In this document: piece by piece, positions 1 to 39,020 of the stretch
How the letters are laid out: each line of letters opens with the position of its first letter
How positions within the stretch are numbered: the stretch's first letter is position 1
DNA from: an uncultured eubacterium 1-6
GTDB lineage: Bacteria > Bacillota > Clostridia > Lachnospirales > Lachnospiraceae
Length of the DNA: 39,020 nt
NCBI GenBank assembly: GCA_903789595.1
Contig: CAIFEZ010000030.1
Location: forward strand, 1-39,020
Reading direction: 5' to 3'
The notes under the pieces: generated by a model
The model's database searches: none
Told to the model about the DNA's origin: nothing
The model's input: only the letters and a program-made list of their open reading frames with translations
Program-made: the position numbers and the translations under genes

Positions 1-109
1 TTAACATCGTATTTTTTTATCGTGGTTTTTCTCCTCCTTAACTGCATGACATTGCCGGTGAACAGTAACGGTAACTGATTTCTGTTAAAAAAATAATGGC
101 AGACGGGTA

Positions 110-138
110 TTGCCATACCATGAAAAGGTTGTTAAAAT
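110..138 (+). promoter_or_regulatory. Putative sigma-A promoter, distal nhaC leader
   Basis: TTGCCA at 110-115 and TAAAAT at 133-138 are separated by exactly 17 bases, a good match to a housekeeping promoter. The expected start near 145 would give a leader of about 30 bases before the terminator at 175-213. No gene starts between it and nhaC. Confidence 0.5.
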
Positions 139-174
139 TTTTACATCAATAAAAGTGAGAGACATCGGTGATAC

Positions 175-213
175 AAAGAAGTATCCGGGACAGACAGCCG
201 GATACTTCTTTTT
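175..213 (+). terminator. Intrinsic terminator / attenuator upstream of nhaC
   Basis: A perfect 14-bp stem (175-188 with 198-211, core GAAGTATCCGG) has a 9-base loop and runs into a five-T tract. It lies about 30 bases after the likely start of the 110-138 promoter, so it could act as an attenuator rather than end an upstream gene; no plus-strand gene is visible to its left. The preceding GATACAAAG resembles the patA leader at about 5775. Confidence 0.75.
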
Positions 214-399
214 ACTGTATAAGTCCAGTCGCAATGACAGAGACGGACTGCACACCCGAAGGGCGTGCAAGGCCGGCTATGGCTTTGCGACGACAACAGG
301 TATGAGCACGAAGGGACGCGTTAGCGGCACGAGAGTGCTCATACCTGTTAGCGGCACGGAAGCTGCGAAGCAGCGCAGTGACGCGGGGACTTATACAGT
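214..399. repeat. Foldback MITE-like element A
   Basis: Perfect 13-bp terminal inverted repeats, ACTGTATAAGTCC at 214-226 and GGACTTATACAGT at 387-399, bound a 186-bp element with no convincing gene. Inside is a second perfect 15-bp inverted repeat, AACAGGTATGAGCAC (295-309) against GTGCTCATACCTGTT (335-349). A related element lies in opposite orientation at 9396-9573. It starts directly at the T tract of the 175-213 terminator. Confidence 0.75.
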
Positions 400-427
400 T
401 TGTGGCACAATGTATCGTATGGCCGTT

Positions 428-534
428 ACTGTATAAGCTCTTCGAAAACGAGGACAGGCTCGCCGCACGCGGAGCGCGCGCAAGAGACCGGATGCGAGAG
501 CACGAAGTGCGAAGCGGCGCGCAGCTTATACAGT
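428..534. repeat. Foldback MITE-like element B
   Basis: Terminal inverted repeats ACTGTATAAGC (428-438) and GCTTATACAGT (524-534) bound a 107-bp element. The roughly 35 bases after elements A and B (400-434 and 535-569) are also similar, both carrying ATGGCC followed by TTAC, so the repeated unit includes a downstream flank. The left part, TAAGCTCTTCGAAAACG, recurs at 9677-9730. Confidence 0.7.
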
Positions 535-594
535 TCATGACACGATCTATTTTATGGCCATTACCGTATCAACCGATCTGAATACGTACAGTGC

Positions 595-630
595 AAAGGG
601 GCATGTGGATTGATTTCGCATGCCCCTTTT
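595..630 (+). terminator. Second intrinsic terminator ahead of nhaC
   Basis: An 11-bp perfect stem, AAAGGGGCATG (595-605) with CATGCCCCTTT (619-629), ends in four T residues. It sits 65 bases before the nhaC start. No promoter-like pair was found between it and nhaC, so transcription must either read through it or start from something not recognised. Confidence 0.6.
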
Positions 631-695
631 GCTGTTCCGGACGTCTCTTCATGGCAGCTGTTGATCATTTTCGGATAAGTAGTGAGGTGAAGCAT

Positions 696-2048
696 ATGTC
701 AACCGGTTTACAAGCAGTATTCATTATCCTGGCTATTATCGTCATCGCAATTGTGACAAAAAGGTGCGCCGAGGTTCTGATTGTGGGATCCCTGATCGCG
801 TGTCTGGTCTATTATAAGGGAAGCTTCCTGACACAGTGGTGTCAGCTGATTCAGGACACCCTTGCCGACAACGTCTGGATTATCATTGTCTGCGGTCTGT
901 TCGGCAGTCTGATCGCATTGCTGACAGCGTCCAAGGGCAGCTATGGCTTTTCGCGGGTGGTTTCCAAGCTGTGCAATACAGAAAGAAAGACACTCTTTAC
1001 TTCCTTTATCCTCGGTATTCTCATCTTTGTCGACGATTATCTGAACGTGCTGACGATCGGTGTCTGCATGAAGGGCGTCTATGACAAGAGAAAGATTCCG
1101 AGAGAGGTTCTTGCCTATATGCTGGATGCCACGGGCGCGCCGGTATGCGTCATGCTCCCGTTCTCCACATGGGCCGTCTTCTACGCAGGAATTTTTGCCG
1201 ATCAGGACAGTGTGCAGAAGCTGGGCTACGCCACCGGTCTTCAGGCATATACACACGCGATTCCGTATCTGTTCTATCCAATTTTCACCCTTTTAATCGT
1301 GTTCCTGTTCTGCCTGGGTGTCATGCCGAAGATGGGAACGATGAAAAAAGCGTACCAGCGTGTCGCGGAGACCGGGATGGTCTATAGTGAAAAGAGCCGG
1401 AAGTATAACCATGACGAGGGAGAATACACAGAAGAGGGCAGTATCTGGGACTTCATCATCCCGATGGGTGTGCTCGTCGCGCTTGCCATCATCACAGGAA
1501 ATCTGCTTCTCGCGGTTGTGGTAGGCATCCTTGTCTGCTTTGTGATGTACGTTCCGAGAAAGGTGATTCGTTTTGAAGACTTCTACACAACGATCTGCAA
1601 GGGCTTTGCCGATATGCTTCCGATCCTGATTCTTCTGATCGCGGCATTCTCGCTAGAAAAAGTACTGGCGGATATGAAGATGACGAATTTCATCGTTCAG
1701 ATAGCTGAGCCGGTTCTCACGAGATCCGTATTCCCGGCGGTTACCTTTGTTCTGGTCGCAACCCTTGCCTTTACCACCGGTTCTCTCTGGGGCATGAGCG
1801 CCATTGTCACTCCGATTGTCTTTCCGCTGGGAGCAGCGGTAGGCGCGAACACGATCCTGATCATGGCGGCCGTGATTTCCGGAGGCGCTTTCGGAAGCCA
1901 CGCATGCTTCTACACAGACGCGACGCTGCTGTCCTCGCAGAGCGCCGGCATCGACAACATGGAGCACGCGCTCTCGCAGCTCCCCTACGTGCTGATCGCT
2001 GCCGGAGCCTCGGTGGTCGCGTATCTTGTCTGCGGCTTTGTGATGTAG
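696..2048 (+). CDS. nhaC: NhaC-family Na+/H+ antiporter
   Basis: A 450-residue polytopic inner-membrane protein, probably exchanging Na+ (or an organic cation or acid) for protons. Hydrophobic segments run through the whole length, with a charged cytoplasmic-looking loop near residues 220-255. The polar intramembrane stretch around FVDDYLNVLTIG and the late TGSLWGMSAIVTPIVFPLG segment are typical of the NhaC / Na+-H+ antiporter-like group. The ATG at 696 is preferred over an in-frame ATG at 591 because GAGGTG stands just upstream (about 684-689) and the extra 35 residues would cross the terminator hairpin at 595-630. Transcription has to pass two terminators and two foldback repeats. The true substrate is uncertain; NhaC relatives near amine genes may carry organic ions. 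Confidence 0.85.
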   Translation: MSTGLQAVFIILAIIVIAIVTKRCAEVLIVGSLIACLVYYKGSFLTQWCQLIQDTLADNVWIIIVCGLFGSLIALLTASKGSYGFSRVVSKLCNTERKTLFTSFILGILIFVDDYLNVLTIGVCMKGVYDKRKIPREVLAYMLDATGAPVCVMLPFSTWAVFYAGIFADQDSVQKLGYATGLQAYTHAIPYLFYPIFTLLIVFLFCLGVMPKMGTMKKAYQRVAETGMVYSEKSRKYNHDEGEYTEEGSIWDFIIPMGVLVALAIITGNLLLAVVVGILVCFVMYVPRKVIRFEDFYTTICKGFADMLPILILLIAAFSLEKVLADMKMTNFIVQIAEPVLTRSVFPAVTFVLVATLAFTTGSLWGMSAIVTPIVFPLGAAVGANTILIMAAVISGGAFGSHACFYTDATLLSSQSAGIDNMEHALSQLPYVLIAAGASVVAYLVCGFVM

Positions 2049-2160
2049 CAGGCGGGGATACAGCGCTGTGATCCTGCGATCATCAGACAGCATAGTTTCA
2101 GTATAATCTTGTGATATCGTGTGCGGACAGTTCTGCCGCATTTGCAGACTGTCAACAGAA

Positions 2161-2278
2161 GTTCCGCAGCTTAATAAATGCAGCTTAATAAATAAGGATA
2201 AAACCTTGTTGCAGCCAGTTTGTGAACGGCAACATGGCTGTGAAATCCCTGCCTTTCAGATATTCCGTGAACAGTAAC
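2161..2278 (+). repeat. Interspersed repeat family 2, copy 1
   Basis: An intergenic repeat running from GTTCCGCAGCTT through CAGCCAGTTTG and TGTGAAATCCCTGCC to CCGTGAACAGTAAC. The same blocks occur at 9303-9384 in direct orientation. Partial copies lie at 5604-5660, 9187-9246 (inverted), 21925-22030 and 23734-23809. It fills most of the gap between nhaC and the kinase-like gene. No terminator with a T tract was seen for nhaC in this gap. Confidence 0.65.
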
Positions 2279-2347
2279 TTTCAATGGATTGTCGCAGAAA
2301 CGTATATAGGAAAACAGCAGGCAGACGGTTCGGAAAGAGGTGTGATT

Positions 2348-2962
2348 ATGAGTAAGAGTAAATTTGTAGTGACCGTGAACCGGCAGTTCGGCAGCATGGG
2401 AAGGCCGATTGCCAAAAGGATGGCGGAGGAGCTCGGCGTCGAGTATTACGACAGAGATCTGATCGAGAAGGCGGCGCAGGAGCTGGATCTTCCGGCGTCG
2501 GTGATTGAGGAGTCGGAGGAATCTGCCAGAAAGGGCGTCGAGAATCCGTTCTCCCGGATGCAGTTCCCGCTCGGCGGAGGAACGAGCGATGTGCAGGACA
2601 AGATTTTTCACACGCAGCAGAACATCATAAAGTTTCTGGCGCAGAGGGAATCCTGCATCATCGTCGGCCGCTGTTCCGATTTCATCCTGGCCGAGATGCC
2701 GAACACGATGCACATCTATATCTATGCGTCCTATCAGGACAGGCTGAATCACTGTATCTACGACCTGAAGCTGGAGGAGAAGGAGGCCCGCCGGATGATC
2801 AAGGCAGTGGATGACGCGAGAGATGAGTATCAGATGCACTACGCGGGCTATCTGCCGGACGACAAGAGGTATAAGGACATCATGATCAACAGCAGTCTGT
2901 TCGGCGTACAGGGCACAGCGGAATATCTTACGGACGCGGTCAGACGGAAATTTAGTTTGTGA
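2348..2962 (+). CDS. Cytidylate-kinase-like family protein
   Basis: This 204-residue protein belongs to the cytidylate kinase-like group, P-loop nucleotide-kinase relatives common in Clostridia whose real substrate is mostly unknown. The N-terminus reads VVTVNRQFGSMGRPIAKRMAEELG, the degenerate P-loop of this family (GSxGRxIA rather than GxxGxGK), followed by the YYDRDLIEKAA segment typical of it. The C-terminal lid region is rich in Arg and Lys (KEARRMIKAVDDAR). The ATG at 2348 follows AGAGGTG by a good distance; an upstream in-frame ATG at 2222 would translate a dispersed repeat and was rejected. The amidohydrolase start follows only 10 bases after the stop, so the two are probably co-transcribed. 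Confidence 0.8.
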   Translation: MSKSKFVVTVNRQFGSMGRPIAKRMAEELGVEYYDRDLIEKAAQELDLPASVIEESEESARKGVENPFSRMQFPLGGGTSDVQDKIFHTQQNIIKFLAQRESCIIVGRCSDFILAEMPNTMHIYIYASYQDRLNHCIYDLKLEEKEARRMIKAVDDARDEYQMHYAGYLPDDKRYKDIMINSSLFGVQGTAEYLTDAVRRKFSL

Positions 2963-2972
2963 GGCGATGAGA

Positions 2973-4592
2973 ATGAGATATCTGATCAGAAGTACGGCGG
3001 TTTATGGCGGACACGAGGATCTGCCGAAGCCCGAGGCGATTCTGGTGGAGGATGAGATGATCCGGAAGATCCTCCCCTATGAGACGGATGTTGAGACGCT
3101 TCCGCCGGACACCACAGTTCTGGATTTCGGCGACAGGCTGGTGATGCCGGGCTTCATCGACGCACACACGCATTTTTTCACGGGAGCAATGGAGAACAGC
3201 GAGCATGTGTGCAGCGAGATTGCGGATTCCGTCTCCGAGGAGGACTGCGCACGGATCGTCGCGGAATACGCGGCGAAGCATCCGGAGGAACGGGTGATCC
3301 GGGGAAGCGGATGGTTTCTCCCGAAGTGGAAGACGACGGTGCTTCCCACGAAAAAAAGCCTGGACGCCGCGGTGCCGGACCGTCCGGTTCTGCTGAAGTG
3401 CGCTGACGCGCACAGCTACTGGCTGAACAGCGCGGCGCTCAGGCTCTGCGGCATCACGCCGGACATGAAGCCGGAGAGCGGCTCTGTCGGTCTTCTTCCG
3501 GACGGGGAACTGAGCGGGATGCTGATCGAGCCGGCCGCATATGAGCCCGCGGACAAGGTGTTCCGCACGTTTCCGGATGAGGAGTATCAGAAGATCATAG
3601 AGGATTTCGAGAAGGTGCTGGCCGGATACGGCATCACCGCGCTCAGCGAGATGTTCGCGCCGGATTACAATGAGGAGAACAGCCGCCTCTGCGAGATGAT
3701 TCATTCGATGGCGGAAGCGGACAGGCTGAGCGCGCATCTGTATTTGTTTCCGCGGCTGTTCGGCTACACGGATTTTTCCGCGGCGGAGAAATGGAAAAAG
3801 AAATTTGCCGGGAAGTGGTTCGATATCCCGGGCGTCAAGGGATTCCTGGACGGGGTGACGGAGACCTACACCGGTCTTCTTCTCGAGCCTTACACGGACC
3901 GCCCGGACACCTGCGGAATCGGAGTACCCCTGCGGGAATACGACGATGTAAAGCAGTCTGTCATCGCTGCAAACAGAGCAGGGTTTTCAGTCAGACTGCA
4001 CTGCATCGCGGACGGCTCCGTCCGGATGGCGCTGAATCTCTTTGAGGACTCGATCCGCGCCAACGGCGACAGAGATTATCACAATACGATCGAGCATATC
4101 GAAAATATAGATCCCTCGGATATCCCCAGGTTCCGGAGGCTTCATGTCATCCCGTCCATGCAGCCGGCGCATCTGGTTCTGGACGAGAACGGCAAGATCA
4201 TTCACATCGGAAAAGAGAGAATCCGTTATGAATGGCCGCTTCGCTCCATGGAGGAAGCGACCGGAGCTCTGGCGATCGGCACAGATTTTCCGGTGGTTGG
4301 CATCGATCCGTTCCGGACGATATACACCGCCGTCACACGAAAGGATTATCAGCACCGGCCGACCGGATTTAATCCGGAGGAAAAACTGACGATGCTGCAG
4401 GTTCTGTCCGGGTACACTTATAACGCCGCGAGGGCGTATCACATGGAAGACAAAATCGGAAGCCTGGAGGAGGGAAAATATGCGGACATCATCGCGCTGA
4501 AGGAGAACCTGTTCACCATGCCGGAAGAGGAGATTATGGACAATCGCGTCGTCTTCACGATGTGCTGCGGCAAAATCACGAAATCCGAATAA
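2973..4592 (+). CDS. Amidohydrolase family 3 (YtcJ-like)
   Basis: A metal-dependent amidohydrolase of about 539 residues, close to the usual 530-550 of the YtcJ/AepA group. The metal-binding DAHTHF motif lies near residue 65. Further family landmarks are GVKGFLDGVTE, the IEHIENID segment, IPSMQPAH and a C-terminal GTDFPV with its metal-ligand Asp. Members hydrolyse C-N bonds in cyclic or N-acyl compounds; the substrate cannot be read from sequence. Two starts compete: ATG at 2967 is only three bases from GAGG (2961-2964), whereas ATG at 2973 has proper spacing, so 2973 is chosen. It follows the kinase-like gene almost directly and is convergent with the luxR-type gene. Its tail leads into a stretch rich in GCGCAGAAACA-like repeats (4600-4720). 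Confidence 0.85.
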   Translation: MRYLIRSTAVYGGHEDLPKPEAILVEDEMIRKILPYETDVETLPPDTTVLDFGDRLVMPGFIDAHTHFFTGAMENSEHVCSEIADSVSEEDCARIVAEYAAKHPEERVIRGSGWFLPKWKTTVLPTKKSLDAAVPDRPVLLKCADAHSYWLNSAALRLCGITPDMKPESGSVGLLPDGELSGMLIEPAAYEPADKVFRTFPDEEYQKIIEDFEKVLAGYGITALSEMFAPDYNEENSRLCEMIHSMAEADRLSAHLYLFPRLFGYTDFSAAEKWKKKFAGKWFDIPGVKGFLDGVTETYTGLLLEPYTDRPDTCGIGVPLREYDDVKQSVIAANRAGFSVRLHCIADGSVRMALNLFEDSIRANGDRDYHNTIEHIENIDPSDIPRFRRLHVIPSMQPAHLVLDENGKIIHIGKERIRYEWPLRSMEEATGALAIGTDFPVVGIDPFRTIYTAVTRKDYQHRPTGFNPEEKLTMLQVLSGYTYNAARAYHMEDKIGSLEEGKYADIIALKENLFTMPEEEIMDNRVVFTMCCGKITKSE

Positions 4593-4767
4593 GGGATGCG
4601 GCGCAGAAACACGAAGCGCAGAGCGGCGCGCGGGAACGCAAAATGCAGAGCGCAGAAACATGATGCGCAAGGTGACGCTCGGAAATAGGAAGCGCAGCGC
4701 GCGGTCTCACGCGGTTTGTGCGGCCGCTTGCAGCATGACCGGTTCCTGGTATTCGCGCGTGCAGAAA
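4593..4767. repeat. Low-complexity spacer with degenerate GCGCAG repeats
   Basis: Between two convergent genes, variants of GCGCAGAAACA / GCGCAGAGCG recur several times (for example near 4601, 4619, 4651 and 4690). There is no clean terminator hairpin with a T tract on either strand. Confidence 0.4.
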
Positions 4768-5568
4768 TCAGAACGCGGTGCCGCTTCCGTCGGTTCCGGA
4801 CATGATCCGGAACAGCTCGAGCCTTGAGGAGATGCGGAACTTCCGGTAGATGTTCTGCATGTGCTTCTGCAGCGTGTTGTCCGTGATATGCAGCTGCTCG
4901 CGGATTTTCGCGTTCGGAATCGCCTTTATGACGAGACGGACAATCTCGGACTCTCTCCGGGTAAGTACGGCCTGTGCCATCAGGGCGTCCGCCCGTCCGG
5001 ATTTGACGGCTGCGGATGGAGAATCCGATGTCCGTGCGTCCGGGCTCTTCAGAAGCAGCCGGCCGTAGATATAGTTCAGATGCTTGTCCAGAGACTTCAG
5101 AAGCGTCATGTCGTCCTCGGAGAAGGGCGGGTCCTCCCGGGTGCGGAACAGCGTGATTACGCCGAGGAACTTCCGCTCGGATACGATCGACATCTGAAGC
5201 GTGTCGTAGATATGATACGGACGGTAGCATTTTTCGTAGATTGCGGAATGAAGGCGGCTCTCGTTCTTCAGAAGGTCGCTTTCCCGGAGAACCGTGGAAA
5301 CCTTGGAGTGGAGCATCCACTGGATCTCGTCGTCCTCATAGTTGTCGATGTATTTCTGCTCCGCGCAGGCAAAATCCGCCGGATCGCAGTACACACCGTT
5401 GAACGTGAAGCGGGGCGCGGCGGGGTCAGCGGTCAGAAGGCTGGCATAGGGGCTCGGTATCAGCATCCGGAGATAGGAGAGGAGATCGTGGTTGATTCCC
5501 TTCGCATCGTCGGATGTGTATAAAGAATACAGCAGGTCGCTGAAGATCAGTAAGTGATTGGTATCCAT
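4768..5568 (-). CDS. LuxR-type transcriptional regulator
   Basis: A 266-residue regulator. The N-terminal 165 residues look like a compact sensor domain of GAF or autoinducer-binding type, but no ligand motif is recognised. The C-terminal 60 residues form a LuxR/GerE helix-turn-helix: LTRRESEIVRLV, then AKIREQLHITDNTLQKHMQNIYRKF, where the second helix is the DNA-reading one. The start has TGAGGT a few bases upstream on the minus strand. It is transcribed away from the putrescine aminotransferase gene, with about 480 bases of shared upstream region, so it is a natural candidate activator of patA and the dehydrogenase. That link is inference from position only. No phosphoacceptor domain is present, so it is not a classical response regulator. 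Confidence 0.8.
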   Translation of the reverse strand: MDTNHLLIFSDLLYSLYTSDDAKGINHDLLSYLRMLIPSPYASLLTADPAAPRFTFNGVYCDPADFACAEQKYIDNYEDDEIQWMLHSKVSTVLRESDLLKNESRLHSAIYEKCYRPYHIYDTLQMSIVSERKFLGVITLFRTREDPPFSEDDMTLLKSLDKHLNYIYGRLLLKSPDARTSDSPSAAVKSGRADALMAQAVLTRRESEIVRLVIKAIPNAKIREQLHITDNTLQKHMQNIYRKFRISSRLELFRIMSGTDGSGTAF

Positions 5569-5603
5569 TATTTTGTTACCTCATTTGTGTCGGTATCATG
5601 TGA

Positions 5604-5660
5604 GCAGATAGCAGCCGGTAATGCTCCGGCAAAGGGCTGTAAAATCTATGCCGTGTAAGC
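5604..5660 (+). repeat. Interspersed repeat family 2, partial copy
   Basis: CAGCCGGTAATGCTC, GGCTGTAAAATC and TATGCC match the reverse complement of 9187-9236 and the core of 2212-2253 with a few substitutions. It lies between the divergent luxR-type gene and the patA leader. Confidence 0.5.
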
Positions 5661-5736
5661 AGCGTGTAAGCAGTAACATACCGGAAATCAAGTATAAAAA
5701 TCGCAGAATTCGGGAATGGTATCCGCGATTGTCATT

Positions 5737-5745
5737 TGCTAGAAT
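5737..5745 (+). promoter_or_regulatory. Putative extended -10 promoter of the patA leader
   Basis: TGCTAGAAT is an extended -10 element with no good -35 at 16-18 bases, which suggests activator dependence. The identical nonamer occurs ahead of the C39-like gene (25418-25426, minus), and TAGAATAG also occurs in the glnN and asnB leaders. Confidence 0.4.
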
Positions 5746-5779
5746 AGAACCAGCAGTTAAATTATAACAGCACCGATAC

Positions 5780-5821
5780 AAAGGCGTATCTGTCATTCAT
5801 TATGGCGGATGCGCTTTTTTT
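5780..5821 (+). terminator. Attenuator-like terminator ahead of patA
   Basis: A 15-bp stem (5780-5794 with 5804-5818) contains four G-T wobbles and a 9-base loop, and is followed by seven T residues (5815-5821). It lies about 30 bases after the likely transcription start and 230 bases before the chosen patA start, so patA expression would need read-through. The upstream ATG at 5802 lies inside this hairpin loop. Confidence 0.65.
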
Positions 5822-5875
5822 ATCAGTATCTGCGGGAACCGGAAGGCAAAGCTGTCTGACGGTACGGCCTGCGGG

Positions 5876-6045
5876 ATCTGCATTTACAGAACCTGCGGAT
5901 GCAGAGCCTGCAGTTACACAATCTGCGATTGCAGAAGCTGCAGGTGCAGAACCTGCAGTTGCACAATCTGCGATTGCAGAAGCTGCAGTTACAGAAGCTG
6001 CAGTTACAGAATCCACATTAACAGAATCTATATTACAGGAGGAAA
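5876..6045 (+). repeat. 15-bp tandem repeat in the patA leader
   Basis: About eleven degenerate 15-base units, consensus GCTGCAGTTACAGAA, run from about 5876 to the patA ribosome binding site. They stay in frame with patA and would encode pentapeptides such as SAIAE, AAVTE and PAVTQ if the 5802 start were used. The last unit degenerates into TTACAGGAGG, so the array itself supplies the Shine-Dalgarno sequence. Confidence 0.8.
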
Positions 6046-6050
6046 AAACC

Positions 6051-7415
6051 ATGGCAGACAAAGCACAAACAATTAAGGATCTGGATCGTATTATAGGTCT
6101 TATCGAGACGGACAGCAAGGATATTCCGAAGGATGAGAAGAAGAGAATGGTCTCGGAGACGCTGGACTACTTCAACAACTATGTCAGCCCGGGCTGGCTG
6201 AAATACAGAAAGTCCGTTTCCTCCGATTCGGAAGGCGGAGCGGTTCTGGAGTGGGAAGACGGCGGCGCGTACGTATATGGACTGAACGGCGAGAAGTTCA
6301 TCGACTGTCTCGGCGGCTTCGGAATCTACACCTGCGGACACAGAAATCCGGAAATCCTCGACGTTGTCAAGAAACAGCTCGATCATCAGGCGCTTCACTC
6401 ACAGGAGCTTCTCGACCCGCTGAGAGGATATCTGGCGAAGGCGCTTGCGGACATCACACCCGGCGACCTGCAGCAGTGCTTCTTCACAAACGGCGGCGCG
6501 GAGGCCGTTGAGATGGCGCTGAAGCTGGCCCGTATCGCTACCGGCGGCAGATGGTACATTTCCATGGTAGGCGCGTTCCACGGCAAATCCATGGGAGCCA
6601 TCTCTGTAGGAGGCAAGGATACCTACCGCGTGCCGTACACGCCGATGGTACAGCAGGTACAGCACGTACAGTACGGAAACGCCGAGGATGTAAGGAAGGC
6701 GATCAAGAACCTTCAGGCAGTCGGCGAGAGCGTCGCGGCCGTCATCGCGGAGCCGATCCAGGGTGAGGCCGGCGTCATCGTTCCCCCGAAGGGATACCTG
6801 CAGCAGCTCCGTGATATCTGTGACGAGACCGGCGTAGCGCTGATCTTCGATGAGATCCAGACCGGAATGGGACGTACCGGCACGATGTGGAGATGTGAGG
6901 CAGAGGGCGTTACACCGGATATCATGACCTTCGGAAAAGCCTTCGGCGGCGGCATCATGCCGATTACCGGAATCATCTTCAAGCCGAAGATGTGGGGACA
7001 GCAGCTGATCGACAACCCGTGGCTGCTCGGATCTCCGACCTTCGGAGGAAACCCGGTATGCTGCGCGGCGGCACTTGCGACGATCCGCTACATGCTCAAG
7101 AACGATATTCCGGGCGTATGCAGAGAGAAAGGAAAAGTCCTGAAGGCCGGACTTCAGTCCATGGCAGAGAAATATCCGGACATCATTCAGGAGGTCCGCG
7201 GCGAAGGGCTGATGCTTGCCGTAGAGTTTGTAAACTGCGAGCTGGGCTACGCGACTGCGAAGGGACTGTTCGCGCGCAGAGTCATGACCGCGGGAACACT
7301 GGTGAATGCGAAGACCATCCGTTTCGAGCCGACAGCCGTCATCTCCGATCAGGATATCAAGGACGTCATCACCAGACTGGACGAGTCACTTGCTGACGTA
7401 AGGGCGTCGATGTAA
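6051..7415 (+). CDS. patA: Putrescine aminotransferase (class III)
   Basis: A 454-residue PLP enzyme that very closely resembles E. coli PatA/YgjG. It would move the amino group of putrescine to 2-oxoglutarate, giving 4-aminobutanal (cyclising to pyrroline) and glutamate. Landmarks are EFIDCLGGFGIYTCGHRNP-like text near residues 80-100, HSQELLDPLR, the PLP-phosphate loop TNGGAEAVE, DEIQTGMGRTG and the Schiff-base Lys296 in FGKAFGGG. The ATG at 6051 has AGGAGG just upstream and matches the family N-terminus; an in-frame ATG at 5802 would add 83 residues from a tandem repeat and lies in a terminator loop. The aldehyde dehydrogenase that would use its product is 180 bases downstream. Ornithine or cadaverine transamination cannot be excluded. 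Confidence 0.9.
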   Translation: MADKAQTIKDLDRIIGLIETDSKDIPKDEKKRMVSETLDYFNNYVSPGWLKYRKSVSSDSEGGAVLEWEDGGAYVYGLNGEKFIDCLGGFGIYTCGHRNPEILDVVKKQLDHQALHSQELLDPLRGYLAKALADITPGDLQQCFFTNGGAEAVEMALKLARIATGGRWYISMVGAFHGKSMGAISVGGKDTYRVPYTPMVQQVQHVQYGNAEDVRKAIKNLQAVGESVAAVIAEPIQGEAGVIVPPKGYLQQLRDICDETGVALIFDEIQTGMGRTGTMWRCEAEGVTPDIMTFGKAFGGGIMPITGIIFKPKMWGQQLIDNPWLLGSPTFGGNPVCCAAALATIRYMLKNDIPGVCREKGKVLKAGLQSMAEKYPDIIQEVRGEGLMLAVEFVNCELGYATAKGLFARRVMTAGTLVNAKTIRFEPTAVISDQDIKDVITRLDESLADVRASM

Positions 7416-7595
7416 ATAAGCGTAAATCAGCGTATAATGGCAATGAGCCGGTTATAAAAACGCCGGCATCAGCCGTAAAGAATCATACAGACAATCTCAA
7501 ATCTGTTTTTGCCGAAAATATCCCTGTCACTGGAGGAAGGCACCGCATGGGGCCGGGACATTACGGCTGGCCTGATACAGTAAAGGAGGAAACGA

Positions 7596-9080
7596 ATGGA
7601 AATCGTTAAGAATTACATCGGCGGTGTCTGGAAGGAATCCGTTTCCGGAAAGACAGAGGAAGTAATCGGACCTGCGGACGGCAGCGTGATCGGCGTGGTG
7701 ACGGACAGTGTTCCGCAGGATGCGGAGGAAGCTATTGCCGCGGCAAAAAAATCATTTTATACGGACCGCACGTGGAGAGACATGCCCGGTGTGGCGAGAG
7801 CGGGAATCCTGTACCGGATTGCGGAGCTGATCGATGAGAATGCCCACGATCTGGCGGTGACGGACACTCTGGACAACGGCAAACCGCTTCGGGAGGCGGA
7901 GGGCGATGTATCAGATGCAGCGGAATGCTTCCGCTACTATGCCGGTCTGATCGACAAGCCGGAAGGCGGCGTATATGCCACCAACAACGGATTCGGCGAA
8001 ATGCTCAACATGACCGTAAAGGAACCGGTCGGCGTCTGCGCGCAGATCACGCCGTGGAACTACCCGCTCTTGATGTCCTGCTGGAAGCTTGCACCGTGCC
8101 TTGCCGCCGGCAACTCCCTGGTATTCAAGCCGAGCTCAAAGGCGCCGCTGTCCACCGCAAAGCTGTTCCATCTCTTTGAAGAGGCGGGTCTTCCCGCCGG
8201 ATGCGCAAATCTCGTGCTCGGCAGCGGATCAAACGTCGGAAACGTGTTCGCAGAGAGTGAGGACGTCGACATGATCACCTTCACCGGGAGCACAAAGGTG
8301 GGACAGGGAATCGCAAGAGCCGCTGCCGGCAACCTGAAGAAGGTCGGCCTGGAGCTCGGCGGAAAATCACCGGTTGTCATCTTTGACGACTGCGACCTGG
8401 AAGCCGCGGTGGAATGGGTCATGATCGGAATCTTCTTCAACGCCGGCCAGGTGTGCTCGGCGACCTCAAGGCTGATCATCCAGGAAGGCATCCATGACGC
8501 CTTCATCAAACGGCTTGCGGAAAAAGCATCAAACATCACCATCGGACCCGGAATGGAGAATCCGGACCTCGGACCCGTGGTATCAGAAGATCAGATGAAC
8601 AAGATTCTCTCCTATATCCAGGCAGGCATCGACGAGGGCGCAGACCTCGTCTGCGGAGGAAAACGCTACACGGCAAACGGATGCGACAAGGGCTACTACA
8701 TCGAGCCGACAGTTTTCGATCACTGTACGCCGGACATGCGCATCGTAAAGGAAGAAATCTTCGGACCGGTTCTGAGTGTCCTGACCTTCCGGACGGAAGA
8801 AGAAGCCATAGCCCTCGCCAACGATACGGAATACGGTCTTGCCGGAGCGGTAATCACCCGCGACGGCGCGAAAGCACTCCGCGTCACGAAAGAGCTCCGC
8901 GCTGGAATCACCTGGATCAACTGCGACCAGCCGACCTTCTGCCAGGCGCCCTGGGGCGGCTACAAGAAGAGCGGCGTAGGGCGGGAACTGAGCATCCACG
9001 GACTGGATGAATATCAGGAGACCAAGCAGATCAACATCAACCTGCACCCGGAGAACCCGGTCGGATGGTACGTGCACTGA
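7596..9080 (+). CDS. Aminoaldehyde (4-aminobutanal/betaine-aldehyde type) dehydrogenase
   Basis: A 494-residue NAD(P)+-dependent aldehyde dehydrogenase of the usual family length. The catalytic Cys287 lies in FFNAGQVCSATSR and the general-base Glu253 in LELGGKSP. Cofactor-site text PWNYPLL and FTGSTKVGQ precede them. The C-terminal CQAPWGGYKKSGVGREL signature is that of the betaine-aldehyde / aminoaldehyde group, which accepts positively charged aldehydes. Next to patA, the expected step is 4-aminobutanal to 4-aminobutyrate. AGGAGG lies at about 7585 ahead of the ATG. The 180-base gap from patA has no clear terminator, so the two may share a transcript. No GABA transaminase is in the window, so the fate of the GABA is open. 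Confidence 0.85.
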   Translation: MEIVKNYIGGVWKESVSGKTEEVIGPADGSVIGVVTDSVPQDAEEAIAAAKKSFYTDRTWRDMPGVARAGILYRIAELIDENAHDLAVTDTLDNGKPLREAEGDVSDAAECFRYYAGLIDKPEGGVYATNNGFGEMLNMTVKEPVGVCAQITPWNYPLLMSCWKLAPCLAAGNSLVFKPSSKAPLSTAKLFHLFEEAGLPAGCANLVLGSGSNVGNVFAESEDVDMITFTGSTKVGQGIARAAAGNLKKVGLELGGKSPVVIFDDCDLEAAVEWVMIGIFFNAGQVCSATSRLIIQEGIHDAFIKRLAEKASNITIGPGMENPDLGPVVSEDQMNKILSYIQAGIDEGADLVCGGKRYTANGCDKGYYIEPTVFDHCTPDMRIVKEEIFGPVLSVLTFRTEEEAIALANDTEYGLAGAVITRDGAKALRVTKELRAGITWINCDQPTFCQAPWGGYKKSGVGRELSIHGLDEYQETKQININLHPENPVGWYVH

Positions 9081-9186
9081 GGGCAATAACTTTACGGAGC
9101 TCAGTTTGACAGCGCAGTTTAACAAGCTGACACAAGTACAAGTGCCGAACATCATACATAGTCTGGTGACGACGCGCCACTGACAA

Positions 9187-9246
9187 GGCAGGGATTTCAC
9201 AGGACCTTTGTCAGAGCATTACTGGCTGTTAAAAGTTTTATCCGCA
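9187..9246 (-). repeat. Interspersed repeat family 2, inverted copy
   Basis: GGCAGGGATTTCACAG to ACTGGCTGTTAAAAG is the reverse complement of the core at 9328-9382. The two copies form a large inverted repeat, about 9187-9384, downstream of the aldehyde dehydrogenase gene. The mRNA could fold there, but no T tract follows. Confidence 0.6.
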
Positions 9247-9302
9247 GGTCTTCAAAGAGTAAAAAGCGAGGACTGTTTGACGAAGGCGCTTGCGCCTGAG
9301 GA

Positions 9303-9384
9303 GTTCCGCAGCTTCACAGAACAAGGATAAAGCTTTGTTACAGCCAGTTTGCGAATGACGGCAGGACTGTGAAATCCCTGCCTT
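9303..9384 (+). repeat. Interspersed repeat family 2, copy 2
   Basis: GTTCCGCAGCTT, then AAGGATAAAGCTTTGTTAC, CAGCCAGTTTGCG and CTGTGAAATCCCTGCC. It matches 2161-2253 in the same order and spacing, with small differences. Confidence 0.65.
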
Positions 9385-9395
9385 GGTGAATATTG

Positions 9396-9573
9396 TGTAT
9401 AAGTCCACGCAGTGTTTCGCTGCCTGGCAGCTCCCGCACTGCTAACAGGAATTCGCACTTTCGTGCCGCGTGCGCGTCACTTCGTGCTCATTCCTGTTGT
9501 CGTCGCTAATGCTCCTGGCCCACCGGTGAGCGTGCTCCCCGTGTGCCAGGAGCATTGCGACTGAACTTATACA
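9396..9573. repeat. Foldback MITE-like element C (inverted relative to A)
   Basis: TGTATAAGTCC (9396-9406) and GAACTTATACA (9563-9573) are the imperfect termini. The inner inverted repeats are AACAGGAAT..GCAC with GTGC..ATTCCTGTT, and GTCGCTAATGCTCCTGG with CCAGGAGCATTGCGAC. The inner stem has changed on both sides relative to element A (GGTAT/ATACC against GGAAT/ATTCC), so pairing is kept while sequence drifts. Confidence 0.7.
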
Positions 9574-9599
9574 TAAAAATAAGTATTCCCATTTTCAAA

Positions 9600-9616
9600 C
9601 TGTTCTTATAGAATAG
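9600..9616 (+). promoter_or_regulatory. Conserved glnN leader element (hairpin P1 and/or -10 TAGAAT)
   Basis: CTGTTC (9600-9605) pairs with GAATAG (9611-9616) around a TTATA loop, and the same element occurs ahead of asnB with a G-T to A-T change inside the stem. The overlapping TAGAAT (9609-9614) could instead be a -10 box with TTCCCA 17 bases upstream. The sequence alone does not separate the two readings. Confidence 0.5.
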
Positions 9617-9626
9617 GGAACTGATG

Positions 9627-9674
9627 ACAGGCAAAGATGCTTAATCATAAGAGCGTCTATGCCTGTCTTTTTTT
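9627..9674 (+). terminator. Attenuator-like terminator ahead of glnN
   Basis: The 15-base arm ACAGGCAAAGATGCT (9627-9641) pairs with 9652-9666 at 14 of 15 positions around a 10-base loop, and seven T residues follow (9668-9674). The 5' arm and the preceding AACTGATG are identical in the asnB leader; the 3' arm is not, although pairing is kept. Confidence 0.75.
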
Positions 9675-9676
9675 CG

Positions 9677-9763
9677 TGTATAAGCTCTTCGAAAACGCAG
9701 ACAGGCTCTTGCGCGCGCAGCTGATACAGTTTGCGGCTCGATGTACCGCATGGCCGTTTACTG
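9677..9763. repeat. MITE-like element D (short B-type copy)
   Basis: TGTATAAGCTCTTCGAAAACG (9677 on) to GCTGATACAGT (9720-9730), plus the ATGGCCGTTTACTG flank, repeats element B and its downstream flank. It begins three bases after the T tract of the glnN attenuator and separates that attenuator from the glnN ribosome binding site. Confidence 0.65.
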
Positions 9764-9799
9764 CTGCGAAGTACATTCCCGGAATAGGAGGAAGAAAAA

Positions 9800-11920
9800 G
9801 TGGAAGAAAAAAGACTTGATTTTGTGGAATCCGTTCCTGAAATCTTCGGCAGCCTGGTATTCAATGACCAGGTAATGAAGGAACGCCTGCCGAAGGACGT
9901 GTATAAAGCGGTTCATAAGACAATCAAAAACGGCAGCCACCTGGAGCTCGATGTGGCGAATACGGTCGCGGCGGTTATGAAGGAGTGGGCCATCGAGCAC
10001 GGCGCCACGCATTTCACACACTGGTTCCAGCCGATGACAGGCCTTACCGCCGAGAAGCACGACAGCTTCATCTCCCCGACCGGCGACGGCAAGGTCATCA
10101 TGGAGTTTTCCGGAAAAGAGCTGGTAAAGGGCGAGCCGGATGCCTCCAGCTTCCCGTCAGGCGGACTGAGAGCGACCTTCGAGGCGCGCGGCTATACCGC
10201 CTGGGATCCGTCTTCACCTGCCTTCATCAAGGACGGCTCCCTCTATATTCCGACGGCGTTCTGCTCCTTCGGCGGAGAGGCGCTCGACAAGAAGACACCG
10301 CTTCTGCGCTCCATGGAAGCTCTGTCAAAACAGGCGGTCAAGGTTCTTCACCTTCTCGGCAATGAGGCGGTTACCCATGTGGACACCACCGTCGGTTCCG
10401 AGCAGGAGTACTTCCTGATTGACAAGGATATGTACCTTCACAGAAAAGATCTCCTGATGTGCGGACGCACTCTGATCGGAGCTCCGGCGCCGAAGGGACA
10501 GGAGATGGAGGATCACTATTTCGGCGTCCTGAAACCGAAGGTATCCGAATACATGCATGATCTGGAGCAGGAACTCTGGAAGCTCGGCGTTCCGGCAAAG
10601 ACCAAGCACAACGAGGTTGCGCCCTCACAGCACGAGCTGGCGCCTGTTTTTGAGACGGCCAACGTCGCGGTAGACCACAACCAGCTTACAATGGAAGTCA
10701 TGAAGAAGGTGGCCGACAAGCACCATTACGCGTGCCTGCTCCACGAGAAGCCGTTCGAGGGCATCAACGGATCCGGAAAGCACAACAACTGGTCCATTGT
10801 CACCGATACGGGAGAGAACCTTCTCGATCCCGGCAGAACACCGGCGGAGAATACACAGTTCCTTGTCTTCCTGATGGCCGTTATCGAGGCGGTTGATGAT
10901 TATCAGGATCTGATGCGTGTCTCCGTGGCAACTGCAGGAAACGATCACAGACTGGGAGCGAACGAGGCACCGCCGGCAGTGATCTCCATCTTTGTCGGAG
11001 ACGAGCTCGCAGCCGTTCTGAAATCCATCGATGACGGAACCGCCTTTGTCGGAACCGGCAAGACGAAGATGGGCATGGGCGTTCATGTACTGCCGCACAT
11101 CACGAAGGATACGACAGACAGAAACCGTACCTCACCGTTCGCGTTCACCGGAAACAAATTCGAGTTCCGTATGCCGGGTTCCTCTCTGTCCGTGGCGGAC
11201 CCCAACATCATCCTGAACACCGCCGTTGCGGAGTCCCTTTCCCGCATCTATGACGCACTGAAGGACGTAAAGGGAGAGGACCTTGACGCAGAGGTTCACA
11301 AGCTTCTGAAGAAGATTCTGGACGAGCACAAGAGAATCCTGTTCAACGGCAACGGGTATACCGACGAGTGGATCGCTGAGGCGGAGAAGAGAGGCCTTGA
11401 GAACCTGAAATCCCTTCCGGACGCGATGCCGAAGCTGCTCTCCGAGAAGAACGTGGAACTCTTCACAAAGCACAAGATCTTCACCAGGGAGGAGATCGAG
11501 TCCAGATATGAAATCTTCCTGGAGAATTACTCAAAGACCGTGCACATCGAGGCGCTTACCATGGAAGAGATGGTACGGAAGGACTTCACGAGCGGACTCC
11601 TGGGCTATATGAAGGATCTGACGGAGGAGAGCACCCAGAAGAAGGCGCTGCTCGGAGATGAGGGCGGCGTTTACGAGACCGGAATTCTGAAGAAGCTGGA
11701 TACCCTCTCCGGAGAAATCGGAACCGCTCTCGGAAAGCTTACCGAGGACACCGCGAAGGCGGAGAAGCGCGAAGGCCTTGAGGGAGCACGCTACTATCAC
11801 GACGTGATCCTCTCGGATATGGAGAATCTCCGCAGCTATGTAGATGCGGCGGAAATCTACGTTCCGGAGAAATACCTGCCGTATCCGACCTACGGAGAGC
11901 TCCTTTTCTCACTTCGATAA
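9800..11920 (+). CDS. glnN: Glutamine synthetase type III
   Basis: A 706-residue ATP-dependent glutamate-ammonia ligase of the long GSIII class (usual length about 700, against about 450 for GlnA type I). Class markers are the N-terminal VFNDQVMKERLP, the KHNEVAPSQHELAP block near residue 270 that binds glutamate and metal, and the ATP-site GINGSGKHNNWS near 320. The start is GTG at 9800, preceded by AGGAGG at about 9787; no usable ATG is nearby. It works with the gltBD genes that follow as the GS-GOGAT cycle. Expression is probably controlled by the leader at 9600-9674, which it shares with asnB. A weak foldback at 12083-12116 (AGGAACTG with CAGTTCCT) may mark the end of its transcript. Confidence 0.95.
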   Translation: MEEKRLDFVESVPEIFGSLVFNDQVMKERLPKDVYKAVHKTIKNGSHLELDVANTVAAVMKEWAIEHGATHFTHWFQPMTGLTAEKHDSFISPTGDGKVIMEFSGKELVKGEPDASSFPSGGLRATFEARGYTAWDPSSPAFIKDGSLYIPTAFCSFGGEALDKKTPLLRSMEALSKQAVKVLHLLGNEAVTHVDTTVGSEQEYFLIDKDMYLHRKDLLMCGRTLIGAPAPKGQEMEDHYFGVLKPKVSEYMHDLEQELWKLGVPAKTKHNEVAPSQHELAPVFETANVAVDHNQLTMEVMKKVADKHHYACLLHEKPFEGINGSGKHNNWSIVTDTGENLLDPGRTPAENTQFLVFLMAVIEAVDDYQDLMRVSVATAGNDHRLGANEAPPAVISIFVGDELAAVLKSIDDGTAFVGTGKTKMGMGVHVLPHITKDTTDRNRTSPFAFTGNKFEFRMPGSSLSVADPNIILNTAVAESLSRIYDALKDVKGEDLDAEVHKLLKKILDEHKRILFNGNGYTDEWIAEAEKRGLENLKSLPDAMPKLLSEKNVELFTKHKIFTREEIESRYEIFLENYSKTVHIEALTMEEMVRKDFTSGLLGYMKDLTEESTQKKALLGDEGGVYETGILKKLDTLSGEIGTALGKLTEDTAKAEKREGLEGARYYHDVILSDMENLRSYVDAAEIYVPEKYLPYPTYGELLFSLR

Positions 11921-12145
11921 TAAAGAACAGCTGTCCTTACCGAAAAAGGATCAGCCGGGATTTTGCGGGATTGCAGATGTGCGTCCGAAGTCCTGAAGCA
12001 CAGAGACAGAAAATCTGGAGGCTTCAAAGGATAAAAGCAGAAGGATCCGGACATCAGCAGAATGGAATGCATCGTGAATATCAGGAACTGTCGCGGGTAA
12101 AAGCGCGGCAGTTCCTAAAACTGTATTTATAATCAGATCGGAGAT

Positions 12146-12310
12146 ATGATTGACATTAAGCAGATTTCACGGCAGACAATACATGAATTAAGGTATAAGA
12201 TGTGCGGAAAAACGGATGAATACTTACAAAAGAGCGGATATTTCGAACCGGAAGAGAAGAAAACGGAAAAAAACTGCTTGCATATCCCGGATAATCACTA
12301 TATGTTCTAA
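12146..12310 (+). CDS. Possible 54-residue protein between glnN and gltB
   Basis: An open frame from ATG 12146 to TAA 12310 with CGGAG four bases upstream. It begins MIDIKQISRQTIHELRYKMC and ends HIPDNHYMF. It is charged, contains two Cys and has no membrane segment. The stretch is clearly AT-richer than its neighbours and no family is recognised. It lies in the 475-base gap between the glutamine synthetase and glutamate synthase genes, where small regulators of GS are found in some bacteria and archaea. That role is speculation. It may simply be non-coding. Confidence 0.4.
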   Translation: MIDIKQISRQTIHELRYKMCGKTDEYLQKSGYFEPEEKKTEKNCLHIPDNHYMF

Positions 12311-12349
12311 TCAGCACTTCATAAATTTAATTTCAGAAGCTCATAAATC

Positions 12350-12370
12350 CTGCGGGAGAGACTCCCGCAG
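12350..12370 (+). promoter_or_regulatory. Hairpin just ahead of the gltB ribosome binding site
   Basis: CTGCGGGAG (12350-12358) pairs perfectly with CTCCCGCAG (12362-12370) around an AGA triloop, 11 bases before the GAGG of gltB. No T tract follows, so it is not an ordinary terminator; it could act as an mRNA 5' stabiliser or a protein site. Confidence 0.45.
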
Positions 12371-12395
12371 ACTGCACAGATGAGGAAAAATAAGT

Positions 12396-15300
12396 ATGGA
12401 TGAGTATACACAGCATATCAGAAAGTATCGACAGCTTCAGAAGGATCATGATGCCTGCGGTATCGGTGCGGTTGTAAATATTGACGGACACCAGGACAAC
12501 CGGGTTCTGGACGACGCGCTTGCCATCGTCGAGAAGCTGGAGCACCGCGCCGGAAAGGACGCGACCGGCACCGTCGGAGACGGCGTCGGCATCCTGACGC
12601 AGATTAGCCACGATTTCTTCCGCAAGGCCGCGGCGGCGGAGGGCATCGCGCTGAAAGACGCCGGCGACTACGGCGTCGGCATGTTCTTTTTTCCGCAGGA
12701 TACCATGAAGCGCACCTTCGCGATGCGGATGATGAGAGTTATCGTGGAGAAGGAAGGCCTGAAGCTGCTCGGCTGGAGAACGGTTCCGACGAATCCGGGA
12801 ATCCTCGGAAAGGCAGCGCTCGACTGCATGCCGCATATCATGCAGTGCTTCATCGAGAGGCCGGAGGAGCTGTCCAGAGGAATCGAATTTGACCGGAAGC
12901 TGTACGTTGTGAGACGTGAGTTCGAACAGAGCTCCGATGATACCTATATCTGCTCCCTGTCATCGAGAACCATCGTATACAAGGGAATGTTCCTGGTCAA
13001 ACAGCTGAGAAGGTTCTACGGCGATCTTCAGGACAAGGACTACCGGACAGCGATTGCGATCGTGCACTCCCGTTTCTCCACGAACACGACGCCGTCCTGG
13101 AACCGCGCGCATCCGTACCGCATGATCGCGCACAACGGAGAGATCAATACGATCCGCGGCAACATGGACCGTATGCTCGCCCGTGAGGAGACCATGACCA
13201 GCCCGATCATGGAGAAGGACATCGATAAGATTTATCCGGTCATCAGCGCGTCAGGCTCCGACTCCGCGATGCTGGACAACACCCTGGAATTCCTATACAT
13301 GAACGGCATGGACCTTCCGCTCGCCATGATGGTGACCATTCCGGAGCCCTGGAATCACAACCGGTTCATGGATGAGGACAAGAAGGATTTTTACCATTAC
13401 TATGCGACCATGATGGAGCCGTGGGACGGCCCGGCCGCGATCCTGTTCTCCGACGGAGACGTGCTCGGCGCCACCCTCGACCGGAACGGACTGCGTCCGT
13501 CCCGTTACTATATCACCGACGACAACCGCCTGATCCTCTCCTCTGAGGTCGGCGTTCTCGATATTCCGCCGGAGCATGTGGTGAAGAAATCCCGTCTGAC
13601 GCCCGGCAGAATCCTTCTGGTGGACACGAAGAAGAAGAAAATCATCTCCGACGACGACTGCAAGAAGTATTATGCCCACCGCCAGCCGTACGGCGAGTGG
13701 CTGGACCGCAATCTGCTGCGCCTGAAGGACGTTCCGATCCCGAACAAGAAGATCCCGGTACACGATCAGGAGATGAGAGACCGCCTCTACAAGGTCTTCG
13801 GATATACCTATGAGGATGTCAAGGATTCGATCCTTCCGATGGCAGAAAACGGCGTCGAGCCGACGGCTTCGATGGGACACGACGTTCCGCTCGCGGTTCT
13901 GTCCAGACAGCATCAGCTTCTGTTCAATTACTTCAAGCAGCAGTTCGCGCAGGTAACCAACCCGCCGATTGACTCGCTGCGCGAGGAAATCGTCACCGAC
14001 ACCACCGTCTATATCGGATCGGACGGAGACCTTCTGAACGAGAAGAGCGGAAACTGCACGATGCTGGAGGTCAGTCATCCGATCCTGACCGGAGTCGATC
14101 TGATGAAGATCAAGTCGCTGGACCGTCCGGGCTTCCACGCACAGGTGGTTTCGCTTCTGTACTACAAGAACACCTCTCTCGCGAGAGCGCTGGAGCAGCT
14201 GAACATCACCGTCGACCGCGCGTATGCGAACGGGAAGAACATCATCATTCTCAGCGACCGCGGCGTCGATGAGAACCACGTTCCGATTCCGTCTCTGCTG
14301 GCGGTATCCTCTGTGGAGCAGCATCTGGTCCGCACAAAGAAGAGAACGGCGGTATCTCTGATTCTGGAGAGCGCGGAGCCGAGAGACGTTCATCAGATCG
14401 CGGCGCTTCTGGGATTCGGCGCGCGCGCCATCAATCCGTACCTGGCGCACGAGTGCATCGCGGAGCTGATCGACATCGGCATGCTGGACAAGGATTATCA
14501 TACGGCGATCGCCGACTACAACAAGGCCCTTCTCGGCGGAGTCGTAAAGACGGCGGCGAAGATGGGTATTTCCACGATTCAGTCCTACCAGTCCGCGCGT
14601 ATTTTCGAGGCGATCGGTCTGGATAAGGAGACCATCGACAAATACTTTACCGGAACCGTGAGCCGGGTGGGCGGCATCGGCATCAGGGAGATCGAGGAGG
14701 GAATTACCTTCCGTCATAATCATGCCTTTGACCCGCTGGGACTGTCCGTGGACACCTCCCTGGATTCCGTCGGCTTCCATTACCTCAGAAGCGGAAAGGA
14801 CAAGGAGGACCACCTCTACAATCCGGAGACCATCGTCACCCTGCAGCAGGCGGTCAGGGCTGGCGACTACGACAAGTTCCGGGAGTACACCGATATGGTG
14901 GACGATTCCGGAAGACCCCATACGCTGAGAGGCCTGCTGGAATTTGCTCCGAAGCAGGATCCGGTTCCGCTGGAAGAGGTAGAGCCGGTGGAAAGCATCG
15001 TGAAGCGGTTCAAGACCGGCGCCATGTCCTTCGGCTCGATCTCGAAGGAAGCACATGAGACCATGGCCATTGCGATGAACCGGCTCGGCGGAAAATCAAA
15101 CACCGGCGAGGGAGGCGAGGATCCGGCGAGATACGGAACCGAAAAGAACTCGGCGATCAAGCAGGTGGCCTCCGGCCGTTTCGGCGTCACGAACGCCTAT
15201 CTGAACAGCGCTTCTGAAATTCAGATCAAGATGGCGCAGGGCGCAAAACCCGGCGAGGGCGGTCATCTTCCGGGCAAGAAGGTCTACCCGTGGGTAGCCG

Positions 15301-16949
15301 CGACCAGATTTTCTACGCCCGGCGTATCTCTGATCTCTCCGCCGCCGCACCACGACATTTATTCCATCGAGGATCTGGCGCAGCTGATCTATGATTTGAA
15401 GAATGCCAACCGGGACGCGCGGATCTCCGTCAAGCTGGTATCCGAGTGCGGCGTCGGAACGATTGCTTCCGGCGTGGCAAAGGCGGGCGCGCAGGTCATC
15501 CTGATCTCCGGATATGACGGAGGAACCGGCGCGGCGCCGATTTCCTCGATCCATAACGCGGGACTGCCGTGGGAGCTCGGCGTCTCCGAGGCGCATCAGT
15601 CGCTTCTGCAGAACGGTCTTCGGGACCGTGTCATCATCGAGACGGACGGAAAGCTGATGAGCGGCCGCGACGTCGCCATCGCCGCCCTGCTCGGCGCGGA
15701 GGAGTACGGTTTTGCAACGGCTCCGCTGATCTGCATGGGCTGCATGATGATGAGAGTCTGCTCCAAGGACACCTGTCCGGTCGGCGTCGCGACTCAGAAC
15801 GAGGAGCTCAGAAAGCGCTTCGCGGGCAAGCCGGAATATGTGATGAACTTCATGATCTTCATCGCGAGACAGCTCCGCGAGATCATGGCGAAGCTCGGCT
15901 TCCGCACCGTGGACGAGATGATCGGCCGCACCGACTGCCTGGAGAAGCGGATCAATCTGATCACGGACCGCGCGGCGGAGGTTAATATGGATCTGATCCT
16001 GGATCCGTCCTACGCGCACGCGGAAAAATCGCACTTTGACCAGAAGGACGTATACAACTTCCATCTGGAGAAGACGCTGGATGAGGCGGTTCTTCTCCCG
16101 AAATTCAGGGATGCCCTGTCTGCGGGATTCGGACAGAAGCCGGGCAGACAGGAGATCACGCTGAAGGTGTCCAGCACGGACCGTGCGTTCGGAACCATTC
16201 TCGGATCCGAGATCACCAGAAAGTTCGGCAGTGATCTGGACGACGACACCTTTGTGGTGCACGCGGTCGGCGGCGGCGGACAGTCCTTCGGCGCCTTCGC
16301 TCCGAAGGGTCTCTCCCTCTATCTGGAGGGCGACGCGAACGACGGATTCGGAAAGGGCCTCTCCGGCGGAAAACTCGTCGTTGTGCCGTCTCCGAAGGCT
16401 CCGTTCCGCGCGGATGAAAATATCATCATCGGCAATGTGGCGTGCTACGGCGCGACATCCGGAAAGGTCTATGTGGCCGGTATCGCGGGCGAGAGATTCT
16501 GCGTCCGGAACTCCGGCGTGACAGCGGTCGCGGAGGGCTGCGGCGACCACGGACTGGAATACATGACCGGCGGAAGAGCGGTCATCCTCGGGACGACCGG
16601 CAAGAACTTCGCGGCGGGCATGTCGGGCGGAATCGCGTATGTACTGGATTCCGACCACACCCTTTACCGCAGGATGAACAAGGATATGGTTACTCTTCAG
16701 GAGCTCACGGACAAATACGACATCCAGGAGCTGAAGTACATTCTGGAGGATTACGAGAAGGAGACCGGATCAAAGCGGGCGGCAGAGATCCTGTCCGACT
16801 TCGCGAAATGGATTCCCGACTTCAAGAAGGTCGTGCCGAACGACTACCAGAGAATGCTGACGGCGATCGGAAAGTACGAGGAGCAGGGAGTAAAGCATGA
16901 GAATGCCGTGCTTGAGGCGTTCGAGGAAGTGACAAGGAGGGTGTCCTGA
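12396..16949 (+). CDS. gltB: Glutamate synthase large subunit
   Basis: A 1517-residue large subunit that makes glutamate from glutamine and 2-oxoglutarate. The amidotransferase nucleophile is Cys21 in DACGIG, so about 20 residues must be cleaved off to expose it, as in other GltB proteins. The glutaminase domain covers about 1-430, the central domain follows, the FMN/TIM-barrel domain lies about 850-1200, and the C-terminal beta-helix GXGXG domain ends the chain. The 3Fe-4S cysteines are in CMGCMMMRVCSKDTCPVG near residue 1115. The ATG follows TGAGG with good spacing. Its TGA overlaps the gltD ATG by one base (TGATG), which implies translational coupling. Ammonium from GlnN feeds directly into this step. 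Confidence 0.95.
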   Translation: MDEYTQHIRKYRQLQKDHDACGIGAVVNIDGHQDNRVLDDALAIVEKLEHRAGKDATGTVGDGVGILTQISHDFFRKAAAAEGIALKDAGDYGVGMFFFPQDTMKRTFAMRMMRVIVEKEGLKLLGWRTVPTNPGILGKAALDCMPHIMQCFIERPEELSRGIEFDRKLYVVRREFEQSSDDTYICSLSSRTIVYKGMFLVKQLRRFYGDLQDKDYRTAIAIVHSRFSTNTTPSWNRAHPYRMIAHNGEINTIRGNMDRMLAREETMTSPIMEKDIDKIYPVISASGSDSAMLDNTLEFLYMNGMDLPLAMMVTIPEPWNHNRFMDEDKKDFYHYYATMMEPWDGPAAILFSDGDVLGATLDRNGLRPSRYYITDDNRLILSSEVGVLDIPPEHVVKKSRLTPGRILLVDTKKKKIISDDDCKKYYAHRQPYGEWLDRNLLRLKDVPIPNKKIPVHDQEMRDRLYKVFGYTYEDVKDSILPMAENGVEPTASMGHDVPLAVLSRQHQLLFNYFKQQFAQVTNPPIDSLREEIVTDTTVYIGSDGDLLNEKSGNCTMLEVSHPILTGVDLMKIKSLDRPGFHAQVVSLLYYKNTSLARALEQLNITVDRAYANGKNIIILSDRGVDENHVPIPSLLAVSSVEQHLVRTKKRTAVSLILESAEPRDVHQIAALLGFGARAINPYLAHECIAELIDIGMLDKDYHTAIADYNKALLGGVVKTAAKMGISTIQSYQSARIFEAIGLDKETIDKYFTGTVSRVGGIGIREIEEGITFRHNHAFDPLGLSVDTSLDSVGFHYLRSGKDKEDHLYNPETIVTLQQAVRAGDYDKFREYTDMVDDSGRPHTLRGLLEFAPKQDPVPLEEVEPVESIVKRFKTGAMSFGSISKEAHETMAIAMNRLGGKSNTGEGGEDPARYGTEKNSAIKQVASGRFGVTNAYLNSASEIQIKMAQGAKPGEGGHLPGKKVYPWVAATRFSTPGVSLISPPPHHDIYSIEDLAQLIYDLKNANRDARISVKLVSECGVGTIASGVAKAGAQVILISGYDGGTGAAPISSIHNAGLPWELGVSEAHQSLLQNGLRDRVIIETDGKLMSGRDVAIAALLGAEEYGFATAPLICMGCMMMRVCSKDTCPVGVATQNEELRKRFAGKPEYVMNFMIFIARQLREIMAKLGFRTVDEMIGRTDCLEKRINLITDRAAEVNMDLILDPSYAHAEKSHFDQKDVYNFHLEKTLDEAVLLPKFRDALSAGFGQKPGRQEITLKVSSTDRAFGTILGSEITRKFGSDLDDDTFVVHAVGGGGQSFGAFAPKGLSLYLEGDANDGFGKGLSGGKLVVVPSPKAPFRADENIIIGNVACYGATSGKVYVAGIAGERFCVRNSGVTAVAEGCGDHGLEYMTGGRAVILGTTGKNFAAGMSGGIAYVLDSDHTLYRRMNKDMVTLQELTDKYDIQELKYILEDYEKETGSKRAAEILSDFAKWIPDFKKVVPNDYQRMLTAIGKYEEQGVKHENAVLEAFEEVTRRVS

Positions 16950-18475
16950 TGGGTAAAGCGACAGGTTTTCTTGAATACAGCAGAAAAGACAATGCCGACG
17001 TTCCGGTTAAGGAACGGGTACAGAGCTTCAGAGAGTTCCATGTGCCCCTCGGAAAAGAGGATCGGATGGAGCAGGGCGCGCGCTGCATGAACTGCGGCGT
17101 CCCCTTCTGCCAGTCCGCGATGAAGCTGAACGGAATGGTGACCGGATGTCCGCTTCACAACCTGATTCCCGAGTGGAATGACCAGGTTTACCGCGGCCAT
17201 TTCCATCACGCCTTCAGCAGACTGATCAAGACCAGCAATTTCCCGGAGTTTACCGGGAGAGTCTGCCCCGCGCTCTGTGAAAAGGCGTGCATCAACGGCG
17301 AATACGGCGATCCCGTGACGATTCACGACAACGAGCGCTTCATCATTGAAACCGCCTTCGAGAAAGGGTACATTCAGCCCCGGATTCCGCAGATCAGAAG
17401 CGGAAAGAAGGTCGCGGTCGTTGGGGCCGGCCCGTCCGGACTCGCGGCGGCGGACGAGCTGAATCACAGAGGCCACTCGGTCACCGTCTTCGAGCGTGAG
17501 GACCGGATCGGCGGACTTCTGATGTACGGCATCCCGAATATGAAGCTCGACAAGAGCGTCATTTACCGTCGTCAGAAGCTGATGGAGGCGGAAGGCGTGG
17601 TCTTTCGCACCGGCGTGAATATCGGGGAAGAGTCCGTGAAGGATATCCTGAAGGAATTCGACGCGGTGGTTCTCGCGTGCGGCGCCAAGCAGCCCAGATC
17701 GCTTGCCGGAGCGGACCCGGACAAGATTCACGGAATTTACTACGCGGTTGATTTCCTGAAGGCGACGACAAAGAGCCTTCTCGATCACGGCATGACGGAC
17801 GGCGTCTGGAAGACCGATGACAGCCGCGATGCCCAGACACTCCTGAAGGAGAGGGATTTCATCAGCGCGAAGGGCAAAAATGTCGTCGTTGTCGGCGGCG
17901 GAGATACCGGAAACGACTGTATCGGAACCTCGATCCGACACGGCTGCAAATCGATCACGGCGCTCGAGATGATGCCGGAGCCGCCGGTGGAGAGAAGCGC
18001 TTCGAATCCGTGGCCCGAATGGCCCCGTGTGAAGAAGACCGACTACGGCCATGAGGAGGCAATTGAACTCTTCGGCCATGATCCGAGAGTCTATGAGACG
18101 ACGGTTAAGGAATACCACACCGACAAAAAAGGCAATCTCAAGGAAATCGTTACGGTTAAGGTAAAGTTCGAGAACCGCAAGATGGTCATGATCGAGGGGA
18201 CGGAGAAGACCCTGCCCTGCGATCTGCTTCTGATCGCCGCCGGCTTCACCGGCTGCGAAAACTACGTGGCGAAGGCCTTCGGACTGAATCTCACGGCGAG
18301 AAACACCGTCGCGACCGAGCCGGAACATTACAAAACCAATGTGGAGAAGGTCTTCACGGCCGGCGATATGCACCGCGGACAGTCTCTCGTGGTCTGGGCG
18401 GTCACAGAGGGCAGAAAGTGCGCCTGCAGCGTCGACGAGTATCTCATGGGCTACACCAACATGAGAGAAGCCTGA
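16949..18475 (+). CDS. gltD: Glutamate synthase small subunit
   Basis: A 508-residue FAD/NADPH subunit that passes electrons to GltB. The N-terminal adrenodoxin-reductase-like Fe-S domain has CMNCGVPFCQS near residues 46-56 and CPALCEKAC near 107-115, the two cysteine sets that hold 4Fe-4S clusters. The FAD-binding VAVVGAGPSGLAAA lies near 155 and the NAD(P)H-binding VVVVGGGDTGNDC near 311. The C-terminal TAGDMHRGQSLVVWA is the usual second FAD contact. The start overlaps the gltB stop, so the pair forms one operon. A hairpin at 18504-18523 after the stop is its likely terminator. Confidence 0.95.
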   Translation: MGKATGFLEYSRKDNADVPVKERVQSFREFHVPLGKEDRMEQGARCMNCGVPFCQSAMKLNGMVTGCPLHNLIPEWNDQVYRGHFHHAFSRLIKTSNFPEFTGRVCPALCEKACINGEYGDPVTIHDNERFIIETAFEKGYIQPRIPQIRSGKKVAVVGAGPSGLAAADELNHRGHSVTVFEREDRIGGLLMYGIPNMKLDKSVIYRRQKLMEAEGVVFRTGVNIGEESVKDILKEFDAVVLACGAKQPRSLAGADPDKIHGIYYAVDFLKATTKSLLDHGMTDGVWKTDDSRDAQTLLKERDFISAKGKNVVVVGGGDTGNDCIGTSIRHGCKSITALEMMPEPPVERSASNPWPEWPRVKKTDYGHEEAIELFGHDPRVYETTVKEYHTDKKGNLKEIVTVKVKFENRKMVMIEGTEKTLPCDLLLIAAGFTGCENYVAKAFGLNLTARNTVATEPEHYKTNVEKVFTAGDMHRGQSLVVWAVTEGRKCACSVDEYLMGYTNMREA

Positions 18476-18503
18476 GGCTTTCGCGCTTCGTGGTAGGCGG
18501 GTT

Positions 18504-18526
18504 CCTCTTTGTTTTCAAAGAGGTGT
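18504..18526 (+). terminator. Likely gltBD terminator
   Basis: CCTCTTTG (18504-18511) pairs with CAAAGAGG (18516-18523) around TTTT, 28 bases after the gltD stop. The tail TGTTT is weakly T-rich, so termination efficiency is uncertain. Confidence 0.45.
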
Positions 18527-18527
18527 T

Positions 18528-18561
18528 TATGCTTTGATACTGTATATGCTTTGATACTGTA
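18528..18561 (+). repeat. Perfect 17-bp tandem duplication
   Basis: TATGCTTTGATACTGTA occurs twice back to back (18528-18544 and 18545-18561). Its end merges with TACTGTATAAG, the MITE-like terminus, and is followed by an imperfect foldback (GGATTGC with GCAATCC), so this is probably a decayed copy of the foldback element family. Confidence 0.7.
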
Positions 18562-18637
18562 TAAGTTACGGATTGCTCCGTGCTCCGCACTGCCGCAATC
18601 CTGCAGGATACTTTAAATTAAGTATTTTCAAAGGACC

Positions 18638-18656
18638 CTTATTCTTATAGAATAGG
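18638..18656 (+). promoter_or_regulatory. Conserved asnB leader element (hairpin P1 and/or -10 TAGAAT)
   Basis: CTTATTC (18638-18644) pairs with GAATAGG (18650-18656) around TTATA, the same loop and 3' arm as at glnN. The overlapping TAGAAT (18648-18653) has TTTTCA 17 bases upstream, the same TT--CA pattern as the TTCCCA box at glnN. Confidence 0.5.
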
Positions 18657-18665
18657 AAACTGATG

Positions 18666-18709
18666 ACAGGCAAAGATGCTTTCAGCAGAGTATCTTTGTC
18701 TGTTTTTTT
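18666..18709 (+). terminator. Attenuator-like terminator ahead of asnB
   Basis: ACAGGCAAAGATGCT (18666-18680), identical to the glnN arm, pairs along all 15 positions with 18689-18703 (two G-T wobbles). The loop is 8 bases and seven T residues end it. It is 27 bases before the asnB start, so asnB can only be made by read-through. Confidence 0.8.
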
Positions 18710-18736
18710 ATACTATAAAAGAAAGAGGATGAGATT

Positions 18737-20323
18737 ATGTGCAGTATACTAGCTTATTGCAGCGAAGGCGGATCGGAAGAAGCACTTGCCAGAGCCCTGA
18801 GAAAAACCACCTCACGCGGACCCGATGCTTCCAGACTGATCAACACAGAAAAGGGATTTCTCGGATTTAATCGTCTGTCTATCATGGGCCTCACACCGGA
18901 AGGCATGCAGCCCTTCGAGCTGAACGGCAATTACTGCGTATGCAATGGTGAGATATACGGGTTTCGTCCTCTGAAGGAGGAGCTGATCCGGAAGGGATAT
19001 ACCTTCCGTTCGGACAGCGACTGCGAGATTCTCCTCCCCCTCTATAAGGAATACGGAGTGTCGATGTTCCGCAGGCTGGACGCCGAGTTCGCGCTGGTGA
19101 TCTACGACGCGGATGCGGACGAGTATATCGCCGCGCGGGATCCGATCGGCATCCGCCCGCTCTATTACGGCTACGACAGCAGACACGTGATCCTGTTCGC
19201 CTCCGAGCCGAAGAACCTGATCGGCATCTGCGACAAGATCTACCCGTTCCCTCCGGGCACCTACTATAAGGACGGCGAGTTCCACACCTATCATGATCCG
19301 TCTTATGTCGGCGGGGATTACAGCCACGACGACGCGGAGACCATCAGCGCGAATATTCATGACAAGCTTGTCGCCGGCGTACAGAAGCGTCTGGATTCGG
19401 ATACGCCGGTCGGCTTCCTTCTCTCGGGCGGCCTGGATTCCTCCCTTGTCTGCGGAATCGCCGCAAAGATGCTGGACAAGCCCCTTGAGACCTTCGCCAT
19501 CGGCATGGATATCGACGCGATTGACCTGAAGTACGCAAGAGAGGTCGCGGAATATATTCACAGCAACCATCACGAGGTCATCATCACGAGGGACGACGTC
19601 ATCAACGCCCTGGATCCGGTCATCGCCGCTCTCGGGACCTACGACATTACCACCGTCCGCGCCTCCGTCGGCATGTATCTGCTCTGCAAGTGGATTCATG
19701 AGAACACCGATATCCGCGTCATCCTCACCGGCGAGATCTCCGATGAGCTCTTCGGGTACAAGTACACGGACTTCGCGCCGGACGCCGAGGCGTTCCAGAA
19801 AGAGGCGGAGAAGAGAATTCGCGAGATCAACGTCTACGACGTGCTCCGCGCGGACCGCTGCATTTCCGTGAACTCCCTGGAGGCAAGGGTTCCGTTCGGC
19901 GACCTGGACTTTGTGGACTATGTGATGCACATCGATCCGGCGAAGAAGATGAACACCTACGGAATCGGAAAGTATCTCCTGCGCCATGCCTTTGAGAAGG
20001 ACGCATGCATCCCGCACAGCATTCTGATGCGTGAGAAGGCGGCGTTTTCTGACGCCGTGGGACATTCTCTGCGCAACGACATCATCGATTATGCAAACAG
20101 CTGCTATACCGATGAGGAGTTCCAGGAGAAGATCCGGAAATACACCTATGTACAGCCGTTTACGAAGGAATCTCTTCTCTATCGCGAAATCTTTGAAAAG
20201 TACTACCCGGATCAGGATCAGCTGATTCCGGCATACTGGATGCCGAACAAGGAGTGGGAGGGCTGCGATGTGGACGATCCGTCCGCCCGCGTGCTTTCCA
20301 ACTACGGCGCATCCGGTGTCTGA
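18737..20323 (+). CDS. asnB: Asparagine synthase (glutamine-hydrolysing)
   Basis: A 528-residue enzyme converting aspartate, ATP and glutamine to asparagine. Cys2, exposed after loss of Met1, is the glutaminase nucleophile (MCSILAY); RGPDAS, NGEIYG and the SDCEI block complete that domain. The synthetase domain begins with the PP-loop LLSGGLDSS near residue 230, followed by GEISDELFGYKY. The length and pattern are close to E. coli AsnB (about 550). The start has AGAGGATGAG upstream. It carries the same leader as glnN, which fits shared control by glutamine or nitrogen state, since AsnB consumes the glutamine that GlnN makes. A strong terminator follows at 20455-20507. Confidence 0.93.
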   Translation: MCSILAYCSEGGSEEALARALRKTTSRGPDASRLINTEKGFLGFNRLSIMGLTPEGMQPFELNGNYCVCNGEIYGFRPLKEELIRKGYTFRSDSDCEILLPLYKEYGVSMFRRLDAEFALVIYDADADEYIAARDPIGIRPLYYGYDSRHVILFASEPKNLIGICDKIYPFPPGTYYKDGEFHTYHDPSYVGGDYSHDDAETISANIHDKLVAGVQKRLDSDTPVGFLLSGGLDSSLVCGIAAKMLDKPLETFAIGMDIDAIDLKYAREVAEYIHSNHHEVIITRDDVINALDPVIAALGTYDITTVRASVGMYLLCKWIHENTDIRVILTGEISDELFGYKYTDFAPDAEAFQKEAEKRIREINVYDVLRADRCISVNSLEARVPFGDLDFVDYVMHIDPAKKMNTYGIGKYLLRHAFEKDACIPHSILMREKAAFSDAVGHSLRNDIIDYANSCYTDEEFQEKIRKYTYVQPFTKESLLYREIFEKYYPDQDQLIPAYWMPNKEWEGCDVDDPSARVLSNYGASGV

Positions 20324-20379
20324 GGCGCGATCATATTTTTGTATTTGCAATTTTTGTGTAACGATTCAGCACCCCAATC

Positions 20380-20435
20380 TCGAGAGTCTGCGGTTCTCTC
20401 GATGCGATAAGTCCTGGAGCCTTCGGTTCCGGGAC
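20380..20435 (+). ncRNA. Two tandem hairpins of unknown role downstream of asnB
   Basis: TCGAGAG with CTCTCGA (20380-20402) and GTCCTGGA with TCCGGGAC (20411-20435) are two stems of 7 and 8 bp. Each has a nine-base loop containing CGGT, and they are eight bases apart. A strong terminator follows 20 bases later. They could be an asnB 3' UTR structure, a separate small RNA or a protein site. No known RNA family is recognised. Confidence 0.35.
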
Positions 20436-20454
20436 ACATCATAATTTCAGTCGG

Positions 20455-20507
20455 AAAAGATACGGAGCTTACCCCTGATGCTGACGGGGTAAGCTCCGTA
20501 TCTTTTT
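20455..20507 (+). terminator. Strong intrinsic terminator after asnB
   Basis: A 21-bp perfect stem, core GATACGGAGCTTACCCC (20459-20475), pairs with 20486-20506 including flanking A/T, around a 10-base loop, and ends in TTTTT. Confidence 0.9.
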
Positions 20508-20605
20508 CGGTCAGGGGCGTTTATTATATTTCTCTAAAGATGAAAAGTGTCAGGCGTTTCGTGTTAAAATATGAAATTATAATACTATCATTCGAGAGGT
20601 AAAGC

Positions 20606-21730
20606 ATGAACAGCGAGATCAGATATCCGGATTATGACAGGAGCCTTCTGGCATTGACAGCTTCCGTTCTGAAATATTACGGAGTCTGTGACTACGGACA
20701 TACGACGCTTCCGGAGATGGATTCCCTTCTGGAGGTGAGGCCGGACCGTGTGATCGTGATTGTGCTGTCCGGAATGGGGACGGCGAGTCTGAACCGCCAT
20801 CTGTCGGAGTCGGATTTTCTCCGGCGGGACAAGGTGTGTGATCTGTCGGCGGTTTTTCCCTCCTCGACCGCGGCGGCGGCAGCTACGCTGCGGAGCGGGC
20901 AGTCGCCGCTCGAGCATTCGTGGCTCGGAAGAGATCTCTACTTTCCGGAAGTGGACCGGAACATCTCGCTTTTCTGCAACAGGGTGCAGGGGACGCGGAG
21001 GAAGGCGGCGGATTATAATGTTCCGATGAAGTATATCCCTTATCGGACGGTGTCGGAGCGGATCCACGAGGCGGATCCGTCGGTGGAAACGCATGAGCTC
21101 TCGCGCCGTACGGGCGAAAGAGTCCGGAGCTTTTCCCAGGCAATGCAGCGGATCCGGAAAATCGCTTCTGCTCCCGGGAGAAAATATATCTGTCTCTACT
21201 GGAATGAGCCGGACCGTGAGATGCACACCTTCGGTGCTGCGTCCGGAAAGGCGCACAGCCGGATCCGGTTCCTGAACCGCGAGATCGAAAAGCTCGCCGG
21301 AGATCTTGATGATTCTCTGGTGGCCGTCACGTCGGACCATGGAATGATCGACACGGGATGGATTTATCTGGAGGATTATCCGAACCTGGCCGGACTTTTG
21401 GAGAGAGCGCCTTCAGTTGAACCCCGTGCGGCGGCCCTGTACGTCCGTCCGGGAAGAAAACTGGAATTTGAGGAGATCTTCCGGGAGCTGTTCGGAAAGC
21501 AGTTTCTGCTGCTGAACCGGGAGGAGATTCTGGACAGAGGACTGCTCGGTTCCGGGCACCCGGGAGAGAAGACGTACGATGTGCTCGGCGACTATCTGGC
21601 GGTTGCCATCGGAGACGTCAGCCTCGGATGGAAGCGAAGAAAGCGGGAAAAGGAGAAGATCGGAAATCACTCCGGACTGACCGCGGAGGAGATGACGGTG
21701 CCGTTCATCGCATGTACAGGGAAGAAATGA
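20606..21730 (+). CDS. Alkaline-phosphatase-fold phosphodiesterase/pyrophosphatase family protein
   Basis: A 374-residue protein of the type I phosphodiesterase / nucleotide pyrophosphatase group. Thr88 in FPSST is the expected nucleophile. Metal ligands are seen in NEPDREMH (Asp and His), SDHGM (Asp and His) and the late NHSG His. The usual first metal-binding Asp of the DGMG motif is Ser55 here (VIVLSGMG), which would weaken one metal site. There is no signal peptide, so it is cytoplasmic. GAGAGG precedes the ATG. A TATAAT at 20578-20583 could be its -10. Its last codons are duplicated just past the stop (21721 on). The substrate is unknown. Confidence 0.8.
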   Translation: MNSEIRYPDYDRSLLALTASVLKYYGVCDYGHTTLPEMDSLLEVRPDRVIVIVLSGMGTASLNRHLSESDFLRRDKVCDLSAVFPSSTAAAAATLRSGQSPLEHSWLGRDLYFPEVDRNISLFCNRVQGTRRKAADYNVPMKYIPYRTVSERIHEADPSVETHELSRRTGERVRSFSQAMQRIRKIASAPGRKYICLYWNEPDREMHTFGAASGKAHSRIRFLNREIEKLAGDLDDSLVAVTSDHGMIDTGWIYLEDYPNLAGLLERAPSVEPRAAALYVRPGRKLEFEEIFRELFGKQFLLLNREEILDRGLLGSGHPGEKTYDVLGDYLAVAIGDVSLGWKRRKREKEKIGNHSGLTAEEMTVPFIACTGKK

Positions 21731-21758
21731 CGCCGCCGTTCATTGCAGGTGCAGGGAG
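21686..21758 (+). repeat. 35-bp tandem duplication across the phosphodiesterase stop codon
   Basis: GAGGAGATGACGGTGCCGTT at 21686 is repeated as GAAGAAATGACGCCGCCGTT at 21721. Because the period is 35, not a multiple of three, the second copy is out of frame and the current stop falls at the junction. The second copy still reads EEMTPPFIAGAG in its own frame. Confidence 0.7.
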
Positions 21759-21820
21759 GAAGGGCGGCTCCGACTGCAGCATCTGTATATTTCGCACAAG
21801 AAAAGACTGGTTATAGCTGT

Positions 21821-21847
21821 AATAGCGTGCTCGAGGGGCACGCTATT
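21821..21847 (+). terminator. Likely terminator after the phosphodiesterase gene
   Basis: AATAGCGTGC (21821-21830) pairs with GCACGCTATT (21838-21847) around seven bases. The tail GGTCTGTATT is only weakly T-rich. Confidence 0.5.
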
Positions 21848-21924
21848 GGTCTGTATTGCACAAAATGACAGAAAGGAGTAAAATTTTCTGTATCATTTAA
21901 GTACAAAAAACGCCGCATTCGTCG

Positions 21925-22030
21925 GGATGAAGAAGGTTACCGTTCACGGGATATCTGAAAGGCGGGTTTCGGATAAAAATATTACAGCCGGTGATGCTCA
22001 GGCGGAGTGATCGTGAAATTCCTGCCAGGC
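21925..22030. repeat. Interspersed repeat family 2, two abutting copies in opposite orientation
   Basis: GGTTACCGTTCACGGGATATCTGAAAGG (read in blocks, 21936 on) is the reverse complement of the right end of copy 1 (CCTTTCAGATATTCCGTGAAC). It is followed by a forward core, CAGCCGGTGATGCTC and CGTGAAATTCCTGCC (about 21983-22023). The pair occupies most of the gap before the PucR-type gene. Confidence 0.5.
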
Positions 22031-22106
22031 CGGTGAAGCGTGAACAGGAACAAAGGAAGTTCTCCTTTCGCGACAGAAGACGGTGCGGTGATATGGGGTG
22101 GTTGAT

Positions 22107-23636
22107 ATGAAACTGAGTATGTGGATGATCGCGAACCGTCTGGCGCCGCTCATGGACATCCGGGCGGATATTCATAAGGATGCAAAGCCGATTCTGAGCA
22201 GCGCGAGGCTGGCTTACGCGACGAACTGTGTGCATGTCTATGAAGAAAAGGATTACGTTGTCTACGAGGGCGAGAACGGCGATCGGATCCGGATCTACAA
22301 CCTGAGTGTTCTGGAGGCGTTTGAGATTCTTCAGGGAGTATTTGACTATTATCAGGACTGGGAGGCGCGGGTCGAAGAGGATGTGCGGAAGGGGGACTAC
22401 AAGGACATCATCGAGCAGACGGAATTTATTTTCCGGAATCCGATTCTGATTCAGGACGGCAACACAAAGGTTCTGGCCATGAGTCATGTGGACAGAATCG
22501 AATCCATGGATTCGGAGTGGCAGTACATCGCGCGCTACGGCTACTCGTCGCTGAACAGCATCTATCAGATCGAATATGAGAATCTGGAGCCGGGAAACCG
22601 GGAGAGCTGTTCGGTGTTTCACTGGAAGCAGAATGTGGAGAATTCGTTTCACGGCATTTCAAAGGCGCTGTATATCGGCGATACCGAGTGCGGAAGAATT
22701 TCCGTCGTAGAGTGCAGCCGCCTGGCAAACGCGGGCGATGTGCAGCTTCTGGAGAGGCTGGGTCAGATTCTGCAGCCGTACATCGGCATCGCGATGCAGA
22801 ATCAGGTGCGACAGGAGAACCCACTGTATGATTATCTCTTTGAAGACTCGGGGGATAAGGAGAAGGTTCTCCGGCAGCTGTCCCATTTCGGATGGAGCGA
22901 GGATGAGAATTTCGAGATCGCGCTGCTGGATCCGGAGGGAATGGACAACGGGATGAATCCCACGAAGGCCAGAAACGTCATCGAGCACGCAATCATGCAC
23001 AACTTTCCGGGGTGCTTCGTTCTGCAGAAGGCGCCGTATGTGATTATCCTGACCAACCGGAACCTTTACCGCGACCGGGTCTTCCAGACCTTTCTGGTGT
23101 CCTTTACCGAGCAGAATTCCGTGTACAGCAGCTTCAGTCTTCAGGTGCGCGGCATAGAGAATATTCCGTCGCTGTACCGGCAGGCCGTGTACGCGCTGGA
23201 GTCCGGGAGAAGAGATAAAAGGCTGATGGAAGAAGATGAGCTTCTGCGGCATATCTTCCGTTTCGGAAGCTACGCCAGTCGGTACATCATCGAGGTGCCG
23301 GACATGAAGGACAAGGTCTGCGCCTGCCATCCGGCGGTGGTCCGCCTGTGGGAGCAGAAGGTCCGGAAGGGAAAAACCGAGCCCTATGACACGCTGAAGA
23401 CGTTTTTGGAAAGCGAGCGGTCGATTCAGCGCACCGCCACAGAGATGTACGCGCACCGGAATACGATCACCTACCGGCTCGGGAAGATTCAGAGCATTCT
23501 GAAGGAGGATCTGGATGATCCGGAGCTTCGGATGTACCTGCTGCTCAGCATGATGATTCTGGAAATGCAGCAGAGCAGAGAGGAAATCGTGGAGAAGGAC
23601 GCGGAGAAATCCGCAGAGGGGCAGAAAAGCAAATGA
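22107..23636 (+). CDS. PucR/CdaR-type transcriptional regulator
   Basis: A 509-residue regulator. The C-terminal 60 residues are a PucR-type helix-turn-helix (LKTFLESERSIQRTATEMYAHRNTITYRLGKIQSIL), where HRNTITYRL is the hallmark of the CdaR/PucR family. The middle resembles the GGDEF-like/GAF arrangement of such proteins. The ligand is not readable. Relatives control purine, sugar-acid or amino-acid catabolism, and the nitrogen genes nearby make that plausible but unproven. A GTG at 22098 is possible; ATG at 22107 is taken because GGGGTGG stands at a proper distance. Right after the stop comes a 10-bp hairpin (23639-23663) without a T tract. Confidence 0.82.
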   Translation: MKLSMWMIANRLAPLMDIRADIHKDAKPILSSARLAYATNCVHVYEEKDYVVYEGENGDRIRIYNLSVLEAFEILQGVFDYYQDWEARVEEDVRKGDYKDIIEQTEFIFRNPILIQDGNTKVLAMSHVDRIESMDSEWQYIARYGYSSLNSIYQIEYENLEPGNRESCSVFHWKQNVENSFHGISKALYIGDTECGRISVVECSRLANAGDVQLLERLGQILQPYIGIAMQNQVRQENPLYDYLFEDSGDKEKVLRQLSHFGWSEDENFEIALLDPEGMDNGMNPTKARNVIEHAIMHNFPGCFVLQKAPYVIILTNRNLYRDRVFQTFLVSFTEQNSVYSSFSLQVRGIENIPSLYRQAVYALESGRRDKRLMEEDELLRHIFRFGSYASRYIIEVPDMKDKVCACHPAVVRLWEQKVRKGKTEPYDTLKTFLESERSIQRTATEMYAHRNTITYRLGKIQSILKEDLDDPELRMYLLLSMMILEMQQSREEIVEKDAEKSAEGQKSK

Positions 23637-23638
23637 AA

Positions 23639-23663
23639 ATGCGCTGCCTCCGGGGCAGCGCAT
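23639..23663 (+). terminator. Stem-loop at the end of the PucR-type gene
   Basis: ATGCGCTGCC (23639-23648) pairs with GGCAGCGCAT (23654-23663) around five bases, three bases after the stop codon. There is no T run, so it may act as a 3' stabiliser or a weak terminator. Confidence 0.4.
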
Positions 23664-23733
23664 CACATGGAGCAGACCAGGCTCTGTCTTTGAACGATGC
23701 ACAATATAGAGCAGATCAGGTGCTGTTATTGAG

Positions 23734-23809
23734 AAAAGGCAGGAATTTCACAGTTCAGCGGCTGTCCGCAGAGCGGATGCTGCATGAGAGCTGTGGAATT
23801 CCTGCCTTT
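23734..23809. repeat. Palindromic family 2 repeat between convergent genes
   Basis: AAAAGGCAGGAATTTCACAG (23734-23753) faces CTGTGGAATTCCTGCCTTT (23791-23809), an 18-bp stem with one mismatch. Both arms carry the family 2 core (GTGAAATTCCTGCC). The element sits between the convergent PucR-type and C39-like genes, where it may act as a bidirectional terminator. Confidence 0.6.
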
Positions 23810-23858
23810 CAGCGATGATGAAACGGAAATGAAAGATCAGGGATCCGGATCGGGACTC

Positions 23859-25265
23859 TCAGCCTGCGGTATCTCCGGCGGTTCCGGATCCGTTTGAAGA
23901 CGGCGCCGTGTTTCCGGCGCCGCCGCTGTTCTCCGTGCCGCCGGTCTCTGCGGAAGCCCCGCCGCCGGTCTCTGCAGAAGCGCCGCCGGTCTCGGCTGAG
24001 GCTCCTCCGCCTGTTTCAGCAGAAGCGCCGCCGGTCTCTGCGGAAGCTCCGCCGCCGGTTCCGGGGTCGGTTCCTGCATTCGTTCCGGAACCGGTGCCTG
24101 ACGGGTCGGAAGAGGAGGCCCCTCCGCCCGTTCCGCTGTTCTCCGAAGCCTGCTGGCCGCCGGAAGCGGCCTGAGAATTCGCGGAAGTTCCGGAAGCTTC
24201 GCCGCCTGATGCGGCAGATCCTGCTTCTGATGCGGTTCCGCCGGATACGGCCGGAGCCGTCTCGTAATAGGTCCCTCCGGGCTGGCTGCCATAGCTCTGA
24301 TACTGGCTGTAATAGTAGTCGGAGGTGTTCTGGCGGCTGCCGATGATATCTTCTATATTGTCGGGCGCGTCGGATCCGGAGCTGCCCTTCGAGTCGGAAT
24401 CCGCCGATGAGGTATCCAGCTCGGTCTGGTCCACACCGTTTCCGTCCATGAGAACGACGGAGTACATGCCGGTTTCGTTGAAATAGGATTCGAACGCGCC
24501 GGCATCTCTTACCACGATTCCGGAGAGCGGATCACTGATCACGACGGTCCCGGAATCCAGGTCAAAGCCGGACAGAACCATGCAGTGCTCGTTCTGATAC
24601 CAGGTGTAGGTGTATCCGTCGTACTCGTAGGACTGCGAGGTGATCATGGGATCCGACATATACATCGTGCCCCAGACCACGACGGGATATCCCGCCGCGA
24701 CGACCTTGCACAGATCGGAGAGAGAGGTTCCTGAGGTGTTGATGGCGGCGATGTCCAGATCCTTTTCCTCAATGTACTTCTCGGCGGCGGTTACGATTCC
24801 ACCCGCAAAAACGCCGGCGCCGCTGTCCGTGTGCGGGTCGCCCGCGTACTGGTAGGCAAGGTTGTTGCCATATTCGAGATAGTTGTCGGCAATTTCGGTT
24901 TTCTCAAGATCGCAGCCGAGGGAATTGAGAGCAATTGTCAGAGCGACGGATTCACAGCCGGTCGGAAGCTCGGGGTTCTGAAGGATCTCCGGGACGTCGA
25001 GTACGACCTTTGTGTCAGTGAGATCGGAGGAAAGGATGGAGTCGAGCACTGTTTCCGCGGTGTCGACGGACCAGTTCGCATTAGAGACCAGATCCGCGCC
25101 GTCTGTCGTAAGAGAAGCATCCTCAGAATCCGCATTCGCCGCTTCGGCCGTGGACAGCTTCGTCTCCGATGTGACATCAGAGGAAGAACCGCAGCCCGCA
25201 AGCATTGCCGAAGCAAGAGCGGGAGCGAGGAGCAGAGATAAGAATCGGTATTTGTTTTTCATCAT
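23859..25265 (-). CDS. C39-like peptidase-family lipoprotein with repetitive tail
   Basis: A 468-residue exported protein. The signal peptide ends in a lipobox (LAGC, Cys25), so it should be anchored on the outer face of the membrane. Residues 85-275 form a papain-like C39_2 domain with Cys104 in LPTGCESVAL, His227 in NEHCMVLSG and Asp246 in VISDPL as the probable catalytic triad. The remaining 190 residues are a Gly/Ser/Ala-rich tail with five GASAETGG-type repeats near the end, likely a flexible wall-spanning spacer. The function could be peptide or protein cleavage at the cell surface; there is no adjacent bacteriocin transporter, so a secretion-leader peptidase is unlikely. The ATG is preceded only by AAAAGGCG. 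A promoter lies at 25418-25426. Confidence 0.82.
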   Translation of the reverse strand: MMKNKYRFLSLLLAPALASAMLAGCGSSSDVTSETKLSTAEAANADSEDASLTTDGADLVSNANWSVDTAETVLDSILSSDLTDTKVVLDVPEILQNPELPTGCESVALTIALNSLGCDLEKTEIADNYLEYGNNLAYQYAGDPHTDSGAGVFAGGIVTAAEKYIEEKDLDIAAINTSGTSLSDLCKVVAAGYPVVVWGTMYMSDPMITSQSYEYDGYTYTWYQNEHCMVLSGFDLDSGTVVISDPLSGIVVRDAGAFESYFNETGMYSVVLMDGNGVDQTELDTSSADSDSKGSSGSDAPDNIEDIIGSRQNTSDYYYSQYQSYGSQPGGTYYETAPAVSGGTASEAGSAASGGEASGTSANSQAASGGQQASENSGTGGGASSSDPSGTGSGTNAGTDPGTGGGASAETGGASAETGGGASAETGGASAETGGGASAETGGTENSGGAGNTAPSSNGSGTAGDTAG

Positions 25266-25417
25266 TTTTTCGCCTTTTGAACTTTTAAACCTTCGTCAGT
25301 TCTGTTTCTGAAGAGCCTTCAACTGGAAAGACAGTCCTTCAGCCGAAAATCTGCGGAAGATCTGCGGAAGAACCGTCTGATAATAGCTCGTTCTTTTACC
25401 TTCAGATGACGAGAAGA

Positions 25418-25426
25418 ATTCTAGCA
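25418..25426 (-). promoter_or_regulatory. Putative extended -10 promoter of the C39-like gene
   Basis: On the minus strand TGCTAGAAT is identical to the patA element at 5737-5745. It would give an untranslated leader of about 145 bases. No clear -35 box is present. Confidence 0.4.
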
Positions 25427-25530
25427 CAATAGTGCCGTCAGAAAAAGCGAAAATATTGTGAACGTTATACAGAATCTGTCGGATGTACCCGAATCGCAGG
25501 AATGCGTGGATACTGCTGTGCGATGCACGA

Positions 25531-25686
25531 TTAGAGATTCCAAAGGATGGTGAACAGTACTGCCAGGAATACGAGGCAGGACAGGCGCACCAGCATGGAT
25601 ATTTTCTTCTGAGCGGTCATTCTCCGGAAGGAAAAGATACGGGATTTTCCGGTTTGTTTATTTGAAGTATTTGTAATGGTACTCAT
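25531..25686 (-). CDS. 51-residue predicted membrane peptide
   Basis: The minus-strand frame from ATG (25686) to TAA (25531) has an excellent AGGAGGTG seven bases upstream. It encodes a basic N-terminus (MSTITNTSNKQTGKSRIFSF, then RRMTAQKK) and one hydrophobic helix ending FLAVLFTILWNL. This fits a single-pass membrane peptide with its N-terminus inside. A perfect palindrome lies upstream (25705-25720). It could also be the stump of a longer sensor or chemoreceptor cut short. The gene faces the same way as the C39-like lipoprotein 265 bases downstream. No family is recognised. Confidence 0.6.
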   Translation of the reverse strand: MSTITNTSNKQTGKSRIFSFRRMTAQKKISMLVRLSCLVFLAVLFTILWNL

Positions 25687-25704
25687 GATAACACCTCCTG
25701 CTAT

Positions 25705-25720
25705 TTTTACAATAGTAAAA
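25705..25720. promoter_or_regulatory. 16-bp palindrome upstream of the membrane peptide
   Basis: TTTTAC-AATA-GTAAAA is a perfect inverted repeat just before the Shine-Dalgarno of the 51-residue ORF. It could be an operator or an overlapping -10 (TACTAT on the minus strand). Confidence 0.35.
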
Positions 25721-25883
25721 GGTGTTTGACGGATCTATCGCCGGTCGGATAAATGTGCGTTAATGGAAGGTTAATTTCCGAGGCTGTTCCGACCAATAGT
25801 GAAATCACTGTTTTTTAGGCATGGTGGGAAGGCTATGATTTCACGGCATTGCCAGACGGTAAAGCCGGATCCCCTGGGACGGG

Positions 25884-26318
25884 TCAGCCGGGCAGCTCGG
25901 ATGTGTATTTCTGGTAAAGCTCGGAGAGCCGGCTGTATTCATCGGCGCTGAGGTTTTCCTGCGCGTACTGCATCAGCCCGTCGTAGTCCCGGTTCTGAAT
26001 GTAGGAGGTGGCCTTCGCGATGGTGGAAGGTGTCAGGTGTTTCTGCAGGATCTGCGCGGCCTCTTCCTTATCGGAATCGGAGATGGAATCGATGACCTGC
26101 CGGACGGCGGCGGAGTCCGTGCCGTTTCCGGCGGCATCCAGAATCTGCTGCGTGACGGTGTCACTGAGCTTTTCCGTGATCGCGTCCGCGGCGAGCTTCT
26201 GAACCTGACCCCGGTTTACATAGAGAACAGCTGCTGCCACGAAGAGCAGCAGGAGGATCGAGAGCATGATGTTTCGTAAAATGTGAGAGCGGCGCCTGCG
26301 CCGGCGGTATCTGGACAT
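25884..26318 (-). CDS. Small single-pass membrane protein of unknown function
   Basis: A 144-residue protein beginning MSRYRRRRRRSHIL, with a membrane helix at about residues 15-38 (IMLSILLLLFVAAAVLYV). The outside part is alpha-helical, acidic and rich in Gln, Asp and Ala, including DKEEAAQILQKHL and a C-terminal YQKYTSELPG. The start at 26318 follows GGGAG; a longer frame from 26375 lacks a ribosome binding site. The strongly basic N-terminus indicates an N-in topology. No enzymatic motif is visible. It is probably its own transcript, upstream of the membrane peptide on the same strand. Confidence 0.65.
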   Translation of the reverse strand: MSRYRRRRRRSHILRNIMLSILLLLFVAAAVLYVNRGQVQKLAADAITEKLSDTVTQQILDAAGNGTDSAAVRQVIDSISDSDKEEAAQILQKHLTPSTIAKATSYIQNRDYDGLMQYAQENLSADEYSRLSELYQKYTSELPG

Positions 26319-26527
26319 ATTTTTTCTCCCTGTGTGGATGGGTCTGCATACAAAATATTGTTCATTGGTAAACATCAGTATAACATCAGAACAGCATCAG
26401 CGCAGCATCTTGCGGAAAATGCGCCGCAGACACAGATTGCGGAAGATGTGCTGCAGATGTATTATTTACGCGAACAGTGAGCCGCAGCCGAATGCGAAGT
26501 ATTCGTGTGCGGCGAGCGTCGCGATAG

Positions 26528-26560
26528 CGAGATAAAACTCGCGCAGCGCGTTTTATCTCG
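26528..26560. repeat. Perfect foldback with AT-rich arms
   Basis: CGAGATAAAAC (26528-26538) pairs with GTTTTATCTCG (26550-26560) around a GC-rich centre (TCGCGCAGCGC). Neither strand has a terminator-like T tract outside the stem. A weaker foldback follows at about 26581-26611 (CGAAG with CTTCG). The rest of 26319-26750 holds no gene I can support. Confidence 0.55.
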
Positions 26561-26756
26561 TTTACGGTTCTGACACAAAAACGCCGAAGCGACTCTGACT
26601 CACTTCGACGTCCTTTCTTTTATGAGGGGGGAGATGTGACAGCCGGTATGTTTATCAGCTGTCTGACTTATACTTTACGTGATAAATGTGTCGAAAGTGT
26701 GGACACGGAGTAAAAGAATTCTAAAAATGACTGCGAAGTCGGATTTTCTCCATTTC

Positions 26757-26785
26757 TTGACAAGCTATATGAAATTCAGTAAAAT
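26757..26785 (+). promoter_or_regulatory. Strong sigma-A promoter for the phosphoglucomutase gene
   Basis: A consensus -35 TTGACA (26757-26762), a 17-base spacer and TAAAAT (26780-26785). The expected start near 26792 gives a leader of about 165 bases. Confidence 0.8.
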
Positions 26786-26955
26786 TATTTTGCATGAATA
26801 GCACGAAAATGCGTGCTGGTTTCGATAGCGATTTGTTGGTTTTGCCAATAAAAGCAGAGGCGTTCCGGAATACAGAACGGGAATTGCCCCCTGTTTTCAG
26901 ACAGCAGCCGACCCATGCAAATATCCGGAATGAGAAGGAAGAACGGAGGAATCAA

Positions 26956-28638
26956 ATGTATCAGGACGATTACAAACGCTGGTTGAATGCGGATCTCATT
27001 GATTTTGATCTGAAGAAGGAGCTTCGTGATATCGAGGGCGATGACGAGGCGATCAAGGATCGCTTTGCGGTGAAGCTGCAGTTCGGAACGGCAGGACTTC
27101 GCGGGACGCTCGGCGCCGGCACGAACCGGATGAACATTTGGGTAGTCAGACAGGCCACACAGGGCGTGGCGGACTGGGTGAAGACCCAGGGCGGGACGCA
27201 GACTGTGGCGATCAGCTACGACAGCCGTCTGAAGGGCTGGAATTTTGCAAGGGACGCGGCGGGCGTGCTCGCGGCGAACGGAATCAAGGTACGCATCTAC
27301 GAGGAGCTGATGCCGGTTCCGGCGCTGAGCTTTGCCACCAGATATTACAAATGCAACGCCGGCATCATGGTGACGGCTTCCCATAATCCGGCGAAATACA
27401 ACGGATATAAGGCTTACGGACCGGACGGATGCCAGATGACCGATGACGCGGCGGCTGTTGTATATGATTCGATTCAGAAGACCGATGTGCTTACGGGCGC
27501 AAAGTATATGTCGTTCGCGGAGGGCGTGGAGAAGGGCCTGATCCAGTTTGTCGGCGACGACTGCAAGGAGGCTCTGTATGCCGCGATCGAGGCGAGACAG
27601 GTAAGACCGGGTCTTGCGAAGACCGCCGGACTAAAGCTCGTGTATTCCCCGCTGAACGGAACCGGACTCGTACCGGTCACCCGTGTGCTGCAGGATATTG
27701 GAATCACGGATATTACGATCGTTCCGGAACAGGAGTACCCGAACGGATATTTCACAACCGCTCCGTATCCGAACCCGGAGATTTTCGAGGCACTGAAGTA
27801 CGGACTTGAGCTTGCGAAGAAGACCGGCGCGGACCTGATGCTGGCGACGGATCCCGACGCGGACCGTGTCGGCATTGCCATGAAGTGCCCGGACGGCTCC
27901 TATGAGCTGGTGTCCGGAAATGAGATGGGTGTGCTCCTTCTGGATTACATCTGCGCGGGACGCATCGAGAAGGGAACCATGCCGAAGAACCCGGTAGCTG
28001 TGAAGTCCATCGTATCGACGCCGCTGGCGGATCTTGTGGCGAAGCATTACGGGGTGGAGCTGAGGCACACGCTCACAGGCTTCAAGTGGATCGGCGATCA
28101 GATCGCGCAGCTGGAAGCTGCCGGAGAAGTAGACCGCTTTATCTTCGGATTCGAGGAGAGCTACGGTTACCTCGCCGGCCCGTATGTGCGGGACAAGGAT
28201 GCGGTCATCGGATCCATGCTGATCTGCGAGATGGCGGCATACTACAGAAGCATCGGCTCTTCGATCAAGCAGCGCCTGGAGGAGATCTACAAGGAGTACG
28301 GCCGTTACCTGAACAAGGTGGACAGCTTTGAGTTCCCGGGACTTTCCGGAATGGACAAGATGGCGGGAATCATGGCGGAGCTGCGCAAGAATCCTCCGAC
28401 GGATTTCGCGGGCAGAAAGGTGGTCAGCGTCACCGATTACGAGGAACCCGAGAAGACAGGTCTTCCGAAGGCCAATGTACTGATCTACGGTCTCGAGGAC
28501 GGCGCGTCCGTCGTTGTGCGTCCTTCCGGAACAGAGCCGAAGATCAAGGCATACTACACGACAAAGGGAAAGGATCTTGCGGAGGCGGAGGCCGAGAAGG
28601 AAGAACTCGCGGCAGCGCTCAAGCCGATCTTCGAGTAA
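26956..28638 (+). CDS. pgcA: Phosphoglucomutase / phosphosugar mutase
   Basis: A 560-residue alpha-D-phosphohexomutase of the Bacillus PgcA type, interconverting glucose 1- and 6-phosphate for glycogen, wall and exopolysaccharide precursors. The phosphoserine loop is TASHNPAKYNGYK near residues 137-149, the Mg2+-binding loop DPDADRVGIA lies near 300, the sugar-specificity loop is GFEESYGYL, and the phosphate-contacting RPSGTEPKIK lies near 525. The N-terminal FGTAGLRG is also diagnostic. The ATG at 26956 has GGAGG upstream; the in-frame ATG at 26794 adds 54 unlikely residues and has no ribosome binding site. It stands alone between its own promoter and a bidirectional terminator, as a housekeeping gene would. 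Confidence 0.9.
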   Translation: MYQDDYKRWLNADLIDFDLKKELRDIEGDDEAIKDRFAVKLQFGTAGLRGTLGAGTNRMNIWVVRQATQGVADWVKTQGGTQTVAISYDSRLKGWNFARDAAGVLAANGIKVRIYEELMPVPALSFATRYYKCNAGIMVTASHNPAKYNGYKAYGPDGCQMTDDAAAVVYDSIQKTDVLTGAKYMSFAEGVEKGLIQFVGDDCKEALYAAIEARQVRPGLAKTAGLKLVYSPLNGTGLVPVTRVLQDIGITDITIVPEQEYPNGYFTTAPYPNPEIFEALKYGLELAKKTGADLMLATDPDADRVGIAMKCPDGSYELVSGNEMGVLLLDYICAGRIEKGTMPKNPVAVKSIVSTPLADLVAKHYGVELRHTLTGFKWIGDQIAQLEAAGEVDRFIFGFEESYGYLAGPYVRDKDAVIGSMLICEMAAYYRSIGSSIKQRLEEIYKEYGRYLNKVDSFEFPGLSGMDKMAGIMAELRKNPPTDFAGRKVVSVTDYEEPEKTGLPKANVLIYGLEDGASVVVRPSGTEPKIKAYYTTKGKDLAEAEAEKEELAAALKPIFE

Positions 28639-28643
28639 CAGAG

Positions 28644-28680
28644 AAAAGTCCGGGGCTCCTGTGATGAGCTCCGGACTTTT
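28644..28680. terminator. Bidirectional terminator
   Basis: AAAAGTCCGGGGCTC (28644-28658) pairs with GAGCTCCGGACTTTT (28666-28680), a 15-bp stem with A/T ends that can work on both strands. It separates pgcA from the truncated minus-strand relic, whose stop codon lies four bases beyond. Confidence 0.85.
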
Positions 28681-28683
28681 CTG

Positions 28684-29067
28684 TTACATGCAGTCAAAGG
28701 TCTGGTTCCGAATATACACATCGAATCTCGGAAGCACGAATGAAATCTTTCCGTAGCCTTCCGGCTGAATCAGCCCCTGCCGCATCAGACGGTTTCGGTA
28801 GACGCCGAATTCGGACGGCGGCATGGATATCTGCTTTCGAATGGAGGTGACGTCTCCGGTCGCGGACCGGGCAGTTGCTTCCAGGATCTTCCGTTTCATC
28901 GGGGACTGCTCCTCCCAGATTTTACTGTAAACATATTCCTCCATAAACATATCAAATCTCGATACGATACTCTCTGTGATTTTGCCGGAATCCGCTTCCC
29001 AGCAGAGATAACCGACCACCTGATAGGCATAGGAATACCCTTTCGTGAGTATATCTTTGGACGCTTG
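28684..29067 (-). pseudogene. Truncated AAA-type ATP-binding protein (C-terminal relic)
   Basis: The minus-strand frame is open from a TAA at 29068-29070 to the stop at 28684-28686 and reads ...DILTKGYSYAYQVVGYLCWE..., ending ...RNRLMRQGLIQPEGYGKISFVLPRFDVYI. This is the C-terminal winged-helix part of the small AAA ATPases common in Clostridia. The Walker A and B motifs are missing entirely. A GTG at 29019 could start a 111-residue product, but no good ribosome binding site precedes it. The break coincides with a 25-bp direct repeat at 29065-29118, which suggests deletion or insertion followed by decay. Confidence 0.65.
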
Positions 29068-29118
29068 TTATATCTTGTTATATCTTATGGAATTTGTTAT
29101 ATCTTGTTATATCTTATG
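29065..29118. repeat. 25-bp direct repeat, period 29
   Basis: A 25-base AT-rich sequence built from TTGTTATATC units (29065-29089) is repeated exactly at 29094-29118. Its left edge is the break point of the ATPase relic. The region 29119-29206 has no gene I can support. Confidence 0.8.
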
Positions 29119-29206
29119 TCAAGGATCGAAGCGGAAAAATGGTTCACGGTATATTTGGCAGGCGGCGCATTTACAGCCTGGTCAGTTAAGCGTGAACAAA
29201 AAATGA

Positions 29207-29235
29207 TTGAAGAGGACGGACGCAGAGGCTACAAT
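29207..29235 (+). promoter_or_regulatory. Putative sigma-A promoter of the nitrilase-like gene
   Basis: TTGAAG (29207-29212), a 17-base spacer and TACAAT (29230-29235) lie about 70 bases before the start codon. Confidence 0.5.
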
Positions 29236-29312
29236 AAAAGAGGTATCTGCTGTGTTTTACGGCAGACCAGCAGGACGGAAGACGGGGATTACAGATACAG
29301 GAGGCGGGCTTC

Positions 29313-30107
29313 ATGAGGATTGCGCAGATTCAGTCTCACGTATACGAGGATAAGCAGAGAAATCTGGATATGCTGGCCGCGAAGCTGGACCGGCTCGACA
29401 GCGAGGCGGTGGACCTGGTCACGGTCGGTGAGATGTTCACGACGCCCTATGAGACCTCCTGTTTTCCGAGGTACGCGGAGCCGGAAGGCGGCATGAGCTG
29501 GAGGCAGCTCTCCGATCTGGCGAGATCTCACCGAATCTATCTGTCCGCCGGCTCGATTCCGGAGGTAGACGCGGAGGGCCGCGTATACAATACGGCCTAT
29601 GTGTTCGACCGGGAGGGAAGACAGATCGCGAAGCACAGGAAGGCGCATCTGTTTGATATCGATGTAGAGGGCGGACAGCGATTCCGGGAATCGGATACGC
29701 TGACGGCGGGGCGGAGTGCGACCGTTTTCGACACGGAGTTCTGCAGAACGGGCATCTGTATCTGCTTTGACTGCAGGTTTCCGGAGATGGTGCGCGAGAT
29801 GGTTCTGTCCGGCGCGAAGGTGGTGCTGGTTCCGGCGTCCTTCAATATGACCACCGGTCCGGCGCACTGGGAGCTGATGTTCCGTTCGCGCGCGGTGGAC
29901 AATCAATGCTACATGGTCGGAACGTCGGATGCGAGAGATCCTTCCTTTTCCTATGTGTCCTGGGGGCATTCCATGGTTGTTTCGCCGTGGGGAGATGTCA
30001 TAGCAGAGATGGATGAAAAGGAAGGCGTGCAGATCACGGATCTGGATCTGGCTCTGGTGGACAAGGTGCGGCGGGAGCTGCCGCTGCTGCAGGCATTCAG
30101 GAAATGA
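29313..30107 (+). CDS. Carbon-nitrogen hydrolase (omega-amidase / Nit2-like)
   Basis: A 264-residue nitrilase-superfamily amidase with the Glu-Lys-Cys triad visible: Glu40 in TVGEMFTTPY, Lys110 in KHRKAHLFDID and Cys151 in GICICFDCRFPE. The FDIDV and RFPE contexts are those of the Nit2 / omega-amidase branch, which hydrolyses 2-oxoglutaramate or 2-oxosuccinamate to ammonia and the 2-oxo acid. That would recycle products of glutamine or asparagine transamination and fits the nitrogen genes on the left. The enzyme is cytoplasmic. The ATG has AGGAGG upstream. A 178-base AT-rich gap follows before the next operon, so it probably has its own transcript. The exact amide substrate is inferred only from family. 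Confidence 0.85.
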   Translation: MRIAQIQSHVYEDKQRNLDMLAAKLDRLDSEAVDLVTVGEMFTTPYETSCFPRYAEPEGGMSWRQLSDLARSHRIYLSAGSIPEVDAEGRVYNTAYVFDREGRQIAKHRKAHLFDIDVEGGQRFRESDTLTAGRSATVFDTEFCRTGICICFDCRFPEMVREMVLSGAKVVLVPASFNMTTGPAHWELMFRSRAVDNQCYMVGTSDARDPSFSYVSWGHSMVVSPWGDVIAEMDEKEGVQITDLDLALVDKVRRELPLLQAFRK

Positions 30108-30285
30108 GAAGCTTCTGAATTTGCTCTTTCTTCAGAACGCAGATATCGGGATGATATAGATGATATAAGATGATATATTAGAACATATCCAGGTATACAT
30201 ATTACATGATATACAAGAGTACATATCAGAATGTATATAATATAGTAAGGAATTTTATAGAATTTAAAATAGGAAGGAATCAGAC
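30108..30285. other. AT-rich spacer with reiterated GATATA/CATAT motifs
   Basis: GATATA, GATATC and ACATAT occur repeatedly from 30140 to 30240. TATAAT at 30236-30241 is a possible -10 for the following operon; the -35 is poor. No terminator for the nitrilase-like gene was found. Confidence 0.4.
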
Positions 30286-30735
30286 ATGGATATTTCCAGT
30301 GCGGTATATATTTTTCTGGAGGACAAGAAGCGGATCGATAAGTTCGGGCCGGAGGACGGGCATCCCGCGATGGCGGGCCTGAATATCCTGCATTTTCTGC
30401 AGGAGCGGATCCGGAATGACGAGATGGGAAAGTTCGGGGAGATTGTGCAGGGGTGCCAGTTCATTCCCTACGACGAGACGCAGACCGACGCGAGAACAGA
30501 CCGGTCGAGCGACATCCTGGGCCTTCTCTGGAGAAAGGGTTCGATGAAGCTGTATAACAGCGAGGACTTTGCGGATGTCGTGGACTATGTCTACATCATT
30601 GATCTGGACAGCCGTTACCTCCGGATTATCAACAACTATGAATACACGATCCCGTTCGATGAGCTGGCGGAGCTCTCGGACGACGATTACCTGGAGAGAA
30701 TTGCGGCGTTTGAGGGAGACGGGGAAGAATCATGA
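30286..30735 (+). CDS. Conserved-looking hypothetical protein
   Basis: A 149-residue soluble acidic protein that I do not recognise. It begins MDISSAVYIFLEDKKRIDKF, has GLNILHFLQERI, contains YVYIIDLDSRYLRIINNYEYTIPF, and ends in a run of Asp and Glu. The alternating hydrophobic pattern suggests an alpha/beta fold. There is no signal peptide or membrane helix. GGAAGG precedes the ATG. Its stop overlaps the PfkB start (ATGA at 30732-30735), so the two are translationally coupled and probably act together. The sequence gives no functional clue beyond this coupling. Confidence 0.7.
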   Translation: MDISSAVYIFLEDKKRIDKFGPEDGHPAMAGLNILHFLQERIRNDEMGKFGEIVQGCQFIPYDETQTDARTDRSSDILGLLWRKGSMKLYNSEDFADVVDYVYIIDLDSRYLRIINNYEYTIPFDELAELSDDDYLERIAAFEGDGEES

Positions 30736-31703
30736 TCGCAACAATAACGATGAATCCGTGCATCGATAAGACGCTCACCATCCGGGGATTTGCCTATGGA
30801 GGGTTGAACCGCGTGCAGACGAAGCGGTCGGATTTCTCCGGGAAGGGGATTAATGTCTCCATCGTGCTGCACCAGCTCGGAATCCCGGTGCGGACCTTCG
30901 GCATCAATTACACGAAGAACGGGCAGGATTTCGCGAAGGGACTGGAGGCTCTCGGGATTCCTTACGAAGCCTTTATGGCAGAGGGAGCGGTCCGGGAAAT
31001 TATCAAGGTGATGAATGAGGAGGACCGCGTTACGACCGAGCTGAACCAAAAGGGCGATCCGCTTGACGGAGAGACCCTCCGGGCGTTCCGGAAGCAGCTC
31101 ATGGATCAGCTTGCCGATCCGGAGATCGACATGGTGGTGATCACCGGAAGCGTGCCGCAGGGAGTGCCGTCCTCTTTTTACAGGGAATTGACAGCGGCGT
31201 GCAGGAGGATCGGGAAAAAAGTGATTCTGGACGCGGAGGGCGAGCTTTTTCTCGAGGGAATTCAGGCGTGCCCTGATGTGATTAAGCCGAATCTCTATGA
31301 GTTTGAGACGGCTTTTGGTCTGGAGAATCCGGGACGTGAGGATATCCTCCGCAAGGCGAGAGAGATCATCAGCGGAGGCGTCGGGATCATCTGCCTCTCC
31401 ATGGGCGCGGAGGGAGCCATGATCATCGACCGGAAGGAGGCCTGGATCTGCCCTGCGGACCGTATCGATGTGAAAAGCACGCAGGGGGCCGGAGATTCGA
31501 TGGTCGCCGGAATGTGCATGGCGATGGAGAAGGGACTCCCTCTTTCTGAGATCCTCCGGTACGGAGTGATCGCGGCGGACGGGTCGCTGATCCGGGAAGG
31601 CACGCAGCTTTGCACAAAGGAGAATTTTGAAAGGTTCCGGAAGGAAGTCCGGGTTTTCAGAGCAGACGAATCAGAGACAACTGGAGGGACGGGAATTTTA
31701 TGA
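30732..31703 (+). CDS. PfkB-family sugar kinase (1-phosphofructokinase type)
   Basis: A 323-residue ribokinase-fold kinase. The N-terminal MIATITMNPCIDKT and the GKGINVSIVLHQLG motif match the 1-phosphofructokinase / tagatose-6-phosphate kinase branch. The C-terminal GAGDSMVAG carries the catalytic Asp and the anion hole. Members phosphorylate fructose 1-phosphate, tagatose 6-phosphate or similar. No PTS gene, DeoR regulator or aldolase is nearby, which is unusual for fruK. Instead the gene is locked by ATGA overlaps between an unknown protein and a zinc-ribbon membrane protein. Substrate assignment stays open. Confidence 0.82.
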   Translation: MIATITMNPCIDKTLTIRGFAYGGLNRVQTKRSDFSGKGINVSIVLHQLGIPVRTFGINYTKNGQDFAKGLEALGIPYEAFMAEGAVREIIKVMNEEDRVTTELNQKGDPLDGETLRAFRKQLMDQLADPEIDMVVITGSVPQGVPSSFYRELTAACRRIGKKVILDAEGELFLEGIQACPDVIKPNLYEFETAFGLENPGREDILRKAREIISGGVGIICLSMGAEGAMIIDRKEAWICPADRIDVKSTQGAGDSMVAGMCMAMEKGLPLSEILRYGVIAADGSLIREGTQLCTKENFERFRKEVRVFRADESETTGGTGIL

Positions 31704-32887
31704 GATGTCCATATTGTGGAGAACAAAATCCGGACACGGCGAGGCGGTGTTCCCGCTGCGGCAGGCGGCTGGATAAGGTTCGGGTAAAGAAAAGAGAACG
31801 CCAGCTTTTGCTCATGGGAATCATCCTGATTCTGGTGATCCTGGCAGCGGGAATCGGCGCGATGTTCGGCATATCGAAATTTCTTCAGGACGGGAAGGAC
31901 AGCAGTCCGCAGAAGGTCACGATCAATGCGACGCCGACGCCGGAGGAGGAATCGGTGAGCACGTCCTCTTCTTCGTCTTCCGTCTCCTCGACTTCAGAAC
32001 CGTCTGTGACACCGGCGGCAGAGGAGGACAAGGTCACGGCATCCATCGTGGATTCGAGCCGGCAGGCGCAGATTGATCTGCTCGGGTATTCGCAGGTGAC
32101 CGTGGCGAGCGCCGATGCCACTTCGACGATCTCACAGGCCGGCATCGACAATACGCCGCACGTACTGTACGACGGATCGAGGGACAGCAGCTGGCAGGAC
32201 GGAGTGGACGGACCGGGCATCGGCGAGAGCGTCACCTATCATCTGGATCAGGTGTACAAGATCCGTTTCCTGGTGCTTCGCCTCGGAAACTGGTACAGCT
32301 CGGACGACAATTACACCATGAACAACCGGCCGAAGACCATGACGTTCAAGATCGGCGACCAGAGCGTTCAGGTCACCTTCCCGGATGAGAAGAAGGAATT
32401 CTGCGTAGAGCTCTCAAAGGATGTCGATGCATCCGAGATCCAGATGATCATCGACGCGGTCTACTCCGGCAGCGCATACGACGATACCTGCATCAACGAG
32501 GTTGACGTCTACGGCGTTCCGACCGGGGAAGCCGCGGCAGACACCGGGACAGATACCGGTACCTCGGCAGGCACGGGAACGCAGGCATCCGGAGCTTCCG
32601 GAACAGGCGCGGATGCAGCCGCGTCCGGAACCGCAGGATCCGGAACGGACGGCACCGGAAGCACAGGAACAGCCGGGACTGCCGGCGGAACGGGAACCTA
32701 CGGCGGGGATACCTACGGCGGGACAGGAACCTACGGCGGGGATACCTACGGCGGAACAGGAACCTACGGATCGGATGCTTACGGCGGAACAGGAACCTAC
32801 GGCACAGATACCTACGGAGGAACGGACGGCAGCACATATGGCGGCGGCAATGCCGGCGGATACGGGAACGGTACATACGGCGGATAA
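31700..32887 (+). CDS. Zinc-ribbon membrane protein with sugar-binding-like domain and GTY repeats
   Basis: A 395-residue protein. Residues 3-20 form a zinc ribbon (CPYCGEQNPDTARRCSRC) inside the cell, and residues 36-60 a membrane helix (LLLMGIILILVILAAGIGAMF). Next comes a Ser/Thr linker, then at about 120-285 a beta-rich domain resembling the NADase-type glycan-binding / discoidin-like domain (HVLYDGSRDSSWQDGVDGPGIGE is its typical start). The last 100 residues are Gly/Thr/Tyr-rich, with about four 12-residue units around GTGTYGGDTYGG. The start overlaps the pfkB-type stop (ATGA). The layout suggests a cytoplasmic sensor knob coupled to a surface domain that touches glycans. It is the last gene of a three-gene operon. 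Confidence 0.8.
   Translation: MRCPYCGEQNPDTARRCSRCGRRLDKVRVKKRERQLLLMGIILILVILAAGIGAMFGISKFLQDGKDSSPQKVTINATPTPEEESVSTSSSSSSVSSTSEPSVTPAAEEDKVTASIVDSSRQAQIDLLGYSQVTVASADATSTISQAGIDNTPHVLYDGSRDSSWQDGVDGPGIGESVTYHLDQVYKIRFLVLRLGNWYSSDDNYTMNNRPKTMTFKIGDQSVQVTFPDEKKEFCVELSKDVDASEIQMIIDAVYSGSAYDDTCINEVDVYGVPTGEAAADTGTDTGTSAGTGTQASGASGTGADAAASGTAGSGTDGTGSTGTAGTAGGTGTYGGDTYGGTGTYGGDTYGGTGTYGSDAYGGTGTYGTDTYGGTDGSTYGGGNAGGYGNGTYGG
32692..32822 (+). repeat. 36-bp tandem repeat encoding GTY-rich units
   Basis: GGAACCTACGGCGGGGATAC recurs with a 36-base period about four times, giving 12-residue repeats in the tail of the zinc-ribbon protein. In-frame length variation is likely. Confidence 0.7.
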
Positions 32888-32915
32888 TTACAGCATATTA
32901 TATTGAAAAACCGCC

Positions 32916-32944
32916 TTCAATTCAGGCGGGATTCATGGTATGAT
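32916..32944 (+). promoter_or_regulatory. Putative promoter of the 79-residue protein gene
   Basis: TTCAAT (32916-32921), a 17-base spacer and TATGAT (32939-32944). The -35 lies inside a short hairpin (CCGCCT with AGGCGG, 32911-32929) that may mark the end of the preceding operon. Confidence 0.45.
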
Positions 32945-33051
32945 GGATCTTGTCCGAAGGACATCGGGTGTGAAGAATTCTGACCGGTTAACATCGGCAA
33001 GAGTTCATATATAACAATGCAGCAGAGAACAGGTATTGGAGGTGTACAGAA

Positions 33052-33291
33052 ATGAAACTGCAGAACATTAAGGATGTAAACGCATTTTTCAAGGTAATTG
33101 ACAATTGCAAGGGCCGCGTGGAGCTGGTTACCGCAGAGGGCGACAGACTGAACCTGAAATCAAAGCTCAGCCAGTATGTATCTCTTGCGAATATTTTCTC
33201 AAATGAGGCTTCCATTCCGGAGCTGGAGATCGTAGCTTCAGAGCCGGACGACATCAAGGCACTGATGGATTTCATGATCCAGGGCAATTGA
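33052..33291 (+). CDS. Small conserved protein ('polyA polymerase'-type Lachnospiraceae protein)
   Basis: A 79-residue soluble protein, MKLQNIKDVNAFFKVIDNCK... ending ...ALMDFMIQGN. It resembles a short protein that I recall as widespread in Lachnospiraceae and often mislabelled polyA polymerase; it has no nucleotidyltransferase motif. It contains a central VELVTAEGDRLNLKSKLSQYVSLANIF block. GGAGGTG precedes the ATG at proper spacing. It is a single gene between its own promoter and a strong terminator, which suggests steady expression. Function unknown. Confidence 0.75.
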   Translation: MKLQNIKDVNAFFKVIDNCKGRVELVTAEGDRLNLKSKLSQYVSLANIFSNEASIPELEIVASEPDDIKALMDFMIQGN

Positions 33292-33331
33292 TGAATATCA
33301 TAATCCGGGGCAACTGAATATGGATCACAGG

Positions 33332-33379
33332 AACCGCCTGGAGGATGCAGCAATGCATTTTCCCAGGCGGTTATTTTTT
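33332..33379 (+). terminator. Intrinsic terminator after the 79-residue protein gene
   Basis: AACCGCCTGG (33332-33341) pairs perfectly with CCAGGCGGTT (33363-33372) and is followed by ATTTTTT. Confidence 0.85.
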
Positions 33380-33437
33380 ATGGCTTTTCTTCTTTGACAG
33401 AGTTCATTTGATACGGTTCAAAAAAGATTTTTTGAAA

Positions 33438-33659
33438 ATGAACGGAAAAAATGAGGCTGCGTTTGAAGAAGAACAGATGATGCGAAGCGTGCAACGCCTG
33501 GAAGATATGCGGCTGGCGCAAAGTGATGTGATGCCGGTACACAGTGATGTTCCGTTTTATATATTTAACGTTTACAATTCTATTGTACAGATGAATACGG
33601 GCCAAAAGGAAATATTGGACATCCGATACGGATGCTCAGGCCAAACTTTCAGAAAATAA
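33438..33659 (+). CDS. Doubtful 73-residue ORF
   Basis: The frame starting MNGKNEAAFEEEQMMRSVQR is open to 33659 in an AT-rich stretch. No Shine-Dalgarno precedes it and no family is recognised. It may be the relic of a longer gene or chance. It is listed because nothing else explains 33400-33660. Confidence 0.2.
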   Translation: MNGKNEAAFEEEQMMRSVQRLEDMRLAQSDVMPVHSDVPFYIFNVYNSIVQMNTGQKEILDIRYGCSGQTFRK

Positions 33660-33800
33660 TCAGTGAAAGCAGATTAGTATTACCAATGTACAGACGAAAC
33701 TTAAATTGAGTTTAATTAATTCAGACACTTGTATATCTGAGAAAAAGGGGTTATATTAGTTTAAAAGCATATATTGGAAATATTATATTCGTGAAAGTAC

Positions 33801-33959
33801 TGAGGGTACTGTAGCTGAGAATGGAAGGGTACAGTGCCTGCGGCACCTGGAAATTACAGGAACTGCGCACCCTACACATCCAGGTATAAAGACATAACTG
33901 ATATCCGTAATCATTGGAGGATTGCTTTTCGAACAACGCAGGAAGGGCAATCTTTTTTT
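33801..33959 (+). promoter_or_regulatory. Structured leader with mutually exclusive stems and a terminator
   Basis: GGTACTGTA (33805-33813) can pair with TACAGTGCC (33830-33838). Alternatively 33826-33840 pairs with 33857-33873 in three short helices (AGGGT/ACCCT, CAGT/ACTG, CCTG/CAGG). The two folds share bases 33830-33838 and exclude each other. A terminator follows (stem 33918-33930 with 33942-33954, then a T tract to 33959). This is the architecture of a riboswitch or attenuator ahead of the surface-protein genes. It matches no riboswitch class I recognise. Confidence 0.5.
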
Positions 33960-33998
33960 GATATCCGCCACAAAAACGTTTTCGTAAAAATTACCGCA

Positions 33999-34050
33999 GT
34001 TTCGGAATACCGAAACGCACCAGGCACCAGGCACCAGGCGTCGGGCGGAG
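33999..34050 (+). repeat. Hairpin followed by a heptamer tandem repeat
   Basis: GTTTCGG-AATA-CCGAAAC (33997-34014, approximate) is a perfect 7-bp hairpin. Three exact GCACCAG units and a fourth degenerate GCGTCGG unit follow at about 34016-34043. The array is about 60 bases before the start of the surface protein gene at 34107. Confidence 0.7.
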
Positions 34051-34106
34051 GGATAAACAGGGATTGTAATTTCGTTCAGGCACTGACAGGGAAGGGAGAG
34101 AGATAG

Positions 34107-35987
34107 ATGAAAGAGAAGAAGAGCTACAGAAAGCTGTTGATGAAGGCTTCTGCACTTGTGTTGTCGGCATTTATGCTGACTGCGGCGGCGCCGCCGGTGT
34201 GGGCGGACGAGACGCAGGAGAACGCGGTGGTATCGGGTTCCGCGGAGAACACAACTGTGAAAAGCAATACGGAAACTGATGCGAGTACCGATTCGAATGC
34301 CGAGAACGGAACATTTACCATCACATTCAAGGATGTCAACGGCAATGTTCTGGAGGAATTCACCACATCAAAACATGATACCTGGGGACCTTCCGGCGAT
34401 ATCTCCGTGCGGTCTACCTTCTATAAGAATGGAAAAGATTACGATATCGTGAGCGGACCGAATGGGACATCGCTCAATGCGGCATCGGACAGTATGCAGG
34501 TTTCCTACAAAGCACCTGTGACAGGAAATATGGTCTTTACCTATCAGGAGCATACGGGTACAGCAACTTCGGATAAGACCTACAAGTGCATGACGGAGGA
34601 TGGCTCGCTTCTGTATATCTTCACCGGCTCTGAGGACAAGATTCCGGAGACGCTGGCGCCGGGAAGCAAGCTGTATACCAGATCATCAAAGAAGAATGAC
34701 AGTGCGGATGAATCGGTTGTGAACGTCTACTACACCCTGACGAAGGATACCGACACACGTTATCCGGTCACCGTCAATTATGTGAACGAGGACGACGGCA
34801 GCACCATTACCTCGAGAACCTTCTATGTAAATGACAAGAAGCATACCTTCGAGGCTCCGAGAGCTTTCTCCGTGACAGAGAATGGGAAAACCGTGAACTA
34901 TAAGGCGGTGGATAACACCAGCATTACACACGAGGTTTCCGATACAGCCAGAACCTACACCATCCGTTATAAGAAGGTAACGGCAGATTCGGGCGAGAAG
35001 TACAGCTGGTACGTGCTTCTGTACAACTCCGAGACAAATCGCTGCATTGATTCGAAGGTCATTGACATCAAACCGGGCGAGGAAGGAACGTTCACTCCGG
35101 ATAAGACCATCACGGTGAACGGATCCACCTACACGATCAACAAGGCGTTTGATAAGCAGTTCACCCATTCCTACGACGACAGCAATCATACGATCTATGT
35201 CTACTATGATCCGGAAGGATACAGCAATTCCTCCGAGATCCAGACAAGGGATATCAATATCCAGTATGTAAATATCGCGAACGGAAATGTGATCCAGAGC
35301 CGGACGCAGACCGTGACGTCTGAGGGCGACACGAGAATCGATTTTCCGGACAGCCTTGATATTGATGGCATACATTATCTCCGGGTAGCCGGTCAGGTAG
35401 CGTATGTAGATCATAATTTTTATTCGCCGAAAGAGACCTACACCGTTTATTACTACGATGAGAACAACACCGCGTTCCAGAAGGTGGTCATCACAAGAGA
35501 GGAAGTTCAGGAGGTGACCGTTACGGACGGCGGAACGACGTATCGGGTCATTCCGGGAATTACAAGAACTGTTATGTTGAATACGGATACCGGAGTCAGT
35601 ACGGTTCTGTCGACAAATGATTCTACCGGTGCGGCGATCGCTCCGGTTGCTCCGGGAAGCGTATCGAATGGAACCGGGGATACCGGAAACGGTACAGAAG
35701 CAAATGCGGAAAACGGAAATGAAGCATCGAGTGAAGCTTCTTCCGACGCAAATGCAGGAACAGATAATAATACAGCAGGAACCGGGAATGATTCCGGTGA
35801 TGTTTCCATTGATGGTGTCCAGGCCGATGAGATCCAGACCCCTGAGAGCAATATCAAGCTGAATTCCGACAAGGACAAGAATTCCACAAGGAACCTTGTC
35901 ATCATGGTGGTCAGCCTGGCGGCTCTTGCGGTCTGCGCAGTCATCGCGGTTCTGCTTGTACGCAGAAGAAAAGCCCTGAAACACTGA
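34107..35987 (+). CDS. Secreted MucBP-like surface protein with C-terminal membrane anchor
   Basis: A 626-residue exported protein. The signal peptide covers residues 1-33 (KLLMKASALVLSAFMLTAAAPPVWA). A Ser/Thr/Asn-rich region follows, then several related beta modules of which YPVTVNYVNEDDGSTITSRTF (read in two blocks) resembles MucBP repeats; later INIQYVNIANGNVIQSR is similar. A Gly/Asn/Ala linker precedes a C-terminal helix (about 597-618) and the positive tail RRRKALKH. No LPXTG-type motif stands before the helix, so it should remain membrane-anchored instead of sortase-linked. GGGAGAGAG precedes the ATG. The larger adhesin begins 27 bases after its stop, so the two share a transcript, probably under the leader at 33801-33959. 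Confidence 0.8.
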   Translation: MKEKKSYRKLLMKASALVLSAFMLTAAAPPVWADETQENAVVSGSAENTTVKSNTETDASTDSNAENGTFTITFKDVNGNVLEEFTTSKHDTWGPSGDISVRSTFYKNGKDYDIVSGPNGTSLNAASDSMQVSYKAPVTGNMVFTYQEHTGTATSDKTYKCMTEDGSLLYIFTGSEDKIPETLAPGSKLYTRSSKKNDSADESVVNVYYTLTKDTDTRYPVTVNYVNEDDGSTITSRTFYVNDKKHTFEAPRAFSVTENGKTVNYKAVDNTSITHEVSDTARTYTIRYKKVTADSGEKYSWYVLLYNSETNRCIDSKVIDIKPGEEGTFTPDKTITVNGSTYTINKAFDKQFTHSYDDSNHTIYVYYDPEGYSNSSEIQTRDINIQYVNIANGNVIQSRTQTVTSEGDTRIDFPDSLDIDGIHYLRVAGQVAYVDHNFYSPKETYTVYYYDENNTAFQKVVITREEVQEVTVTDGGTTYRVIPGITRTVMLNTDTGVSTVLSTNDSTGAAIAPVAPGSVSNGTGDTGNGTEANAENGNEASSEASSDANAGTDNNTAGTGNDSGDVSIDGVQADEIQTPESNIKLNSDKDKNSTRNLVIMVVSLAALAVCAVIAVLLVRRRKALKH

Positions 35988-36014
35988 CGGTACTTTGTGG
36001 GAGGAGAGAGAACG

Positions 36015-39000
36015 ATGAAGAACAAGAATACATTCCGAAAATGGATGGCGCTGTTTCTTTCCATATCCATGGTGGCGGCCAGCGGTATCACATCAAATGT
36101 GAGACTCCGCGCCGCGGAGGATACGCCGGTACAGGAAACAACTGCCGAGGGAACAACAAATGAAGATGCCAATGCTTCTGCTTCGGAAAATGCGGGAGAA
36201 ACGACCGTATCAAATGTGGAGCAGAACGATACCACCAGAACCGAGGAGATCGGCCTGAACGGTACCGAACAGGCAGCGGAGGAAAGTGCGGCTCCATCTG
36301 AGGGCGAAAATACGGAAACCGCAGCAGACGCTGAGCAGGCGGCTGCTCCGGAAACGGCTTCCGGGTCCGAGAACAAGGAAACAGCGGCGGATTCTACCGC
36401 ATCCTCTTCCGTATCCTCATCTTCTGAGGAGAAAGACAAGAATCTCACCGCATCGGAGCAGATCGACGAAGCCCGCAAGGACGCGACGAAGAGAGAATAT
36501 TCCTATGAGGATGATCTGGTAAGCGTAACTGCGACGCTCGATGACGCAAAAGCGGTTCCGGATAATGCAGAATTCCGCGTGACCCCGGTTACAAAGGACA
36601 GCACGGATTACAACTACGATGCGTACATGAACGCTCTGAACGACGACGCCGCAGCATCGTCTGATTCTGATACAGAAAAACAGTACACCGACGAGAATAC
36701 CCTTCTGTACGATATGGCCTTCATCTATCCGGTGGAAGAAAAAGATGAAGACGGCAATGTAACGCAGAAGGAAGTAGAAGTACAGCCGGCAGAAGGGGCA
36801 GTCAAGATCAGCGTGAACTTCAAGAAAGATCAGCTGACCAATAGCCTCGATGCGGAAAAAAATTCTGATGTCGAGATCAAACACCTGCCCCTGACGGAAG
36901 CAGTGAAGGAAAGCACGGATACGACGGCTGAGGCTACCAATATCAGTGCAGAAGATGTCAAGGTTGAGGGTGTCAAGAATGCGGATGTATCTGTAGGAAG
37001 CCAAAAGGCAGAGTTCAAGGTAGATTCGTTTTCTGTGTTTTCACTATATAGATGTGATAAGACAACTAATTGGCAGACGATTAGTGTCCCGCAGAAAAAT
37101 TATTGGCCAGGTTCTAACGATGTATCCATATCAGATATCACCAGTCACCTTGGGGGATTGTTGAATTACGCTGTAGTGGCAAATGATTTGCAGACAAATG
37201 ATCATATTGAAGGAAATGCAAGAGTAGGACAACTTTCTACGACAACTGCTAATCTGCCACTAAATGCAGCAAAAAATTTCACACATAATACGATATATGA
37301 TTCCATTACGGTTTCTAAACAGGTGCAGAGTAACGATGAAAATAAGAGTGGAAGATTTAGTTTTGAAACTGTAGATATTGAGGGAAATGTTTATGACAAG
37401 TTTTCTATTACTACGGATAGCAGTGGAGTCGGTAGCATAGTATTAACAAAAAGTACTGCTTCAAATACTTTTAATGCTCTAGAAAATGCGAAGTCGATTC
37501 AGGTTTATGAACTATCAGGAAATGATATTGTTAAAAATGGGGAAAAGAACGGTGACTTTACGGTTTCTTATTCCTATGACTCTAATACGAAGACAAGTAT
37601 TGAAAATGGTGGCGGTATGGAAAATGCTATTGGGCATTTTAACATTACCGACAATAGTCAAAAACAGGTTGCATTAACTGGGATATCTGAGAGCGGAAAA
37701 GAAGCTTCTATTTTAATAGGAGATTCATTTAAAGAAGAGGGGGAGGATGTGATTTTTGATAACGTTCCATTGAAGGTGCAATCTGCAAAGGGTGCGTTTA
37801 CATATACCCCTGGGCTTAGAAATACGATAGCTTCAGAAATAGCGCAGGCAGGATCGTATTCCAGTACGCTTCCAAACGGTAAAAATGGTCCTTTAGCAGG
37901 AAACGGAGTGAGCGTAATTAATCTGACTTCCACGACTGGGGATTATAAAAATGATTTAAAAGCTGCTGGATTTGATATTTATAATAATAATGGTTTCATT
38001 ACACAATTAGGAGACGGGTATCTTCTGGTAAATATTGATGCGACAGGTTACAATTCATATGCGATGAATACGCAGGATCTGAAAATTGATGGAACCTCAT
38101 TACAAGATAACTGGTCGCCCTATGCAGGAAGAATCATTTATAACTTTGTTCAAAAAAATGGCAATACATATACGCCATATACTGGAACTGTAAGCATTAA
38201 TGGCTTTACTACAGGCCAGATATTAGCGCCAGATGCAACCGTAGATCAAAGCGGAGGAATGTTGATTGGTGGTGTAATAGCTAATGTTGTAAAACATGGT
38301 GGGCAAGAAATACATAAAAAACCAATTGGTATTCGGGAGCACCGTTCGATTTCAGTTAATGTTACCAATTCGAAAGATTCGGTAACGAAGAATTTGAGTG
38401 CAACCAAGGCTTTTTCTAGTGGAAATTGGCCTGATGGAGCAATATTTAAAATAAAGCTTAGTGCCATTTCAAATGCTCCTATGCCAGAAAATAAGCAGGG
38501 AGGATCTGTAACAAAAGAGGCGACAAAAGATCATCCGAGTGTTAATTTCGGAAACATCACTTATACTGCACCGGGTACTTATAACTATAATATTAATGAA
38601 ATAATCCCGGATGAAGCAGCTAAGAACAATAATACAGCAAATGGTGTTACATATGATTCAAAGACATATGAGGCAATTGTTACAGTCACAACTAAGGATG
38701 GAAAGCTTTCGGCAAGTGCAAAGTATAAAAATGGGGATGAATACTCTGATAGTTTGACAATTAGTAACAGCTATTCAGCGAACGGAGATATCACACTCGA
38801 TGTCACGAAGAAACTGATGAATCGTGACTTTAAGGATGGTGATAACTGGACGTTTACACTGGCAGGAACGGATAAGGCTTATAAGGATCCGATGCCGGCA
38901 GAAAACGGAAATGCCATCACGGCGGATGCGACAAGCGGAAACAGCAAGACGTATCAGTTCGGAACGATCAGCTATAAGCTGGCGGACCTTGGCGGAAATA

Positions 39001-39020
39001 AGAGCCGTGACTTCCATTAC
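36015..39020 (+). CDS. Large surface adhesin with pilin-type isopeptide modules (right end cut by window)
   Basis: The frame from ATG 36015 stays open through the last base, 1002 codons so far, with no stop. A signal peptide covers about residues 1-35 (WMALFLSISMVAASGITSNVRLRA, read in blocks). An acidic Ala/Glu/Thr/Ser linker runs to about 160, followed by a globular region to about 340. From about 775, HRSISVNVTNSKDSVTKNL begins a streptococcal-pilin-type isopeptide linkage module, and a second module starts near 917 (NGDITLDVTKKLMNRDF). These modules form internal Lys-Asn bonds in pilins and adhesins. The middle third (about 37040-38765) is strikingly AT-rich and uses AT-ending codons, unlike both ends. 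GGAGGAGAG precedes the ATG. The C-terminal sorting signal, if any, lies outside the window; no sortase is seen here. Confidence 0.85.
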   Translation, partial: MKNKNTFRKWMALFLSISMVAASGITSNVRLRAAEDTPVQETTAEGTTNEDANASASENAGETTVSNVEQNDTTRTEEIGLNGTEQAAEESAAPSEGENTETAADAEQAAAPETASGSENKETAADSTASSSVSSSSEEKDKNLTASEQIDEARKDATKREYSYEDDLVSVTATLDDAKAVPDNAEFRVTPVTKDSTDYNYDAYMNALNDDAAASSDSDTEKQYTDENTLLYDMAFIYPVEEKDEDGNVTQKEVEVQPAEGAVKISVNFKKDQLTNSLDAEKNSDVEIKHLPLTEAVKESTDTTAEATNISAEDVKVEGVKNADVSVGSQKAEFKVDSFSVFSLYRCDKTTNWQTISVPQKNYWPGSNDVSISDITSHLGGLLNYAVVANDLQTNDHIEGNARVGQLSTTTANLPLNAAKNFTHNTIYDSITVSKQVQSNDENKSGRFSFETVDIEGNVYDKFSITTDSSGVGSIVLTKSTASNTFNALENAKSIQVYELSGNDIVKNGEKNGDFTVSYSYDSNTKTSIENGGGMENAIGHFNITDNSQKQVALTGISESGKEASILIGDSFKEEGEDVIFDNVPLKVQSAKGAFTYTPGLRNTIASEIAQAGSYSSTLPNGKNGPLAGNGVSVINLTSTTGDYKNDLKAAGFDIYNNNGFITQLGDGYLLVNIDATGYNSYAMNTQDLKIDGTSLQDNWSPYAGRIIYNFVQKNGNTYTPYTGTVSINGFTTGQILAPDATVDQSGGMLIGGVIANVVKHGGQEIHKKPIGIREHRSISVNVTNSKDSVTKNLSATKAFSSGNWPDGAIFKIKLSAISNAPMPENKQGGSVTKEATKDHPSVNFGNITYTAPGTYNYNINEIIPDEAAKNNNTANGVTYDSKTYEAIVTVTTKDGKLSASAKYKNGDEYSDSLTISNSYSANGDITLDVTKKLMNRDFKDGDNWTFTLAGTDKAYKDPMPAENGNAITADATSGNSKTYQFGTISYKLADLGGNKSRDFHY

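Follow-up and report, generated by a model that had tools for sequence, protein, structure and literature searches.

In the ANTAR antitermination systems described to date with two hairpins (EutV/eut, NasR/nasF and AmiR/amiE; PMC3369931, PMC3369936), an A1/G4 hexaloop hairpin (P2) overlaps a terminator ahead of nitrogen-related genes in genomes that carry an ANTAR gene. Classical EutV antitermination requires both hairpins (PMC3369931), and dual stem-loops are also described in actinobacteria (PMC8164766). From the structure of EutV with RNA it was argued that the dimer fully contacts only one hexaloop, and the first hairpin was termed a recruitment site; on this basis the minimal motif was redefined as a single hexaloop and a bioinformatic search for such sites was requested, while the need for two hairpins, if the dimer fully binds only one, was left open (PMC8934654). 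NitR, an ANTAR protein of Clostridium saccharobutylicum, is reported to induce GS/GOGAT genes by antitermination upon nitrogen limitation (PMC6316151), and a similar ANTAR role has been suggested for C. thermocellum (PMC4676874). The glnA and Downstream-peptide RNA motifs likewise precede nitrogen genes (PMC2864571). Statements on the literature, here and below, refer to the portions of the cited reports that were available to us.

Here we describe leaders of glnN and asnB in a 39,020-nucleotide stretch of Lachnospiraceae DNA (the window), together with a wider family of such leaders in Clostridia. They share the A1/G4 hexaloop of the dual-hairpin systems, but they lack P1 and place a single hairpin a few bases from the predicted start site. 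With one hexaloop as the putative complete binding site, they resemble the minimal motif proposed in PMC8934654; that report expected single sites in settings free of the time constraint that ongoing transcription imposes, whereas here they lie within transcription terminators. We consider it likely that these leaders are a single-hexaloop, promoter-proximal variant of ANTAR antitermination that controls glutamine metabolism through putative protein binding. Beyond the GS/GOGAT genes reported for NitR (PMC6316151), the putative regulon here also takes in amt, asnB, purF, pyrG and glmS. In the mostly open-access literature that we searched, no title or abstract described single-hexaloop leaders before Clostridial nitrogen genes, although some sites may be present in the supplementary tables of PMC3369931.

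Two leaders with a shared core and strong terminators

A string search of the window located a 20-base core that is identical at 9621–9640 and 18660–18679; it had 0 matches in 100 shuffles of the window, and no third copy with up to three mismatches was found in the window or in the whole 3.66 Mb assembly, for which the nearest glnN relatives also suggest Lachnospiraceae. The first copy precedes glnN, which encodes a type III glutamine synthetase (PF12437; 9800–11920, + strand), and the second precedes asnB, which encodes a glutamine-hydrolysing asparagine synthetase (18737–20323, + strand). Both leaders run into strong intrinsic terminators on the + strand: that of glnN spans 9626–9674 (stem 9626–9667, then seven Ts) and overlaps the hexaloop hairpin described below, and that of asnB spans 18665–18709 (stem 18665–18704 plus the run of seven Ts), with z of −5.8 and −6.3, respectively, against 200 dinucleotide shuffles each. 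The preliminary description of this DNA had reported the common string, the strong terminators with seven Ts and the association with genes that make and use glutamine, and all three were borne out.

The search of related genomes that it had suggested yielded, in addition to the wider family in Clostridia, six further leader copies in three congeneric genomes; asnB follows three of them and glnN two, and the contig of the sixth stops short of the gene. In the terminators of the resulting eight leaders, from four congeneric genomes, the 5′ arm never varies and the 3′ arm does, just as had been noted for the two window copies. The 3′ arm was also said to have changed while still pairing: pairing is indeed kept, but by one-sided changes (e.g. 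G-C to G-U), with compensatory changes at 0 of 17 pairs. The 5′ arm is presumably constant because it must serve the hairpin, the loop and the terminator, whereas pairing is all that is required of the opposite arm.

The upstream element as a probable promoter

A TTATA-loop hairpin had been proposed upstream of the shared string. As an RNA element this hairpin was rejected, since its pairing and covariation in the eight leaders are no better than those of shuffled sequences (162 and 175 of 500 shuffles, respectively, do at least as well). Conservation resides in the sequence itself: (A/G)AGTATT and TTCTTATAGAAT stand at a fixed spacing of 15 bases, in the register of a sigma-A promoter, in all eight leaders from the four congeneric genomes, and the 15-base spacer between the promoter boxes varies in sequence among congeners. 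The ‘TTATA hairpin’ is therefore best read as promoter DNA. In the predicted register, the glnN promoter (9577–9614, + strand) consists of AAATAAGTATT at 9577–9587, a −35 box TTCCCA at 9586–9591, 17 bases, and a −10 box TAGAAT at 9609–9614 that sits inside the invariant TTCTTATAGAAT (9603–9614). The asnB promoter (18616–18653, + strand), its register likewise predicted, consists of AATTAAGTATT at 18616–18626, a −35 box TTTTCA at 18625–18630, 17 bases, and a −10 box TAGAAT at 18648–18653.

Each window promoter scores 9/12 and ends 14 bases before the hexaloop hairpin. Since 7.2% of shuffled family upstream regions reach 9/12, this score alone is modest and the promoter argument therefore rests on conservation. 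Judging from the sigma-A register, transcription probably starts near 9621 and 18660, just before the invariant arm. Other sigma factors were considered for the AAGTATT/TTCTTATAGAAT pair by comparison with their consensus sequences, and were dropped because the register equals TTGACA-N17-TATAAT.

A single ANTAR-type hexaloop hairpin

Within the invariant 5′ arm, each window leader contains one hexaloop hairpin, AGGC[AAAGAU]GCUU, at 9629–9642 in the glnN leader and at 18668–18681 in the asnB leader (both + strand), and its loop bears A1 and G4, the marks of ANTAR sites (PMC3369931). The preliminary description had stated that the hexaloop pair expected of ANTAR is absent and had favoured an attenuator outside ANTAR. 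The pair is indeed missing: no second A1/G4 hexaloop hairpin (P1) was seen upstream in the window leaders, which have no space for a classical first hairpin. One such hairpin is nevertheless present inside the invariant arm; this, the two ANTAR genes behind glutamine synthetase genes in the assembly and the way in which the family tracks ANTAR all speak against placing the attenuator outside ANTAR. The core of the earlier reading, a nitrogen-linked attenuator with an invariant 5′ arm that re-pairs in an alternative fold, is supported.

The window hairpin is identical in 8/8 congeneric leaders and hence lacks covariation support. It is short (four pairs, one of them G-U) and far weaker than the terminator and, when folded alone, it is predicted to gain an A-U pair, which would reduce its hexaloop to a tetraloop. 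At gathering score, Rfam gave no match over the + strand of either leader, low-threshold matches being below gathering scores, and none of its families, including glnA (RF01739) and Downstream-peptide, matched in nine loci of the glnN family. The leaders thereby differ from these two motifs, and a glutamine riboswitch was set aside on the same grounds.

A wider family of glnN leaders in Clostridia

Among 80 public glnN loci, a script flagged 40, several of them doubtful; 36 were curated by hand and 34 resolved, with 46 of the 80 loci falling outside the curated set. Because the curation pattern required A1, G4 and at least three stem pairs, both the conserved loop and the inner stem pairing of alignment A1 (32 of the 34 leaders, L060 and L107 having been dropped) are partly built in. 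Alignment A2 comprises 29 of these 32 (L037, L100 and L108 dropped). Promoter counts, and small-helix counts in matches to model R2 (see below), are independent of the curation pattern. A sigma-A promoter scoring at least 10/12 stands just before the hairpin in 31 of the 34 curated leaders, versus 1.0% of shuffles, with a gap of ~5–14 bases between promoter and hairpin.

In the 32 aligned glnN leaders the small helix is 95.6% paired, with double changes at 4 of 5 pairs, and the terminator helix is 97.5% paired, with double changes at 8 of 10 pairs. The two helices are mutually exclusive, yet both covary even though they share one strand. Model R2, built from 29 sequences, contains the promoter, the leader sequence and the terminator pairs, with the small helix left out of the structure, and was run on 61 genomes; since R2 contains the promoter, promoter presence in its matches is built in. 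The 51 distinct leaders found by R2 overlap the training set in one row (1/51). Their small helix is 90.7% paired and has 46 double-change cells versus 14.6 in shuffles. Four measures beat all 500 shuffles, and the number of pairs changed on both sides did not go beyond shuffles (334/500). Both A1 and G4 are present in 45 of the 51 rows; the other six lack A1 or G4.

Models R1 and R2, which were built without the window’s genus, do not recover the two window leaders. By gene, position and anatomy these would be a divergent sub-type of the family, an assignment helped by the canonical family form that precedes glnN in three congeners (G007, G009 and G012) and by the loop AAAGAU, which is also found in a classical leader with two hairpins (L280). 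Run on the window’s whole genome, R1 gave two matches with E of 1.0 and 1.4, one of them before a carbon–nitrogen hydrolase gene. In the same genome we noted GAC[AAAGGC]GUC with a terminator (L143, ~1504–1545) before a carbon–nitrogen hydrolase gene of the nitrilase superfamily (PF00795). The window itself holds a probable third leader, GATAC[AAAGGC]GUAUC, before a class III aminotransferase gene (5775–5821, + strand); its match is weak (13.7 bits, E 0.36 in the window) and its promoter scores just 8/12, and it has an overlapping terminator at 5784–5814 followed by seven Ts. No clean hexaloop was discerned by eye upstream of either glnA gene in the window’s genome.

Genes downstream of the motif

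In Clostridia, the arrangement of a sigma-A promoter, ~5–14 bases and one hexaloop hairpin overlapping a terminator was found before glnN, glnA-ANTAR, amt, gltB, asnB, purF, pyrG and glmS. The strong set consists of 50 R2 matches at E 1e-3 or better in the 61 genomes (L177–L226), and ammonium-assimilation or glutamine-using genes lie downstream in 40 of them: glnN (14), ammonium transporter with or without P-II (10), gltB (5), glutamate-synthase-type amidotransferase, purF, pyrG and asnB (2 each), and glnA, glmS and MurT (1 each). Because R2 was trained on glnN leaders the glnN count is favoured; the 26 other nitrogen matches are not. The remaining ten matches precede genes for a circularly permuted ATP-grasp protein, a PPDK_N protein, a serine dehydratase, a RelA/SpoT-domain protein, a LysR regulator, a periplasmic binding protein, a transposase, a MatE transporter, a chemotaxis receptor and a product without a Pfam match. 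Gene families were named from Pfam matches of at least one member per group and otherwise from sequence similarity, with glnN, gltB, asnB and glnA named by similarity to proteins of the window’s genome. Ten weaker or hand-picked matches (L227–L236) add glnA (3), glutamate-synthase-type (2), transporter (1) and ATP-grasp (1) genes; two of these ten (L235 and L236, from ANTAR-negative genomes) have unrelated-looking genes downstream and no hexaloop hairpin by eye.

Co-occurrence with ANTAR genes and alternative readings

Two ANTAR genes were found in the window’s assembly, and each immediately follows a gene for glutamine synthetase. In a hand tally of the 61 genomes, an R2 match at E 1e-3 or better was present in 28 of 45 genomes with an ANTAR gene versus 1 of 16 without. 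Class-wide, among 393 genomes (at least 90% completeness requested), 144 have both motif and ANTAR gene, 11 the motif only, 72 the ANTAR gene only (the window’s own genome being one of these) and 166 neither. An ANTAR gene thus accompanies the motif in 144 of 155 motif genomes versus 72 of 238 others (odds ratio 30), with the qualification that the Fisher values ignore relatedness, which inflates significance.

The dependence among related genomes leaves some room for a reader of the 5′-terminal hairpin other than ANTAR, be it another RNA-binding protein or RNA polymerase itself through start-nucleotide sensing, with the ANTAR co-occurrence reflecting shared ancestry; that 11 of the 155 motif genomes have no detected ANTAR gene points the same way. 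We nevertheless regard such a reader as unlikely given the strength of the motif–ANTAR association, the closure of the A1/G4 hexaloop by C-G, as in ANTAR sites, and the layout behind glnA: downstream of all four glnA leaders (L221, L227, L228 and L229) an ANTAR domain is encoded on the same contig and strand at a distance of ~1.7–1.8 kb.

The ANTAR gene lies just behind glnA in 19 of 20 motif-genome cases, the 20th being a contig-end piece without a recognised neighbour. For comparison we took 20 ANTAR loci that are the best PF03861 scorers among motif-negative genomes. Here 9 of the 20 genes are just behind glnA, and at several of the comparison loci one hexaloop precedes glnA, so the label ‘motif-negative’ in part covers leaders that the model failed to detect. 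EutV Tyr164 stacks on G4 (PMC8934654); at this position the 20 motif-genome proteins have His (17), Phe (2) or Tyr (1), and the receiver aspartate is absent in 18 of them. Both ANTAR proteins of the window’s genome have His at the Tyr164 position and no receiver aspartate. The comparison proteins have Tyr or Phe in 20/20 and the aspartate in 16/20, a contrast that leans towards classical proteins because this set was picked for high PF03861 scores. A His likewise aligns at this position in AmiR. Of the other RNA-contact residues, Met172 is kept in all 20 motif-genome proteins and in both proteins of the window’s genome, and Arg142/Lys147 are often changed. At seven loci (L263, L266, L267, L269, L271, L272 and L274) a single hexaloop precedes glnA and the ANTAR protein has Tyr or Phe and, mostly, the aspartate; the single-hairpin form may reach beyond His-type ANTAR proteins.

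Known ANTAR systems need P1 (PMC3369931), and the leaders could in principle be classical dual-hairpin ones, with P1 supplied by the TTATA hairpin or some other upstream hairpin and with the promoter lying further upstream. A second upstream hexaloop was indeed detected by the dual-motif scan in one of the 60 R2-hit loci (L194). This reading appears improbable to us: the TTATA hairpin has neither an A1/G4 hexaloop nor covariation beyond shuffles, and in the 60 bases upstream of the 34 family leaders 0 C-G-closed A1/G4 hexaloops were seen against 0.6 expected. In the comparison set the dual-motif scan turned up five such motifs, spread over 4 of 20 ANTAR loci, versus none in the 20 motif-genome ANTAR loci; since it does detect dual motifs elsewhere, the lack of a first hairpin does not stem from insensitivity of the method. 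Downstream of the 34 leaders, second hexaloops were in excess (7 seen, 2.1 expected); inspection revealed mostly three-pair matches near or inside the gene, and the excess was discounted. In L096 and L102 a tandem-looking second hexaloop hairpin follows the terminator, ~70 bases after the first.

An unregulated terminator with fixed leakiness, serving as a constitutive short-RNA or transcription-damping element, would accommodate a window hairpin that is so short, invariant and much weaker than its terminator. We deem this very unlikely, as the wider family keeps the terminator-excluding helix by compensatory changes, for which a plain terminator has no need. Recent duplication, whereby the likeness of these neighbouring and nearly identical leaders would be paralogy without function, is hardly credible, since the congeners retain leaders at both glnN and asnB, with a 15-base spacer that varies.

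Proposed mechanism

In the single-hexaloop antitermination model that we prefer, transcription would start from a sigma-A promoter, with the small A1/G4 hexaloop hairpin following within a few bases. By default, part of this hairpin would re-pair with downstream RNA to form the intrinsic terminator, and the transcript would end at ~50 bases. An active ANTAR protein, encoded behind glnA, would bind the hexaloop as it exits from the polymerase and stabilise the small hairpin; the hairpin thus held would block the terminator and permit readthrough into glnN, asnB and the rest of the glutamine regulon. The signal would probably arrive via a partner protein, as suggested by the fact that motif-linked ANTAR proteins mostly lack the receiver aspartate; AmiR is signalled through its partner AmiC (PMC8934654). 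Glutamine synthetase, encoded just upstream of the ANTAR gene, would be the natural candidate by virtue of this operon linkage, though this is conjecture.

More tentatively, and with somewhat less than even confidence, we propose that these leaders represent a widespread ANTAR class of Clostridia that dispenses with the recruitment hairpin: the 5′-end hexaloop would be caught during promoter escape by a His-type pseudo-receiver protein gated by glutamine synthetase, providing one switch for making and spending glutamine (glnN, glnA, amt, gltB, asnB, purF, pyrG, glmS and MurT). The many natural single-hairpin leaders within transcription terminators make the puzzle of the two EutV hairpins directly testable. 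They also indicate a broad glutamine regulon, spanning ammonium assimilation and glutamine-using enzymes, in anaerobic gut and rumen Clostridia, whose nitrogen control we consider poorly known.

Other elements near the leaders

The only Rfam matches in the window above the gathering threshold are two Clostridiales-1 RNA elements (RF01699), both outside the leaders, at 220–393 (+ strand) and 9400–9569 (− strand), the latter adjoining the glnN promoter upstream on the opposite strand; a sub-threshold match (37.9 bits; 18560–18712, − strand) lies opposite the asnB leader. A 17-base repeat in two tandem copies occupies 18524–18557, between gltD and asnB. A dispersed G+C-rich repeat (ACGCGAACAGTGAGCCGCAGCCGA...) recurs in the genus (L144, ~1550–1640; L145, ~4640–4740, − strand) and directly follows the leader T-run in two congeners (L009 and L013).

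Finally, an AAATRAGTATT element recurs at a fixed distance before the −10 box, at 9577–9587 and 18616–18626 in the window and at L145 ~4323–4333 (− strand), G000:C4:54501 and C26:3650; one glnA gene of the window’s genome, too, has the element at this distance from a −10 box. Elements of the AAATRAGTATT type with a −10 box gave five matches in the genome versus one for the reversed control, and in this genus AAATRAGTATT may serve as a second nitrogen control site, at the DNA level.
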